DNA from: an uncultured Clostridia bacterium
Lineage (GTDB): Bacteria > Bacillota > Clostridia > UBA1381
Assembly: GCA_947626135.1 (NCBI GenBank)
Contig: CANQQZ010000004.1
Coordinates: 62,001 to 126,000, forward strand
Length of the DNA stretch: 64,000 nt
Direction of reading: 5' to 3'
The position numbers and the translations under genes are program-made. Shown piece after piece: positions 1 to 64,000 of the stretch (position 1 is its first letter; each line of letters starts with the position of its first letter). The notes below the pieces were generated by a model, which did not search any database, had not been told where the DNA came from, and saw nothing but the letters and a program-made list of their open reading frames with translations.

Positions 1-1225
1 CGGACGTATTCCCCGAAAGCTGCGTAAGCCAGTTTGTGTAATACCAGCCGACTCCCGGCTCTGTCTCCTCGGACGCTATCATGTAATCGGCATAGTCGCT
101 GAGCATCAGACCGTTTTCAAGCGTCGCCATAAGGCATGCGTCAAAGCCGATAAAATCGAAATCCACTCCCGCGTCCTTTAACGCGCGGTCGATACCGTCG
201 AGCGTCATGGAGCCGCTGTTGGGACGGCGCTGGTCATAGCCGTACCCGGTCAGCGAGCCGCCGCCGTGATCCCATAAAATAAGCTCGTTTCTGTTCGCGG
301 GGAAATTGCGCGCGCACCATTTTATGTACCCGGACAGCGTTTCCGGGCTTGTCATAGACCCGTCGCCCGCGTTTTGGTTAAGGCAGGTAAGCCCGCCGTT
401 CTTTATCTGATAAATCTGGTTCGTTCTGCTGCTTATAATATTATTTTTCCAGCCGGTGCAGCCTCCGGTAAACACTATAACGTTTACGCTATCGCCCAAA
501 TCAGCCGCAGCCATCTCCTGCAAATCGGCAGTCGCCATTCCGCCTCTCGACTCGAGATCCGTGCCGCACATATATACCATGACAGTCACGGTATCGTTGC
601 CGCCGCCTTTAATAACGGTACGCTTCTCGCGCGCGCCGTCCGCGACGGAATAATTGAGCGTTCCGGTATTGCCTCCGTTCCAGGGGCTGTTCGCGTAGCT
701 GCCGCCGGTTTGTCCGCCCATGAGCGACGAAAGGAGATCGCCTATGCCGTCCGATTGCTGCTGCGTGTAACCGCCGTAATCGGAATATCCGCCCGTGCCG
801 TAGGTGTAGCCGCCGTAAAGCGGCGACGAATTCGGCACTCCCGTACCGTACATTGAAAACATGTTTGAAATCATGCTGCATCCGCCCATAAGCAAGAAAA
901 CAACTATAATGACGATCAGGCACCCGCAGCCGCAGCCGCTGTTTCTGCGTCCGGCGGGAGTGCCCATAAACATGCCGCCCATGCCGTTCTGCGGACCGCC
1001 GTACATGCCGCCGCCCATGCCGCCGAGCAGACTGCCCAATATGCCCTTGTTTCCTTCGTTCCCGCTGCCGCCGGGGTTCCCGGCTCCTTCCTTCGGACGG
1101 TTCCCGTAACCGCCGGGATTTCCGACCGGTCCGCCTGTCCCCAGTCCGCTGCCGCGCCTGTGTACTCCCGTTCCTCCGCCTGTGACGTGCTTTTCACGCC
1201 CGCGGGGTCTGTTTTGCTTATCCAT
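1..1225 (-). CDS. Clostripain-family (peptidase C11) cysteine protease, N-terminal Gly-rich region plus TM segment; 3' end beyond window
   Basis: My own translation of the minus strand from ATG at 1225: MDKQNRPRGREKHV...GCGCGCLIVIIVVFLLMGGCSM...VTVMVYMCGTDLESRGGMATADLQEM...LILWDHGGGSLTGYGYD...FDFIGFDACLMATLENGL; His (WDHGGG) and Cys (FDACLMA) motifs of C11. Open to window edge, hence absent from ORF track. Confidence 0.9.
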   Translation of the reverse strand, partial: MDKQNRPRGREKHVTGGGTGVHRRGSGLGTGGPVGNPGGYGNRPKEGAGNPGGSGNEGNKGILGSLLGGMGGGMYGGPQNGMGGMFMGTPAGRRNSGCGCGCLIVIIVVFLLMGGCSMISNMFSMYGTGVPNSSPLYGGYTYGTGGYSDYGGYTQQQSDGIGDLLSSLMGGQTGGSYANSPWNGGNTGTLNYSVADGAREKRTVIKGGGNDTVTVMVYMCGTDLESRGGMATADLQEMAAADLGDSVNVIVFTGGCTGWKNNIISSRTNQIYQIKNGGLTCLNQNAGDGSMTSPETLSGYIKWCARNFPANRNELILWDHGGGSLTGYGYDQRRPNSGSMTLDGIDRALKDAGVDFDFIGFDACLMATLENGLMLSDYADYMIASEETEPGVGWYYTNWLTQLSGNTS

Positions 1226-1376
1226 AATCCCGCCACCTTCTTTAATTCATCAGTCTGTTACCTGCCGCGTGCCCGCTTAAGGCATAAATGCTCCGCAATA
1301 TATAATATCATATCATAATTTGACGAGCCGTACAAGAGAAAACTGCAAATATTACCCCGTTTTTATATGCGCGGGC

Positions 1377-1425
1377 AAAAAAATAACGTGTCAAGCCGCA
1401 CCGAGTGCGGCATGGCGCGTTATTT
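1377..1425 (-). terminator. Rho-independent terminator of MATE gene
   Basis: Minus strand AATAACGCG..GCCGCACTCGGTGCGGC..ACGTTATT followed by T run. Confidence 0.75.
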
Positions 1426-1440
1426 TCATTATATGCGCGG

Positions 1441-2823
1441 TCATGAGAGCCGCCGGTATGTCATTATAATCACCGCGGCGGACATTATAAACGTCAGCGC
1501 GTCGGACACCGGCATCGAGTACAAAACGCCGTCAAGACCGAAATATGCCGGCAAAATCAGCGCAAAGCCTACGCCGAAAACGATTTCCCTTACCATTGAC
1601 AGCATCGTTGACGCGGCAGCCCTTCCCATAGCCTGAAGGAATATAAACGCGGCTTTGTTCACACACGCGAAAATCATCATGCACAGGTAAATCCGAAACG
1701 ATTTTACGGCGAAATCGGTGTAGTACGCGCTCTCGTTCGCCGCGCCGAATACCGCGATAAGCTGACGCGGGCAAAGCTCGGCGATGAGCAGCGCCGCCGC
1801 TCCGACAGCCGCCTCGCACACGAGCAGCATGGTGAACAGCTTTTTCACTCTCGCATTCTCCCCCGCGCCCATATTAAAGCCGACTATCGGTATGCATCCC
1901 GCCGCCATGCCTACCACGATCGAGATAACAATCTGGAAGAATTTCATTACTATCCCGACGACCGCCATAGGTATCTGCGCGTACTGCGGCTGCGAAAAAA
2001 TCTCGTCCAGCGCGCCGTATTTTCTAATCATGTTGTTTATCGCAGCCATTGCCGCAACGAGCGAAATCTGCGACAGGAAGCTGCAAATACCGAGCGGTAT
2101 TATTTTGGCAATTACGCGCGCGCTGAGCTTAAAGCTGCGCCTTGTGAGCTTTACGGATTTTGTGTGAACGAGGTATGGCACCGCGAGCGCCGCCGTCACG
2201 ATTTGTCCCGCGACCGTCGCGGCAGCCGCGCCCGTCATTCCCCACCTGAATATAAATATGAAAACCGGATCGAGGATAATATTTATGACCGCGCCCGCGA
2301 GCGTCGATACCATTGCGAATTTGGGGCTTCCGTCCGAGCGTATGACGGGGTTCATAGCCTGACCAAACATATAGAACGGTATACCGAGCGTGATGCAGAA
2401 GAAATATTCCTTTGAATATTTAAACGTTTCCGCGTTGACCGTGCCGCCGAACGCGGTGACAAGAGGGTCCCGAAGCAGCAGATAAACGGCGCACAGCGCT
2501 ATGCCGCTTATCACGGACAGCACAACGGAGTTTCCGATACTCTTTTCCGCCGCTGCCTTATCCTGCCGTCCTAAGCTAAGGCTCACGAACGCACAGCAGC
2601 CGTCGCCTATCATTACGGCTATCGCAAGAGCGATGACAGTCAGCGGAAACACGACGGTGTTCGCCGCGTTTCCGTAAGAGCCGAGGTAGTCGGCGTTGGC
2701 GATAAATATCTGATCGACGATATTGTAGAGTGCGGCGACGAGCAGCGATATTATGCACGGTACGGCATATTTGCGCATAAGCGTTCCGACCCTTTCCTCC
2801 GCGAGATAGTTTGATTTTTCCAT
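1441..2823 (-). CDS. MATE-family efflux transporter
   Basis: MEKSNYLAEERVGTLMRKYAVPCIISLLVAALYNIVDQIFI...; start set at 2823 with AAGGAG 7 nt upstream rather than the longer ORF. Confidence 0.9.
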   Translation of the reverse strand: MEKSNYLAEERVGTLMRKYAVPCIISLLVAALYNIVDQIFIANADYLGSYGNAANTVVFPLTVIALAIAVMIGDGCCAFVSLSLGRQDKAAAEKSIGNSVVLSVISGIALCAVYLLLRDPLVTAFGGTVNAETFKYSKEYFFCITLGIPFYMFGQAMNPVIRSDGSPKFAMVSTLAGAVINIILDPVFIFIFRWGMTGAAAATVAGQIVTAALAVPYLVHTKSVKLTRRSFKLSARVIAKIIPLGICSFLSQISLVAAMAAINNMIRKYGALDEIFSQPQYAQIPMAVVGIVMKFFQIVISIVVGMAAGCIPIVGFNMGAGENARVKKLFTMLLVCEAAVGAAALLIAELCPRQLIAVFGAANESAYYTDFAVKSFRIYLCMMIFACVNKAAFIFLQAMGRAAASTMLSMVREIVFGVGFALILPAYFGLDGVLYSMPVSDALTFIMSAAVIIMTYRRLS

Positions 2824-2880
2824 TTTCATTCTCCTTCCGGCGCCGCATATCACATCTGCCGCCGCGTATTTTCTTACGAT

Positions 2881-2923
2881 AAAGAAAACGGCGCGTAAAT
2901 CCAATCTGGATTTACGCGCCGTT
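2881..2923 (-). terminator. Terminator of the CE4 gene
   Basis: Perfect 17-bp stem AACGGCGCGTAAATCCA-gat-TGGATTTACGCGCCGTT followed by TTCTTT on minus strand. Confidence 0.85.
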
Positions 2924-2994
2924 CCGCTACACGATGTATTAAGTTTAACATGAACGCCGCTTTTTTTCAAATGGTAAATTTGCACAAAATTTTA

Positions 2995-4290
2995 TCAGTT
3001 TTCCTCCTCGTCGGTATCCGAGCCTCCTCCCGATTCCGTTACGGAGGTGCCGTCAACCGACGTCCGTGTAGTCGAGCCGGAGCGCTGATTGTTTATAATA
3101 GAGCCGTCTCCGCTCAATCCGGAGCCGCCTTCCGAGCTGCTGCCGGAGCCGCCGCTTAAGCTGTCTCCCGAATCGGAATAGCCGCTCTCATCGTCATACG
3201 AGGAATCTATGTAAGCCGACGAGCTGTAATCGCTGCCGTCGTCATACGAGCCGCCGTCATCTTCGCTCACGTCGGAATACGCGCCGCCGTCCGCAGTCTG
3301 CGAACCGGTATACGAGGCGGCGATCGGCGTCGGCATTTCATCAAGCCGCTTAAACACGTATCCCTCCGACATAAGGTACTCGATAATCGCGCCGAGCCCC
3401 TCCGCCGTAGCGGTCTTTGCCGCCGCGTCATGCATAAGAACAACGGTGCTCGCGCTCGTATCAAGATTTTCCTGTAAATATTCCAGGAGCTCCTGAGAAT
3501 TTTTCTTTTTGCCCTCTGCGTCTCCGTTAAGGGAATTCCAGTCTATATAGTAAAAGCCGTTTATCGCGAGGGTGTGCTTATACGTCTGCTTTTCCGCCGC
3601 GTGATCCCCGGCGTTATAGCTGCCGCCCGGGAAGCGGAACAGCTTAAAGGGGTGATCGCCGTTCGTTATGTTTGTTATGATGTCCTCGGTCTGCTGAACC
3701 TCGTTCATAAACGATTCCTCGGTCGCATATAATGTCTCATAGTTGTGACCGTTCGAATGGTTCGCGATAAGGTGTCCCTCCTCGTAAACGCGGCGCGCAA
3801 GGTCGGGATATGAATTTATTGACGTGCCGAGCATGAAGAACGTCGCCTTAATATTATAGCGCCTGAGCGTGTCGAGAATTATCGGCGTGGTATTCTCTGC
3901 CGGACCGTCGTCAAAGGTGAGATACGCCGTTTTCTCCGCGCCGCTCTCGTCTATATCCATAATTATATCGAGCAGGTCGTTGTTTTCCTCGGGCGGGGGA
4001 AGCAGCGCCGCTGCGGAGGGCGACGGCGTCGGGGCAAGCGGGTCCGCGGTGGGCTCAGGCGTTACCTCAACAGCTGCGTCGGCATCGGAATTGCCCGTAT
4101 TTTCGCTGTTTTTGCCGCGGCATGATGCGAATGCCAGAATAATCAGGACTATTACCGCAATAAAAAGCACGAGCAAAAGCAGCGCGCGTATTCTCTTCTT
4201 TCGCCGTCTTTCACGTCTTCTGCGCTCCGCTCTGCGCGCTTCTATGCTTCTTTGTTGGTTTTTATTGGCAGCCACTTTAAATTCCCCCAT
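2995..4290 (-). CDS. Polysaccharide deacetylase (CE4), membrane-anchored, with Ser/Gly/Asp-rich C-terminal tail
   Basis: TAYLTFDDGPAENTTPIILDTLRRYNIKATFFMLG, H-x3-H type motif NHSNGHN, RFPGGSY; basic N-terminus + TM. Confidence 0.9.
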   Translation of the reverse strand: MGEFKVAANKNQQRSIEARRAERRRRERRRKKRIRALLLLVLFIAVIVLIILAFASCRGKNSENTGNSDADAAVEVTPEPTADPLAPTPSPSAAALLPPPEENNDLLDIIMDIDESGAEKTAYLTFDDGPAENTTPIILDTLRRYNIKATFFMLGTSINSYPDLARRVYEEGHLIANHSNGHNYETLYATEESFMNEVQQTEDIITNITNGDHPFKLFRFPGGSYNAGDHAAEKQTYKHTLAINGFYYIDWNSLNGDAEGKKKNSQELLEYLQENLDTSASTVVLMHDAAAKTATAEGLGAIIEYLMSEGYVFKRLDEMPTPIAASYTGSQTADGGAYSDVSEDDGGSYDDGSDYSSSAYIDSSYDDESGYSDSGDSLSGGSGSSSEGGSGLSGDGSIINNQRSGSTTRTSVDGTSVTESGGGSDTDEEEN

Positions 4291-4426
4291 TTTTCAGCAA
4301 ATATCGTACTTATATTTTATTATATACTATTTTTTTAAAAAATTCAACATTATTTTATACATATTTGAAAATATATTCCGCATATAAATGAAATATAACA
4401 AAAAACATATGGGAGGTCGTTTCAAA

Positions 4427-5230
4427 ATGAAAAAAATTATTGCCGCCGTCCTCGCGTCAGCCGCGCTCGTATGCGGAGGCTGCTCCGTCCCGACTTATGA
4501 GCCCGCCGAATATGATTCCTACGGCGAATTGTCGGACGAAGCGGTCAACTGGGGCTTTGTGAGACGGAAAAACTCCGCGCCCGAGGTCCTCCAAAGGGAC
4601 GTTGACATGCTCGAGGCTTATGACGGGTACTACATTGACGAGCGAAGACCGAAGGCGCTGTATCTTACGTTCGACGAGGGATATGAAAACGGCTACACGT
4701 CGAAGATCCTCGACGTTTTGCAGACCGCAAAGGTAAGCGCCGCGTTTTTCGTGACCGGTCCGTATCTGGAAAATCAGCCGGAGCTTATAGAGCGGATGAT
4801 ACGCGAGGGACACATTGTCGGCAATCACACGATAAACCACATAAACATGCCCTCCGCATCCGAGGAGGAAATAAAATCGGAGCTTGACGGACTTAACAAA
4901 ATGTGTATGGAAAAATACGGCTGCGATATGAGGTACGTCCGTCCTCCCGAGGGCATCTTTTCGGAAAAATCGCTTGCGATATCCCGCGATCTGGGCTATA
5001 AAACCATACTGTGGAGCTTTGCGTACAAGGATTGGGACGTTAACTCGCAGCAGGGGGCGCAGCACGCTTACGACAATGTCGTTCCCTATCTCCACGACGG
5101 CGCGATAATCCTGCTTCACGCGGTTTCCTCCGACAATGCCGGAGCGCTCGAGGACATTATAAATTATGCCCGGGAGCAGGGATATGAGTTCCGCTCGCTC
5201 GACGAGCTGGGAGCGCCGCAGCCCGAATAA
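4427..5230 (+). CDS. PdaA-like polysaccharide deacetylase, probable lipoprotein/secreted
   Basis: MKKIIAAVLASAALVCGGCS... KALYLTFDEGYENGYTSKILDVLQTAKVSAAFFVTGPYL...GNHTINH; start at 4427 has GGGAGGT upstream. Confidence 0.85.
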   Translation: MKKIIAAVLASAALVCGGCSVPTYEPAEYDSYGELSDEAVNWGFVRRKNSAPEVLQRDVDMLEAYDGYYIDERRPKALYLTFDEGYENGYTSKILDVLQTAKVSAAFFVTGPYLENQPELIERMIREGHIVGNHTINHINMPSASEEEIKSELDGLNKMCMEKYGCDMRYVRPPEGIFSEKSLAISRDLGYKTILWSFAYKDWDVNSQQGAQHAYDNVVPYLHDGAIILLHAVSSDNAGALEDIINYAREQGYEFRSLDELGAPQPE

Positions 5231-5343
5231 GACGCGCTGAAATAAATTTTTTGTAAAAAATGCCCGTAACCACTTTATTTTTCGGAAAAAGAGGTGTATA
5301 ATCAAAGATAGGTTTAAATAATCCGCGAAAAGGAGATACGATT

Positions 5344-8151
5344 ATGGATATAAGCTTTGATTTCGGCAGCAAGCCCCCTGCGGAAGGGTACATAAAAATA
5401 ACGGGACGGTCGCTTTACAGCGAGGAGCTCGGATACGGAATACTGCGCCGCGCGCAGGCGATGCTCAGAACGAGCGGCGAAAATCCCATCATGCGCGATT
5501 TCCTCATAATGGACCAGAACGCGTTCAAGGTTAAAATACCAAACGGCATGTACAAGGTTCGTATCGCGCTCGGCGACTACGAGGACGAGGGCGACGTGAC
5601 GACGGTGTTTAAAATCAACGGCGAGGAGCAGCACTCATGGGTACACGACAGCACCGTTATAGAGCGCTTCCACGAGGTAGAGGTGACAAACGGCGAGATC
5701 CTGTTCGAGTTCTCCGGCAAGCACCCCGCGCTTAACGCTATCGATATCGCGGCAAAGCGCTGGCTCAGGATGACTCCCGTTGAATGGAGCGCCTGCGCAA
5801 AGCCGGAATCCCCGTCTATTACGCTTACGTGGCCGCCCGTCGAGGGTTCTCACGGATATCAGATTACGCGCCGCAATATGCGCAATAACGAGCACGATAT
5901 AGTGCGCAACGTATACACCGAAAGCTATACGGATACCAATGTGCATCTTTGCAAAAAATATGAGTATAAGGTATACCCGCTGTATTCCAATAAATTCCGG
6001 GGCTCCAACCACAGCACCGTTATGGCGGAGGTCATCGACGGCGGCGAGGTAAAGGGTGAAATCACAAATCTGGAGGCGGTCACGCGCCTTAAGTCCGTTA
6101 CCCTGCTCTGGGACAGCACCTATGACGCGGCATTTTATAATATTTATCAAAAGGCGCCGTATGGCAAGGAAAAGCTTATCGGCACGACGCGCGAATGCCG
6201 CTTTATCGACGCGGACGTCGATACGGTCGTTCCGTTTACATACACGGTAGTGGCGTGTACGCCCCACGGCTATTCCAAGCCCTATACCGTCGAAAGCTAC
6301 GTGTTCGACAAGCCGATGAAAAAGAAAATGGAGACCCTCGACCGTGCGCTCGTAGCCGTTCCCACGAAGGACGGAGTGTTCCTGAGCTGGCGTATTCAGG
6401 CATATGAATACAGGCGCGGCATGAATTTCGTGCTGTTCAGAAACGGCGAGAAAATCACCGGCATTATAGACGGCGCGACAAATTATCTTGACAGGGACGG
6501 CAAAAAGGGCGATATATATACTGTTAAAGCCGTGCTTGACGGCAAAATGGAAAAGGACGGCTACAGCGCCGCCGTATGGGATAAGGAATATTTATCGATA
6601 CCGCTTGACAAGCCCGACGATTTTATATCGCCGCGCGGGCGCGTGCATGAATATACAGCCAACGACGCGTCGATAGCCGATCTCGACGGCGACGGCGAAT
6701 ATGAGATAATCCTGCGCTGGGACGCCAACGGAAAGGACAATTCCCACAAGGGCTTCAGCGGCAACTGCATTCTCGACGCGTATAAGCTGAACGGCAAAAA
6801 GCTCTGGCGCATAGATTTGGGCAGAAATATCCGCGCGGGTCAGCATTATACGCAGTTTATGGTTTACGATTTCAATAACGACGGCAAAGCGGAGCTGATA
6901 TGCAAGACCGCCGACGGCACGGTCGACGGCGTGGGCAACGTTATCGGCACCGCATCCGCCGACTACCGCAACAGCGACGGCTTCATTCTCGAGGGACGCG
7001 AGTTCCTGACGCTTTTCAGAGGCGATACGGGCGAAATAATGGACAGCGTGGAATACGACCCGCCGCGCGGAAACGTCGCCGACTGGGGAGACAGCTGGGG
7101 AAACCGCTGCGACCGCTATCTGGCGTGCGTGGCGTATCTGGACGGCGTGAACCCGAGCGTGGTTATGTGCCGCGGCTATTATGACCACGGCAGACCGACG
7201 TATCTTGTGGCATGGGACATTATCGACAACAAGCTCGTTAAACGCTGGAAATTCGTCGCGGACAAAACTCATAATATAGAATACACCTTCCAGGGCAATC
7301 ATAACCTTGGCGTGGGCGACGTTGACGGCGACGGCAAGGATGAAATCATTTACGGCTCTATGGCTGTGGACCATGACGGTACCGGAATGTACACGACCGG
7401 TCTTATGCACGGCGACTGCATAAACGTCGGCAAGTTCCGCCCCGACAGCAAGGGTCTTGACTGCTTCCAGATACATGAGGAAATGGAAGCCGAATACGGC
7501 TATGAGGTCCATGACCCCGCCACGGGCGAAATCAAATGGGGCAAATTCACCGGACGCGATACCACCCGCGGTCTGTGCGCGAAAATAGACCCGCGCTATC
7601 CCGGCAACCAGTGCTGGGTAATGGACGACGGCATATTTACTATGGACGGCGAAATGATAAACGAAAAGGGACCCGAGTCCATAAACTTCGCCATCTGGTG
7701 GGACGGCGATCTGATACGCGAGCTTCTCGACCACGAATTTGACGAAACGATACGCTGCGGACGCCCCAAAATTTATAAATGGGATTATGAAAACAACAAG
7801 CTGATAACTATCCTCGACCCCGCCGGGACATTATCCAACAACTGGAAAAAAGGCACTCCCTGTATCCAGGCGGATATATTCGGCGACTGGCGCGAGGAGG
7901 TTATCTGGCGCAACTGGGACGATACGGAGCTTCGTATCTACACCACCACCGACCTCACGGAGCATAAAATTTACACGCTTATGCATGACCATGTGTACAG
8001 GCTGTCGGTGGCATGGCAGAATACGGCGTATAATCAGTGTACTCAGACCGGTTTTTACATCGGACCGGATATGAAGGAGCTTCCCGTGCCCGACCATGAT
8101 TACGTCAGAGGTGAAATCCTGCCGGAATTTACGGAGGAAATCGACGAATAA
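5344..8151 (+). CDS. Rhamnogalacturonan lyase, PL11 family, without signal peptide
   Basis: N-terminal FDFGSKPPAEGYIKI module, Fn3-like region, then ASIADLDGDGEYEIILRWDANGKDNSHKGFSGNCILDAYKLNGKKLWRIDLGRNIRAGQHYTQFMVYDFNNDGKAELICKTADGT, typical of YesW/YesX-type PL11. Confidence 0.92.
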   Translation: MDISFDFGSKPPAEGYIKITGRSLYSEELGYGILRRAQAMLRTSGENPIMRDFLIMDQNAFKVKIPNGMYKVRIALGDYEDEGDVTTVFKINGEEQHSWVHDSTVIERFHEVEVTNGEILFEFSGKHPALNAIDIAAKRWLRMTPVEWSACAKPESPSITLTWPPVEGSHGYQITRRNMRNNEHDIVRNVYTESYTDTNVHLCKKYEYKVYPLYSNKFRGSNHSTVMAEVIDGGEVKGEITNLEAVTRLKSVTLLWDSTYDAAFYNIYQKAPYGKEKLIGTTRECRFIDADVDTVVPFTYTVVACTPHGYSKPYTVESYVFDKPMKKKMETLDRALVAVPTKDGVFLSWRIQAYEYRRGMNFVLFRNGEKITGIIDGATNYLDRDGKKGDIYTVKAVLDGKMEKDGYSAAVWDKEYLSIPLDKPDDFISPRGRVHEYTANDASIADLDGDGEYEIILRWDANGKDNSHKGFSGNCILDAYKLNGKKLWRIDLGRNIRAGQHYTQFMVYDFNNDGKAELICKTADGTVDGVGNVIGTASADYRNSDGFILEGREFLTLFRGDTGEIMDSVEYDPPRGNVADWGDSWGNRCDRYLACVAYLDGVNPSVVMCRGYYDHGRPTYLVAWDIIDNKLVKRWKFVADKTHNIEYTFQGNHNLGVGDVDGDGKDEIIYGSMAVDHDGTGMYTTGLMHGDCINVGKFRPDSKGLDCFQIHEEMEAEYGYEVHDPATGEIKWGKFTGRDTTRGLCAKIDPRYPGNQCWVMDDGIFTMDGEMINEKGPESINFAIWWDGDLIRELLDHEFDETIRCGRPKIYKWDYENNKLITILDPAGTLSNNWKKGTPCIQADIFGDWREEVIWRNWDDTELRIYTTTDLTEHKIYTLMHDHVYRLSVAWQNTAYNQCTQTGFYIGPDMKELPVPDHDYVRGEILPEFTEEIDE

Positions 8152-8242
8152 TTACAAATTTGTGCAAAATGTATCATTTTCATTACAAAATGGTTACATT
8201 TTCATGTAATATATAAAAAATAAAAAAATTTACAAAATTATG

Positions 8243-8271
8243 TTGACCTTTTTGAAAAATTAGGATAAAAT
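8243..8271 (+). promoter_or_regulatory. Sigma-A-type promoter for rsmD operon
   Basis: TTGACC-17-TAAAAT. Confidence 0.65.
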
Positions 8272-8298
8272 ATACAAGTGTAACATGGAGGACAGCGC

Positions 8299-8841
8299 AT
8301 GCGGATAATAGCCGGCGAGCGCAGAGGACTGAAGCTCGCGGAATTTGCGGGCAGCGACGTAAGACCTACGACCGACCGCGTTAAGGAGTCTATTTTCAAT
8401 ATTATTCAGGCGTTCATACCGGACGCCAGCGTGCTGGATTTGTTTGCCGGCAGCGGGGCGCTGAGCCTCGAGGCTCTCTCAAGGGGCGCCGCTTCGGCTG
8501 TGTGCGTTGACACCGACCCGCGTTCGATCGCGATCGCGCGCGCAAACGCCGACGCCGCCGGATATTCGGACAAATGTATGTTTATAAACCGTTCATGCTT
8601 CGATTTTCTCGAAAAAGCGGACAAGCGGTTCGATATCATTTTCCTCGATCCTCCGTATAACAAGGGCTTTATAGAGCCGGTGCTGGCAAAAATAAACGAA
8701 AAACGCGTTTTAAACGACGGCGGAATAATCGTTCTCGAAAGCGACGGGACCGATTTTCACGGAGAAGCAGGCGGCGTTTCGGTATACAGGCAGCGCAGAT
8801 ACGGACGGACATATGTCACAGTGTATATTCGGGAAGGATAA
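8299..8841 (+). CDS. rsmD: 16S rRNA (guanine(966)-N(2))-methyltransferase
   Basis: [16 protein letters not shown]...[40 protein letters not shown]; adjacent to coaD. Confidence 0.95.
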
Positions 8842-8848
8842 ACAACAA

Positions 8849-9328
8849 ATGAAGGTTGCGGTTTACCCGGGCAGCTTTGACCCGGTAACTAACGGACATC
8901 TTGACATAATAGAGCGCGCCGCCGGAGTATGCGACAAGGTGGTCGTCGGAGTTTTGAACAATACGAGCAAAACGCCGATGTTTTCCGCCGAAGAACGCGT
9001 GGACATGCTCAAGGGCGTGACCCGCGGGCTTAAAAACGTGGAAGTGGACAGCTTCTCGGGGCTGCTGGTGGATTTTGCCGAGTCCCACGGCGCGAAGGTC
9101 ATCATAAAGGGTCTGAGAACCGTCGCGGATTTCGAATACGAGTTCCAGATGGCGCTTTTGAACAAAACGCTCAATCAGAATATTGAAACAATGTTTATGA
9201 TGACGAACTCGAAATATTCCTACATAAGCTCCAGCATGGTAAAGGAGCTTGCCGGGTTTAACGGAGACTTGACGGGACTGGTTCCCGCTCAAATTATAAA
9301 TAAAATAAAGCAAAAATATACCGGTTGA
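8849..9328 (+). CDS. coaD: Pantetheine-phosphate adenylyltransferase
   Basis: [36 protein letters not shown]. Confidence 0.97.
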
Positions 9329-9344
9329 AAGGGTGGTTTAAGTA

Positions 9345-9800
9345 ATGGATATGGAAATGGATATCATGGAGATTATCGACATGATGGAGGAAACAATCGA
9401 CAAAGCCTCCGCCGTTCCGCTTACCGGCAAGGTAATGATTGACAAAGAGGAGCTGCTTGACTACATTCAGGAAATACGCCTTTTATACCCCGACGAGCTC
9501 AAGGAAGCAAAGTGGGTCAAGGAGGAAAGACAGAGAATTTTATCCGAAGCCGAAAGCAGAGCCGAGGCGATAAGAAAGAGCGCCGAGGAAACTCAGATGC
9601 AGCTTATCGACGAGCATGAGATTACAAAGTGCGCTTACGATAAGGCAAACGAGCTTGTCAACAGCGCTACGGCAAAGGCTATGGACATCAAGACCGACAC
9701 CGACCAGTATGTTGACGATATATTAAACGATGTTGAGCACCGTCTCGATCTTCTTATCCGCAAGGTTCGCGAGGACAGAGGATATTTTAATAATAACTGA
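9345..9800 (+). CDS. Coiled-coil protein (V-type ATPase subunit/DivIVA-like hypothetical) downstream of coaD
   Basis: Long charged coiled coil ...EERQRILSEAESRAEAIRKSAEETQMQ...; good RBS and operon position. Confidence 0.75.
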   Translation: MDMEMDIMEIIDMMEETIDKASAVPLTGKVMIDKEELLDYIQEIRLLYPDELKEAKWVKEERQRILSEAESRAEAIRKSAEETQMQLIDEHEITKCAYDKANELVNSATAKAMDIKTDTDQYVDDILNDVEHRLDLLIRKVREDRGYFNNN

Positions 9801-9867
9801 TGCAACATAAAACGCGCAGAGCCGGATTTTTGTTCGGCTCTGTTTAAGTTTAAAGGAGGAATAAAAA

Positions 9868-11535
9868 ATGTTATCCGATATAGAAATCGCGCAAGCCGCG
9901 AAAATGGACCACATCAGAGACGTCGCAGCGTCGCTGGGAATAAACGAGGACGAGCTGGAGTATTACGGAAAATACAAGGCGAAGCTCGGCACGGAGGTAT
10001 GGAAAAAATTCGCCGGCAATGAAAACGGCAGGCTTGTTCTTGTCACCGCGATAAATCCCACACCCGCCGGAGAGGGCAAAACGACAACCACCATAGGTCT
10101 GGGCGATGCGCTTTCGCGTATGGGGAAAAAATGCGTGCTCGCTCTGCGCGAGCCCTCGCTCGGACCGGTTATGGGCGTTAAAGGCGGCGCGGCGGGCGGC
10201 GGCTACAGCCAGGTCGTGCCGATGGATGATATAAATCTGCATTTTACCGGCGATATGCACGCTATAACCGCGGCAAACAATCTTCTCTCGGCGATGATCG
10301 ATAATCATATCCATCAGGGCAACGAGCTTGATATCGACGTTACCAATATCGTCTGGAAGCGTGTGGTAGACACGAACGACCGCGCGCTGAGAAAAATCGT
10401 CGTCGGTATGGGCGGTCATATAAACGGCGTTCCGCGCGAGGACGGGTTTATGATCACCGTAGCGTCCGAGGTTATGGCGATTTTATGCCTCGCGAACGAT
10501 ATGGACGACTTAAAGCGCCGCCTGGGCGAAATCATAATCGGTTATAACCGCGGCGGTCAGCCCGTTAAGGCGTCCGATCTGCACGCGGAGGGCGCGATGG
10601 CGGCGCTGATGAAGGACGCCATTCACCCGAATCTTGTCCAGACATTAGAACACACGCCGTGCCTTATCCACGGCGGTCCGTTCGCGAATATCGCGCACGG
10701 CTGCAACAGCGTACAGGCAACGACGCTCGCGATGAAAATGGCGGATTACACGATTACCGAGGCGGGCTTCGGCGCGGATCTGGGCGCGGAAAAATTCATG
10801 GATATAAAGTGCCGCATGGCGGGTATAAAGCCCGACGCGGTCGTTATCGTCGCAACAGTGCGCGCGCTTAAATATAACGGCGGCGTAAAAAAGAGCGACC
10901 TGAAAATCCCGAATGTCGAAGCGCTTAAAAACGGTATAGTAAACCTCGAAAAGCATATTGAAAATATGAAGAATTTCGGCGCTCCCGTTGTAGTCGCCGT
11001 GAACCGCTTCGATACGGACAGCGACGACGAGCTTCGGTACGTAATCGACCGATGCGCCGAGCTGGGCGCGGACTGCGCGCTCTCGGAGGTATTCGCCAAG
11101 GGCGGAGAGGGCGGAGAGGAGCTTGCCGAAAAGGTTCTTAAGGCTATGGAAACGCCCTCGGAATATCATCCCGTATACGATGTGAATGACAGCATCGCGG
11201 ATAAAATAAACGCAATCGTAACCAAAATTTACGGCGGCGCCGGAGTCGAATATTCGGCAAAGGCAAAAAAAGCCATAAAGAAGCTCGAGGAGCTCGGGCT
11301 CGATAAAAAACCGATATGCATAGCGAAAACGCAATACTCCCTTTCCGATAACCAGGCGCTTCTCGGACGTCCCGAGGGCTTCACGGTCAACGTAAGCGAG
11401 ATACGCGTATCAAACGGAGCCGGCTTTATCGTCGCGGAAACCGGCAGCATCATGGTAATGCCCGGACTGCCGAAGGTTCCGGCGGCAAACAATATCGATA
11501 TCGACAATAACGGCGTGATTTCGGGATTGTTCTGA
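9868..11535 (+). CDS. fhs: Formate--tetrahydrofolate ligase
   Basis: [72 protein letters not shown]. Confidence 0.98.
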
Positions 11536-11565
11536 CGGGGACACTAAATCAACGGGGACACTAAA
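11535..11565 (+). repeat. 14-bp direct repeat ACGGGGACACTAAA x2, period 17, between fhs and tsaE
   Basis: ACGGGGACACTAAAtcaACGGGGACACTAAA read directly. Confidence 0.95.
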
Positions 11566-11997
11566 ATGGAATATATATCGCATAATCCGAGCGAAACGCA
11601 AAAAATCGCGGCAAAAATGTCACAAACGCTGAATTCCGGAGATGTGCTTTGCCTTTACGGAGATCTGGGCGCGGGCAAAACCGCGTTTGTGCAGGGGCTC
11701 GCGAAGGGTCTGGGCGTAACGGAATATATTACCAGCCCGACGTTCACAATCGTGAACGTTTACGAGAGCGGTCGGCTGCCCCTGTATCATTTCGATATGT
11801 ACCGTCTCGGCGACAGCGCGGAGGCGTATGAAACGGGGTACGAGGAATATGTGTACGGAGACGGCGTGAGCGTAATAGAATGGGCCCAGAACATATCGGA
11901 CATTCTCCCCGCAAGCCGCTACGATATCACGATAACAGGCGGCAAAAACGCTTCGGCGGATTTCAGAAAAATTAATATAACAAGGATAGAGGCATGA
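11566..11997 (+). CDS. tsaE: tRNA t6A threonylcarbamoyl biosynthesis ATPase
   Basis: [35 protein letters not shown]; followed by tsaB. Confidence 0.95.
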
Positions 11998-12713
11998 AAA
12001 TATTAGCTATAGACACCGCAGCCGAAACCGCTTCAGCCGCGGTCACGGATGGAGGAAGGGTTCTTGGCGAGTATGCGCTCAGCCACAAAAAAACGCACTC
12101 GCAGAAGCTTATGGTTTTAATAGAGCGCATGATGAGCGATTTGGAGCTTGACATGCGGGATATTGATTTATTCGCCGCCGCGCAGGGTCCCGGCTCGTTT
12201 ACGGGGCTGCGCATAGGCATAGCGACAATAAAGGCTCTCGCGCACAGCGTAAATAAGCCTGTCGCCGGCGTGTCCACGCTGGAGAGCCTGGCGTATAATC
12301 TGCCGTTTGCGGACGGCATAATACTGCCGGTCATGGACGCGCGGAACCGGCATGTTTTCAACGCCGCATATAAATGGACCGGCAGCGGGCTCAAGACAGT
12401 TATACAGCCCAATGTCTGCGGCATTGACGAATGCGCGGAACGCATAAAGGGCGAAAATGTCATTTTCGTCGGAGACGGAGTAAACGTTCATGAGGATTTA
12501 ATACTCAGCCGCGGCTTTAAGACCGCCCCGGTAAACGCGCGCCTGAACAGGGCGTCGTCGGCAGCCGCAGCGGCGCTCGTTAAAGCCGGGCGCGGCGAAA
12601 CGCTCCGATATACCGAGCTTACCCCAGTATATCTGCGTCTTTCGCAGGCTGAGCAGGAATTGGAAAAGAGGATGGCAAGGGAAGCCGCCGAAGCGAAGGG
12701 GGAATTAAAATGA
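11994..12713 (+). CDS. tsaB: tRNA t6A threonylcarbamoyl biosynthesis protein TsaB
   Basis: [17 protein letters not shown]..., AQGPGSFTGLRIGIATIKALA. Confidence 0.95.
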   Translation: MKILAIDTAAETASAAVTDGGRVLGEYALSHKKTHSQKLMVLIERMMSDLELDMRDIDLFAAAQGPGSFTGLRIGIATIKALAHSVNKPVAGVSTLESLAYNLPFADGIILPVMDARNRHVFNAAYKWTGSGLKTVIQPNVCGIDECAERIKGENVIFVGDGVNVHEDLILSRGFKTAPVNARLNRASSAAAAALVKAGRGETLRYTELTPVYLRLSQAEQELEKRMAREAAEAKGELK

Positions 12714-13144
12714 TAGGAATAGGCTCCGACCACGCGGGCTTCGAGCTTAAAAGCCGCGTAATCAAGCATCTTAAGGAGCGCGGGGTCGATATTAAGGATT
12801 ACGGGGTATATAATGAGGACAGCGTTGATTATCCCGACTGCGCCGTGCCGGTATGCGAGGCGGTTTTATCCGGCGAATGCGAGCGGGGCATACTGATATG
12901 CGGCACGGGAATAGGCATTTCGATAGCCGCGAATAAAATCAACGGCATACGCGCGGCTCTGTGCGGAGACGTGTTCAGCGCGGCTATGGCAAAGGAGCAT
13001 AACGACGCAAACGTTATATGCCTCGGCGGACGCGTAGTGGGGCACGAGCTCGCGTATATGATCGTTGACACATGGCTCAGCCGCGATTATCTGGGCGGCA
13101 AGCACGCCGTGCGCGTAGCGAAGATTCACGCGCTGGAGAAATAA
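12710..13144 (+). CDS. rpiB: Ribose-5-phosphate isomerase B
   Basis: MIGIGSDHAGFELKSRVIKHL; CGTGIGISIAANKINGIRAAL. Confidence 0.96.
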   Translation: MIGIGSDHAGFELKSRVIKHLKERGVDIKDYGVYNEDSVDYPDCAVPVCEAVLSGECERGILICGTGIGISIAANKINGIRAALCGDVFSAAMAKEHNDANVICLGGRVVGHELAYMIVDTWLSRDYLGGKHAVRVAKIHALEK

Positions 13145-13158
13145 TACGCCGCAAAAAG

Positions 13159-13258
13159 CTGTTTGAGGCTGTAAATTTTGTACCGACTATACAGCCGATG
13201 GTAACGACAAGCGCGTAAGCTCTGAAAGATGCAGGAGAGGTGTACGTCTGCCAAACAG
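13159..13258 (+). ncRNA. Candidate structured RNA (three-way junction) in the rpiB 3' region, family unknown
   Basis: CTGTTTG/CAAACAG closing stem; GGCTGTA/TACAGCC hairpin; GCGTA-CTCT/AGAG-TACGT hairpin; followed by terminator. Confidence 0.4.
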
Positions 13259-13267
13259 TGATTTTTC

Positions 13268-13305
13268 AAAAACCGCTTTGAGGAATCAAAGCGGTTTTTC
13301 TGTAT
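13268..13305 (+). terminator. Rho-independent terminator
   Basis: AAAAACCGCTTTGA-ggaa-TCAAAGCGGTTTTT. Confidence 0.85.
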
Positions 13306-13344
13306 ACGTTTTATTACGGCGATTAAGCGCGGATCCGGCGAATC

Positions 13345-13464
13345 TTAATCGTCCTCATATAATCCTATGTACATTTCCTCAACCTCGCGCTGAAGCGCTG
13401 TTATCCTATCCGCCAAATCTGCAAGCTCCGCGGAAATCTTTACGAGTCTGTCCTTTTCCGTCAT
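13345..13464 (-). CDS. Putative 39-aa coiled-coil small protein (below ORF-track size cutoff)
   Basis: MTEKDRLVKISAELADLADRITALQREVEEMYIGLYEDD; GGGGGAGG 8 nt upstream of ATG; heptad pattern. Confidence 0.55.
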   Translation of the reverse strand: MTEKDRLVKISAELADLADRITALQREVEEMYIGLYEDD

Positions 13465-13492
13465 GCCTAACACCTCCCCCGCCGGTTTTCAT

Positions 13493-13650
13493 AAAAAAGG
13501 CGCCTTGTGTGAACAACGCGCCAAAAACGCATTACCCGTTTGAACCAAAAAAGTTAATATGCCGCCCAAAAAAAGCACCTATTAATTTTAGTGAGAATGC
13601 GCTTTTCTCCCCGCACTTTTAAAATCGGCAATATTTACTTCTTCGGTTCG
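13493..13650 (-). ncRNA. Candidate small RNA with own promoter and terminator, family not assigned
   Basis: Minus strand: -35 TTTACT, 17 bp, -10 TATAAT; then AACCGAAGAAGTAAATATTGCCG pairing with CGGCATATTAACTTTTTTGGTT; then GGCGCgTTGTtcacACAAgGCGCC-TTTTTT terminator. Confidence 0.6.
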
Positions 13651-13763
13651 ATTACATTATAATACAAAATTCGCCCAAAGTAAAGAAAAATCGTTCGTCT
13701 TGTTTCGATATAATTCGACACGCGTTGAATTTATACGCCTTATTTTACAAAAAAACGCCGGAC

Positions 13764-13792
13764 TTGACGATTTACGCAATTTGTTGTACAAT
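13764..13792 (+). promoter_or_regulatory. Sigma-A-type promoter for mltG
   Basis: TTGACG-17-TACAAT. Confidence 0.7.
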
Positions 13793-13833
13793 GTATATTG
13801 ACAGATTATGTGGTATAAAGGAGGATTTATCCA

Positions 13834-14943
13834 ATGGCGGCTACAGTCAAAGAAAGCAAGCTCGGAAAAGGGCGTATAATCGCCATAGTATCCGCGGTAA
13901 TAATACTGGCAATAATATTGGGCGCAGGCTTTATAGTGTATGACAGCTCGTCTGTCAGCGTTGACGGAGGCTCGGCGCAAATCGTAATATCGGAGGGCGA
14001 AGGCATCGGTGAAGCGTCGGCTGAGCTGGAGAGCATGGGAATAATAAAGCATCCTTTGTTTTTCAAGCTTTACTCGCGTCTGGGCGGCTTTGACGGAAAC
14101 GTTCAGCCCGGAAGCCTGACCGTAAAGGACGGAATGTCCTACGGCGATATTTTGCAGCTTCTTATCACGCCTAACCGTTCCGCAACGACAATAGTGATCC
14201 CCGAGGGCTACGAGGTCAGGCAGATCGCCGAGACGCTGTGCGACGCGGGACTTGCGGACTGGAACAGATTTTATGACGCTCTGAACAACGACACATACGA
14301 CTACAGGTTCTTCGCGGATATTCCGCAGCGCGAAAACAAGCTCGAGGGATATCTTTTCCCCGCGACATACGAAATCTCGGAGGGCATGACCGAGCATGAA
14401 ATAATAGACTTAATGCTTCAGGCGTTTAACAATCAATTCAAGGACGAATATTACGAGCGGGCGGCGCAGATGAATATGAGCGTAGACCAAATCGTTACGC
14501 TGGCGTCGATTATCGAGCGTGAGACCGATTCCGACGCGGAGCGCGCAAAGGTTGCCGGCGTGTTCTACAACCGCATAAACTCGGGCATGAAGCTTCAATC
14601 CTGCGCGACGGTCCAATATGTTCTCGGTGAAAGAAAGCCCGTGCTCTCGATAGCGGACACGCAGACTGACTCGCCCTATAACACATACATATATCCGGGA
14701 CTTCCCGTGGGACCGATAAGCAATCCCGGCATAGCCTGCATAGAGGCGGCGCTTTATCCGGAGGAAACGGACGCTTACTATTTCGTGCAGGGTCAGGACG
14801 GTCAGCATATTTTCTCGGCGACTTATGAGGAGCATCTCGCGGCAATGCAGGAGATGACGCCCTCGATAGGAGTCGATACGACGGTAATCGAAAACCAGGA
14901 CGCTATGATAAACGCCGGAGAGGGCACGGCGGAAACGGAGTGA
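13834..14943 (+). CDS. mltG: Endolytic transglycosylase MltG (YceG-like)
   Basis: TM N-terminus; IVIPEGYEVRQIAETL; LEGYLFPATYEI; LASIIERET; PYNTYIYPGLPVGPISNPGIACIEAAL. Confidence 0.95.
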   Translation: MAATVKESKLGKGRIIAIVSAVIILAIILGAGFIVYDSSSVSVDGGSAQIVISEGEGIGEASAELESMGIIKHPLFFKLYSRLGGFDGNVQPGSLTVKDGMSYGDILQLLITPNRSATTIVIPEGYEVRQIAETLCDAGLADWNRFYDALNNDTYDYRFFADIPQRENKLEGYLFPATYEISEGMTEHEIIDLMLQAFNNQFKDEYYERAAQMNMSVDQIVTLASIIERETDSDAERAKVAGVFYNRINSGMKLQSCATVQYVLGERKPVLSIADTQTDSPYNTYIYPGLPVGPISNPGIACIEAALYPEETDAYYFVQGQDGQHIFSATYEEHLAAMQEMTPSIGVDTTVIENQDAMINAGEGTAETE

Positions 14944-14944
14944 C

Positions 14945-15610
14945 ATGACAGAATATGACAAGGACGCGGTCGTGCCGCGGTATATAACGCGGTGGCTGCG
15001 CGAAAACGCTCCGCAAAGCGACGCGCTTTTATCGGAGATGGAAAAATACGCGGCTTTGAATAATATCCCTATCGCCCAGCCGGAAACGGCGCGGTTTCTA
15101 TCGGTTATAACGCGGCTCGCCAAGCCGAAAAGAATGCTCGAAATAGGCACCGCCATAGGCTACTCAGCCATAATCGCCGCGCGGAGCATGGACGGCGACG
15201 GGAAAATCCTGACCATCGAATACGACGCGCCGACCGCCGTCACAGCCCGCAGAAACATTAAGCTCGCGGGCTTATCGGACCGCGTGGAGGTCGTATGCGC
15301 CGACGCGAAGGATTACCTTTCGTATATCGACGAGGACGAATGCATGGACATGATTTTCCTCGACGGTCCAAAGGCGCATTACGTATATATGCTCGACGAC
15401 TGCGTGAGACTGCTCAGAAGGGGCGGCGTGCTCATATCCGATAACGTGCTCTATAAGGGCATGACCGCGGACGACGCGCATGTCGCGCGGCGCAAAATAA
15501 CAATCGTCGGGCGCCTGCGCGAATATATCGCCGCGCTTACGCGCCACCCGGAGCTCGACACAGCCCTGCTGCCGCTGGGCGACGGCGTGACAATATCGGT
15601 GAAAATCTGA
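14945..15610 (+). CDS. Class I SAM-dependent O-methyltransferase (YrrM-like)
   Basis: RMLEIGTAIGYSAIIAAR; DMIFLDGPKAHY; between mltG and U32. Confidence 0.88.
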   Translation: MTEYDKDAVVPRYITRWLRENAPQSDALLSEMEKYAALNNIPIAQPETARFLSVITRLAKPKRMLEIGTAIGYSAIIAARSMDGDGKILTIEYDAPTAVTARRNIKLAGLSDRVEVVCADAKDYLSYIDEDECMDMIFLDGPKAHYVYMLDDCVRLLRRGGVLISDNVLYKGMTADDAHVARRKITIVGRLREYIAALTRHPELDTALLPLGDGVTISVKI

Positions 15611-15650
15611 TAAAACACCTGCAATTTACTCGAAACAAGGGATATCCATT

Positions 15651-16871
15651 ATGCAAAAACCGGAACTTCTGGCTCCCGGGGGGAGCCTTACAAAGCTAAA
15701 AACCGCAATCGACTACGGCGCGGACGCTGTTTATATAGGCGGCGAGGCGTTTTCTTTGCGCGCGGCGGCGGAGAATTTCCCGATGGACGACATACGCCGC
15801 GGGCTCGACTACGCGCATTCGCGGGGGAAAAAGGTATATTTGACGGCGAACATAATCCCGCATAACGCCGATATAGACGCGTTTGAACGATACGCGGAGG
15901 AAATCGCGCCGCTCGGCTTTGACGCGGTGCTCGTTTCTGACCCCGGCATGTTTGACGTAATGCGCGAGAAGGCGCCCCATATTCCAATCCACATCAGCAC
16001 GCAGGCGAACAACACAAATTACCGTTCGGCTGCGGCATGGCATAAGCTGGGGGCGAAGCGCGTCGTGCTGGCGCGGGAAATGACGCTCGATGAAATCTCC
16101 GAAATCCGCGCGCGCGTACCGGATGATCTGGAGCTCGAGGCGTTTGTACACGGCGCTATGTGCGTATCGTATTCGGGGCGGTGCCTGCTGTCAAGCTACA
16201 TGACGGGGCGCGATTCCAACCGCGGCGCATGCGCGCATCCGTGCCGCTGGAGCTACAAGCTTGTCGAGGAAACACGCCCCGGCGAATATATGGACGTATA
16301 CGAAAACGAGCGCGGCACATTCATTTTTAATTCAAAGGATCTATGCATGATTTCGCATATACCGGAGCTTGTGAAAAGCGGAATAACATCGTTCAAGCTC
16401 GAGGGGCGCGTCAAAACGGAATATTACACCGCGACGACCGTCGGCGCGTACCGCCGCGAAATCGACAAATACCTCGGCAACCCCGACGGGTACGAATTCG
16501 ACGGCGCCGAATACGAGGAGCTGTGCAAGGTGTCCCATCGTCCGTATTCTACCGGATTTTATCTCGGCAGACCGGACGAGACCGGTCAGGTATACGGCTC
16601 GAGCTCGTATATAAGGGATTACGACCTCGTGGGAATAGTGACCGGCACACACGGCGGCACGGCGAGGATATCGCAGCGCAACAGATTTTTCCGCGGCGAT
16701 ACGGTCGAGATAATCCGCCCCGGGAAAAATTTCCTCACTCTCAGAATCGAACGCATAACGGACGAGACGGGCGCGGAAATCGAGGTCGCGAACCATGCCG
16801 GGCAAACGGTTTTTATACCGGTCCCGGAGGAGCTCGCGCCCGGCTCCATGCTCCGCCGCCGGCGCGGCTGA
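15651..16871 (+). CDS. Peptidase U32 family protein (tRNA hydroxylation TrhP/YrrO type)
   Basis: PELLAPGGSLTKLKTAIDYGADAVYIGG; FVHGAMCVSYSGRCLLSSYMTGRDSNRGACAHPCRWSY; FKLEGRVKTEYY. Confidence 0.92.
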   Translation: MQKPELLAPGGSLTKLKTAIDYGADAVYIGGEAFSLRAAAENFPMDDIRRGLDYAHSRGKKVYLTANIIPHNADIDAFERYAEEIAPLGFDAVLVSDPGMFDVMREKAPHIPIHISTQANNTNYRSAAAWHKLGAKRVVLAREMTLDEISEIRARVPDDLELEAFVHGAMCVSYSGRCLLSSYMTGRDSNRGACAHPCRWSYKLVEETRPGEYMDVYENERGTFIFNSKDLCMISHIPELVKSGITSFKLEGRVKTEYYTATTVGAYRREIDKYLGNPDGYEFDGAEYEELCKVSHRPYSTGFYLGRPDETGQVYGSSSYIRDYDLVGIVTGTHGGTARISQRNRFFRGDTVEIIRPGKNFLTLRIERITDETGAEIEVANHAGQTVFIPVPEELAPGSMLRRRRG

Positions 16872-16900
16872 TAAATTTGGTGAAAATCAACAAAAACCGG

Positions 16901-16950
16901 AGTGGTTAATTGAAAAATTCGTACATTTTTCAATTAACCGCTTTTCTTTT
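16901..16950 (+). terminator. Rho-independent terminator after U32 gene
   Basis: AGTGGTTAATTGAAAAAT-tcgtac-ATTTTTCAATTAACCGCT + TTTCTTTT. Confidence 0.85.
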
Positions 16951-17009
16951 ATTTACGAATATGCTATAATAGTCTATGGTATATTTATTCTTAAAAGGAG
17001 GAAAATAAG

Positions 17010-20000
17010 ATGAAAAAAAGTATTAAAAAAATACTTGCGCTCATCGCGTCCGCATCGCTTGCGGCGACGATGATCACCGCCTTTCCGACGGTGACAAACG
17101 CGGTCGAAACAACTCCTCTTTTTGACGGAGACACCGTTGAAAAGGAATGGAAATTCGACTTCGGCGCAAAAGAAGCGACGCCCGAGGACGGCTATACCCT
17201 TGTGACGCCCGATATGCACTATGCAAAGGGCGGCACGGCAGAATACGGCTTTTTGGGCACGGCGGAGAACGACTGGCTTGATCAGGGTAACCGCTATGAC
17301 GGCTTCGGCACGCAAAAGGGACAAAAAATAGAGCTCGGCGCCGGAGGCGGCACCGGTGAAAAAGACGCTATAGGCGCTATCGGTGCGGGCGGCACCGACG
17401 CTAACGCGGGCAAGGATTCCTACGGAAACGCGGCGGACAAATATTATCCGGTACGCTTCGCTTTAAAAGCCGCAGACGACGCGTATTACAGAGTCAGCGT
17501 GACGGTAACGACATTTGATCAGGCTAATAATGCCACAGTATCTCTTTACACGGAAAGAAAGCATCCTATATTTACAAACGAAACGATAACGGCGGGAGAA
17601 ACGAAAACCGTTAAGTTTTCGGTAAGACCGACGCCGATCTACTACCAGAAATCAGACCCGCAGGGCAATATACCGGATGAGATGGTAAACATCGCCGTTG
17701 TGGGCGAGAATTCGGCGCTCGCGTCGGTCGTAATCCAGAAGGTACAGGAATACCCCGTATTCTGGGTACTCGGCGACTCTACCGTTACAGACGGCAACTG
17801 CTCGCTGCCGTTCTTCCCGCTCCAGAACTATACCGGCGTAGGCACGGGTCTGACGAAGTACCTGCCGAGTAATATAGCTATGGTAAACGAGGGCGAGGGC
17901 GGTCTTAACGCAGGGGATTCTCTGCACTTCAACATGGTTAAGGACCGCATAAAGAAGGGCGACTATCTGTATGTTGAATACGGTCATAACCATAAGGACG
18001 ATGGGCCCAGCGGATATAAAGAATGTCTTCCGAAATATCTTGAAGCATGCAACAGCGCCAAGGGCGGCAAGGCAAATCTTATTATCGTCAGCCCAATCGA
18101 AAGAATCACTGAGTGGGACAGCGAGACAAGCAAATATACTCACTCTCTTGCCGGCTTCGCGACAACCGGTCAGCAGTATGTTGAAGGAAAAATCGCGGAA
18201 GGCACGGATAACATCGCGTATGTTGATTTGAATACATACAGCCTTAACTTCTACAACACGATCGTCGCGAGTAAATCAAATGATCCCAACGCAATTAAGT
18301 TCTATTTCCAGACAGGCAAGGGCGCGGGTACCGATACGACGCATCCCAACGACGCGGGAGCGGAAAATCTCGCGTATGAATTTATAAAAGCCGCTCAGGC
18401 GCGGCGCGACGCGGGGGGTACCAACGCGTCGGAGAAAGCCGTTCTCGAAGGCTTCCTCGGAACCTCCGCAGAAAGTAAGCTTACGGACGAAACGCCGAAT
18501 CTCGTCGCGGACGAAATCACATCCGGCAAGCTCGGCGGCGACGCATGGCCGACATATTATCCGCCTATAAATTTCTCATATCCTGTGGCGATAGATAATG
18601 TTGTTTTTGACGATACAGGAAAAATTCAGCAGGTGGATGTAACTACGCAGCTTTGCCAGAAGGATGAAGTGACTGTTATGGATTCCTACGGTATAGTGGT
18701 AATCACCGTGACGGGGTCTGACGGCAGGGAAAAGGGTCGGATTCTGGCGACAGCACAGGTCGACAACTCTACCGGATTCGGTCCGCAGACAATCACAAAG
18801 TTTAACGACAAAGATATAACGCTTACCGACGGCGATACATATTCGGCAATCGTATACAAGGCGGAGGACAAGGGAGAAGCAGCGGGCGGTCTGCAAATTT
18901 ATACGGACGAGGAAGGCAACAAGGTCGCATATTCGTCCGTTTACACGCCGGACGATATAACCAAAACGGTTATGCATGAATCGTTTGAATTTGACGGCGT
19001 TGACTACAGCACCGGCGAAGTAAAGCTGTCGGATCACGGCTGGGCGCTTGGCGGCAGCGGCGGCAACACCGTCGTGCTTAAGGAATTCGGCGGCTCCGAA
19101 GAGGACGATACACCGACCACAAAATACGCGGATGTAGCCACCGACGGAGCGAAGAAGAACGGCAGCGCAAATCAGGGCTCGTTCTATCTGACACGCAGCT
19201 TTGATAAAACCGGAGACGCGGTCAATGAAATAGGCACTACCGGAAAATATGTAATCTCAATGGATATGAAATACGTTTCCGGCGGCGGTGTAAATATAAG
19301 ACTGGCGAGCGGAATTAATGACAAGAATCTTGCAGGCACACAAAGCCTGGGGCTGTTTACCGTTAACAGCGAAGGAAAGGTCACGGCAAACGGTAAGACG
19401 ATCACCGACCCGATCTCGCCTATAAGCTTCAGCAAGGTTAAATATATTCTGGATATGGATAAAGGAACGGCATCAATGTCGATTGCCGGATGCGACCCGG
19501 TTGACCTTGGCGCAATTCCGAATTACGACGGCGAAGGCACGGAAATAAGCCCGTCAAAGCTTGATTCGTTTGTGTTTGACTCAAGCAAGGTCGCGTTTAA
19601 CATTCAGGTCAAGAATATTACCGTAGCGGAGCTCAAGCAGGAGAAGCTGCCCGATTACACGCTTACGGTCGCGTCAAATGATGGCACAAAGGGTTCTGTT
19701 CAAATCGTGCAGGAGCCGGCGGCGGAAGCTCCGGTAACGGCGACCACAGCCCCGCTCAATACCGTAGTTACCGCGAAGGCGGAGGCGACGACAAATAATG
19801 TATTCGTAAGCTGGAATGAAGGCGACACAGTCGTATCAAAGGACGCCGAGTACACGTTCAGATTAAGAAAGAACCGTGACCTTACAGCTGTTTTCGCTTT
19901 ACAGCAGTACGCGGACGCGGCAAAGAGCTTTAAGACGGAGTCCGATAAACAGCTTGTAAAAGCGGGCACGGAGCAGGTCGTTAAAGTAACCGTTTCGGAT

Positions 20001-21263
20001 ATATTGGACGACAACGGCAATCCGGTTAAGTTTGAAGCGGAAGACGTGACGGCGGCAACCACATCGCAGGGCGTTACGGCCGGCAGCGCTGTAAAGAATG
20101 GCGAAACAGCTGAAATAGACGTAACGATTTCGGCAGACTTTGCCATAGATCAAAATAAGGCCGTTGATGTTCCTATCGAGGTTACTGTCGGCTCTACCAA
20201 GGTTACTCATACAATCGGCGTATATTCGTATGATTTTTATGAGAATGTGAAGAACAACAAGACGACGGCGGCATTTGACGGCGTTGTCGGAGAGCTTGCC
20301 GGCAAGGCTTGTATAGGAATGCCCACGGGCGGCTCGACTTCGACGTTCACGCTGCCTTCACCGGTCGCTCTCGATGAAGAAAAGACAATCACATACATCG
20401 CGGCAGGCGGCGGAACAGACGGTAAAATGTGCGGACAGCCGAGATGCCTTGAGTTTTACGATTCGGCAGGCAATAAGGTTATAAACGAGGTTATCGGCTA
20501 CAGCTGGGGCACCCTCACCGTAGGCGGCACTGTAAAGGGAGACTCTATAGCTGACGGAACAAACTTTGACAATGCCGTAGTTTTAGGCAAGTGGACCGAT
20601 CCCGTTACAATCACAATAAAGACCGATGGAACAGGAACGGTTACGTGGGGCGGCACAACGGCGAATATTACAATTAACCCGGAAGCGGCAAACATCGCTT
20701 CAATCAAGCTGGTTTCAAGCTCCGGCGCGCCCGCTTTCGATGCGAGAGGACTCGGAATTACCGAAATTACGATATCCGAGCCGTCAGCCGAGCCGTCAAT
20801 CGAGCCGACTATCGAGCCGTCAATTGAACCAACGGTTGAGCCGACAGTTGAGCCGACAGTTGAGCCGTCAGCCGAGCCGACGGTTGAGCCGTCAATCGAG
20901 CCGACAATTGAACCGACAGTCGAGCCCTCGGAGACAGCCACGCCTGTTCCCGAGGATAAAATAGAGGTCGTGGACGACGCATTCAGCGTAGACGATTCGG
21001 GTAAGGCGGCGGCAACGGTCAAGAACAACAACGAGGACGGCAGACCCGTAACCGTTTCCATTATGAGCGCGCTGTACGATGAAAACGGAGCGCTTGTAAA
21101 GGTAGAGTTCGTGTCCAAGACGATCGAGCCCGGCGCCGAGGCTGCTCTCGAAACCCCGGGACAGCTCACCGGGGAAGGCGATATAAAGGCGTTCCTCTGG
21201 AACATGCTCGGCTACAGACCGATCGTTCCGGAACCGGCTACGCCGGATACGCCGGAGGCTTAA
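17010..21263 (+). CDS. Large secreted multidomain rhamnogalacturonan acetylesterase (CE12, SGNH hydrolase) with beta-domains, Pro/Glu/Thr/Ser linker and C-terminal domain
   Basis: Signal peptide; [91 protein letters not shown] repeat domain; (EPxx)n linker. Confidence 0.88.
20778..20932 (+). repeat. 12-bp period tandem coding repeat (E-P-S/T-[AIV])n linker
   Basis: Protein [51 protein letters not shown]. Confidence 0.95.
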
Positions 21264-21360
21264 GCCTCCGGCTCACCCGCCCGACACCCGGGTCGGGTCA
21301 CGCCTTAACAGACGTAAAATGCGCGCCTGACCGTTACGGCGGCAGCGCGTCGAGTCAATA

Positions 21361-21394
21361 AAAAAATCAGGTTCGGAAACGAACCTGATTTTTT
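21361..21394. terminator. Bidirectional terminator between convergent CDSs
   Basis: AAAAAATCAGGTTCG-GAAA-CGAACCTGATTTTTT. Confidence 0.9.
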
Positions 21395-21412
21395 ATATAC
21401 GTTAATTAAATT

Positions 21413-22549
21413 TTACTGCTCCGCATTCTGAGCGTCCGCGCTGTCAGCCGCCGCGCCGTCAGCGCTTTCGTCAGCCGCCGTGTCGTCAGCCGCCGTGTCA
21501 TCGGCTTCCTCTGCCGGCTCGTTTTCAGCCTTCTTACGCTCTATCTCCGTCTGTCTGTTTGCCTCGTCAACGGCGTTGCGGACCTCCTTCCACTTTGTGT
21601 CGCCCGTAACCTCGTCGCCGAAGCCGAATTCCTCCTTGAACGACTTGACAGCCTCGCCGTCACCAGTGTCGCCTACGTAATCAGAAACCTTGATCTCACC
21701 CTGAACAACGCCCCAGAGCGTGTCCTCAGTGATCTCCTCGCCGTCCTCGGTCGTGTCGGGGATATGAAGGATATCCTTCATCGACGCGAAATCCAATCCG
21801 TACATCTCTCCGTAGTTCTTCGCCGGAAGCATGTACATAGCCGCCATTTCGTTCGTGCTCGCGGGCATATCCTCGGGCATTCCGAACTGATCCTTGAAGT
21901 CAGCAACGCTCATTCCCATGCTCTCCGCGATATCGCCTATCGTGTTGCCCGTCACATCGACGTAACCCATGTGGTTATACTTATTGACAAGCTTCGGCAG
22001 CCAGCCGCCGTAGCTGTTCACACGGACGCCGCCGTCCGAGCCGCGGCTGACAAAGCCGCTTAATACTATGCCGCCCACGATTATGACTGCGCCGGCGATT
22101 ATACCGGCAACCCTGAGCTTCTTGTTTCTGTCCGCCTTCTTCCTGGCGTCCTGCGCGTCGCGTTCCGCGAGCGCCTCAGCCACGGCGCGGTCAACCTCGG
22201 ACATTTCCTCCGGAGCCTGAGCCTCCTGAGCCGGTTCGTCCTCGCCGCCGTCTATGGCGTCCTTAACCGCGTCTGCCGCGTCCTCCGCCTTTTCCTTAAC
22301 GCCGTCTATGATATCCTCAGCGGTTTCCTTGATATCCTCAACGATCTCCTGAGCCGTTTCCTTTATCTCCTCCGCTATGTCCTCCGCTTTTTCCTTGATG
22401 CCTTCCGCTATGTTCTCAGCGCCCTCAGCCGCGTTTTCCACGGCGTCCTTAACCGCGTCTGCCGCGTCCTCCGCCTTTTCCTTTATCTCCTCCGCAGCGC
22501 CCTGCTCCGCCTGCCCGGAGATTTCGTTTAAATTTTTTTCGTCTGCCAT
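21413..22549 (-). CDS. Membrane protein of unknown function: acidic amphipathic-repeat N-terminus, one TM, extracellular helical modules
   Basis: IKEKAEDAADAVKDAVENAAEGAENIAEGIKEKAEDIAEEIKE...; TM LRVAGIIAGAVIIVGGIVLSGF; paralogous ectodomain to 22583-23260. Confidence 0.8.
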   Translation of the reverse strand: MADEKNLNEISGQAEQGAAEEIKEKAEDAADAVKDAVENAAEGAENIAEGIKEKAEDIAEEIKETAQEIVEDIKETAEDIIDGVKEKAEDAADAVKDAIDGGEDEPAQEAQAPEEMSEVDRAVAEALAERDAQDARKKADRNKKLRVAGIIAGAVIIVGGIVLSGFVSRGSDGGVRVNSYGGWLPKLVNKYNHMGYVDVTGNTIGDIAESMGMSVADFKDQFGMPEDMPASTNEMAAMYMLPAKNYGEMYGLDFASMKDILHIPDTTEDGEEITEDTLWGVVQGEIKVSDYVGDTGDGEAVKSFKEEFGFGDEVTGDTKWKEVRNAVDEANRQTEIERKKAENEPAEEADDTAADDTAADESADGAAADSADAQNAEQ

Positions 22550-22582
22550 TTTTTATTTCCTTCCTAAAATAAATTTTTTACA

Positions 22583-23260
22583 TTATTCAGCCGTTTCCGA
22601 GTCTTCCGTGTCGGCTGACGCGTCACCCTCCGCGTCGGCTTCCGCCGGCTCGGGTGAATTTACCGGACCTTTGTCCATCATCGCCTCGACGGCGTCGTTC
22701 GCCTGCGCCATCGTCATATCAGCCGTGATCTCACTCGTGTCATAGCCGAAGGATTTATACTGCTCGATAAGATCGTTAAATTCATCCTCGCCCATAAACT
22801 TTGAAAGCGTGAGCTTATCCTGGACATCGCTCCAGAGCGTGTCCTTTGTTATGCCCAAATCTCCGGCGCCCCATTCGTTGAGCTTTGCCTCGACATCCGT
22901 GGTCTCTCCGGAATTTTCATCGCTGAACTTATAATAGTTCTCGACTGTCATATGGTTAGCCATTTCATCAAGAGTCGCCGTGTCCTTAAGGTCGCCCGAA
23001 AGCTCAAGACCGTATTGAGCAACGTAATCCTCCGAGCTCATTCCGGCGTTCGACGCCATATAGCGTATCGTAGCCTCCTGCTCTCCGTTTTGTATCGCGG
23101 TCGTCTCCGCTTCGATCGCCGCCTGCTTTACGTTCTCCGAAATCTTGCCGTATGTAGCAAATACGGCAAGCGCAAGTACCGCCGCTATAACAAGCACAAT
23201 GATAGCCGTAAGCGTTTTCTCAAATGACGTCATCCTCTTTTTGGGTGTATTTTTAGCCAT
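22583..23260 (-). CDS. Membrane protein of unknown function, paralog of 21413-22549
   Basis: Single TM; TIRYMASNAGMSSEDYVAQYGL...ITKDTLWSDVQDKLTLSKFMGEDEF aligns with TIGDIAESMGMSVADFKDQFGM...ITEDTLWGVVQGEIKVSDYVGDTGD. Confidence 0.8.
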   Translation of the reverse strand: MAKNTPKKRMTSFEKTLTAIIVLVIAAVLALAVFATYGKISENVKQAAIEAETTAIQNGEQEATIRYMASNAGMSSEDYVAQYGLELSGDLKDTATLDEMANHMTVENYYKFSDENSGETTDVEAKLNEWGAGDLGITKDTLWSDVQDKLTLSKFMGEDEFNDLIEQYKSFGYDTSEITADMTMAQANDAVEAMMDKGPVNSPEPAEADAEGDASADTEDSETAE

Positions 23261-23429
23261 GTTTTAACTCCTTTCATTTGTCAGCGCGGTTTCCCCGCGT
23301 TTAAACATCTAATATACTATACCACTTTACAAACGAAAAATCAACCTAATTTTCATATTACATTTATTAATTTTTTGTTAATAGCGCAAGCGCCGCTGTT
23401 TTTATACTGTTCCCGCCGGACATGCGTAA

Positions 23430-24641
23430 TCAGTCCGACAGACTGTCTATCGCCGCCCGCAGCTGCGGGTCCTCGTCATGCGGAACGCTCGACGCGTAAT
23501 ACATCGCGTATTCCTCCGGCATTTCAACCGTTTTATCAGGCTCGATCCCTATATCGTGTATACATTTTCCCGCAGGCGTAAAATACCTCGCGACCGTAAG
23601 CGAAAGCCCCGAGCCGTCGTAAAACGGCATGACGTTCTGCACTATGCCCTTTCCGTAGCTTTTCGTTCCGATAATCTCCGCCGCGCCGTAATCCTTCAGC
23701 GCGCCCGTAAGCACCTCCGACGCGCTCGCGCTGCTGCCGTTAATAAGCACGGCAATGGGGATCCCCAGCGCCGCCTCGTCCGAGGAATACGTGTCGCGGT
23801 CCCCGTTTTTGTATTCTATATATGTTATTGTTCCCTCCGGCAGCAGCATATCGGCTATATTGCACACGACGCTGAGCTCTCCGCCCGGGTTGTCGCGCAA
23901 ATCTATTATCATTTTTTTCATGCCCTCGCCGCTGAGCCGTTCAACGGTTTCCTTAAATTCCGTGTATGTGTCGCGCCCTCCGGTCTGCGCCGCGGCGTTA
24001 AATCCCGAAATGCGCACCAGCGCTATCTCATCGTCAAGCATCTCGCCCGAAACGGAATCCATCTCTATATGTCCGCGCGTAACCTCGATATCCTGCTCCT
24101 CTTTGCCGCGCCGTATTGTTATAACGACGTTTGTTCCCTCCTCGCCGTCCTTTATATGCGCCACGGCGTCGTTAAGTCTGCTGCCCGTATACGCCTCGCC
24201 GTCCACCTTCACGAGTATATCCGCGGGCAGAATACCGGCGGCATACGCGGGACTGTTCTCAAATGTCGAAACGACCTCTATCTCGTCGTTTTCATTCACC
24301 GATACTACCACGCCTATTCCCGTGTATTCATCGGAAATCGCGTCGATGTAATCGGTAAATTCCGCGCGCGTGTAATAATGCGTGTATGGCTCGCCGAGCG
24401 ACTCGACCATCCCGCTTATCGCCGATTCCGTAAGAGAGTTTTTGTCATAATCGTAAAGATACATTGTATCAAGGCATGACTCGACCGTGTTGATTTTGTT
24501 TATCAGATTTTCCTCCTCTGTCCTCGACGGCAAAAATGCCGCCAAATGCTTATCCACATAATTTACCGCGTTAGCCGTTACAAACGCCGTCACCGCGGCT
24601 GTTATAACAGCCGTAAGCGCTATCTTTGATTTCGTTCCCAA
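23430..24641 (-). CDS. S41 family C-terminal processing peptidase (CtpA-like), TTG start
   Basis: PDZ (YTGIGVVVSVNENDEIEVVSTFENSPAYAAGILPADILVKVDGE); IDLRDNPGGELSVVCNIAD; LINGSSASASEVLTGALKDYGAAEIIGTKSYGKG. Confidence 0.95.
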   Translation of the reverse strand: MGTKSKIALTAVITAAVTAFVTANAVNYVDKHLAAFLPSRTEEENLINKINTVESCLDTMYLYDYDKNSLTESAISGMVESLGEPYTHYYTRAEFTDYIDAISDEYTGIGVVVSVNENDEIEVVSTFENSPAYAAGILPADILVKVDGEAYTGSRLNDAVAHIKDGEEGTNVVITIRRGKEEQDIEVTRGHIEMDSVSGEMLDDEIALVRISGFNAAAQTGGRDTYTEFKETVERLSGEGMKKMIIDLRDNPGGELSVVCNIADMLLPEGTITYIEYKNGDRDTYSSDEAALGIPIAVLINGSSASASEVLTGALKDYGAAEIIGTKSYGKGIVQNVMPFYDGSGLSLTVARYFTPAGKCIHDIGIEPDKTVEMPEEYAMYYASSVPHDEDPQLRAAIDSLSD

Positions 24642-24674
24642 ATTATTACCTCTCCCTTCCCTGCGATGCCGAAA

Positions 24675-24704
24675 ATATAAAACAAGCTGCCGCAGCGCGG
24701 CAGC
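24675..24704 (-). terminator. Terminator of PucR-family regulator
   Basis: Minus strand GCTGCCGC-gct-GCGGCAGC-TTGTTTTATATTTT. Confidence 0.7.
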
Positions 24705-24724
24705 CCCGTATCCTCTTAATCATG

Positions 24725-25813
24725 TCAGATCTTCATTGGGTTGGCTTCCAGATACTTATAGACCATCATCGCCACTTTAAATACAATCGCCTGGTCGAAT
24801 TTTCTCAAATCCAGCCCCGTCAGCTTATAAATCTTTTCGAGCCTGTAAACAAGCGTGTTTCTGTGAACGAACAGCTGGCGCGAGGTCTCGCTTACATTAA
24901 GATCGTTTTCAAAAAATTTGTTTATTGTAAGAATCGTTTCCTCGTCAAGCGTTTCAATGGAGCCCTTGCGGAAAACCTCCTTCAGGAACAAATCGCAAAG
25001 GCGTATCGGAAGCTGGTAAATAAGTCTGCCGATACCGAGATTGTCGTAATTTAAAATGCTTTTTTCCTCGCTGAACACCTGTCCTACCTCAATCGCCACC
25101 TGCGCCTCCTTATACGACGCGTTTAACGCGTCAATATTCGGAGCGACGGAGCCCAGACCTATCAGGACCTGGCTCATGCTTTCCGCATTTACCGTATTTA
25201 AAATCATCTGAGCCATATCCCCCATCTCCTTGGAGTCGGCGTTTTCGTTCATCTCCTTAACAAGAACTATGTCGCTTCCCTCAACGTTTATGACAAAATC
25301 CCTTTCCTTGTCGGGGAACATGTTGCGCACGACCTCATACACCGCGTTCTCCGACGGCTCCTTTATCACCTTAATGTAGAAAATCGCGCGGTAAATATCG
25401 GTATCGACATGGAGCTCGCGCGCCTTCTGATGCAAATCAAAGGCAAGAAGGTTATCAAAAAGTATATTCTGCATAAAGTTTGTCTTATCGTACTTTTCAT
25501 CGTAGTAATGGCGGACATTGATCGCGGCGACAGCAACGGCATTGCAGCAGTAACGCGAAACCTCGTCTATACCCTCCACGTAAACTATATATTTCGCATA
25601 CGGGTCATTGGACATAAGCCTTACCGTATAACCGCTCTTTAAAATCACCGAATCGCTGCTCACAGCAGCGTCGAGCAGCTCTGAGATAAGGTCGGGAGCA
25701 ATTTCCTCCCCCGCCCTGGCAAGTATCAGTCCCTTTGAATCGGCAATACCGAATTTCTTCGCAAACACCTCAGACATCTGAGTTACAATATTCTGAAACG
25801 CCTTACTAATCAT
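24725..25813 (-). CDS. PucR/CdaR-family transcriptional regulator
   Basis: C-terminal HTH NDLNVSETSRQLFVHRNTLVYRLEKIYKLTGLDLRKFDQAIVFKVAMMVYKYL; sugar-diacid-recognition-like N-terminus; start with GGAGGAAAGAAC upstream. Confidence 0.85.
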   Translation of the reverse strand: MISKAFQNIVTQMSEVFAKKFGIADSKGLILARAGEEIAPDLISELLDAAVSSDSVILKSGYTVRLMSNDPYAKYIVYVEGIDEVSRYCCNAVAVAAINVRHYYDEKYDKTNFMQNILFDNLLAFDLHQKARELHVDTDIYRAIFYIKVIKEPSENAVYEVVRNMFPDKERDFVINVEGSDIVLVKEMNENADSKEMGDMAQMILNTVNAESMSQVLIGLGSVAPNIDALNASYKEAQVAIEVGQVFSEEKSILNYDNLGIGRLIYQLPIRLCDLFLKEVFRKGSIETLDEETILTINKFFENDLNVSETSRQLFVHRNTLVYRLEKIYKLTGLDLRKFDQAIVFKVAMMVYKYLEANPMKI

Positions 25814-25977
25814 GTTCTTTCCTCCATCGTTTTTCACGCTAACACACGGCTTATTGCTGCGCTTACATCTGTACATAAAGAGCTTTATGCTTATTCTATA
25901 GTATTATACCTCATTTTACGATTAATTTCAAGTAAAATATGTCAATTTCATACAAATATTTGCGTAAGCATACGCTA

Positions 25978-26006
25978 TTGCGAAAATATTTAACGTGTGT
26001 TATAAT
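25978..26006 (+). promoter_or_regulatory. Promoter for radical SAM gene
   Basis: TTGCGA-17-TATAAT. Confidence 0.6.
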
Positions 26007-26031
26007 AGCCTGCTGAGGAGGGGCGGATAAT

Positions 26032-26922
26032 ATGGATTTGGGACACTGCGCGCTGTGTCCGCGGCATTGCGGCGCGGACAGGCGGAACGGGAAAACGGGC
26101 TTTTGCGGCGCGGACGACAGAATAAAAACGGCAAGAATCGCTCCGCATATGTGGGAGGAGCCGTGTATTTCCGGCAAAAACGGCTCCGGCGCCGTTTTCT
26201 TCTCTCACTGCACAATGAAATGCGTATTCTGCCAAAACAGAAAAATCAACCATAACGGAAACGGATATTATATAACAAGAGAGGAGCTCGCGGAGGAAAT
26301 GCTCCGGCTTCGCGACGCGGGCGTTCACAATATAAATCTCGTGACGCCCTCGCATTACGTTCCGCAAATCATCGGCGCTCTTGACACCGCCAGGGCGCGC
26401 GGTCTGTCGCTGCCGGTAATATACAACTGCGGAGGCTATGAAACGGAGGACACTATCAAAGCCCTCGACGGATATATTGACGTCTATATGCCTGATATGA
26501 AATACTTTGACGATCGTTATGCGATAAAATATTCCGCCGCCCCCGATTACTTCAAAACCTGCGCCGCCGCCATACGCGCCATGCTCTCACAGGTCGGCGT
26601 GAACCGGTTCGATAAAAACGGAATGATGACGCGCGGCGTGCTCGTCCGTCATATGCTTCTTCCCGGGCTTTTGCTTGACTCAAAGCGGGTCATTGACTAT
26701 CTTCACACAGCCTTCGGCAATGATATTTATATAAGCATTATGAGCCAGTACACGCCGTCGGGAGATTTGAAAAAATTCCCCGAGCTTAACAGAAAAATAA
26801 ACAAAAGAGCGTATGATGCGCTCGTAAACTACTGTGTAAAAACAGGAATAGAAAACGCGTTCGTGCAGGAGTCCTCGTCCGCCGATGCGGAATACATTCC
26901 GGATTTTTACGGGGATGAATGA
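26032..26922 (+). CDS. Radical SAM protein (pyruvate-formate-lyase-activating-enzyme-like)
   Basis: CALCPRHCGADRRNGKTGFCGA; FFSHCTMKCVFCQNRKINH (CxxxCxxC). Confidence 0.9.
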   Translation: MDLGHCALCPRHCGADRRNGKTGFCGADDRIKTARIAPHMWEEPCISGKNGSGAVFFSHCTMKCVFCQNRKINHNGNGYYITREELAEEMLRLRDAGVHNINLVTPSHYVPQIIGALDTARARGLSLPVIYNCGGYETEDTIKALDGYIDVYMPDMKYFDDRYAIKYSAAPDYFKTCAAAIRAMLSQVGVNRFDKNGMMTRGVLVRHMLLPGLLLDSKRVIDYLHTAFGNDIYISIMSQYTPSGDLKKFPELNRKINKRAYDALVNYCVKTGIENAFVQESSSADAEYIPDFYGDE

Positions 26923-27034
26923 AGCCATCGTTTTTTCCGGCGTCCGCTGTTCATTTTTTCGCTGCCGGTCATTTTGGCGCGCCGCGATAAAATCCGCCCT
27001 TTTCCGGGCGCGAATTTATAAAGCCGATGCCGGC

Positions 27035-27075
27035 AAAAAAGCGGGACAAAGACGCGCGGCGCGTCCTTATCCCGC
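27035..27075 (-). terminator. Terminator of CapA-like gene
   Basis: Minus strand GCGGGATAAGGACGCGCCGCGCGTCTTTGTCCCGC + TTTTTT. Confidence 0.75.
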
Positions 27076-27096
27076 AAAAGCATACTTGCGCATCAT

Positions 27097-27117
27097 GCCG
27101 CACGGGCGGCTTTTTTT
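27097..27117 (+). terminator. Terminator of radical SAM transcript
   Basis: GCCGC-acgg-GCGGC-TTTTTTT. Confidence 0.7.
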
Positions 27118-28198
27118 ATTCGAACTTTAAATTCAGCGGTGCTATCGCGTCGGTCCGCTCGGTGAGCTTTTCAATAATCCTTTCGCGGTCGGCGCCCTGC
27201 GCCGGCGTGGGCTGATAGTCGTTGTACTCTCCGGTTGACGAAATCATGCATGGAATAAACGAAATGTCGTCATTATCAATATATGCGCCCTTTTCATCGG
27301 TTGAGATGACCGCCCGCACAATTACCGTATCCTTATCCGCCGGGTTCGTATTTCCGCCGAAGCAGAAATTCCCAAGGCTGTATACTATATATCTTCCGTT
27401 ATATTTTTCCACGCCCTGAAGCACATGCGGGTGCGACCCGAGCACCAAATCCGCGCCGGCGTCTATTGCCGCGTGAGCCATCTCCGTCTGGTCGGCGCCC
27501 GGCTCCGTATCCTTTTCTATACCCCAGTGAATGTACAGAATGACTATCTGCGCTCCGTTTATTTTCGCGCGGCGTATGCATTCCTCCATTTGCGCCGCGT
27601 CGTCGGGATTTAAGGCGTTTATTCCGACGAGAGCAATTTTTACGCCGTTTATCATGGGAGATGCTATACTCATGCCATTAAACGCAAAAATACCGGCGTT
27701 TGTCAAAGCCGAGGCTGTGTCCGTCAGAGAAACCTCGCCGTAGTCGCCCGAGTGATTGTTCGCAAGACTCGCGGCTTCCACGCTTGACGATGTGAGTATG
27801 TTAACATACTCCGGATCTCCTCTGAACGCGAAGGTCTTTTCCTGCCGCTCGCCGCGGTTGGAGAGGGTTCCCTCAAAATTCACGACAGTCAGATCGTCGG
27901 AGGCGAAGATGTCCGCGACGTTCCTGAAAAAATAGCCGTAATCTCCGCCCAGCTCCTCAACCTTGCTCTCAAAGCTGCCCTCCGCCGGCGTCGTTATATC
28001 CGTCGCGAGCGTGCAGTCGCCGACAGCGGTGAGCGTAAACTGCCCCGAATCGGGCTCGGGCGCTGCGTCCGCCTGCTCGCCCGCCGCTCCGCGTTCGGCA
28101 AGCAGCCGCCCGTGCCGCGCGTTTATAGCCGACACCGAGACCGCCGCCGCGAATAATATTATTGCTATAATTAAAAGCGTTCCTCGTTTGCTTCTCAT
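27116..28198 (-). CDS. CapA family protein (PgsA/metallophosphatase-like), membrane anchored
   Basis: FTLTAVGDCTLATDI; VVNFEGTLSNRGE; SLANNHSGDYGEVSLTDT; LGSHPHVLQGVEKYNGRYIVYSLGNFCFGG. Confidence 0.9.
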   Translation of the reverse strand: MRSKRGTLLIIAIILFAAAVSVSAINARHGRLLAERGAAGEQADAAPEPDSGQFTLTAVGDCTLATDITTPAEGSFESKVEELGGDYGYFFRNVADIFASDDLTVVNFEGTLSNRGERQEKTFAFRGDPEYVNILTSSSVEAASLANNHSGDYGEVSLTDTASALTNAGIFAFNGMSIASPMINGVKIALVGINALNPDDAAQMEECIRRAKINGAQIVILYIHWGIEKDTEPGADQTEMAHAAIDAGADLVLGSHPHVLQGVEKYNGRYIVYSLGNFCFGGNTNPADKDTVIVRAVISTDEKGAYIDNDDISFIPCMISSTGEYNDYQPTPAQGADRERIIEKLTERTDAIAPLNLKFE

Positions 28199-28320
28199 GT
28201 TCTCCGCGTCCCTTCGTAATTATGAATAGATTTTACTATATGTTTCCCGAATTGTCAAGATACGGCGGATACAGTGTTTTTTCGCCCGAATCAAAAAAAC
28301 ATACAAATTTTGCGAAGATG

Positions 28321-28349
28321 TTGAAAATTTGATTTTTTTATGGTATATT
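28321..28349 (+). promoter_or_regulatory. Promoter for PspC-domain gene
   Basis: TTGAAA-17-TATATT. Confidence 0.6.
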
Positions 28350-28386
28350 ATAATATGTAATAACATTTATGGGAGGGATTCCGGTT

Positions 28387-28572
28387 ATGAAGCGGCTGTA
28401 TAAAAGCAGGACAAATAAAATGATATGCGGCGTATGCGGAGGAATAGCCGAATATTTTAATGTTGACCCGACGCTGATACGTCTGGGCGTGGCGGCTATG
28501 ACGCTGTTCGTTCTCGGGACCACAATAATAGCATATATCATAGCTGCGATCATAATTCCCGAGCAGGGATAG
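28387..28572 (+). CDS. PspC domain-containing small membrane protein
   Basis: MKRLYKSRTNKMICGVCGGIAEYFNVDPTLIRLGVAAMTLF; GGGAGG before ATG. Confidence 0.92.
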   Translation: MKRLYKSRTNKMICGVCGGIAEYFNVDPTLIRLGVAAMTLFVLGTTIIAYIIAAIIIPEQG

Positions 28573-28606
28573 ATGTAAAAAAGCCGGTATGAATTGATAT
28601 AAATGC

Positions 28607-28637
28607 CAAACGGCGGCGAATCATTCGCCGCCGTTTG
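28607..28637. terminator. Inverted repeat/terminator shared by convergent pspC-like and GH28 genes, overlapping the GH28 stop codon
   Basis: CAAACGGCGGCGAA-tca-TTCGCCGCCGTTTG. Confidence 0.6.
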
Positions 28638-29823
28638 ATATTTTTACGCCGATCGTTTTTAAATTTTCCGTATTTTTAATCACCGGTTCGCCTATGCCTC
28701 GGGCGGTCACGTTTTCCAGAAATATATTTTTATACGGCGCCTCCGGCAAGCCGCATATGTACACGGCGTTTCCCGCCGTTGTATCGACCGTGAGATTTTT
28801 CATATAAATCCCGTTTACCTCCGGCGTTCCCTCGTTAACCGGCTCCGGTAAATCCGCGTCGAATTTATCCTCGCCGTAGAATCCGCCGGCGTACAGCGCG
28901 CCGCGAAACCATTTCGTGTCCCCAAATTCCGTGCCGCGGTTTATATGCGTGCAGTTTTCGTAATGAATGTTCCTTATGTATCCGCCTCTTCCGCGCACAG
29001 CCTTTATGCTCGCAAGGCTGTGCGTATTTTCAAATACGCAGTTTAAAACATACACATCCTTTACTCCGCCCGACATCTCGCTGCCTATCGCCACGCCGAA
29101 GCCGTGCGCGAAACGGCAGCCGCTTATAACTATGTCCTCCGACGGAATGCCCGCGCGCCTGCCCTCGGCGTCTTTGCCGGATTTCACCGCGATGCAGTCA
29201 TCCTGGCTTGCGATAAAGGAATCGCGTATGATGACCTTTTTGCACGAGTCTATGTCTATGCCGTCACCGTTGAAAATACCCTCGTATACTCTTCCGTTTT
29301 CATCAAATCTCGTATGTACCCCGATATTTTCAATCAGCACGTTTTTGCAGTATATAAGATGCACGCACCACGCGGGCGACTGACGTATTGTAACTCCCCT
29401 TATGGTCAGATTTTCCGTATTACGCACGCACACCGCACGCCCGCGCGCGCCCTTTTTCTCCGCCATTTCCTGTCTGAACAGCGCCGCGCCGTTCGCGTCT
29501 ATCGTGCCGCGTCCGTCTATCGTTATATCCTTATACGGCGCGCCGTCAGTGTTTATAAGGCTCGCGTAGCACAGCTGCTCCCTGCCCTCAAACCTGTACG
29601 TCATGATTGGAAAATCATCCGCGCTGCCGCTTCCGAGCAGCCTTGCGCCCTCCTCAAGATAAAGCGTAACGCCGCTCTTTAAAAACAGCGCGCCCGTGAC
29701 GAACGTACCCTCGGGCACATATACCTCCGAACCGCGCTCGCATAAATCTATGGCGCGCTGTATGGCTTCGGTACAAACGCTGCCGTCCGCCGAAGCGCCG
29801 TATTCGATTATGTTATGCCTCAT
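28621..29823 (-). CDS. Glycoside hydrolase family 28 (polygalacturonase-like), no signal peptide
   Basis: NIIEYGASADGSVCTEAIQRAID; GIFNGDGIDIDSCKKVIIRDSFIASQDDCIAVKSGKD; GFGVAIGSEMSGGVKDV. Confidence 0.92.
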   Translation of the reverse strand: MRHNIIEYGASADGSVCTEAIQRAIDLCERGSEVYVPEGTFVTGALFLKSGVTLYLEEGARLLGSGSADDFPIMTYRFEGREQLCYASLINTDGAPYKDITIDGRGTIDANGAALFRQEMAEKKGARGRAVCVRNTENLTIRGVTIRQSPAWCVHLIYCKNVLIENIGVHTRFDENGRVYEGIFNGDGIDIDSCKKVIIRDSFIASQDDCIAVKSGKDAEGRRAGIPSEDIVISGCRFAHGFGVAIGSEMSGGVKDVYVLNCVFENTHSLASIKAVRGRGGYIRNIHYENCTHINRGTEFGDTKWFRGALYAGGFYGEDKFDADLPEPVNEGTPEVNGIYMKNLTVDTTAGNAVYICGLPEAPYKNIFLENVTARGIGEPVIKNTENLKTIGVKISNGGE

Positions 29824-29859
29824 ATTTTTTCCCCCGCTTAAATGCCGTCTGTTTTTTTC

Positions 29860-30912
29860 CTATATGCCGTCCGCCACGCAGAATATGGGCATGGCGCCGA
29901 ACTCAGACTCATATGCGAATCCTACCGACCTCATAACCTCGTCGCAGCGGCTCTCGTCCACAATCGCGGCTATGCCCTGCTCAAACATTCTCGCGCCGAG
30001 CACCGCGTCCTCCCGCAGCAGCATATCCGTCAGGTATATCCGTTCGTCATTGCCTGAGCAAAGCCTGCGCTGCGAATAATACGACCGGCTCATTATCTCG
30101 GCAAACGCGCGTATATCGCACCGCGTCAGCGCGCGCACACCCTCGCTCACGCGCCGGCACTCCTCCGACAAATGTCCCGCGCACAGCCTGATCTCCTTCG
30201 GTCTGAGTCTCGGCGCGGCAATATCAAGCATTTGAGCCGACACGTCCGAAAACGACGTTATATGCGGATACAGCTCCTTTATAAGCATATACGCGCGGCT
30301 GATCGTTCCGGCATTCACCGGCGGCACATTTTTCCGCGCGGCGGCGATTATGAACTTAAGCCCCGTCATCGGCAGCGGAACAAGCTTAGCCGAGCCGGTA
30401 TCCGCATACACGCCGTAGCCTCTGCGGCAGGCGAACGCCGTTAAATATTCGTTCATCAAGCCGCGCTGCGCGCAAAGCGCCGCGCATTCTTCGGGACGCG
30501 GCATTCCGCGTTTGGACAGCTCCAAAAGCGCCTTCGCCGCCGAGGCTGTGTACGCAGTCCCGGAATCAAAGCACTCCGGTACGCTGCTGTCGCACAGCAG
30601 CTGTGTGCCGCTTATGCCGTAATACTTCGCCCGATTTAAAAAAACCGAAATTCTGTCTCCGCCGCTGCTCGCCTCTATATCGTAAACGCGGCATATATCG
30701 GTCTCCGTAGTCGTTATAACAACCGTTCCCGAACCGATTTTCCGCGCCGCAGCCTTCACGCCCATAGACATAGCGCAGCCCACGGACGGCATATGCTCCG
30801 TGTTCATATATCCCAGAAGCGAGCAGGGCAAGCCCGTTTCGGCAAACGTCATTCTGCCGTTTTCGCCGGTAAACCTTTTGTAAAAATGTGATTTAAGCTC
30901 AGACGCGTTCAT
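29860..30912 (-). CDS. Galactokinase-like GHMP-fold protein with degenerate catalytic motifs
   Basis: Global layout of galactokinase (AETGLPCSLLGYMNTEHMPSVGCAMSMGVKAAARK; SVPECFDSGTAYTASAAKALLELSKR; CDIRAFAEIMSRSYYSQRR; AVLGARMFEQGIAAIVDES) but canonical GRVNLIGEHTDY, GLSSSA and GAGFGGC motifs absent. Confidence 0.65.
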   Translation of the reverse strand: MNASELKSHFYKRFTGENGRMTFAETGLPCSLLGYMNTEHMPSVGCAMSMGVKAAARKIGSGTVVITTTETDICRVYDIEASSGGDRISVFLNRAKYYGISGTQLLCDSSVPECFDSGTAYTASAAKALLELSKRGMPRPEECAALCAQRGLMNEYLTAFACRRGYGVYADTGSAKLVPLPMTGLKFIIAAARKNVPPVNAGTISRAYMLIKELYPHITSFSDVSAQMLDIAAPRLRPKEIRLCAGHLSEECRRVSEGVRALTRCDIRAFAEIMSRSYYSQRRLCSGNDERIYLTDMLLREDAVLGARMFEQGIAAIVDESRCDEVMRSVGFAYESEFGAMPIFCVADGI

Positions 30913-31010
30913 CTTCCTACCTCCCGATACGCGTATATTCACTTAAATCATTCCCCTATCCGCCGAAAATTATCACATTACCGGGCAATTTTCAGCGGCG
31001 GGCGCGTTCG

Positions 31011-32096
31011 TTATATATGCGAAATATCATCGTCTATGTCAGCCGGTACCTCGCCCATTCCGAGCGTCTTTAACCGCTCAAACTCCTGAGCGTTCGTTTC
31101 AAATGGCGCGTCGGGATCCGGCTCGATTTCTTCGATTTCAAGCCTGTCCGTCAGCACCTTGTCGGATAAGCCGTCAATACCGGCGTTCGCTATCATACCC
31201 GCGCACAGCCGCGCTATTATCGCGCCGCCCAAATCATTGGTATGCGTAAAATCCTGCTCCTCTCCGGCATGGCGGAAATACTTTTTCGCCGTATACAGAC
31301 CCAGCGGCTCGAAGAAATCCGTGGTAGCCGTCCACATATCAATAAACGGGACGTTATATTTCTCCGCGACCGCTTTCGCCGCGTTACGGTAATCGCCTAA
31401 AAGGTTAAATATTTTTCCGTCGCTTCCGAATATAATTCTGTTAATCGGCGAATTGATTATGGGGCACGCTCCCTTGCCGAGCGCGTATTCCGTAAAATAA
31501 CTCAGCTGCTCCGCGTAACCGCCGGATGCGTCAAGCTCGGGAAGCTTCTGGTCATTGTGTCCGAACTCCATAATAAGATAATCGCCTTTTTTTATCTTAT
31601 CCTTAACCGCGTTAAAATGAACCGCGCGCGTTTCCGCGCTTGTGGCGCCGGATTCGGCATGATTGGAAACGGCGATTTTATCGTTTAAAAGCATTGGCAG
31701 TACCTGACCCCAGCCGCAATATGTTTTTTCCGGGTCGTAAGGATACTCAGCCGGCTGGTCGGTAACGGTGGAGTCGCCTATAATCCACAATGTCGGGACC
31801 TCCGCGGGCGATATGGCTGACGTCGCCGTTATATCGCCGTCGCAGGCGATATATATTTCGGCGCCGCCGACCCTGTGCTCCGCGTCGCGGCGGATATAAT
31901 CGCAGACATTTACAATAAATTTAAGCTCCCTCTTCTCCCCCGCGCGAATTTCCTCGTCCCCGGCTGCAAAACGGCGGTTCTGGGAATACACTGTAAAAAC
32001 CGTATCCGAATGTGCCGTTATGTCGAGCGTAACGGCGTAATTGCCGTTGGGAACGGCTGTTTTGATTTCAAGCGGCTTGTGTTTGTATTTTATCAT
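31011..32096 (-). CDS. Rhamnogalacturonan acetylesterase (CE12, SGNH), no signal peptide
   Basis: LWIIGDSTVTDQPAEYPYDPEKTYCGWGQVLP; NHAESGATS; IMEFGHNDQK; DFTHTNDLGG. Confidence 0.92.
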   Translation of the reverse strand: MIKYKHKPLEIKTAVPNGNYAVTLDITAHSDTVFTVYSQNRRFAAGDEEIRAGEKRELKFIVNVCDYIRRDAEHRVGGAEIYIACDGDITATSAISPAEVPTLWIIGDSTVTDQPAEYPYDPEKTYCGWGQVLPMLLNDKIAVSNHAESGATSAETRAVHFNAVKDKIKKGDYLIMEFGHNDQKLPELDASGGYAEQLSYFTEYALGKGACPIINSPINRIIFGSDGKIFNLLGDYRNAAKAVAEKYNVPFIDMWTATTDFFEPLGLYTAKKYFRHAGEEQDFTHTNDLGGAIIARLCAGMIANAGIDGLSDKVLTDRLEIEEIEPDPDAPFETNAQEFERLKTLGMGEVPADIDDDISHI

Positions 32097-32107
32097 GGTT
32101 TTCTCCT

Positions 32108-34063
32108 TTATTTTACCATGCCCTTCCTGTACGCGTCAACGAGCGCGTGAAGGGCGTCAATTCTGCTTTGTATATTCTTGCCCGTGTCGGTATCCTCCAC
32201 AAGCAGGCGCGAGGGGGCAAAATCAATCGTATCAAGCGTTGAATGCATATCCTTTTCCTCCACGATCGCGCGCTCCACCGACTCAAACGCCTCGTGCGCC
32301 GACAGCATTAAACCGTGTGAATTGAACAGAAGCGTATATCCGGCGATACCCGTCTGCGGCTGATACGCCTTTGCCATTCCTCCGTCTATTACAAGCAGCT
32401 TTCCGTTAGCCTTTACCGGGCTTTCGCCCTTTTTCAGCTTAACGGGCACATGTCCGTTTATTATGTGGCAGTACGAGGTCGGATCTATACCGAATTCCGC
32501 AAGGATTTTATCGCATATTTCCGGGTCCTCATACAGCTTGTAATACGCGTCCTTTATTTCCTCCTTCGGCTCATCCTCTTCTATGAAATACCTCTCGAAC
32601 GTAGTCATTTTATTCTTGCCGTACAGCGGCGAAAAGCGCCCGCACCATAAGAACCAAAGAAAATCCTGACCGTATTCGCGCCCGGGATTTCCCCGCCGCA
32701 CATAATACGCGTCGCGGGCAAATTTTTCGCATATATCCAGAAGCGATTTTCCGCTCACCCTTTGTCCGTGGAGCTCAACCTCCGTAAATGTGCCGTCCGG
32801 ATTCATCGGTACGCAGCCGTGGTAAAGCAGATTATTATTCGTGCAAAGATACATGCTTCCGGAATGGTACAGAAAACGCACATGCTGCTGCAATTTGTCC
32901 GAATGGAGAAACGACGTCCTCAGAGAGTCCATAAGCTCCTCCTCCTCCCTCGTCAGCTTAAACGGGTCGGAGGGGTCTATCGTCGGGAAATTCATATCCT
33001 TCATCCTGTATGTATGACCCTCAAAGCTTATCGTTCCGTCATCAAAGTTGATCTTGTCCAGGCGCAAATGGTTATCCATCATAAATTCCGGATGACGCTT
33101 TATAATTTGCCCCTCAAGCTTAAATTGAATAATCGCTATTGCCTTGTGCATTTTCGCCCATATATCCACATCATGCTGGGATATTGACACCTTGTTTACG
33201 TTTTTCGGCATAAAGCATTCGCACGGGTCGTCGCCGTAGGTCTCCATTGCAAACACCGTCAGCGGACGCATGATAATTCCGTAGCCGTCCTCAAGGCACT
33301 CGAAATTCATATATCTGGTAGAGATTGACAGCACATTTGTAATGCACGCAAGCGAGCCCGCCGCCGCGCCCATCCACTGCACGTCATGATTGCCCCACTG
33401 GATATCGACGCTGTGATACCTCATCAGACGGTCGAGAATGATATCGGCACGCGGACCGCGGTCAAAAATATCGCCTATTATATGCAGCCTGCCTATGGCA
33501 AGATTCTGGATGAGATTGGATATGTCAATTATAAACGCGTCCGCCTGCCCCAGCTCAACTATGCTGGAAATGGACTGATTGTAATAATCCACTCTGTCCG
33601 CGCCGTATTCGGTGCTTATGTTTATAAGCTCCTCGATTTGGTCGCCGAAGGTCTCCGGCAGCAGCTTCCGCACACCGGCGCGCGTGTATTTTGACGCGAT
33701 GCAGCGGCATATTTCAATAAGACGATTAAGCGTAATCCGGTACCAGTCGTCGGTACACTGCCCCTGACGCTTCAGAAAATCGAGCTTCCGCTCGGGATAA
33801 TATATAAGCGTCGCGAGCGTGTCGCGGTCGCTCTCCGCAAGCGTATAGCCGTAGATCGACGTTATTTTGTCCTTTATAACGCCCGACGCGTTTTTCAGGA
33901 TATGCAGAAACGACTCATACTCGCCGTGTATATCGCTCATAAAATGCTCGGTAAGCTTAGGCAGCTTTTGCCTCGACTGAAGCCGTATAATCTCCGATGA
34001 CGCTGATTTTATCGTGGGATACTGCTCGGACAGCAGCCGCAGATATTCGATATCATATGCCAT
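32108..34063 (-). CDS. fbp: Fructose-1,6-bisphosphatase class 3
   Basis: MSDIHGEYESFLHILKNASG; HIIGDIFDRGPRADIILDRLM; QWGNHDVQWMGAAAGS; start at MAYDIEYL with GGAGGG upstream. Confidence 0.95.
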   Translation of the reverse strand: MAYDIEYLRLLSEQYPTIKSASSEIIRLQSRQKLPKLTEHFMSDIHGEYESFLHILKNASGVIKDKITSIYGYTLAESDRDTLATLIYYPERKLDFLKRQGQCTDDWYRITLNRLIEICRCIASKYTRAGVRKLLPETFGDQIEELINISTEYGADRVDYYNQSISSIVELGQADAFIIDISNLIQNLAIGRLHIIGDIFDRGPRADIILDRLMRYHSVDIQWGNHDVQWMGAAAGSLACITNVLSISTRYMNFECLEDGYGIIMRPLTVFAMETYGDDPCECFMPKNVNKVSISQHDVDIWAKMHKAIAIIQFKLEGQIIKRHPEFMMDNHLRLDKINFDDGTISFEGHTYRMKDMNFPTIDPSDPFKLTREEEELMDSLRTSFLHSDKLQQHVRFLYHSGSMYLCTNNNLLYHGCVPMNPDGTFTEVELHGQRVSGKSLLDICEKFARDAYYVRRGNPGREYGQDFLWFLWCGRFSPLYGKNKMTTFERYFIEEDEPKEEIKDAYYKLYEDPEICDKILAEFGIDPTSYCHIINGHVPVKLKKGESPVKANGKLLVIDGGMAKAYQPQTGIAGYTLLFNSHGLMLSAHEAFESVERAIVEEKDMHSTLDTIDFAPSRLLVEDTDTGKNIQSRIDALHALVDAYRKGMVK

Positions 34064-34193
34064 ATTATCGCCCTCCGTAATTATGAAATAAACAAAATTT
34101 ATATATACATTATATAAAAATATATCCGAAAAATCAATACGGCAGCGGATAAAATTTCCCTCCGGCAAAAAAATCCGAGCCGCCGCAAAAATG

Positions 34194-34221
34194 AAAAAAC
34201 GCGGGAATTATACCCCGCGTT
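34194..34221 (-). terminator. Terminator downstream of GNAT/arg genes
   Basis: Minus strand ACGCGGG-gtataatt-CCCGCGT-TTTTT. Confidence 0.75.
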
Positions 34222-34261
34222 CCTTAATTCTTATTCCCGCATAAAATATCCGTGCGTCCGC

Positions 34262-34756
34262 TTAAGAATAATCCTTTTTCAGCAGAGCTCGGATATACCC
34301 GCGCGAGGAATCAGTGGATTCGATATAAAATCCGCGCCCGTAATAAAATCTTATAAGCGATGTTATCTTAGAGCCGGTGTGCAGCGATATACTCTTTACG
34401 CCGCGCTTTCGCATTATCCTGTCCACCAGATTCATTATGGACTTGCCGATACCGTTGTTCTGGCTTGTCACCTTGACCGCGAAGCGCGACAAATACGCCT
34501 CGCCCGTTTCCTCGTCCACAGCCACTCTCACGCTGCCGACCGGCGCGCTGTCCTGAATGGCGATAAGCACTATTTTCTCGTCAATATCCCTTTTTACGTC
34601 CTCATAGGTTTCCTCAAGCGCCGGCAGACCGGTCACTCCCGCCATTTCCTCATATTTTACAAACGCTTCCTTTGTAATGCTTAAAATGTCGTAAATATCA
34701 TCGTATGTCGCGTGGCGCACCTGGAACAGTGACTGCATATTCTCTATTTGCTCCAT
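34262..34756 (-). CDS. GNAT family N-acetyltransferase
   Basis: FQVRHATYDDIYDILSITKEAF; VSRFAVK..NNGIGKSIMNLVDRIMRKRG-type core. Confidence 0.85.
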   Translation of the reverse strand: MEQIENMQSLFQVRHATYDDIYDILSITKEAFVKYEEMAGVTGLPALEETYEDVKRDIDEKIVLIAIQDSAPVGSVRVAVDEETGEAYLSRFAVKVTSQNNGIGKSIMNLVDRIMRKRGVKSISLHTGSKITSLIRFYYGRGFYIESTDSSRGYIRALLKKDYS

Positions 34757-34781
34757 AATCCCTCAAATCTTCCTCATGAAT

Positions 34782-35708
34782 TTATCCCATAAGCGCCGCC
34801 ATAACAGCCTTTTGAGCATGCAGGCGGTTTTCCGCCTCATCGAATATTATTGAGTTGGGTCCGTCAATAATATCCTCCGTTACCTCAAATCCACGGTATG
34901 CCGGCAGACAATGCATGAATACAGCGTCCGGCTTCGCATGGGAAAACAGCTGCGCATTCACCTGATACGGCATAAATACGCGCTGGCGCTCCTCTTTTTC
35001 CTCCTCCATGCCCATAGATACCCACGTATCCGTATAAACGACGTCCGCGTCCTTTATCGCCTCGACGGGATCCTGCGTAATCAGAAGGCTTGAGCCTCCC
35101 TTTTTAAAATCCTCCCTCGCGTTATCCACTACCGCCTCCGCGCACCGGTAATCCGCCGGAGTCGCTATCGCGCAGTCAAGACCCGCCTTTGCGCAGCCGT
35201 ACATAATCGAGTGAGCCATATTATTTCCGTCGCCTATATACGCGAATTTTAAGCCCTCTAATCTGCCCTTGTGCTCATACACCGTCTGCAAATCCGCTAA
35301 CACCTGACACGGATGAAGCAAATCCGTGAGCGCGTTTATTACCGGAATATCGGCGTATTTCGCCAAATCAAGCACATCCTTATGGTCGTATGTGCGTATC
35401 ATTATACCGTCCAGGAAGCGTTCAAGAACCTTCGCCGTGTCATATATGGTTTCTCCGCGCCCGAGCTGAATGTCATTCGCCGACAAAAACAGCGGGTACC
35501 CGCCGAGCTGCACCATTCCAACCTCGAATGATACGCGGGTGCGCGTCGATGATTTTGTGAAAATCATGCCAAGCGTCTTTCCCTTTAAAATCGGATGGGC
35601 AATTCCCGCCTTGGTCTCGCTCTTTAATTTAAGCGCGAGCTTTAACAAGTCCTCCGTCTGCTCCTTTGTTATGTCATGCAGACTTATAAAATCCTTCATT
35701 TTTTCCAT
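34782..35708 (-). CDS. argF: Ornithine carbamoyltransferase
   Basis: GMIFTKSSTRTRVSFEVGMVQLGGYPLFLS; FMHCLPAYRGFEVTEDI. Confidence 0.96.
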   Translation of the reverse strand: MEKMKDFISLHDITKEQTEDLLKLALKLKSETKAGIAHPILKGKTLGMIFTKSSTRTRVSFEVGMVQLGGYPLFLSANDIQLGRGETIYDTAKVLERFLDGIMIRTYDHKDVLDLAKYADIPVINALTDLLHPCQVLADLQTVYEHKGRLEGLKFAYIGDGNNMAHSIMYGCAKAGLDCAIATPADYRCAEAVVDNAREDFKKGGSSLLITQDPVEAIKDADVVYTDTWVSMGMEEEKEERQRVFMPYQVNAQLFSHAKPDAVFMHCLPAYRGFEVTEDIIDGPNSIIFDEAENRLHAQKAVMAALMG

Positions 35709-35709
35709 A

Positions 35710-36906
35710 TTATTCCAATCCTTTCAATATACTGTCAAGCTCCGATATGAAAAGCTCTATATCGAGCTCTGATATTATAAGCGGCGGCGCAAGCCTGATT
35801 GTTTTGCCCCCGCAAAGGCTGGTCAGGATCCCGCGTTTAAACAGCCCGTCAAATACGGTCCTGCCGCGCTCTGCGCCCACCTCTATGCCTATGAGCAGAC
35901 CGGCGGCTCTGACCTCGCGGATTTTATCGGGATGCTTCTCCTGTAACGCCTTGAGCTTTTTCTCAAAATACGCGCCCATTTTATTCGCCCGATTTACCAA
36001 ATCCTCTTCCTCGTAAATCCGGAACACAGCCAATCCTGCTGCCGACGCAAACGGATTGCCGCCGAATGTTGTTCCGTGATCGCCCGGCTCGAACGCCGAC
36101 GCGATCCTGTCGACCGCGCAGACCGCGCCTATGGGGATCCCGCCGCCCAGCGCCTTGGCGCAGGTGAAAATATCCGGATAGACCCCGTACCACTGGTGCG
36201 CGAACAGATAACCCGTTCTGCCCATTCCCGTCTGGACCTCATCGAAAATAAGCACTATATCCCTCTCGTCGCACAGCCGTCTGACCTTCCTGACGTATTC
36301 CCCGTCAAGCGGATAAACCCCGCTCTCGCCCTGTACCAGTTCTAATAATATCGCCGCTGTCTTATCAGTAACCGCGGATTCCAGCGCGTTAAAATCGTTC
36401 GGCGCAGCCTGCTTAAAGCCGTTTGTAAGCTCCTTATACGGTGCCTGGTATTTTGTCTGCCCCGTCGCCGCGACCGTCGCCACGGTTCTCCCGTGGAACG
36501 ACTTGTCAAGGCTTATTACCTCGTAACGGTCGCGTCCCTGCTTGTAATTATAGATTTTCGCAAGCTTTATCGCGCCCTCGTTCGCCTCTGCGCCGCTGTT
36601 GCAGAAAAATACCTTATCCGCGCATGTGCGGCTGACCAGCTTTTCGGCAAGTCTCGCCTGATTTTCTATGTAGTAAAGACTGGAGGTATGGATCACCTTG
36701 TCAAGCTGCGTCTTTAAAGCCTCAATAAATTTCGGATGGCTGTGACCGAGCGCGTTTACAGCGATCCCGCCGAGGAAATCATAATATTCCTTCCCGTCGT
36801 CAGTATACAGACGCATACCCTCGCCGCGCTCAAAGCATACCGGAAGCCGGTCGCCGAACGTGTTCATGTAATATTTTTTGTCAAGCTCTATTATATCCTG
36901 AAGCAT
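35710..36906 (-). CDS. argD: Acetylornithine aminotransferase
   Basis: DFLGGIAVNALGHSHPKFIEAL; FCNSGAEANEGAIKLA; LIFDEVQTGMGRTG; GTTFGGNPFASAA. Confidence 0.95.
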   Translation of the reverse strand: MLQDIIELDKKYYMNTFGDRLPVCFERGEGMRLYTDDGKEYYDFLGGIAVNALGHSHPKFIEALKTQLDKVIHTSSLYYIENQARLAEKLVSRTCADKVFFCNSGAEANEGAIKLAKIYNYKQGRDRYEVISLDKSFHGRTVATVAATGQTKYQAPYKELTNGFKQAAPNDFNALESAVTDKTAAILLELVQGESGVYPLDGEYVRKVRRLCDERDIVLIFDEVQTGMGRTGYLFAHQWYGVYPDIFTCAKALGGGIPIGAVCAVDRIASAFEPGDHGTTFGGNPFASAAGLAVFRIYEEEDLVNRANKMGAYFEKKLKALQEKHPDKIREVRAAGLLIGIEVGAERGRTVFDGLFKRGILTSLCGGKTIRLAPPLIISELDIELFISELDSILKGLE

Positions 36907-37032
36907 ACCAATCTCTCCCCGTTTATGAATGTTTTTCTATTATATACCGAAACGAATAAAAATTCAAGAGCTATTTTGAAAAAATATAAATTTTAGTTTA
37001 TCACACTTTTGCATATGGCGGCGCTCAACTAA

Positions 37033-37173
37033 GGCCCCCTTGTCAAAGGGGGCTGTCAGCGTAGCTGACTGGGGGATTCCATAATTACAACAAATCGCTC
37101 AAATGTGTGGTTTTCTGTAAAAATGAATCCCTCCACCGCCTTCGGCGGTCCCCCTCCCTTTGACAAGGGAGGC
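37033..37173. repeat. 141-bp repeat copy 1
   Basis: GGCCCCCTTGTCAAAGGGGGCTGTCAGCGTAGCTGACTGGGGGATTCC...CAAATCGCTCAAATGTGTGGTTTT...GAATCCCTCCACCGCCTTCGGCGGTCCCCCTCCCTTTGACAAGGGAGGC. Confidence 0.85.
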
Positions 37174-37220
37174 TTTCGCCCGCCATACGTGATTTCTGCT
37201 TACGGGAACGCTCTGCTTGC

Positions 37221-37361
37221 GCCCCTTGTTAAAGGGGAGAGGGCCAACGAAGTTGGCGAGGGGATTCCGCAATTACAGCCAATCGCTCAAATATGTGGTT
37301 TTTTTTAAAAATGAATCCCTCCACCGCCTGCGGCGGTCCCCCTCCCTTTGACAAGGGAGGC
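37221..37361. repeat. 141-bp repeat copy 2
   Basis: GCCCCTTGTTAAAGGGGAGAGGGCCAACGAAGTTGGCGAGGGGATTCC...CCAATCGCTCAAATATGTGGTTTT...GAATCCCTCCACCGCCTGCGGCGGTCCCCCTCCCTTTGACAAGGGAGGC. Confidence 0.85.
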
Positions 37362-37494
37362 TAACACCCGCCGTAAGCAAATACCCCGATAAACTAAAAT
37401 TTATATACCCATATACAATTTTAGACAAATAATAAATATGCGGCCGCATGACCGCATATTTATACTCATATTCATTCAATTTTTGTATATTTAT

Positions 37495-37812
37495 TCAAAT
37501 ATGCTTTTCTATAATATCCTCATACTCGTCCCGGCTTCTCGCGCCGACAAGCTTCTCAACCATTTTTCCGTTAACGAACAGCATGACCGTCGGTATTGAC
37601 ACGATAGCGTTGACCGCGGCGAGCTCGCCCTCCGTATCAACATTTACCTTGCCGACCTTGATTTTGCCGTCATAATCCTCGGCAATCTGTCCGATGACCG
37701 GCGCGACCATTTTGCACGGACCACACCATGTCGCCCAAAAATCCACAAGCACCGGCACGGGTGATTTTATTACCTCGCCGTCAAAATTTTTCTTCGTAAG
37801 CTCGATTTCCAT
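37495..37812 (-). CDS. trxA: Thioredoxin
   Basis: [39 protein letters not shown]. Confidence 0.97.
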
Positions 37813-37831
37813 TATATATTACCTCCATATT

Positions 37832-38431
37832 TTATTTATAGAACGGCACCGACGAATAAAGCACATTTTTTGCCGTATCGTCAGCCAGTCTGCTCTCCAT
37901 GAATCCCGAGGAGCTGTACTCATATCGTTTCAGGGACAGCCCAGAGCCGTTTGTTACTATAAGCGCCACGCTTTTGCCGTGCTTTTCGTTCTCCATAACC
38001 TCCGCGTAAACGCAGCCGTTGCTTACATAGCTGTTCATAAGCGTATAATAGCCTCCCTGACCGTCCGCGATCTCGGCGATCCAGCTTTGACCGTCGTCCC
38101 ACATGAACCCGTCGTCCGACATTTCGGCTGACGTGTATATCGTCAGCGTATCGGGCTGCGAATCGCCGGTTAAATCGGTTTCATATTCGCCCGCCTTCGT
38201 CCACGCGCCCTCCGCCGCCGCGCTTACATCCGAGCGCGTCACATACGTTATCGAATCAGCCGGATCTGCTGCCGGCTCATTTTCGGGCGGGGCGGGCTTC
38301 ATTGACGTTTCCTCGCGCGGTATAGCCGCCGTGATATCGTCATTCGACTGCTTTCCTATATAATATCCTCCCGCGCCGAATACAGCCGCCGCGAGAGCGC
38401 ATAATACAATAGTCAGTATTGTCCTTTTCAA
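37832..38431 (-). CDS. Membrane-anchored hypothetical protein
   Basis: N-terminal TM; ETDLTGDSQPDTLTIYTS resembles FG-GAP/VCBS-like D-rich segment; overlaps start with yigZ stop (ATGA-type coupling). Confidence 0.65.
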   Translation of the reverse strand: MKRTILTIVLCALAAAVFGAGGYYIGKQSNDDITAAIPREETSMKPAPPENEPAADPADSITYVTRSDVSAAAEGAWTKAGEYETDLTGDSQPDTLTIYTSAEMSDDGFMWDDGQSWIAEIADGQGGYYTLMNSYVSNGCVYAEVMENEKHGKSVALIVTNGSGLSLKRYEYSSSGFMESRLADDTAKNVLYSSVPFYK

Positions 38432-39069
38432 TTCTCATCCTCCTTGTCCACGTATTTCCTTCCGGCTGCCGTGCATACCGCCGTTCCGTTCGTCAGGTCG
38501 GCGAGCGCGGCGATAAGCGCGGCGGTCGTATGTACGGGCGAGCATATTTTAATCGCAACGTCCTCGCCGTAAACCGTATCCTCCAATATATATCCGTCCG
38601 TCATAAGCTTATGCTGCACGCTTCCGAGCATGGAATAGCTCACGCGCGCGTCCACAATGTCGCATAGCCGGCGCGTGACAATCCCGGCAGCCTTTAACCC
38701 TTCGGACGCCGATGTGCCGTATGCGTGAACGAGTCCGCCGGTGCCCAGCAGCGTGCCGCCGAAATAACGCGTTACGACCACAATCACGTCTACCAGCCCC
38801 GACCTCCTTATCGTGTCGAGCACGGGCATACCCGCCGTGCCGGACGGTTCGCCGTCGTCGCTGTAGCGGAAAATATTATTTTCGTCTATAATATAGGCGT
38901 AAACGTTATGCCTCGCGTCCGGATATTCGGAACGGATCTTGTTCAGATATTCTATGGCGCTCCGCTCATCCGAAACGGGCATAACATGGGATATAAACCG
39001 CGATCTCCTGTCAATAAACACAGTCGAGCCTTCGTGCGAAACGGTTTTATATTCTTCCTTTACAGACAA
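38428..39069 (-). CDS. YigZ/IMPACT family protein
   Basis: SRFISHVMPVSDERSAIEYLNKIRSEYPDARHNVYAYII; FRYSDDGEPSGTAGMPVLDTI; VVVTRYFGGTLLGTGGLVHAYG. Confidence 0.95.
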   Translation of the reverse strand: MSVKEEYKTVSHEGSTVFIDRRSRFISHVMPVSDERSAIEYLNKIRSEYPDARHNVYAYIIDENNIFRYSDDGEPSGTAGMPVLDTIRRSGLVDVIVVVTRYFGGTLLGTGGLVHAYGTSASEGLKAAGIVTRRLCDIVDARVSYSMLGSVQHKLMTDGYILEDTVYGEDVAIKICSPVHTTAALIAALADLTNGTAVCTAAGRKYVDKEDEN

Positions 39070-40325
39070 TATATTCGTATCCTTTCATACATTTCGTTGT
39101 CCACCATAAGCTCCATTATGGTTCCTCCCGCGGCGTATTCCTCGCTCAGGACCTTCTGACCCTCGTGCAGCTCGTTTACGAGCGAACCCTCTCCGTAGGG
39201 TATCATAACGCGAACCCTCTGCTTTCTGCCGGGAGCCGTTTCGGAAATCGCCTTTATAAGACGATTCATATGCAGACCCGTTTTCGCGCTTATAAGCACG
39301 CTGTTGCCCGCGGCGCCTATAGACATGGCTCTGCTGTGGTCGGTGAGCTTATCTATCTTATTGTATACCGAAATCGTGCGCTTTCCCGAGGCTCCTATAT
39401 CACGCAGCACCGAATTGACCACCTTTATATGATTGTCCATTTCCTCGTCGGACGCGTCTATAACGTGTATAAGAAAATCCGCCACTACCGCCTCCTCGAG
39501 CGTCGATTTGAAAGCTTCTATTAAATGATGCGGCAGCTTGCGTATAAATCCTACGGTATCCACAAGCAGTATGCGGCGGTTATCCTCGAGCGTTATCGCC
39601 CGCGACGTCGGGTCGAGCGTGGCAAAAAGCTTGTCCTCCGCCGGAATGCCCGCATCGGTCAGCGCGTTTAGAAGCGTTGATTTTCCCGCGTTAGTATATC
39701 CGACAATCGCCGCTGTTATTACTCCGTCCTTCTTGCGGCGCCCCCGTATGAGAGAACGGTGCTTTTTCATTTCCTTTATTTCGTCCTCCAGAGCCGAAAT
39801 ACGCCGCCTTATATGCCGTCTGTCCGTTTCAAGCTGCGTTTCTCCGGGACCGCGCGTACCTATTCCGCCTCCGGTTCGGCTCATTTCCAGACCCGCGCCG
39901 CGCAGCCTCGGCAGTCTGTATTTGAGCTGCGCAAGCTCGACCTGCAATTTTCCTTCGCCGCTTTTGGCGCGCATCGCAAATATGTCGAGTATAAGCATGG
40001 AACGGTCCAGCACCTTGCAGCCGAGCTCGTCGGTGATATTCCTAAGCTGCACCGGCGAAAGCTCATCGTCAAAAACCACCGCGTCCGCTTCCGCTGACTG
40101 CACCAGCTCCGCAAGCTCAGCCAGCTTTCCCTCGCCCATATACGTGGCAGCCTCAATATCGGGTCTGTTCTGCACCAGAACGCCTATTATCTCTCCTCCG
40201 GCAGTCTTTACCAGCTCGTCCAGCTCGTCAATGGACTCGTCCGTCGTGTCGTTTATTTTATCCTGCCGCCCCGTATGGACGCCGGCTAAAATAAACCGCT
40301 CTTTTTTTTCTTCATTACTAAGCAT
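39060..40325 (-). CDS. hflX: GTPase HflX
   Basis: MGEGKLAELAELVQSAEADAVVFDDELSPVQLRNI; GPGETQLETDRR; VGYTNAGKSTLLNAL. Confidence 0.96.
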   Translation of the reverse strand: MLSNEEKKERFILAGVHTGRQDKINDTTDESIDELDELVKTAGGEIIGVLVQNRPDIEAATYMGEGKLAELAELVQSAEADAVVFDDELSPVQLRNITDELGCKVLDRSMLILDIFAMRAKSGEGKLQVELAQLKYRLPRLRGAGLEMSRTGGGIGTRGPGETQLETDRRHIRRRISALEDEIKEMKKHRSLIRGRRKKDGVITAAIVGYTNAGKSTLLNALTDAGIPAEDKLFATLDPTSRAITLEDNRRILLVDTVGFIRKLPHHLIEAFKSTLEEAVVADFLIHVIDASDEEMDNHIKVVNSVLRDIGASGKRTISVYNKIDKLTDHSRAMSIGAAGNSVLISAKTGLHMNRLIKAISETAPGRKQRVRVMIPYGEGSLVNELHEGQKVLSEEYAAGGTIMELMVDNEMYERIRIYCL

Positions 40326-40425
40326 TCACTCACCGCCCTCTTATAAATTTTAAATATATTATATCAGAAAAAAAACAAAACGTATAGTGTTATCGAAAAA
40401 AATTCAAAAATTTTTAAAAAAAATA

Positions 40426-40453
40426 TTGTAATTGTGAAATTATGTGGTATAAT
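40426..40453 (+). promoter_or_regulatory. Promoter for secG
   Basis: TTGTAA-16-TATAAT. Confidence 0.5.
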
Positions 40454-40498
40454 GGATAGGTATTTGATTGAATTTACACGCAAAGGGAGGGAAAATCC

Positions 40499-40744
40499 GT
40501 GACAATAACATTCGTTATACTCCATCTTATAGTGACGCTTGCCCTTATATTTATAGTCCTTGTTCAGGAGGGTAAGGATCCCGGAATGAGAGGCATCCAG
40601 GGAGCGTCGTCGGATATGGGCGATTCGTTCTTTAAGAGGTCGGGCGGAACAACGAAGGAAAAGCTTTATGCGAGAATGACAACAACTATGGCAATCTTGT
40701 TCCTTATAACAACGCTGACCCTGATAATACTGATATCTGTATGA
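40499..40744 (+). CDS. secG: Preprotein translocase subunit SecG (GTG start)
   Basis: VLVQEGKDPGMRGIQGASSDMGDSFFKRSGGTTKEKLYARMT flanked by two TMs. Confidence 0.92.
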   Translation: MTITFVILHLIVTLALIFIVLVQEGKDPGMRGIQGASSDMGDSFFKRSGGTTKEKLYARMTTTMAILFLITTLTLIILISV

Positions 40745-40750
40745 TTAGAG

Positions 40751-40784
40751 AATCCGCGGCGCCAATGCGCCGCGGATTTTTTTT
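40751..40784 (+). terminator. Terminator of secG
   Basis: AATCCGCGGCGC-caat-GCGCCGCGGATT-TTTTTT. Confidence 0.9.
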
Positions 40785-41208
40785 CGCCGCCTTGAAAATA
40801 CCGTTTTTTACGGCAAATGACATTCCTGGCGGAAAATTTCCCAAAAACGCTTTTTATTTTATATTTTTTCTGTTTTTTTTAAACAAAAAACCATAATTTC
40901 CGACCGGTGAATCAGTCCGCTTCATAAATTTATTACGGTTTTTAAATTACTTGTAATAATTTTTTAACATTTTTGGGCAAATACCCACAAACAAATCAAT
41001 ATATTGTCCTCATTTTAGTTAATTTGAACCACATATTGTAAATGTAAACTATTTTATGTAAATCGGAAATGTAAATAATTGCCATTTTGAGGCGTTTTTT
41101 CTTGTAATATTTCAGGAAATTTACGCTTATATTTCAGAAATATTTCAATTTGATAACGTTTTTTTGAAAAAAGTTTTAAGAATTATAATATTTTTGCAAT
41201 AAATGGGG

Positions 41209-41237
41209 TTGACACATTGAAAAAAGAGTGCTACAAT
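41209..41237 (+). promoter_or_regulatory. Near-consensus sigma-A promoter of SLH-NlpC/P60 gene
   Basis: TTGACA-17-TACAAT. Confidence 0.85.
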
Positions 41238-41321
41238 AGTGACGACATCGAAAAAGATGTAAAGCTTAGGAGTAAATAACAATAGGGTAAAAATCTTGAG
41301 AGAAAAGAAGGAGAGTTCATC

Positions 41322-42665
41322 TTGAAAAATATCGTAAAGAAGATTATCTTATCTGCTATGACAACCGCTTTATCAGTGACAGCGCTTTTATCTCCGGCTG
41401 CATTCGCCGCGGATATGAGCGGATGGGCAGTTTCGGAATATGAAGCAGCGACCAGTGCCGGACTTGTTTCATATTCGGTTGTATCAAACAATTTAAAAGA
41501 GAATATCACCCGTGAGGAATTTTGCGAGCTCGCGGTAAATCTTTATAAGAAGCTTACCAACGAGGAGCTTATCGAGCCGGTCGGCTCGCCGTTTACGGAT
41601 ACCGACAGCGTGGCTGTAGCGCAGGCGTATTGCTACGGACTGGTTTCCGGCACGAGTGAGAACACATTCACACCCAACAGACTTGTTACGCGCGAGGAAG
41701 CCGCAAAGATGCTTGTCAGCACCTTTACGGCGGCGGAAATACCCTTTAATCTTTCCGACGGCGAAACGGACGAGTATGTAATAGACGCCTTCAATGACAA
41801 GGACGAGGTTTCCCCTTGGGCAAAGGCATCCGTTATAACTATTCTTAATTATTCGCTCATGAACGGAATCAACGATTCGACCTTCGGCGCCCGCGAGGCG
41901 ACGACGCGCGAACAGGCTATCGCTTCCGTAAACCGCGCCTATAATACCTTTGGAAACGGTAATGTACATTTAGAGCTTCCCTCGATTTATCTGCCGGAGG
42001 ACGGCGCAAAAATCGAAGAGGGCGACTTCACGGTTTCGTGGAGCTCCGTATCGAGCACAGATGAATATCACGTAATTATCAAGGACGCGGACGCAAACGC
42101 CGTTTTCCTTGAGGATGTGTCGGGCAAATCTTCAATTACCGTCCCGGCGGGTTCGCTCAAGGTAAATCAGAGCTATACGCTTACGGTAGGCGCTATCATC
42201 AGCGACAGCGAGGTATACAGTCTTCCGGTGGCATTCACATACACATCGAAGGCTCCTCTCCCGAATAAGCAGTACATAGCCGAGCATCCCACGGCACAGG
42301 CGCTTCTTGATGAAGCCGCAAAGTATCTCGGCACTCCTTACGTATGGGGCGGCACGACCCCGTCGGGCTTCGACTGCTCCGGCTTTGTGCAGTATGTGTA
42401 TAACAAAATGGGCATATCCATTAACCGCGTAGCTGACGACCAGCTTCACGGAAAGGGCACATATATTTCCTCGATCAGTGATTTGGAGCCCGGAGATTTG
42501 GTATTCTTCGGAAGCGGAGATTATGCGAGCCACGTTGGTATGTATGTGGGCGACGGTCAGATGATCCATTCTCCGTCTACCGGCAAGTCCATAATGTATA
42601 CCGATATAGCCGATTCATCTTATTACACATCGAGATTTATCGGCGGAAAGAGAATTATTGAATAA
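41322..42665 (+). CDS. SLH-domain NlpC/P60 cell-wall hydrolase, TTG start
   Basis: Signal peptide; SLH-like ITREEFCELAVNLY, LVTREEAAKMLV; TPYVWGGTTPSGFDCSGFVQYVYNKMGI; GDLVFFGSGDYASHVGMYVGDGQMIHSPSTGKS. Confidence 0.93.
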   Translation: MKNIVKKIILSAMTTALSVTALLSPAAFAADMSGWAVSEYEAATSAGLVSYSVVSNNLKENITREEFCELAVNLYKKLTNEELIEPVGSPFTDTDSVAVAQAYCYGLVSGTSENTFTPNRLVTREEAAKMLVSTFTAAEIPFNLSDGETDEYVIDAFNDKDEVSPWAKASVITILNYSLMNGINDSTFGAREATTREQAIASVNRAYNTFGNGNVHLELPSIYLPEDGAKIEEGDFTVSWSSVSSTDEYHVIIKDADANAVFLEDVSGKSSITVPAGSLKVNQSYTLTVGAIISDSEVYSLPVAFTYTSKAPLPNKQYIAEHPTAQALLDEAAKYLGTPYVWGGTTPSGFDCSGFVQYVYNKMGISINRVADDQLHGKGTYISSISDLEPGDLVFFGSGDYASHVGMYVGDGQMIHSPSTGKSIMYTDIADSSYYTSRFIGGKRIIE

Positions 42666-42707
42666 TTAAACCGATTACATAGCATATAGGATAAAACAAC
42701 GGTAGGG

Positions 42708-42738
42708 CGGCTGTTCGCAAGCGGACAGCCGTTTTTAT
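42708..42738 (+). terminator. Terminator of NlpC/P60 gene
   Basis: CGGCTGT..ACAGCCG-TTTTTATTT. Confidence 0.75.
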
Positions 42739-42764
42739 TTCCTGAAAACTCCGGTCAGAACCGC

Positions 42765-42793
42765 TTGAAAAAAAGCTCGGATTATGTTAAAAT
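42765..42793 (+). promoter_or_regulatory. Promoter for AraC-family gene
   Basis: TTGAAA-17-TAAAAT. Confidence 0.6.
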
Positions 42794-42833
42794 GAACTAA
42801 AGGATATTATCGGCTGAGGGGAGGGTGCACCGC

Positions 42834-43658
42834 ATGGTCAGAACAGAGCTTGCTTCGGGCGATTTTTTTTACCGTGACGGGACAATCGGCAGCGATTTGA
42901 AAACCGACGGCGGCGAAGGCAAAATATTCCGCGCGTCGCAGGGTCATTTTAAATGCACCGTAGAAGGCAGCGAATATCTGCTTTCAGCCGGAGACGTTAT
43001 TTTCACCCTTCCGGACGAAAAAATCACAATCACGCCGGGCGGAGACGCCGTTTGCTCCGGGCAGCTTTTGGATATAAGCCGCGAATGCGTTGAGCGGTTC
43101 GTTCTCGAAAACGGCGAGCCGCCGGTAAAGCCCGCCGGCGAACGGAATTATATTCCTCTCATCATAGCGGACAAATACTGCTTCGGTCTGATATTCTCAC
43201 AGCTGCACGAATATGTTCGCTCCGGCAAAAACGAGGCTCCGAAAATGCTGAAGCTTTATTCGGACATACTCATGCTGAAAATACGTGAAATACTCAGATA
43301 TGAATATTTCTCGGGAGAGCTGAGCGTAAAAAAGAACATAAAAAAAATAACCGACTACATAAACGAGCATATCGCGTCCGCGATAAATCTTGACAGTATC
43401 GCCAGCTACCTGTATCTTGACAAATCATATGTGTGCAGACTTTTCAAGCGTGAAACGGGAATGACTATAAACACATATATAAACATGTCACGCGTTTCGA
43501 TAGCAAAGCGGCTCATAGCCTCCGGCGTGCCGCCGCGCGCCGTATGCGGGCGCTGCGGCTATAACGATTATTCCACTTTTTACAGAGCGTTCCGCCGGCA
43601 TACGGGCATGAGCCCCGAGGAATACAGGCTCGGACGCGCGGAGCATGAAGGAGAGTAA
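42834..43658 (+). CDS. AraC-family transcriptional regulator with cupin-like sensor
   Basis: C-terminal double HTH ITDYINEHIASAINLDSIASYLYLDKSYVCRLFKRETGMTINTYINMSRVSIAKRLIA...GYNDYSTFYRAFRRHTGMSPEEYR. Confidence 0.93.
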   Translation: MVRTELASGDFFYRDGTIGSDLKTDGGEGKIFRASQGHFKCTVEGSEYLLSAGDVIFTLPDEKITITPGGDAVCSGQLLDISRECVERFVLENGEPPVKPAGERNYIPLIIADKYCFGLIFSQLHEYVRSGKNEAPKMLKLYSDILMLKIREILRYEYFSGELSVKKNIKKITDYINEHIASAINLDSIASYLYLDKSYVCRLFKRETGMTINTYINMSRVSIAKRLIASGVPPRAVCGRCGYNDYSTFYRAFRRHTGMSPEEYRLGRAEHEGE

Positions 43659-43662
43659 TGAT

Positions 43663-43878
43663 ATGATATATTCCGAAAATATTGAAAAGCGCTGCGGTCT
43701 GTGCCGATTCTCCCGCACGGAGAACGACAGCAGCTGCTTTTGCGAAAAAGAAAAAAAGAGCCTGCCGCTTTCGCGGGAGGCATGCAAAAAATTCTCGTAT
43801 GACATCCTGAAAAAACCCGTGCGGCGCCGCAAACGCTTTTCCACGTCTCTTACTCCCGAGGATTTCCGTCTTGAATAA
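43663..43878 (+). CDS. Small Cys-rich protein
   Basis: MIYSENIEKRCGLCRFSRTENDSSCFCEKEKKSLPLSREACKKFSYDILKK; CxxC plus CxC; GGAGAG upstream. Confidence 0.55.
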   Translation: MIYSENIEKRCGLCRFSRTENDSSCFCEKEKKSLPLSREACKKFSYDILKKPVRRRKRFSTSLTPEDFRLE

Positions 43879-44134
43879 GCAATTCGCGCCCATTTTCCGG
43901 CTCGCGCCCGTGCATAACCATGCTGATCGTCACGTCAAGCGCCGCAGACAGCTCGGCGAGCCTTTGTATATTCGGCACCGTTAAATCGTTTTCGTAATTT
44001 CTTATGGTTGTCGGCGTTACGCCTATAATCTTCGCGAGTTCCTTCTTTGTCATGTTTTTACGGCATCTGTACATCCTCAGACGCTCGCCCATTGACTGAG
44101 GATTTGTTGCCAGTATCACTATTTTTCTCCCCAT
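43850..44134 (-). CDS. XRE-family HTH regulator (start uncertain)
   Basis: MGERLRMYRCRKNMTKKELAKIIGVTPTTIRNYENDLTVPNIQRLAELSAALDV. Confidence 0.85.
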   Translation of the reverse strand: MGRKIVILATNPQSMGERLRMYRCRKNMTKKELAKIIGVTPTTIRNYENDLTVPNIQRLAELSAALDVTISMVMHGREPENGRELLIQDGNPRE

Positions 44135-44144
44135 CCCCTGAAAT

Positions 44145-44996
44145 TCATTTTGTTTTATTGTATAGTCCGTCCGATAATGCGGCAAACTCCGCCAACGAAA
44201 GAGTCTCGCCTCTGCGGGAAAGGTCTATTTCCGCCTCGTCTCCTATTTCTCTCAGCTCGTCCTTCGGTATCCCGAAAAAGGAGCAAAGGCAGTTTAACAG
44301 CGTTTTGCGGCGCTGCGAAAACGCGGCGCGGACCGTTTTGAAAAACAAACCCTCGTCCGAAACGCTCACCGACGGTTCCTCAAGCATTTTAAGCCGCACA
44401 ACGGCACTGTCAACCTTCGGCGGCGGCACAAACAGAGACGCGGGCGCCTTCGCAATTACCTCCGGCTCGGAAAAATAACCGCACAGCACGGAAATCGCCC
44501 CGTAGTCCTTTGAGCCGGGCTTCGCGCACAGCCTGTCCGCGACCTCCCTTTGAACCATAACGACTATGTTCTCCAACGGCAGCCTCTCCTCCAACAGCCG
44601 CGCGATCACCGGCGTCGTTATATAATACGGCAGATTAGCCGCGACGCTCACGCGCATATCACAAAACTCCGAACGTATAAGCTCCGGCAAGTCGATTTTT
44701 AATATATCGCCTTGAATAAGCGTAACGTTATCGAGTCCGGACAGCGTAAATCCGAGCACATCAATAAGGCGCTCGTCTATTTCAATCGCCGCAACCTTCT
44801 CCGCGCGCGCCGCCAGCCGCTGCGTCAGCGCGCCGAAACCCGGACCTATTTCTATAATCCCCTCCGACTCGGCAGCATCGGCAATCCTTTCGAGAATTTC
44901 ACTTGAGGTCAGAAAATTCTGCCCCAGCCCCTTTTTGAAAGTAAACCCAAACCGATTTTGTATTTCCTTTACAGCCTTCGCGGACGTGAGCTCCAT
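44145..44996 (-). CDS. rsmA: 16S rRNA dimethyladenosine transferase
   Basis: FKKGLGQNFLTSSEILERIADAA; IIEIGPGFGALTQRLA; VAANLPYYITTPVI. Confidence 0.96.
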   Translation of the reverse strand: MELTSAKAVKEIQNRFGFTFKKGLGQNFLTSSEILERIADAAESEGIIEIGPGFGALTQRLAARAEKVAAIEIDERLIDVLGFTLSGLDNVTLIQGDILKIDLPELIRSEFCDMRVSVAANLPYYITTPVIARLLEERLPLENIVVMVQREVADRLCAKPGSKDYGAISVLCGYFSEPEVIAKAPASLFVPPPKVDSAVVRLKMLEEPSVSVSDEGLFFKTVRAAFSQRRKTLLNCLCSFFGIPKDELREIGDEAEIDLSRRGETLSLAEFAALSDGLYNKTK

Positions 44997-45053
44997 TATA
45001 TTCCCCTCCGTAAAATATGATATTTACGATTATACCATTTACGCGCCGTTTTT

Positions 45054-45293
45054 TCAAGCGCCGCCGCCGTTTTTCCCATACGGCTTCCTCTCGTCGGTCC
45101 TACCGAGAATATAATCCACGCTTGTGCCGTAAAAATCCGCCAGCTTACATAAAATGGGTACGGGTATATTCAAATTCCCCAATTCATAATCAGAATACGT
45201 AGTCTGATGTATATTCAAAAGCTGCGCAAGCCGCTTCTGGCTTAAATCCGCATCCTCGCGCAAATCCCTTATACGACACGTCATATCCATCAC
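45054..45293 (-). CDS. XRE-family HTH regulator
   Basis: IRDLREDADLSQKRLAQLLNIHQTTYSDYELGNLNIPVPILCKLADFYGTSVDYILGRTD. Confidence 0.92.
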   Translation of the reverse strand: MMDMTCRIRDLREDADLSQKRLAQLLNIHQTTYSDYELGNLNIPVPILCKLADFYGTSVDYILGRTDERKPYGKNGGGA

Positions 45294-45378
45294 CGATAAG
45301 ATATTAACATAAGGGAATATCCCTTACATATTTTTAAGGCATATTCCCTTAACATCCACGCCGCAGCAATAACTGCCG

Positions 45379-46659
<1,281 letters not shown>

Positions 46660-46745
46660 TCACAAAAGAATCATACGGTTATTTTGTCTTAATACGCGCA
46701 TTTTATTCCGTCGGCGCCTTCCTGAAATTACCGATGCTCAAACGA

Positions 46746-46774
46746 TTGCAAAATCAGTGTAAATATGGTACAAT
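46746..46774 (+). promoter_or_regulatory. Promoter for transglycosylase gene
   Basis: TTGCAA-17-TACAAT. Confidence 0.65.
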
Positions 46775-46806
46775 AGCTTATATTACATAAGCAAAGGAGG
46801 CTCATA

Positions 46807-47802
46807 ATGACAGCAAAAGCGAAAATCGCCGCCGTGCTTTCAGCCGCCGTTATCTCTCTTTCTCCCGCCGCCGCATACGCGTCGGGCACAATACCCGACC
46901 ATAACGGCACGAGCATGGACGGTATTGAGATAGGAACGGCGCAGCTCAGCAAGGACGTTAAATCGTATTCTGAGCTGTTCAGGGAATCGGGCGATAGATA
47001 CGGCGTCGACCCTAATCTTCTCGCCGCCATATGTATGCAGGAATCATCGGGCAGAAACCTGTCATACCGCGAGGACGGCTCGGAATATCCCGCATGGGGA
47101 ATAATGCAGATTGAAAACAGCAACGAAAAATTATTTGCCGAATTCGGTCTGGAGACCACCGGCACGGAATGGACGCTCGGCGACAGGCTCGACCCCCAAA
47201 AAAGCGTGGCATTCGCGGCGCATATAATTTCAAAGGCGCTTATCCGCTATGACTGCGATTATATGAAAATGGTCCAGTCATATAATTTCGGGGAAACCGT
47301 TCTTGACAAAATAATAGCGGCTGTCGGCGATAAATGGCTCGATGAGCGCAAAAACGCGAAAAATTATGTTCAGAACTGGCCCTATGACAGCTACGGCGAC
47401 GCGCTTTACATTGAGCATGTGATGCGCTATTATCATAATGATATTGACTACATAGGAGCTAAAGTGCGCGTAGGCGGCAGGCTGGTAGATTTTAACGACC
47501 AGTTCCCGATAATCGAGAACGGGCGGACGCTTATCCCCATACGCGCCGTATCCGAAATACTCGGAGCGGATGTCGATTGGGACACCGGCGCGCAGGAGGC
47601 GCTGATAAGCCTGAACGGAACCGAAATCGTAATCCCGCTCGGCTCGCATGAGGCGTACATAGACGGAGAGGCGTATGCGCTTGACGTGCCCGCGAAGCTT
47701 GTCAACGACCGCACGCTCGTACCGTTCCGATTCGTCGCCGAGGCGTTCGATACGGAGGTTGAATGGGACGGCGGCACGCGTACAGTATTGATTGAAAAAT
47801 AA
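46807..47802 (+). CDS. Secreted lytic transglycosylase (SLT) fused to copper-amine-oxidase-like N-terminal domain
   Basis: GVDPNLLAAICMQESSGRNLSY..GIMQIE; VRVGGRLVDFNDQFPIIENGRTLIPIRAVSEILGADVDWD...VNDRTLVPFRFVAEAFDTEVEWDG. Confidence 0.88.
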   Translation: MTAKAKIAAVLSAAVISLSPAAAYASGTIPDHNGTSMDGIEIGTAQLSKDVKSYSELFRESGDRYGVDPNLLAAICMQESSGRNLSYREDGSEYPAWGIMQIENSNEKLFAEFGLETTGTEWTLGDRLDPQKSVAFAAHIISKALIRYDCDYMKMVQSYNFGETVLDKIIAAVGDKWLDERKNAKNYVQNWPYDSYGDALYIEHVMRYYHNDIDYIGAKVRVGGRLVDFNDQFPIIENGRTLIPIRAVSEILGADVDWDTGAQEALISLNGTEIVIPLGSHEAYIDGEAYALDVPAKLVNDRTLVPFRFVAEAFDTEVEWDGGTRTVLIEK

Positions 47803-47833
47803 ACGGCGGAAATATCCATCGGCGGAAAAACCC

Positions 47834-47868
47834 AAAAAACGCTGTTGTGTCAAACAACAGCGTTTTTT
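47834..47868. terminator. Bidirectional terminator
   Basis: AAAAAACGCTGTTG-tgtcaa-ACAACAGCGTTTTTT. Confidence 0.9.
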
Positions 47869-48013
47869 CGTTTCTCATTTATGATATTCATAAGCATATC
47901 TGCTTACAATATTCCGCACACGGCCATGACCGGTCCGGGATCCGGGAAATATCTTATGCCCGTTTTTTGCTCATTCTGTCGCTCCGTTGTCGGCAGCGCC
48001 GATAATTATGTAA

Positions 48014-48454
48014 TTATTTATTCTGCTTTTCAAGCAAATCGCGTATCTGGGCTAACAGCTCCTCCTGAGTCGGACCTGCCGGCGCCTCCTCAACCGGCTC
48101 CTCTTTCTTTGCCATCTTATCCTTCATCGTGTTAATACCCTTAACAACGCAGAAGATTACAAATGAAATAAGCAGGAAATTGATAACCGCGCCGATGAAC
48201 GAGCCTATGGCGATAGTTGTCCCGGGGATAACCATTTCCTCGATGCTCGCCGCCTCCTTCATAACGTCCGTGCCGCTTACGGCTGCGGAGCCCTTGGATA
48301 TAAGCCCGCCTAAAAACGCGATAAACGGATTTATGATATCGTCAACAAGCGAATTTACAATCGCCGTAAACGCGCCGCCGACAACAACGCCGACAGCCAT
48401 ATCCATCGCGTTTCCCTTTGCGATAAATTCCTTAAATTCGTCAATAATTTTCAT
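48014..48454 (-). CDS. mscL: Large-conductance mechanosensitive channel
   Basis: EFKEFIAKGNAMDMAVGVVVGGAFTAIVNSLVDDIINPFIAFLGG. Confidence 0.97.
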   Translation of the reverse strand: MKIIDEFKEFIAKGNAMDMAVGVVVGGAFTAIVNSLVDDIINPFIAFLGGLISKGSAAVSGTDVMKEAASIEEMVIPGTTIAIGSFIGAVINFLLISFVIFCVVKGINTMKDKMAKKEEPVEEAPAGPTQEELLAQIRDLLEKQNK

Positions 48455-48477
48455 TATTTTTTACCCCCCTTAGTTTT

Positions 48478-49902
48478 TTAAAAATTTAATTTATCATCAA
48501 GGAACGTATCAAGCTCCTTAATCGCAATCCTTTGCTGCTCCATTGTGTCACGGTCGCGAACCGTAACGCAGCCGTCGCTTTCGGAATCGAAATCGTATGT
48601 TATGCAATATGGCGTTCCTATTTCATCCTGCCTGCGGTAACGCTTGCCTATCGAGCCTGCGTCGTCAAAATCTACGCTGTACTTTTTCGACAGCGCGTCG
48701 AATACCTCGTCCGCCTTGCCGCTCAATTTTTTTGAGAGCGGCAGCACCGCCGCCTTTATCGGCGCGAGCGCCGGATGCAGATGAAGCACTATACGCGTGT
48801 CCGTCTTGCCCTTATCATCCGTAAGCGTTTCCTCGTCATACGCCTCGCACAAAAACGCTAACGCTACTCTGTCCGCTCCCAGAGACGGCTCGATGCAGTA
48901 CGGCACATATTTATTCGTAACGGCTTTGCCGTTTTCATCCGTGGTCGTTTCGATGTACTCAAGCGATTTTCCGCTGTGCTCTATATGCTGCTTCAAATCA
49001 TAATCCGTTCTGTCCGCGATACCCCATAATTCGCCCCAGCCGAACGGGAACATAAACTCGATATCCGCCGTCGCGTTCGAATAGAACGCCAGCTCCTCCG
49101 GACTATGGTCGCGGAACCGCAGATTTTCCTCCTTCATGCCGAGATTTAACAGGAAATCCATGCAATACTTTTTCCAATACGCATGCCATTCCAAATCGGT
49201 ACCGGGAGCGCAGAAGAACTCCAGCTCCATCTGCTCAAACTCGCGCGTGCGGAAGGTGAACTGCCCGGGCGTTATTTCGTTTCTGAACGATTTGCCCACC
49301 TGGCATATACCGAACGGTATCTTTTTTCTCGTCGTGCGCTGAACATTCGCGAAGTTTACGAATATTCCCTGCGCCGTCTCGGGACGCAGATAAACCACGC
49401 TCGACGAATCCTCGGTAACGCCCTGAAATGTCTTGAACATCAGATTAAACTCGCGTATTTCGGTGAAATTGCGCTTGCCGCACACGGGACACGCTATCTC
49501 ATTCTCGCTTATATACGTCTCCATCTGCTCCTTTGACCAGCCGTCAACGACTATATCCTCGCCCTTTTCGCGGGCGAAATCCTCTATGAGCTTGTCCGCG
49601 CGGTGACGCGCCTTACAGTCCTTACAGTCCATGAGCGGGTCGGAAAACGAGCCCACATGACCGGACGCGACCCATGTTTCCGGGTTCATCAAAATCGCGC
49701 AGTCAATCCCCACGTTGTACTTCGATTCCTGCACAAATTTCTTCCACCACGCCTTTTTTACGTTGTTCTTAAACTCGACTCCCAGCGGGCCATAATCCCA
49801 TGTGTTGGCAAGCCCCCCGTAAATTTCCGAACCGGGATATATATACCCTCTGCCCTTGCAGAGATTGACAATCTTATCCAGAGTTTTATCCGAATTATTC
49901 AT
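48478..49902 (-). CDS. glyS: Glycyl-tRNA synthetase (dimeric type)
   Basis: [65 protein letters not shown]. Confidence 0.96.
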
Positions 49903-49936
49903 TAATGTACCTCCAAAATTGTGCTTTTATAATAAC

Positions 49937-49965
49937 AGTTTATAGAAATAAGTCGGTTTTGTCAA
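49937..49965 (-). promoter_or_regulatory. Promoter of glyS
   Basis: Minus strand TTGACA-17-TAAACT. Confidence 0.55.
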
Positions 49966-50017
49966 GTAATTTCAACAAATTCAGGTATCTTTTTTTATCA
50001 TTTTCCAAAAAAGCCGG

Positions 50018-50142
50018 CGTGGATAACTGTCTCAGTTAACATAAAATTATCCACGCTTTACATAAAAACGTGGATAATTTTTCTTGAACTGCCGTTTTTC
50101 GGACATGCGATGTGTGGATAAGTAGTTGGATAACGTGGATTT
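50018..50142. promoter_or_regulatory. Cluster of DnaA-box-like sequences
   Basis: CGTGGATAA (50018), TTATCCACG (50047), CGTGGATAA (50069), TGTGGATAA (50113, perfect), GTTGGATAA (50125), CGTGGATTT (50134). Confidence 0.65.
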
Positions 50143-50209
50143 TTCCGAAAAATAAGCCATTTTCGCATATATTTGCGTTATGTAAACCGTTTTATCGCAA
50201 TACGCAGAA

Positions 50210-52618
50210 TCATTTGCGGGGCGTGCATACGAGCACCCTTACGCGTCCTCCGCTCACCTCGGGCTTGTCATAATACGCCTCAACGCTGTAATTGCCAGAA
50301 ACAGCCTCGCTGACTGAAATTTTTCTGTAAGGCGTGCTTACGGTTTTCGCATAGCATACAATATCGGAGCTGAGCCGGTATGTCACGCCGGAAATCTGCA
50401 CCGTCGATTCGGTAAGGGCGCTCGCCGCGCCGTTATAGCGGCTGAGATTTATAATGCCTCCTATTCCGGACGCGTCCATGATAACCTTCACGGGTCCTCC
50501 GTAATTTCCGTTAACAGCCGCCTGATACTGCGAGCCGTCAACATCCACCGTATACATTCCCTGATTTGAGCTGATTACGGCGCCGTATTCGTAAACATCG
50601 CCCGTAACATTATTTAAAATTAATGACGTTATTTCGTTCATGGCGTTTCTCTCGCAGTACAGCACCTGCGTCGGGCGCAGCGTCAAACCGTCGATACGCT
50701 GCGTATAAATGCGTTTATAAAGCACCTTGTCGTACACGTTATCATTCGCAACGTCCAGTATGTTAACGCCGGGGGACAGCGTGTAATCGCCTATGGTAAG
50801 ATTCTCATATGACACCTTTCCGCTTATGGAAACGGACGATGATACCTTGCCCGCGGTCGCCTTGCCGTCCTTTAGTGTAAGCGAGCACACAGAGCCTATA
50901 AGACCCGACCGGTCATATGAGGTTTCGTATGTTCCCATCGTGCCGTCCGGAGCCGCAAGCGATATGTAATACGAGGAATATTCGCGGTTATTCGCGTCGG
51001 TAAACAGCTTCCTTCCCGCATCGGTAACATAGCCGACTATGATCGCCGATGAGCCGGAGGCGCCCGCCGTGCCGGATATGCCCGAAACGGACTGCGTCGC
51101 CGAGGTTACAACGCCCGCCGCGCCGCCGTCCTTGCCTATGCATATCGTTACAGTGTCGCCGTAATTAAAGCTGCCGCTCGAGGATAAATTATTAAACGCG
51201 TCTACGCCCTCGACCTCGTATTCAACGCCGGAAATCTTAACGCGCTGCGGCGAATCCTTAGTCGGCGACGCGCTTTCATAAATTCCCGTGACCTTGTTTG
51301 AATATGCGAATACAATATTAAGCGGCGCGCTGTAATAAATTATATCGTTTGTCATAACAGCGTTTTCCGTACTGCGGACGCCGTCGCGCATTACGGCTGC
51401 CGACGCGTCCGCGCCTATAGCGGACAGCCACCCGGATGATATTACCTTTACGGGTCCCTCCATAGTTGATGATTCGTATGTCACATAATCTACGGAGCCG
51501 CCGGGAGTGCGTTTTACATAAAGCGTATCTCCCATGCTCAGGCTTCCCTTAACCGCCGCGTATGTGGTCGGCGATTGGTTTCTGTACACCGTCGCGCTGT
51601 CCGGGATGTTAATTGTTTCAAAACCGCCGTCCTTGTACCCCACGACCGAGCCGGACAATGTGGAGTATACAAAATATGATTCATAATCGCGCGCCGACGC
51701 ATTGTCCTCCGGCACAAACGCTATAATATCGCGCGAATTTTTTATAAACATAGTTCCCGTCATACCGACGCAGGAATCGTCAAAGAAGCCGCCCTTCGTA
51801 TACGTGCCCGAGGACGTGAAAATTTTGTCGCTGCCAAGCGTTGTGTCCTGCGCGCTTCCCGCGATTATATCGGCGTTCTCAACCATCTGACAGTCGTGCG
51901 AGCCAAGGAGCGAAGTGGCATAGCTTGATGTGCCCACGGTTGTTGTAGTTGACGACGACTTCGACGATGACTGTAATGAATTATTTGCTCCCTGCATATA
52001 TTGCCCTGAGCTGCTGTCATTGCTTGTTGTGGTTCTGGTGCTTGTGGATACCTCAACATTAGTCTTAAGCGTATTATACACCAGATACATTACCTGCTGT
52101 CTTGTCATATCGGCGCCGATCTCACCGTTCACATCATCGAGCATATCAAGCCCCTGCGCCTGCGCGATCTGCCCGTATGGATACGCCGCGCCGAACGACG
52201 AATCGGCGTAGCCCAAAATACGCAGCATTACAGTAACCGCCTCCTCATAGGTCACAGTATTGAGCGGACGGTAGGTCGCGTCAAGATAGCCCTTTACATA
52301 TCCCGCCGACACCGCCGCGCGCACATAAGGCGCGTACCATTCGGTGTACGGCACGTCCTTATACGGCGATATTTTAAGTCCTATCGCCACGGTATTTTTC
52401 TGCGGCGACGCGGCAATGGCGATCTTCGCGAATTCGGCGCGCGACACCGGTCTGTCAAGCCCCATATCGCCGTTTTCATCGCCCTGCATAATATTTAAAT
52501 CCTTTAAAAGCGATATTATACCGCTTTCCCTTGTCACAGCCGCCGTGACCGTGACCGGCATAGCGGCAAACGACGCGGCGATTGCCGCGGTGAGAATAAA
52601 CGAAATAATTTTTTTCAT
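50210..52618 (-). CDS. Secreted SLH-domain surface protein
   Basis: Signal peptide MKKIISFILTAAIAASFAAMPVTVTAA; three SLH repeats ending near VYNTLKTN; long beta-rich C-terminus. Confidence 0.88.
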   Translation of the reverse strand: MKKIISFILTAAIAASFAAMPVTVTAAVTRESGIISLLKDLNIMQGDENGDMGLDRPVSRAEFAKIAIAASPQKNTVAIGLKISPYKDVPYTEWYAPYVRAAVSAGYVKGYLDATYRPLNTVTYEEAVTVMLRILGYADSSFGAAYPYGQIAQAQGLDMLDDVNGEIGADMTRQQVMYLVYNTLKTNVEVSTSTRTTTSNDSSSGQYMQGANNSLQSSSKSSSTTTTVGTSSYATSLLGSHDCQMVENADIIAGSAQDTTLGSDKIFTSSGTYTKGGFFDDSCVGMTGTMFIKNSRDIIAFVPEDNASARDYESYFVYSTLSGSVVGYKDGGFETINIPDSATVYRNQSPTTYAAVKGSLSMGDTLYVKRTPGGSVDYVTYESSTMEGPVKVISSGWLSAIGADASAAVMRDGVRSTENAVMTNDIIYYSAPLNIVFAYSNKVTGIYESASPTKDSPQRVKISGVEYEVEGVDAFNNLSSSGSFNYGDTVTICIGKDGGAAGVVTSATQSVSGISGTAGASGSSAIIVGYVTDAGRKLFTDANNREYSSYYISLAAPDGTMGTYETSYDRSGLIGSVCSLTLKDGKATAGKVSSSVSISGKVSYENLTIGDYTLSPGVNILDVANDNVYDKVLYKRIYTQRIDGLTLRPTQVLYCERNAMNEITSLILNNVTGDVYEYGAVISSNQGMYTVDVDGSQYQAAVNGNYGGPVKVIMDASGIGGIINLSRYNGAASALTESTVQISGVTYRLSSDIVCYAKTVSTPYRKISVSEAVSGNYSVEAYYDKPEVSGGRVRVLVCTPRK

Positions 52619-52631
52619 TTTCCGTCCTCCA

Positions 52632-53804
52632 TCAGTCATATCTGAGCGCGTCTATCGGATTGAGCGCCGCCGCCTTTTTCGCCGGCATATATCCGAAGAA
52701 CACGCCTATCGCCGCCGACACGGTAAATGATACTATTATCGAATTAAGTGTCGGCAATATATTCATATCCAGCAGCTTTCCCGCGCCGATGGCTAAAAGC
52801 GAGCCGAATATTATTCCTATAACGCCGCCTATGCAGCTGAGCATTCCCGCCTCCATAACGAACTGGGTCAGAATATTGCGCTGCTTCGCGCCGAGTGATT
52901 TCCTTATTCCTATTTCCCTCGTTCTTTCCGTAACGGACACGAGCATTATATTCATGATGCCTATACCCGCCACGATAAGCGAAATTGCCGCGATCGCCAC
53001 GAGCATAGCCTCCATGCTGTCAAGAATACCCATAAGAGATTCGGCTATCGCCTTCATCGCTATTATATTATAGTAATCATCGTCTCCTATATCCTTATCG
53101 CACAGATTTTCAATGAGCGACTCCGCGGCTTCAACCGTTTCCTGGTTCGTCGCGTAAACTATATAGTTGTTTATTTTGCGTGTGTTAGTGGTATGCGCCG
53201 CGACGGTATACGGAACGTACACGCTGTCGTCCTCCGAACCCTTAGTAGAGTCCCCGCGTTCCTCAAGTATTCCCACGACGCGGTATGGGACTCCCGTAAT
53301 CTGCAATGTTTTCCCGAGCGCGTTCCCGCCGAATATCTCCTTTGCTATATACGTTCCTATCACGCATACCTTCTGCATTCGCTCCACATCTATATATGTA
53401 ATGCCTCTGCCGCTCATGAGCTTATATTGATACAAGTCAATATATTGCTCGTTAACTCCCGTTGCCGAGGAATTCAGAGTATCGGTCCCGTCCTTTATAT
53501 AAGCCGGCATTGTCACGCTCGGAGAATATCCGCGTATCACGTCCGAATGCTCCCGCGCGAGTTCGTCCATATCCTCGACCGGCAGCTCCACCGTGCTCGC
53601 TCTGTTTGTTATATTTACCGAAATAGCCTCTATGCCGACCTCCTCAAACGCGTCGGTCACCTCGGACGTAAGCCCCTCCATCAGGCTTACCAGCGAAATT
53701 ACCGCCGTTATTCCTATGATTATGCCGAGCATTGTAAGCATTGAACGGAATTTATTGCTTATGATGCTCTGCACTGCCATTTTAAAGCATTTCCAAAGCA
53801 TCAC
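52632..53804 (-). CDS. MacB-like ABC transporter permease
   Basis: KMAVQSIISNKFRSMLTMLGIIIGITAVISLVSLMEG; ISLIVAGIGIMNIMLVSVTERTREIGIRKSLGAK. Confidence 0.94.
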   Translation of the reverse strand: MMLWKCFKMAVQSIISNKFRSMLTMLGIIIGITAVISLVSLMEGLTSEVTDAFEEVGIEAISVNITNRASTVELPVEDMDELAREHSDVIRGYSPSVTMPAYIKDGTDTLNSSATGVNEQYIDLYQYKLMSGRGITYIDVERMQKVCVIGTYIAKEIFGGNALGKTLQITGVPYRVVGILEERGDSTKGSEDDSVYVPYTVAAHTTNTRKINNYIVYATNQETVEAAESLIENLCDKDIGDDDYYNIIAMKAIAESLMGILDSMEAMLVAIAAISLIVAGIGIMNIMLVSVTERTREIGIRKSLGAKQRNILTQFVMEAGMLSCIGGVIGIIFGSLLAIGAGKLLDMNILPTLNSIIVSFTVSAAIGVFFGYMPAKKAAALNPIDALRYD

Positions 53805-54562
53805 GTCGCCCCCTTTGCCTTTTCGTCATACGGCGCTTCCTCGCCCGCGCCGTGCATTTTCATAACCGTCACATCGCCCTCTACCGGTCCGTCATATACT
53901 ATTTTGCCGTCCGTTATGCGTATGATTCGCTTTGCTCCGGCGGCTATGGAATTATCATGGGTTATCAGAATAATTGTGTTCCCCTCGCGGTTGAGCTGCC
54001 GCAAAAACATCATGACCTCGCGTCCGGTGCGCGAATCGAGCGCGCCGGTCGGTTCGTCCGCCAATATTACCGACGGATTGCCCGCAAGCGCGCGGGCTAT
54101 AGATACTCTTTGCTGCTGACCGCCCGACAGCTGCGACGGATAATTCCCCGCCTTAGATTTTAATCCCACGCGCTCCAGCGACTCCAAAGCCCGTTTCCTC
54201 TGCTCGCTCTCCCGCATACCCGCGTAAAGCAGCGGCAGCTGTACATTCTCTATTACCGTAAGCTTCGGGATAAGATTATACTGCTGGAAAATAAATCCAA
54301 GCGTCTTATTCCTTATTTCGGCAAGCTCGTCTTGGGTATAATTCGTTATTGCCCTGCCGTTGAGCCTGTATACGCCCCGCGTCGCGACGTCAAGGCATCC
54401 GATTATATTCATGCACGTTGATTTGCCCGAGCCTGACTGACCTACTATAGCCACAAACTCGCCCTTTTCTATTGTCATGGAAATCCCGTCGAGCGCATGC
54501 ACCGATGAGTTTCCCATTTTATATATCTTATATACGTCCTTTAATTCTACCAGCGGAGGCAT
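53801..54562 (-). CDS. MacB-like ABC transporter ATP-binding protein
   Basis: MPPLVELKDVYKIYKMGNSSVHALDG; GQSGSGKSTCMNIIGCLD; LSGGQQQRVSIARALAGNPSVILADEPTGALD; start set at 54562. Confidence 0.95.
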   Translation of the reverse strand: MPPLVELKDVYKIYKMGNSSVHALDGISMTIEKGEFVAIVGQSGSGKSTCMNIIGCLDVATRGVYRLNGRAITNYTQDELAEIRNKTLGFIFQQYNLIPKLTVIENVQLPLLYAGMRESEQRKRALESLERVGLKSKAGNYPSQLSGGQQQRVSIARALAGNPSVILADEPTGALDSRTGREVMMFLRQLNREGNTIILITHDNSIAAGAKRIIRITDGKIVYDGPVEGDVTVMKMHGAGEEAPYDEKAKGAT

Positions 54563-54578
54563 TGATATCACCCCCGTC

Positions 54579-54690
54579 TCAGCGTCCGCCGCCCGGACCG
54601 CCCATGCCGCCGCCCGGACCGCCCATGCCGCCGCGATTGCCGCCTGAACCGCCCATGCCGCCGCCCGGACCGCCCATGCCGCCGCCCATC
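54579..54690 (-). repeat. Coding repeat encoding (GGMGGPG)n tail
   Basis: gccgcccggaccgcccatgccgcc-type units repeated. Confidence 0.9.
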
Positions 54691-56801
54691 TGGCTGAACG
54701 CGTCCTCCATATCGTCGGAAAGCACATCGTCGTTTAACGCAAACGCGTTAACGGCTCTTACAACGTCGCCCTCGTTGATACCGGATTTTATTTCAATATA
54801 GTCCGAATCGTTTATGCCCGTTTCAACCTTGATCGCGCGATAGCCCTCCGGAACCTCTATGTTTACCGGCAAATCCTCCGAAGTCTCCGAAGTCTCCGAA
54901 GCCTCCGAAGCCGCGCCGGACGGTCCGGCGCTATGCACGGGCGCGCCGCCGCCCGCTGCTCCGTGCCGCGAGCTTTCGCGCATACCGTCGGAGGGAGCCC
55001 CGGCGCTTCGGGTGCTTTCCGGCGCGGAGGCTTTTTCATCGCCGTCCCCGCCCGACAGCATATCAGTAACATCGTTTATATGCGGCTCTCCGGTATCCTT
55101 AACGAATACTATATTGCCCCTGTTAACGCTGCTGACCGGCACCGTGACCGCGTTCACCGCCTCCTCGACGATTATTTCCGCGTCTACGTTCATTCCGGGC
55201 AGCAGGTCTCCGTAATCATCGATTTGAATGTCAATCGTATATGTCGTTACGCCGTTTTCATTCACGCCGTCCACCGGGACCTTCACGACCTTGCCCTCAA
55301 ACCTGCCGTCAACGGCGTCAGCCGTGACCGAAGCCGTCTGACCGACCTTAACGAGAGCAACCTCCGTTTCGTCCACGTCTATGCTGAGCTTCACGCTCGA
55401 TAGATCATATATGACGCAAAGCGGGTCGGTATTGCCGCCGTTTGCGGAGTCGACCGTGTCGCCCGATTTTGCGTTTTTCGTCACGACTGTGCCGTCGATC
55501 GGCGCCTCAACCACAAAGTCGTCCACCGCATCCTGCGCGTTCTGCACCTGGAGCCGCGCATCGTCCAGCGAAAGCTGTGCGTTCTTTATATTGGAGTCCT
55601 GGGAATATGTGTCATTGTTTATAACCTGCCTTTGAAGCGACAGCACCGCGTCGTCATACGACAAGCGCGCGTTATCGTAAGCGGTTTCAAGCTGATCGGA
55701 GTCGATATATCCCAGCCGCTCGCCCGCGTACACCGCATCGCCCTCGGATATATCAAATCCCGTAAGCGTTCCCGCCGCCTTAGCCGTTATCGTTCTTGAC
55801 TCCGCATATTCAAAGCTTGCCGTATCGGCGCACGCAGCACCGTTGACAACCGCGCTGCCGACGTCCGAGGCTGTAAGCGCCCCGGGATTGGCGACCTCGA
55901 TCGTAGCGTAAACGACCATAGTATGCGCGTCGGACGCGGTTGAAGCCGACGCGGTTTCCGTAACCGTGCCCCATATCGTTTCGCCTGCGCCCGCCACGGA
56001 CACCTCAGCCGCAGCGCCCTCGTATACGTTCTCCGCGTCAAATTCGTTGAAGGGCAGCCTGAGCTTCATTACCGAATCGTCGTATATATCGGCAATCTGC
56101 GCGCCGTTTTGTACGTCGCTGCCGTTCTCGGCGTAAACCGCGCTGACCTTTCCGGATATATCCGGAACAATATAACGGTCCTGCAGCGCGCTGTCAGCGT
56201 CATTCAGACTGTTTAACGCGCGCTCCACGGCATTTTGCGCGCTTGCCGTCTGCGCGCTGTTCGAGCTTAAAGTCTGTGATTTCGCTTTGACCGCGTCAGC
56301 GTATTGCTGCTGCGCCTTCGTCAGGTTATTTTTCGCGCTGGTAAGCTGATTCCTCGCGTCCTCATCATCGAACTGATAAAGCTTATCGCCCTTTTTGACC
56401 TTATCGCCCTCGCTTATGTAATCCGATGTTATATCGCCCGAATGCATTGAAATCACGTTATAGGAATCGTTGGGCTCTATATATGACGAGCCGGTAATGG
56501 TATTTGACACCGTGCGGCGCTGCGCCGGCTCGTCAACATACACATCGTTTTCCTCGTCTCCGCCCTTAAGGCTGTGGCTGATAATTCCCGCTCCCACCGC
56601 AATCACCGCCGCGGCAAGAACAGCTCCGCCTATAATAAGCCTTTTCCTTTTCCTTTTTCTTTGTCTCACAAGGTAATCCTCGCCGTTATCATCGTCCTCC
56701 TGGAACGAAATTTCACCGCCCGTTTCCTCTCCGCGCGTCTCCTCTTTGATTTCGTCCTCCTCAGGTTTTTCTTCCCTTACGGTTTCCTCAAGCTCCGACA
56801 T
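54579..56801 (-). CDS. HlyD/MacA-type efflux adaptor with Gly/Met-rich C-terminus
   Basis: TM after KRKRKRL; coiled coil + lipoyl halves SEGDKVKKGDKLYQFDD, VEAPIDGTVVTKNAKSGDTV; GGGMGGPGGGMGG tail. Confidence 0.92.
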   Translation of the reverse strand: MSELEETVREEKPEEDEIKEETRGEETGGEISFQEDDDNGEDYLVRQRKRKRKRLIIGGAVLAAAVIAVGAGIISHSLKGGDEENDVYVDEPAQRRTVSNTITGSSYIEPNDSYNVISMHSGDITSDYISEGDKVKKGDKLYQFDDEDARNQLTSAKNNLTKAQQQYADAVKAKSQTLSSNSAQTASAQNAVERALNSLNDADSALQDRYIVPDISGKVSAVYAENGSDVQNGAQIADIYDDSVMKLRLPFNEFDAENVYEGAAAEVSVAGAGETIWGTVTETASASTASDAHTMVVYATIEVANPGALTASDVGSAVVNGAACADTASFEYAESRTITAKAAGTLTGFDISEGDAVYAGERLGYIDSDQLETAYDNARLSYDDAVLSLQRQVINNDTYSQDSNIKNAQLSLDDARLQVQNAQDAVDDFVVEAPIDGTVVTKNAKSGDTVDSANGGNTDPLCVIYDLSSVKLSIDVDETEVALVKVGQTASVTADAVDGRFEGKVVKVPVDGVNENGVTTYTIDIQIDDYGDLLPGMNVDAEIIVEEAVNAVTVPVSSVNRGNIVFVKDTGEPHINDVTDMLSGGDGDEKASAPESTRSAGAPSDGMRESSRHGAAGGGAPVHSAGPSGAASEASETSETSEDLPVNIEVPEGYRAIKVETGINDSDYIEIKSGINEGDVVRAVNAFALNDDVLSDDMEDAFSQMGGGMGGPGGGMGGSGGNRGGMGGPGGGMGGPGGGR

Positions 56802-57083
56802 ATATTTCACGCCCTCCCGCAATTGATTTCGTATAAATTAAAAAGCCGAAACAGATTATTCCCTCCGCTTCAGCAGCAATTTTCATTCTCCGTCCGCGGG
56901 AATAACCGAAAAGGCATGCCTCCTCTCAGGCAAGCCTCATTCCCCCGCAGATAAATCATATCATCGTACTTATTGTATCATCTTGATATACTTTTGTCAA
57001 TCGGAGAATTATTAACAATTTATGAACAAGTGCCGCGTATTTTTATCGTAAAATTAAAAAAAAATTACAAACATTATTTTCTA

Positions 57084-57112
57084 TTGTATTTGCGAAAAAA
57101 AGAATATATAAT
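57084..57112 (+). promoter_or_regulatory. Promoter for the 57145-60774 operon
   Basis: TTGTAT-17-TATAAT. Confidence 0.55.
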
Positions 57113-57144
57113 AAATATAATATGTTGATTTTTGGGGAAATGCT

Positions 57145-58335
57145 ATGAAGAAGATATTCATTATAATAATATGTCTCATGGCGGCTGTAATTTTAGGATA
57201 CGGAATACACTACGCCGCGGCTCCCGTATCGTCGCAGGAGCTGGAAAGAGCAACTCATGAAAAATCCGCTCCGGCGCGGGGATATATAGTCCGCGACGAA
57301 ACGGCTTATTACGCCGACAGGAGCGGACAGCTGTATAACAATGTCGCGGTGGGCGCGAGAGTGGCAAAGGATTCTCTTATATATACCATTTACGACGGCA
57401 GCGTTGACCCATCGGTCATAAGCGAGCTTAATACGCTTAACCGAAGCATCGCGGCAGCCGAAGCGGAGCAGGCTTCGGAAAGCTACAGCTCGGATTCGAT
57501 CTCCGTCGAGAGCGAGATCGCCTCACGCACGGCGCAGATCATCGGCGCGGCACGTGAAAACGACGTTACAAGCATAGCCCGGTATAAAAAGGATATAAAC
57601 AGCCTCCGCCAAAACGGCTCCATTATAAGCGCCGCGGATGAGCTGACGGAGCTTACGGCGCGCAGGGACGCCCTCGAGGCGCAGCTTGGAAACGGCATAA
57701 GCGAGCGCTATGCCGAAAATTCCGGCGTCTTTACCACCTACTATGACGGCATGGAGGATGTTTTGAGCACGGACAGGGCGGACGAGTATACGGTGGAATA
57801 TATAGAATCGCTCGGCGAGGCGTCGTCCAGGGAAAGCCATTACGATACCGTCGAGGAGGGCGGATTCGTATGCTGTATAGTAAACAACCACCTGTGGAGC
57901 GTTCTGCTCGTTACGGAGCGCAAAGCCCTTGACGGCAGCGAAATCGGCGATACCGTCACAGTGCGATTCAACAATATCGCGGGCGAGGAGCGCGACGGAA
58001 AAATATCATACATAAGCAGCGAGGAGCAGGACAAGGACGGGCGCTGCTTTGTAATTATCGAATGCTCGGAATATTTCGAGGGCGCCTATTCATACAGAAA
58101 CGCCGACGCAGATATAATATTTGAAAAATATTCCGGTTACAAGGTGCCCGTTCAGGCTGTTCACAGCGAGGAGCAGCGGCAGTTTGTCATAGGCCTGTCC
58201 GATAACCGCCTGTACGAATGCGATATAAACGTACTGTATTCGAACACCGACGAGGGATACGCAATCGTGGATTCCGCAGACGGAGCCGAGCATTCGCTGT
58301 CCTCGGCGGACAGAATTCTGACCGGTGAGAGGTGA
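57145..58335 (+). CDS. HlyD-like membrane-anchored protein upstream of sepF cluster
   Basis: N-terminal TM, GYIVRDETAYYADRSGQLYNNVAVGARVAKDSLIYTIYDGSV, coiled coil. Confidence 0.8.
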   Translation: MKKIFIIIICLMAAVILGYGIHYAAAPVSSQELERATHEKSAPARGYIVRDETAYYADRSGQLYNNVAVGARVAKDSLIYTIYDGSVDPSVISELNTLNRSIAAAEAEQASESYSSDSISVESEIASRTAQIIGAARENDVTSIARYKKDINSLRQNGSIISAADELTELTARRDALEAQLGNGISERYAENSGVFTTYYDGMEDVLSTDRADEYTVEYIESLGEASSRESHYDTVEEGGFVCCIVNNHLWSVLLVTERKALDGSEIGDTVTVRFNNIAGEERDGKISYISSEEQDKDGRCFVIIECSEYFEGAYSYRNADADIIFEKYSGYKVPVQAVHSEEQRQFVIGLSDNRLYECDINVLYSNTDEGYAIVDSADGAEHSLSSADRILTGER

Positions 58336-58339
58336 TTTT

Positions 58340-59041
58340 ATGAGCATAAATGAAAATCTGGCACAGGTGCGGCGGCGCATAGCCGAGGCGGCGGAGCGTG
58401 CCGGCAGAAGCGCTGATGAGATAACTCTTATCGCCGTAACAAAAACCCGCGCGGCGAAGGAGATAAACGAGGCAATTTCTCTGGGAGTGACCGATATAGG
58501 CGAAAACAAGCCCCAGGAAATACGCGACAAGTTCGCGGATGTAAGCCCTGTCCGCTGGCATATGATAGGTCATCTGCAAACAAATAAGATAAAATACATA
58601 ATCGACCGCGTATGCATGATTCATTCCGTGGACAGCATACATCTTATGGACGAAATCGACAAACAGGCGGGTAAACATAATATCGTTATGGATATACTTA
58701 TCCAGGTCAACATTTCCGGCGAGGAAACAAAGCAGGGCTGCGCTCCGGAGGAGCTTCCCCGGCTGCTTGAACACGCGGGAGAGCTTAACAATATCCGGGT
58801 CAGGGGTCTTATGACAATTGCTCCCAAAGCCGACAGCGGTGTTACAAATTCTTTACATTTTGACAACATTCGCCGGCTTTTTGTTGACATAAGTCAAAAA
58901 AAATACGATAATGTTACTATGGAATGTCTTTCTATGGGCATGAGCGGCGATTATGAAACAGCCATAGAATGCGGCGCGACAATGGTACGCGTGGGCACCG
59001 CGATATTCGGTGAACGCGACTATTCCAAATCGGCGCAATAA
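58340..59041 (+). CDS. YggS/YlmE family PLP homeostasis protein
   Basis: ITLIAVTKTRAAKEINEAISLGVTDIGENKPQEI; HMIGHLQTNKIKYI; LSMGMSGDYETAIECGATMVRVGTAIFG. Confidence 0.95.
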   Translation: MSINENLAQVRRRIAEAAERAGRSADEITLIAVTKTRAAKEINEAISLGVTDIGENKPQEIRDKFADVSPVRWHMIGHLQTNKIKYIIDRVCMIHSVDSIHLMDEIDKQAGKHNIVMDILIQVNISGEETKQGCAPEELPRLLEHAGELNNIRVRGLMTIAPKADSGVTNSLHFDNIRRLFVDISQKKYDNVTMECLSMGMSGDYETAIECGATMVRVGTAIFGERDYSKSAQ

Positions 59042-59062
59042 ACGAAAAAAGGAGATGTGGTT

Positions 59063-59518
59063 ATGAGCTTCATAAACAGCGTAAAGAATTTCATCGGCAT
59101 GGAAGACGATGACGAATATTACGACGACGAATACATGGAGGACGATGACGAGGAATATGAGGAGGAGCCGAGAAAGCAGCGCTTTTCATCATTCGCGAAC
59201 AGAGCGTCCAAGGTCGTTCCCGTGAGAGCGCAGGGCTCCAATAACAAGGTTCGCATCATAAAGCCAAAAAGCTTTGAGGAATCAGGTAAAATTGCCGATG
59301 AAATCAAGGGGGACAGGCTCGTTATTTTTGACGTGACCACTCTCGATATCGACCAGGCAAGACGTATCGTTGATTTTATAGTCGGCTCGGCATACGCTTT
59401 AAACGGCAATGTACGGCGCGTTTCGGGCGGTATTTTTGTCGCGGCTCCCAACAGCATAGATATTACGGGCGACAATTTAAAGGAGCAGACGAGAAGCAGC
59501 TTTGACTGGAATGTCTGA
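59063..59518 (+). CDS. sepF: Cell division protein SepF
   Basis: MSFINSVKNFIGMEDDDEYYDDEYME; KPKSFEESGKIADEIKGDRLVIFDVTTLDIDQARRIVDFIVGSAYALNG. Confidence 0.95.
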   Translation: MSFINSVKNFIGMEDDDEYYDDEYMEDDDEEYEEEPRKQRFSSFANRASKVVPVRAQGSNNKVRIIKPKSFEESGKIADEIKGDRLVIFDVTTLDIDQARRIVDFIVGSAYALNGNVRRVSGGIFVAAPNSIDITGDNLKEQTRSSFDWNV

Positions 59519-59572
59519 TAAAAGCGAATTGAGGGGCTTTGCGGGGCCCCTTATTTCATTATGAGGTAAATT

Positions 59573-60319
59573 ATGGACAACGGCAACGCGCTTATCACAG
59601 CGCGCGCGAACGATTTAATACGGCAATGCGAGCGGTCCGCATCCGTTAAATTCAGCGCCTTTTTAGACGGGGCGCAGCAGCGCATCATATCCGAAAATGT
59701 AAATTTTTACGGATGCGCGGCGAAATTTTTCGGCGGCTATAACGGCGCCGAAAGGAAAATGCTTGGGGTTTTCCCCGAATGGGAGGAGCCTGACGACGGT
59801 GCGTTTCCCATAAAAACGCTTAAAATCACCTCCGTTTATTCCGACGGGCTAACTCATCGTGATTACCTCGGTACGCTTATGGGACAGGGCATTGACCGCT
59901 CGAAAACCGGCGATATTATAATTGACGGCAGCACGGCATATATATTTGTATGCGCCGATATAGCCTCTTATCTGGCGGAAAATATTAAAAAGGTCGGAAA
60001 CAGAGGCGTTAAGATCGAGCTTTGCAGCGGCGCGGCGGATATTCCCGAGCCGAAGCGTGAGAGGGTCGGCGCTGTGTGCGCATCGCTGCGGCTTGATTCC
60101 GTGATCGGGGCGCTCTGCGGCGTTTCGCGCTCGGAAAGTGCCCGGCTGATAAATTCGGAACGCGTCAAGCTCAACCATATTGAATGCACGGACGTTTCAA
60201 AAACCGTCCAGTCGGGCGATTTAATATCCGTCCGCGGCTTCGGCAGATTCGTGTTCCTGTCCGCCGACGGCATGACCCGCAAGGGACGGCTGCATGTGAC
60301 GGCTGAGAAATATATTTAA
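59573..60319 (+). CDS. YlmH-type RNA-binding S4-domain protein
   Basis: YLGTLMGQGIDRSKTGDIIID; S4 region SRSESARLINSERVKLNHIECTDVSKTVQSGDLISVRGFGRF. Confidence 0.92.
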   Translation: MDNGNALITARANDLIRQCERSASVKFSAFLDGAQQRIISENVNFYGCAAKFFGGYNGAERKMLGVFPEWEEPDDGAFPIKTLKITSVYSDGLTHRDYLGTLMGQGIDRSKTGDIIIDGSTAYIFVCADIASYLAENIKKVGNRGVKIELCSGAADIPEPKRERVGAVCASLRLDSVIGALCGVSRSESARLINSERVKLNHIECTDVSKTVQSGDLISVRGFGRFVFLSADGMTRKGRLHVTAEKYI

Positions 60320-60333
60320 GGGAGGACAACCCC

Positions 60334-60774
60334 ATGATTACTCCGGTTGACATTCAAAACAAGGATTTTACAAAAAAAATGCGCGGATACGACCCCGACG
60401 AGGTGGACGATTTCCTTGACGTGATTATAAAGGATTACAGCGCGCTTCTTAAAGAAAATCAATCTCTGAAAAGCAAAATAGGTATGCTGACAAAGACAGT
60501 GGAAAACTACAAGGCTATAGAGGAATCCATGACGCGCTCCGTCGAAATGGCGAAGCAAACGGCGAAGGATATGAAGGATAACGCCAGCGCCGAGGCGCAG
60601 ATGATTATAAATAACGCGAAGCTCGACGCGAGCCGTCTCGCAAAGCAGATAGACGACGAGCATATAAAAAGACATCAGGAAATGCTCCGCGTAAAGTCGG
60701 AAACGGATATGTTCAGGACCCGCGTAAAAAATATGTGTGACGGACTTGTTAAAATACTCGACGATATAGGATGA
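60334..60774 (+). CDS. divIVA: DivIVA domain protein
   Basis: MITPVDIQNKDFTKKMRGYDPDEVDDFLDVIIKDY. Confidence 0.95.
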   Translation: MITPVDIQNKDFTKKMRGYDPDEVDDFLDVIIKDYSALLKENQSLKSKIGMLTKTVENYKAIEESMTRSVEMAKQTAKDMKDNASAEAQMIINNAKLDASRLAKQIDDEHIKRHQEMLRVKSETDMFRTRVKNMCDGLVKILDDIG

Positions 60775-60782
60775 TTTTTTTG

Positions 60783-60811
60783 TTGACAACAGAAAAAAAG
60801 TAGTGTATAAT
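60783..60811 (+). promoter_or_regulatory. Consensus sigma-A promoter of ileS/T-box
   Basis: TTGACA-17-TATAAT, both boxes perfect. Confidence 0.9.
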
Positions 60812-60824
60812 TATAGAAAATTTC

Positions 60825-61076
60825 AAAGGCTGCGATGGAGACAGTAGCCCGTATTGAAAGCAATGAGCGAGCCGCGGACGGTGTGAGCGCGGCTGCGAGT
60901 AAAACGGAAGCGAATATCACTCCGGAGCCGCGCGGCTGAAACGCGGGCGCATCTGCGCCGGCTGAATAGGCTTCGCCGGGTTCTCCCGTAACAGAGAGCG
61001 CATATGATTGTATGTAGAGTGGTTAACAATGAGCGTCGGCGCCCTTGTCTTGAAATACAGACAAGGGCGTTTTTTA
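60825..61076 (+). ncRNA. T-box leader (isoleucine) upstream of ileS
   Basis: Stem I AG-bulge/GGTGTGAGC features; GAATATCACTCCGGAG specifier loop with AUC at 60916-60918; T-box AGAGUGGUUAACAAUGAGCG; terminator CGCCCTTGTCT..AGACAAGGGCGTTTTTT at 61040-61075; ileS follows. Confidence 0.88.
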
Positions 61077-61150
61077 GCCGCCGGACGGATAAATTTATAT
61101 TTATCGCACAGCCGCATAAATAATTATTTAACATAAATGGAGGAATCGAA

Positions 61151-64000
61151 ATGTATCAGAAGGTATCGCCGGATTTGAAATTCGTTGAGCGCGAAAAGCT
61201 CATCGAGCAATTCTGGAAGGACAAGGACATTTTCAAAAAGAGCATCGCCGGGCGCGAGGGCAGAGACGTTTACACATTCTACGACGGTCCCCCGACCGCT
61301 AACGGCAAGCCGCATATCGGTCACGTTTTAACACGCGTGATCAAGGACATGATCCCGCGCTATCAGACGATGAAGGGCAAAAAGGTTATAAGAAAAGCCG
61401 GCTGGGATACGCACGGACTGCCGGTGGAGCTTGAAGTCGAGAAAATGCTCGGTCTCGACGGCAAGGAGCAGATCGAGGAATACGGGCTGGAGCCGTTCAT
61501 CACGAAATGCAAGGAATCGGTCTGGAAATACAAGGGCATGTGGGAGGATTTTTCCTCGACTGTCGGCTTCTGGGCTGATATGGACGACCCGTATGTAACG
61601 TACCACAACGACTTTATCGAGTCGGAATGGTGGGCGTTAAAGAAAATCTGGGATAAAGGCTTGCTGTATAAGGGTCACAAAATCGTGCCCTACTGCCCGC
61701 GCTGCGGAACGCCGCTTTCCTCGCACGAGGTAGCGCAGGGCTACAAGGACGTAAAGGAGCGCAGCGCGACGGCGAAATTCGCCGTAAAGGGCGAGGATAA
61801 CACATATTTTCTCGCGTGGACGACGACCCCGTGGACGCTGCCGTCAAACGTCGCATTGTGCGTGAACCCGGACGAAGCATACGTGAAAATCAAGGTCGGA
61901 GACGTGTATTATATCCTCGCGGAGGCGCTCGTTTCCGCGAATATCGAGGAGGAATACGAGGTCGTTGAAAAATACGTCGGCAAGGATCTCGAATATAAGG
62001 AATACGAGCCGCTCTTTAAATTCGTAAGCCCAAAGGAAAAATGCTGGTACGTGACGTGCGACAGCTACGTAACGCTCACCGACGGCACGGGTATCGTCCA
62101 CATTGCTCCGGCGTTCGGCGAGGACGACGCGAACGTCGGCAGAAATTACGGACTGCCGTTTGTGCAGCTCGTTGACGGCAAGGGTGAAATGACAGCCGAA
62201 ACGCCGTGGGCGGGAATGTTCTGCAAGGACGCGGATAAGGAGATCCTTATCGCGCTCGACAAGGCGGGCTTACTCTTTAACGCGCCGAAGTTCGAGCACA
62301 GCTACCCGTTCTGCTGGCGCTGCGACACGCCGCTTATATACTACGCGAGAGACACATGGTTCATAAAAATGACGGCGGTGCGCGATGATTTGATCAAGAA
62401 CAACGAGACAATCAACTGGATCCCTAAGAGCATCGGCGAGGGACGCTTCGGCGAATGGCTCAAGAATGTACAGGACTGGGGTCTGAGCCGCAACCGCTAC
62501 TGGGGAACGCCGCTCAACATATGGGAATGCGAATGCGGCTGCCGCCACGCGATAGGCTCAATTGAGGAATTAAAGTCCATGTCGGACAACTGCCCCGACG
62601 ATATAGAGCTTCACCGTCCGTATATCGACGCGGTAACGATAAAATGCCCCGAATGCGGCAAGGAAATGCACCGCGTAAGCGAGGTTATAGACTGCTGGTT
62701 CGATTCTGGCGCAATGCCGTTCGCGCAGTGGCATTATCCGTTCGAGAACAAGGAAATTTTCGACGAGAATTTCCCGGCGGATTTCATCAGCGAGGCGGTC
62801 GATCAGACGCGCGGCTGGTTCTATTCGCTGCTCGCCATTTCGACGCTCATATTCAACAAGGCGCCGTATAAAAACGTAATCGTTCTCGGACTTGTTCAGG
62901 ATGAGAACGGACAAAAAATGTCAAAATCCAAGGGCAACGCCGTCGATCCCTTCGACGCGCTCGCAAAGCACGGCGCGGACGCGATACGCTGGTATTTCTA
63001 CGAAAACAGCGCTCCGTGGCTGCCGAACAAATTCCACGACGGCGCGGTTACGGAGGGTCAGCGCAAATTCATGGGAACGCTCTGGAATACCTACGCGTTC
63101 TATGTGCTATACGCTAATATTGATAATTTCGACCCGACAAAATACGCGCTCGAATATGATAAGTTGTCGGTTATGGACAAATGGCTTTTATCAAAGCTCA
63201 ACACGCTCGTAAAGGCTGTGGACGAAAATTTAGCGAATTATAAAATCACCGAAACGGCGCGCGTTCTCGATAATTTTGTTGACGAGCTGTCCAACTGGTA
63301 TGTCCGCCGTTCGCGCACGCGCTTCTGGGTAAAGGATATGCCGCAGGATAAGATCAACGCGTACATGACGCTCTACACCGCGCTCGTTACCGTATGCAAG
63401 GCGGCGGCGCCGATGATTCCGTTTATGACGGAGGATATCTACCAGAATCTTGTAAGAAGCGTTGACAAGGACGCTCCCGAGAGCATTCACCTTTGCGACT
63501 TCCCGGAATATGACGAGAAGCTCATAGACAAGGACCTCGAGGATAAAATGGAGGAGGTCCTTGAGATAGTAGTCCTCGGACGCGCGTGCAGAAACACGGC
63601 GAATATCAAAAACCGTCAGCCTATCGGCACAATGTACGTTAAAGCCGCGTCGGAGCTTGACGAGTTCTTTAAGGCGATTATCGAGGACGAGCTGAACGTT
63701 AAATCGGTCGAATTTACAGACGACGTGTCGCGGTTTACCTCGTACTCGTTCAAGCCGCAGCTCAGGACGCTGGGCAGACGCTTCGGCAAGGATATAAACA
63801 CGGTGCGCGAAATACTGGCGAATATCGACGGCGCCGCGGCTATGGCGGAGCTTAACGAGCGCGATGTGCTGACTATCGAGGTAAACGGCAATAAAGAGGA
63901 GCTTGCGCGCGAGGATCTGCTTATCGAGGCGGTCAAGTCCGACAATTACGTCTCAGCCGGCGACAGAGGCGTTACGGTAGTTCTTGACACGCAGCTCACG
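61151..64000 (+). CDS. ileS: Isoleucyl-tRNA synthetase, 3' end beyond window
   Basis: Own translation: MYQKVSPDLKFVEREKLIEQFWKDKDIFKKS...YDGPPTANGKPHIGHVLTRVIKDMIPRYQTMKGKKVIRKAGWDTHGLPVELEVEK; KMSKSKGN present near 62920; open to window edge. Confidence 0.97.
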   Translation, partial: MYQKVSPDLKFVEREKLIEQFWKDKDIFKKSIAGREGRDVYTFYDGPPTANGKPHIGHVLTRVIKDMIPRYQTMKGKKVIRKAGWDTHGLPVELEVEKMLGLDGKEQIEEYGLEPFITKCKESVWKYKGMWEDFSSTVGFWADMDDPYVTYHNDFIESEWWALKKIWDKGLLYKGHKIVPYCPRCGTPLSSHEVAQGYKDVKERSATAKFAVKGEDNTYFLAWTTTPWTLPSNVALCVNPDEAYVKIKVGDVYYILAEALVSANIEEEYEVVEKYVGKDLEYKEYEPLFKFVSPKEKCWYVTCDSYVTLTDGTGIVHIAPAFGEDDANVGRNYGLPFVQLVDGKGEMTAETPWAGMFCKDADKEILIALDKAGLLFNAPKFEHSYPFCWRCDTPLIYYARDTWFIKMTAVRDDLIKNNETINWIPKSIGEGRFGEWLKNVQDWGLSRNRYWGTPLNIWECECGCRHAIGSIEELKSMSDNCPDDIELHRPYIDAVTIKCPECGKEMHRVSEVIDCWFDSGAMPFAQWHYPFENKEIFDENFPADFISEAVDQTRGWFYSLLAISTLIFNKAPYKNVIVLGLVQDENGQKMSKSKGNAVDPFDALAKHGADAIRWYFYENSAPWLPNKFHDGAVTEGQRKFMGTLWNTYAFYVLYANIDNFDPTKYALEYDKLSVMDKWLLSKLNTLVKAVDENLANYKITETARVLDNFVDELSNWYVRRSRTRFWVKDMPQDKINAYMTLYTALVTVCKAAAPMIPFMTEDIYQNLVRSVDKDAPESIHLCDFPEYDEKLIDKDLEDKMEEVLEIVVLGRACRNTANIKNRQPIGTMYVKAASELDEFFKAIIEDELNVKSVEFTDDVSRFTSYSFKPQLRTLGRRFGKDINTVREILANIDGAAAMAELNERDVLTIEVNGNKEELAREDLLIEAVKSDNYVSAGDRGVTVVLDTQLT

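Follow-up and report, generated by a model that had tools for sequence, protein, structure and literature searches.

The paired 141-bp units of an intergenic repeat in an uncultured Clostridia bacterium probably derive, as non-autonomous forms, from DUF559 mobile elements; the nuclease of these elements would act on their folded, single-stranded ends. Such a mobile gene, tiny, encoding a DUF559 nuclease and provided with folded ends, is an undescribed type; no paper linking DUF559 to these repeats was found in the open-access literature. Genes of the DUF559 family are widespread and of unknown function, and the origin of BoxC/PIT-type repeats has been an open question since the 1990s; the link between them gives the repeats and DUF559 each a function hypothesis. 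The initial annotation of this DNA had correctly proposed a mobile repeat under selection for folding. It missed the partner gene, the triplex plan of the ends and the connection to BoxC and RIME repeats.

Layout of the element and plan of its ends

Within the window (the whole 64-kb stretch of DNA that was analyzed), the element lies between genes for a class-III aminotransferase (argD-like; 35710–36906, minus strand; PF00202, E = 2.7e-119) and a thioredoxin (37495–37812, minus strand; PF00085, E = 1.3e-30). It had been described as a perfect 19-bp inverted repeat enclosing two tandem 141-bp copies, and exactly this layout was recovered. The outer terminal inverted repeats, with core TAAATTTTAGTTTATC, are visible in the sequence at 36984–37002 (left, plus strand) and 37388–37406 (right, minus strand). 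They enclose unit 1 (37033–37173, plus strand) and unit 2 (37221–37361, plus strand), which are of the same kind, putative non-autonomous elements with two inverted fold-back-triplex ends, and are 86% identical over the 131 nt that can be matched in register. The central motif said to be conserved between the copies (37092–37114 in unit 1, where it is an interior remnant between both ends, and 37280–37302 in unit 2; both plus strand) occurs at just these two places in the window, with 0 expected.

Each unit end carries the two adjacent hairpins that had been annotated, with single-stranded DNA folding energies of −11 to −15 kcal/mol (z of −2.9 to −5.0 relative to shuffles). The second hairpin was found as written in all four ends, capped by a C-GNA-G triloop: GTCAGC/GCTGAC with loop GTA (37055–37069, plus strand), ACCGCC/GGCGGT with GAA (37135–37149, minus strand), GCCAAC/GTTGGC with GAA (37243–37257, plus strand), and ACCGCC/GGCGGT with GCA (37323–37337, minus strand). 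Triloops of the d(C-GNA-G) type are unusually stable in DNA. Overlooked at first was a third part of each end, a mirror copy of the purine tract (GGAGGGATT, TGGGGGATT, GAGGGGATT). The order within an end is pyrimidine-tract hairpin, GNA hairpin, and then purine mirror (GGGAGG ... GGAGGG). End 1 (37035–37076, plus strand) consists of the pyrimidine tract CCCCC(TT), GTCA, the purine tract GGGGG, the GNA hairpin, and the mirror tract GGGGGA; end 2 (37129–37172, minus strand) reads CCTCCC-TTGTCAAA-GGGAGG-ggg-ACCGCC(GAA)GGCGGT-GGAGGG; end 3 (37222–37265, plus strand) reads CCCC-TTGTTAAA-GGGGAGAGG-GCCAAC(GAA)GTTGGC-GAGGGGAT; and end 4 (37317–37360, minus strand) reads CCTCCC-TTGTCAAA-GGGAGG-ggg-ACCGCC(GCA)GGCGGT-GGAGGG. 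All four window ends therefore comprise a pyrimidine tract, a loop, the complementary purine tract, a second loop and a mirror purine tract, and match E. coli BoxC/PIT in having the layout of a purine-motif intrastrand (fold-back) triplex.

Conservation of the fold was assessed in 199 distinct ends picked solely by the two flanking tracts, with the hairpin region not used as an anchor. A stem of at least 5 bp was present in 145 of the 199, compared with 3.9% of shuffles, and the stems comprised 85 different sequences. Triloops were C(GNA)G in 74 of 97 cases; tetraloops were mostly C(GNNA)G, without restriction to GNRA. The stems thus vary in sequence without losing their pairing, and the loop stays conserved, which argues for selection on folding, as the initial annotation had proposed. 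Of 125 ends that offered a usable tract, 87 showed a perfect mirror as third tract and 12 a perfect direct copy; in CTTCCCC-type ends the mirror is imperfect.

The mirror tract and the loose tetraloops favor folding as DNA over folding as RNA. A reading of the units as functional at the RNA level (as terminators, attenuators or a small RNA), with dispersal through recombination among repeat copies, has in its favor their intergenic position beside gene ends and starts, and the capacity of each strand segment to form two hairpins. The mirror tract, however, has no base-pairing role in RNA, where purine-motif triplexes cannot form (PMC4666352), and the tetraloops show no GNRA preference. The window element has no match in Rfam at gathering thresholds, and PIT elements act neither as promoters nor as terminators (PMC4666352). 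We consider an RNA-level explanation highly improbable.

Genomic copies and the outer repeat layer

The initial annotation would have been refuted by a single-copy element or by other copies devoid of conserved GNA loops or compensatory changes, and neither was observed. BLAST against the host's own genome (an assembly of 2.33 Mb, 84% complete) gave 35 matches, equivalent to about 25 separate sites, and the best other copy, at an unrelated locus, was identical in 412 of 417 columns. Copies occur in one-unit, two-unit and mosaic forms, most of them bounded by inverted TAAATTTTAGTTTATC, and are intergenic, adjoining gene ends and starts; collapsed remnants with one hairpin also exist (C4:33997). 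When up to two mismatches were allowed, the outer repeat had 44 matches in the host genome, mostly as inverted pairs 230–600 bp apart. Copy number and paired outer repeats support the earlier view of a MITE/REP-like, multicopy mobile element. Like bacterial MITEs, the window element is short, multicopy and gene-less, with terminal inverted repeats. It differs from them in being layered, with foldable units inside an outer repeat, and in having an inner partner other than a DDE transposase; the unit ends are instead common to DUF559 elements, the candidate autonomous relatives.

Mobility is seen in presence and absence at orthologous sites. Two congeners retain the flanks of the window site and lack the element, and other host-genome copies are likewise missing from orthologous sites in relatives. 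For the inner unit, no clean target-site duplication or exact empty junction was found in the relatives searched (the purM-purN site of genome G007 and the genus of G052). The G007 site was rejected because other repeats lie there, and the G052 genus was discarded as a source because its flanks are repeated and carry extra deletions.

The outer 19-bp repeat is a separate layer that was found in the source genus only; the outer-repeat composite was present in 2 of 70 genomes of the family. It begins and finishes with TA, at junctions where relatives are too diverged for a target-site duplication to be compared. No autonomous relative with the same repeats was found in the 70 family genomes or in a DDE_3 search of five genomes of the genus. 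At another site in a congener (G004), the same outer repeats and left end are combined with a different right hairpin and second module. Other hairpin modules also occur within the same outer repeats, namely a CTTCCCCTTGAGGGGAAG...GGATGAGG module and a long TCTAAGGTCGGGGCTGCC... module (L063, at G000:C4:36068-36464, L067 and L066), and modules are swapped between species at orthologous copies (G000 versus G004, L062 site).

DUF559 genes between the same ends

The initial annotation had anticipated autonomous copies with the same ends and a transposase gene. The same ends do surround a gene, but it encodes a DUF559 nuclease rather than a transposase. In genome G022 they enclose one open reading frame that matches PF04480 (DUF559) above the Pfam cut-off, and in the loci read closely DUF559 is the single short gene between the ends. 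End 2 of the window is identical at 52 of 53 positions to the left end of one DUF559 element in other clostridia (L159) and at 50 of 53 to that of another (L115). Searches for DNA matching the window element and for DUF559 genes were run independently and then compared: of the 103 DNA matches in other genera, 19 have a DUF559 gene no more than 400 bp away, against an expectation of 0.125.

A scan of public genomes with a DUF559 alignment yielded 79 loci, mostly from gut clostridia with a few from Anaerolineaceae and Selenomonadales. GNA hairpins occur at 1.63/kb upstream and 2.46/kb downstream of DUF559, against 0.086/kb in control DNA of the same loci; these are excesses of 19 times just upstream and 29 times just downstream, on the strand expected for inverted ends. 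Motifs with the triplex plan were present within 250 bp at 75 of the 79 loci, and their density (2.9–3.5/kb) was 33–40 times the background of 0.089/kb measured in control DNA, genes and intergenic regions alike, from the same 79 loci. The loop between the first tracts falls into two classes. Both ends of one element belong to the same class in 25 of 33 cases, and the class changes 1–2 times on the DUF559 tree compared with about 10 times when shuffled, a contrast whose certainty is overstated because related sequences are not independent. The agreement between ends, and of loop class with the gene tree, indicates that ends and gene evolve as one unit.

These observations bear on whether replication slippage and illegitimate recombination could by themselves have made structure-prone repeats grow and spread, the tie to DUF559 reflecting only a shared liking for intergenic sites. 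Triplex motifs have been linked to instability and small deletions (Holder 2015, PMC4666352), and the collapsed one-hairpin remnants also speak for this view. Against it stand the 33- to 40-fold enrichment, measured relative to control DNA that included intergenic sequence, the outward orientation of the motifs, the matching loop classes at both ends and the congruence with the tree. Slippage alone is, in our judgment, a very unlikely source of the units.

The DUF559 protein is predicted to have a Vsr/EDxHD nuclease fold. An AlphaFold2 model (pLDDT 86.5) matched NGO0050 of N. gonorrhoeae first among PDB entries and I-Bth0305I, a homing endonuclease, second, with Vsr further down, and residues E24, D51, E62, D64, H68 and D77 are invariant among 41 sequences; the predicted fold thus comes with the conserved acidic and histidine residues of that class. 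EDxHD-family homing nucleases are an accepted class (PMC6083498). The resemblance of DUF559 to I-Bth0305I lies in the predicted fold and these residues. Enzymes of the I-Bth0305I type are found in introns or free-standing and have a fixed target, whereas the DUF559 gene comes with structured ends of its own and with derivatives that lack the gene.

A Vsr-like nuclease need not be a mover. It could be a passenger, or a host-control enzyme that cuts hairpins, with the repeats moved by a Y1/RAYT protein or by a DDE transposase acting on the outer repeats. The Caulobacter DUF559 protein VsrA is a proposed mismatch-repair nuclease (PMC12907096), the host genome has one Y1 transposase gene, and the outer TAAATTTTAGTTTATC composite, with its clear terminal repeats, shows block-wise movement without DUF559. 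In clostridial loci, however, DUF559 sits between inverted ends that share its phylogeny, and it is the recurrent partner of this end family across phyla. Neither candidate mover is supported: the Y1 gene is of the IS200 type (L337, G000:C2:22921-23277) with neither unit ends nor outer repeats nearby, and no DDE_3 gene was found in five genomes of the genus. A passenger or host-control role is, on balance, unlikely.

We therefore favor DUF559 as the mover, with the following mechanism. A full element would consist of an end, a DUF559 nuclease gene of about 120 codons and an inverted end, each 141-bp unit being a gene-less derivative of this single-gene element. Each end strand would fold back on itself, its pyrimidine tract, the complementary purine tract, the hairpin capped by GNA and the mirror tract of purines forming an intrastrand triplex that a very stable mini-hairpin locks. 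The DUF559 protein would recognize this fold when the strand is single, for example at replication forks, and would introduce a nick or a cut, either at the ends or at a target; host repair or replication could then place a copy at a new site between genes. The enzyme would serve gene-less units in trans. In the host genome, a further layer with 16- to 19-bp terminal repeats has come to enclose two units, and the composite has spread in turn. Such a mechanism would account for the very stable DNA folds, the mirror tract and the position of the gene inside inverted ends.

No PF04480 gene was found in the host genome assembly (84% complete), so the host units either have no mover left or are mobilized by a gene not seen there. 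They may be what remains of an earlier wave, with the outer-repeat composite now carrying them. This result counts against DUF559 as the mover, as do the many motifs that some other hosts, such as G034 and several ycjD-minus E. coli, have with no DUF559 gene.

Two further repeat types were observed with DUF559 elements or DUF559-type units. In relatives, a second palindromic family, tagged with GTAG (GTAGGGGCGGTCATTGGCCGCC, GTAGGGCGGGCTGCCCTCAGCCCGCC), lies beside or inside DUF559-type units (L113, L119, L127, L263 and G004:C77, which is L316), as if REP-like and triplex-type repeats share sites. The genus of G052 (L111 1960–2450, L151, L152) has DUF559 elements and short units flanked by a promoter-like spacer repeat (TTCGACA...TATAAAGACTGTATAATTTAGATGCC), which is in direct orientation and forms arrays at about 200-bp spacing.

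DUF559 and triplex-type repeats in other bacteria

Linkage of DUF559 to such ends extends across phyla. Eighteen distant loci, from plasmid records and misfiled chromosome records, were picked for taxonomic spread before their flanks were seen. The motif definition used here was loose (6-nt tracts, with one mismatch allowed in the third), and a control rate is therefore stated. Motifs were present within 300 bp of DUF559 at 16 of the 18 loci (Proteobacteria, Cyanobacteria, Deinococcota and Bacilli), at 1.78/kb near the gene versus 0.23/kb further away; they were absent within that distance in Thermoactinomyces and P. aeruginosa. The N. gonorrhoeae DUF559 gene is among the loci with a motif. 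A Sphingobium end has the exact clostridial order, with ACCATGC(GAA)GCATGGT between two purine tracts. The Sinorhizobium repeat beside a DUF559 gene has the same order of parts (ATCTCCCCC-loop-GGGGGAGAT-hairpin-AGAGGGGG); it is tentatively called RIME-like (RIME, rhizobial intergenic mosaic element).

On three Deinococcus plasmids, a DUF559 gene with inverted ends occupies three different junctions of the same syntenic hpa operon, in antisense orientation. Where NW-56 carries the element, D. proteolyticus has an intact junction at which the genes overlap by 4 nt. A target duplication could be assigned at none of the three hpa junctions. These elements have a reversed tract order and a hairpin external to the triplex motif; the plan of the ends thus differs from lineage to lineage.

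The closest known repeats are BoxC/PIT/TMECO, which share the pyrimidine tract, complementary purine and mirror purine and are intergenic, multicopy, sometimes in inverted pairs and of unexplained origin. The BoxC/PIT motif forms a stable triplex in vitro, and a 2015 survey counted 3610 copies in 262 genomes, with no partner gene, no association to transposons, phages or plasmids and no common function of flanking genes (PMC4666352). BoxC has a 3-nt second loop where clostridial ends have a GNA-capped hairpin, and the motif is here linked to DUF559, among others to E. coli ycjD next to BoxC, whereas the survey connected it with neither mobile elements nor classes of gene. The window ends do not follow the TMECO consensus (CCCTCNCCC N3-6 GGGNGAGGG N3 GGGNGAGGG); with shorter tracts and a hairpin as second loop, they would work like BoxC without being TMECO. 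REP/REPIN-RAYT systems likewise combine a single-gene partner with short, non-autonomous palindromes that form inverted pairs and have spread in many copies, but the partner of window-type ends is a Vsr-like nuclease and the ends have the triplex plan. The GTAG/CGTC tag of REPs is absent on the outer side of the four window ends, and the sole good Y1 gene of the host genome, unlike a RAYT gene flanked by repeats, has none of these ends nearby.

A broader proposal, which we advance tentatively, is that DUF559 could found a bacteria-wide class of mobile elements, independent of transposases and RAYTs and with ends of GNA-capped fold-back triplex DNA. Its non-autonomous offspring would include E. 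coli BoxC/PIT, the G/C triplex repeats of Neisseria and cyanobacteria, rhizobial RIME-like repeats and the clostridial units. The pairing of DUF559 with repeats in E. coli, Neisseria, rhizobia, cyanobacteria and Deinococcus could then show how these long-unexplained repeats arose and, if true, would offer an example from nature of an enzyme that partners fold-back triplex DNA. E. coli K-12, with ycjD and about 20 BoxC repeats in one genome, allows the function hypotheses to be tested.

Among the E. coli genomes sampled, those with ycjD have 9–26 BoxC places (median 19) and those without have 1–19 (median 4.5), a difference confounded by phylogroup. The ycjD-minus strains were discarded as a source of an empty site because an efflux operon occupies that place instead (PMC12817139). 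In strain KE47, the stop codon of ycjD lies inside a triplex-plan motif (one mismatch), with BoxC downstream. In K-12, a near-perfect palindrome, CACCTCATTCTGACAAAAGATTAAATCTTGTCAGAATGAGGTG, lies over the start of ycjD (L257 2508–2550), where the left end would be expected.
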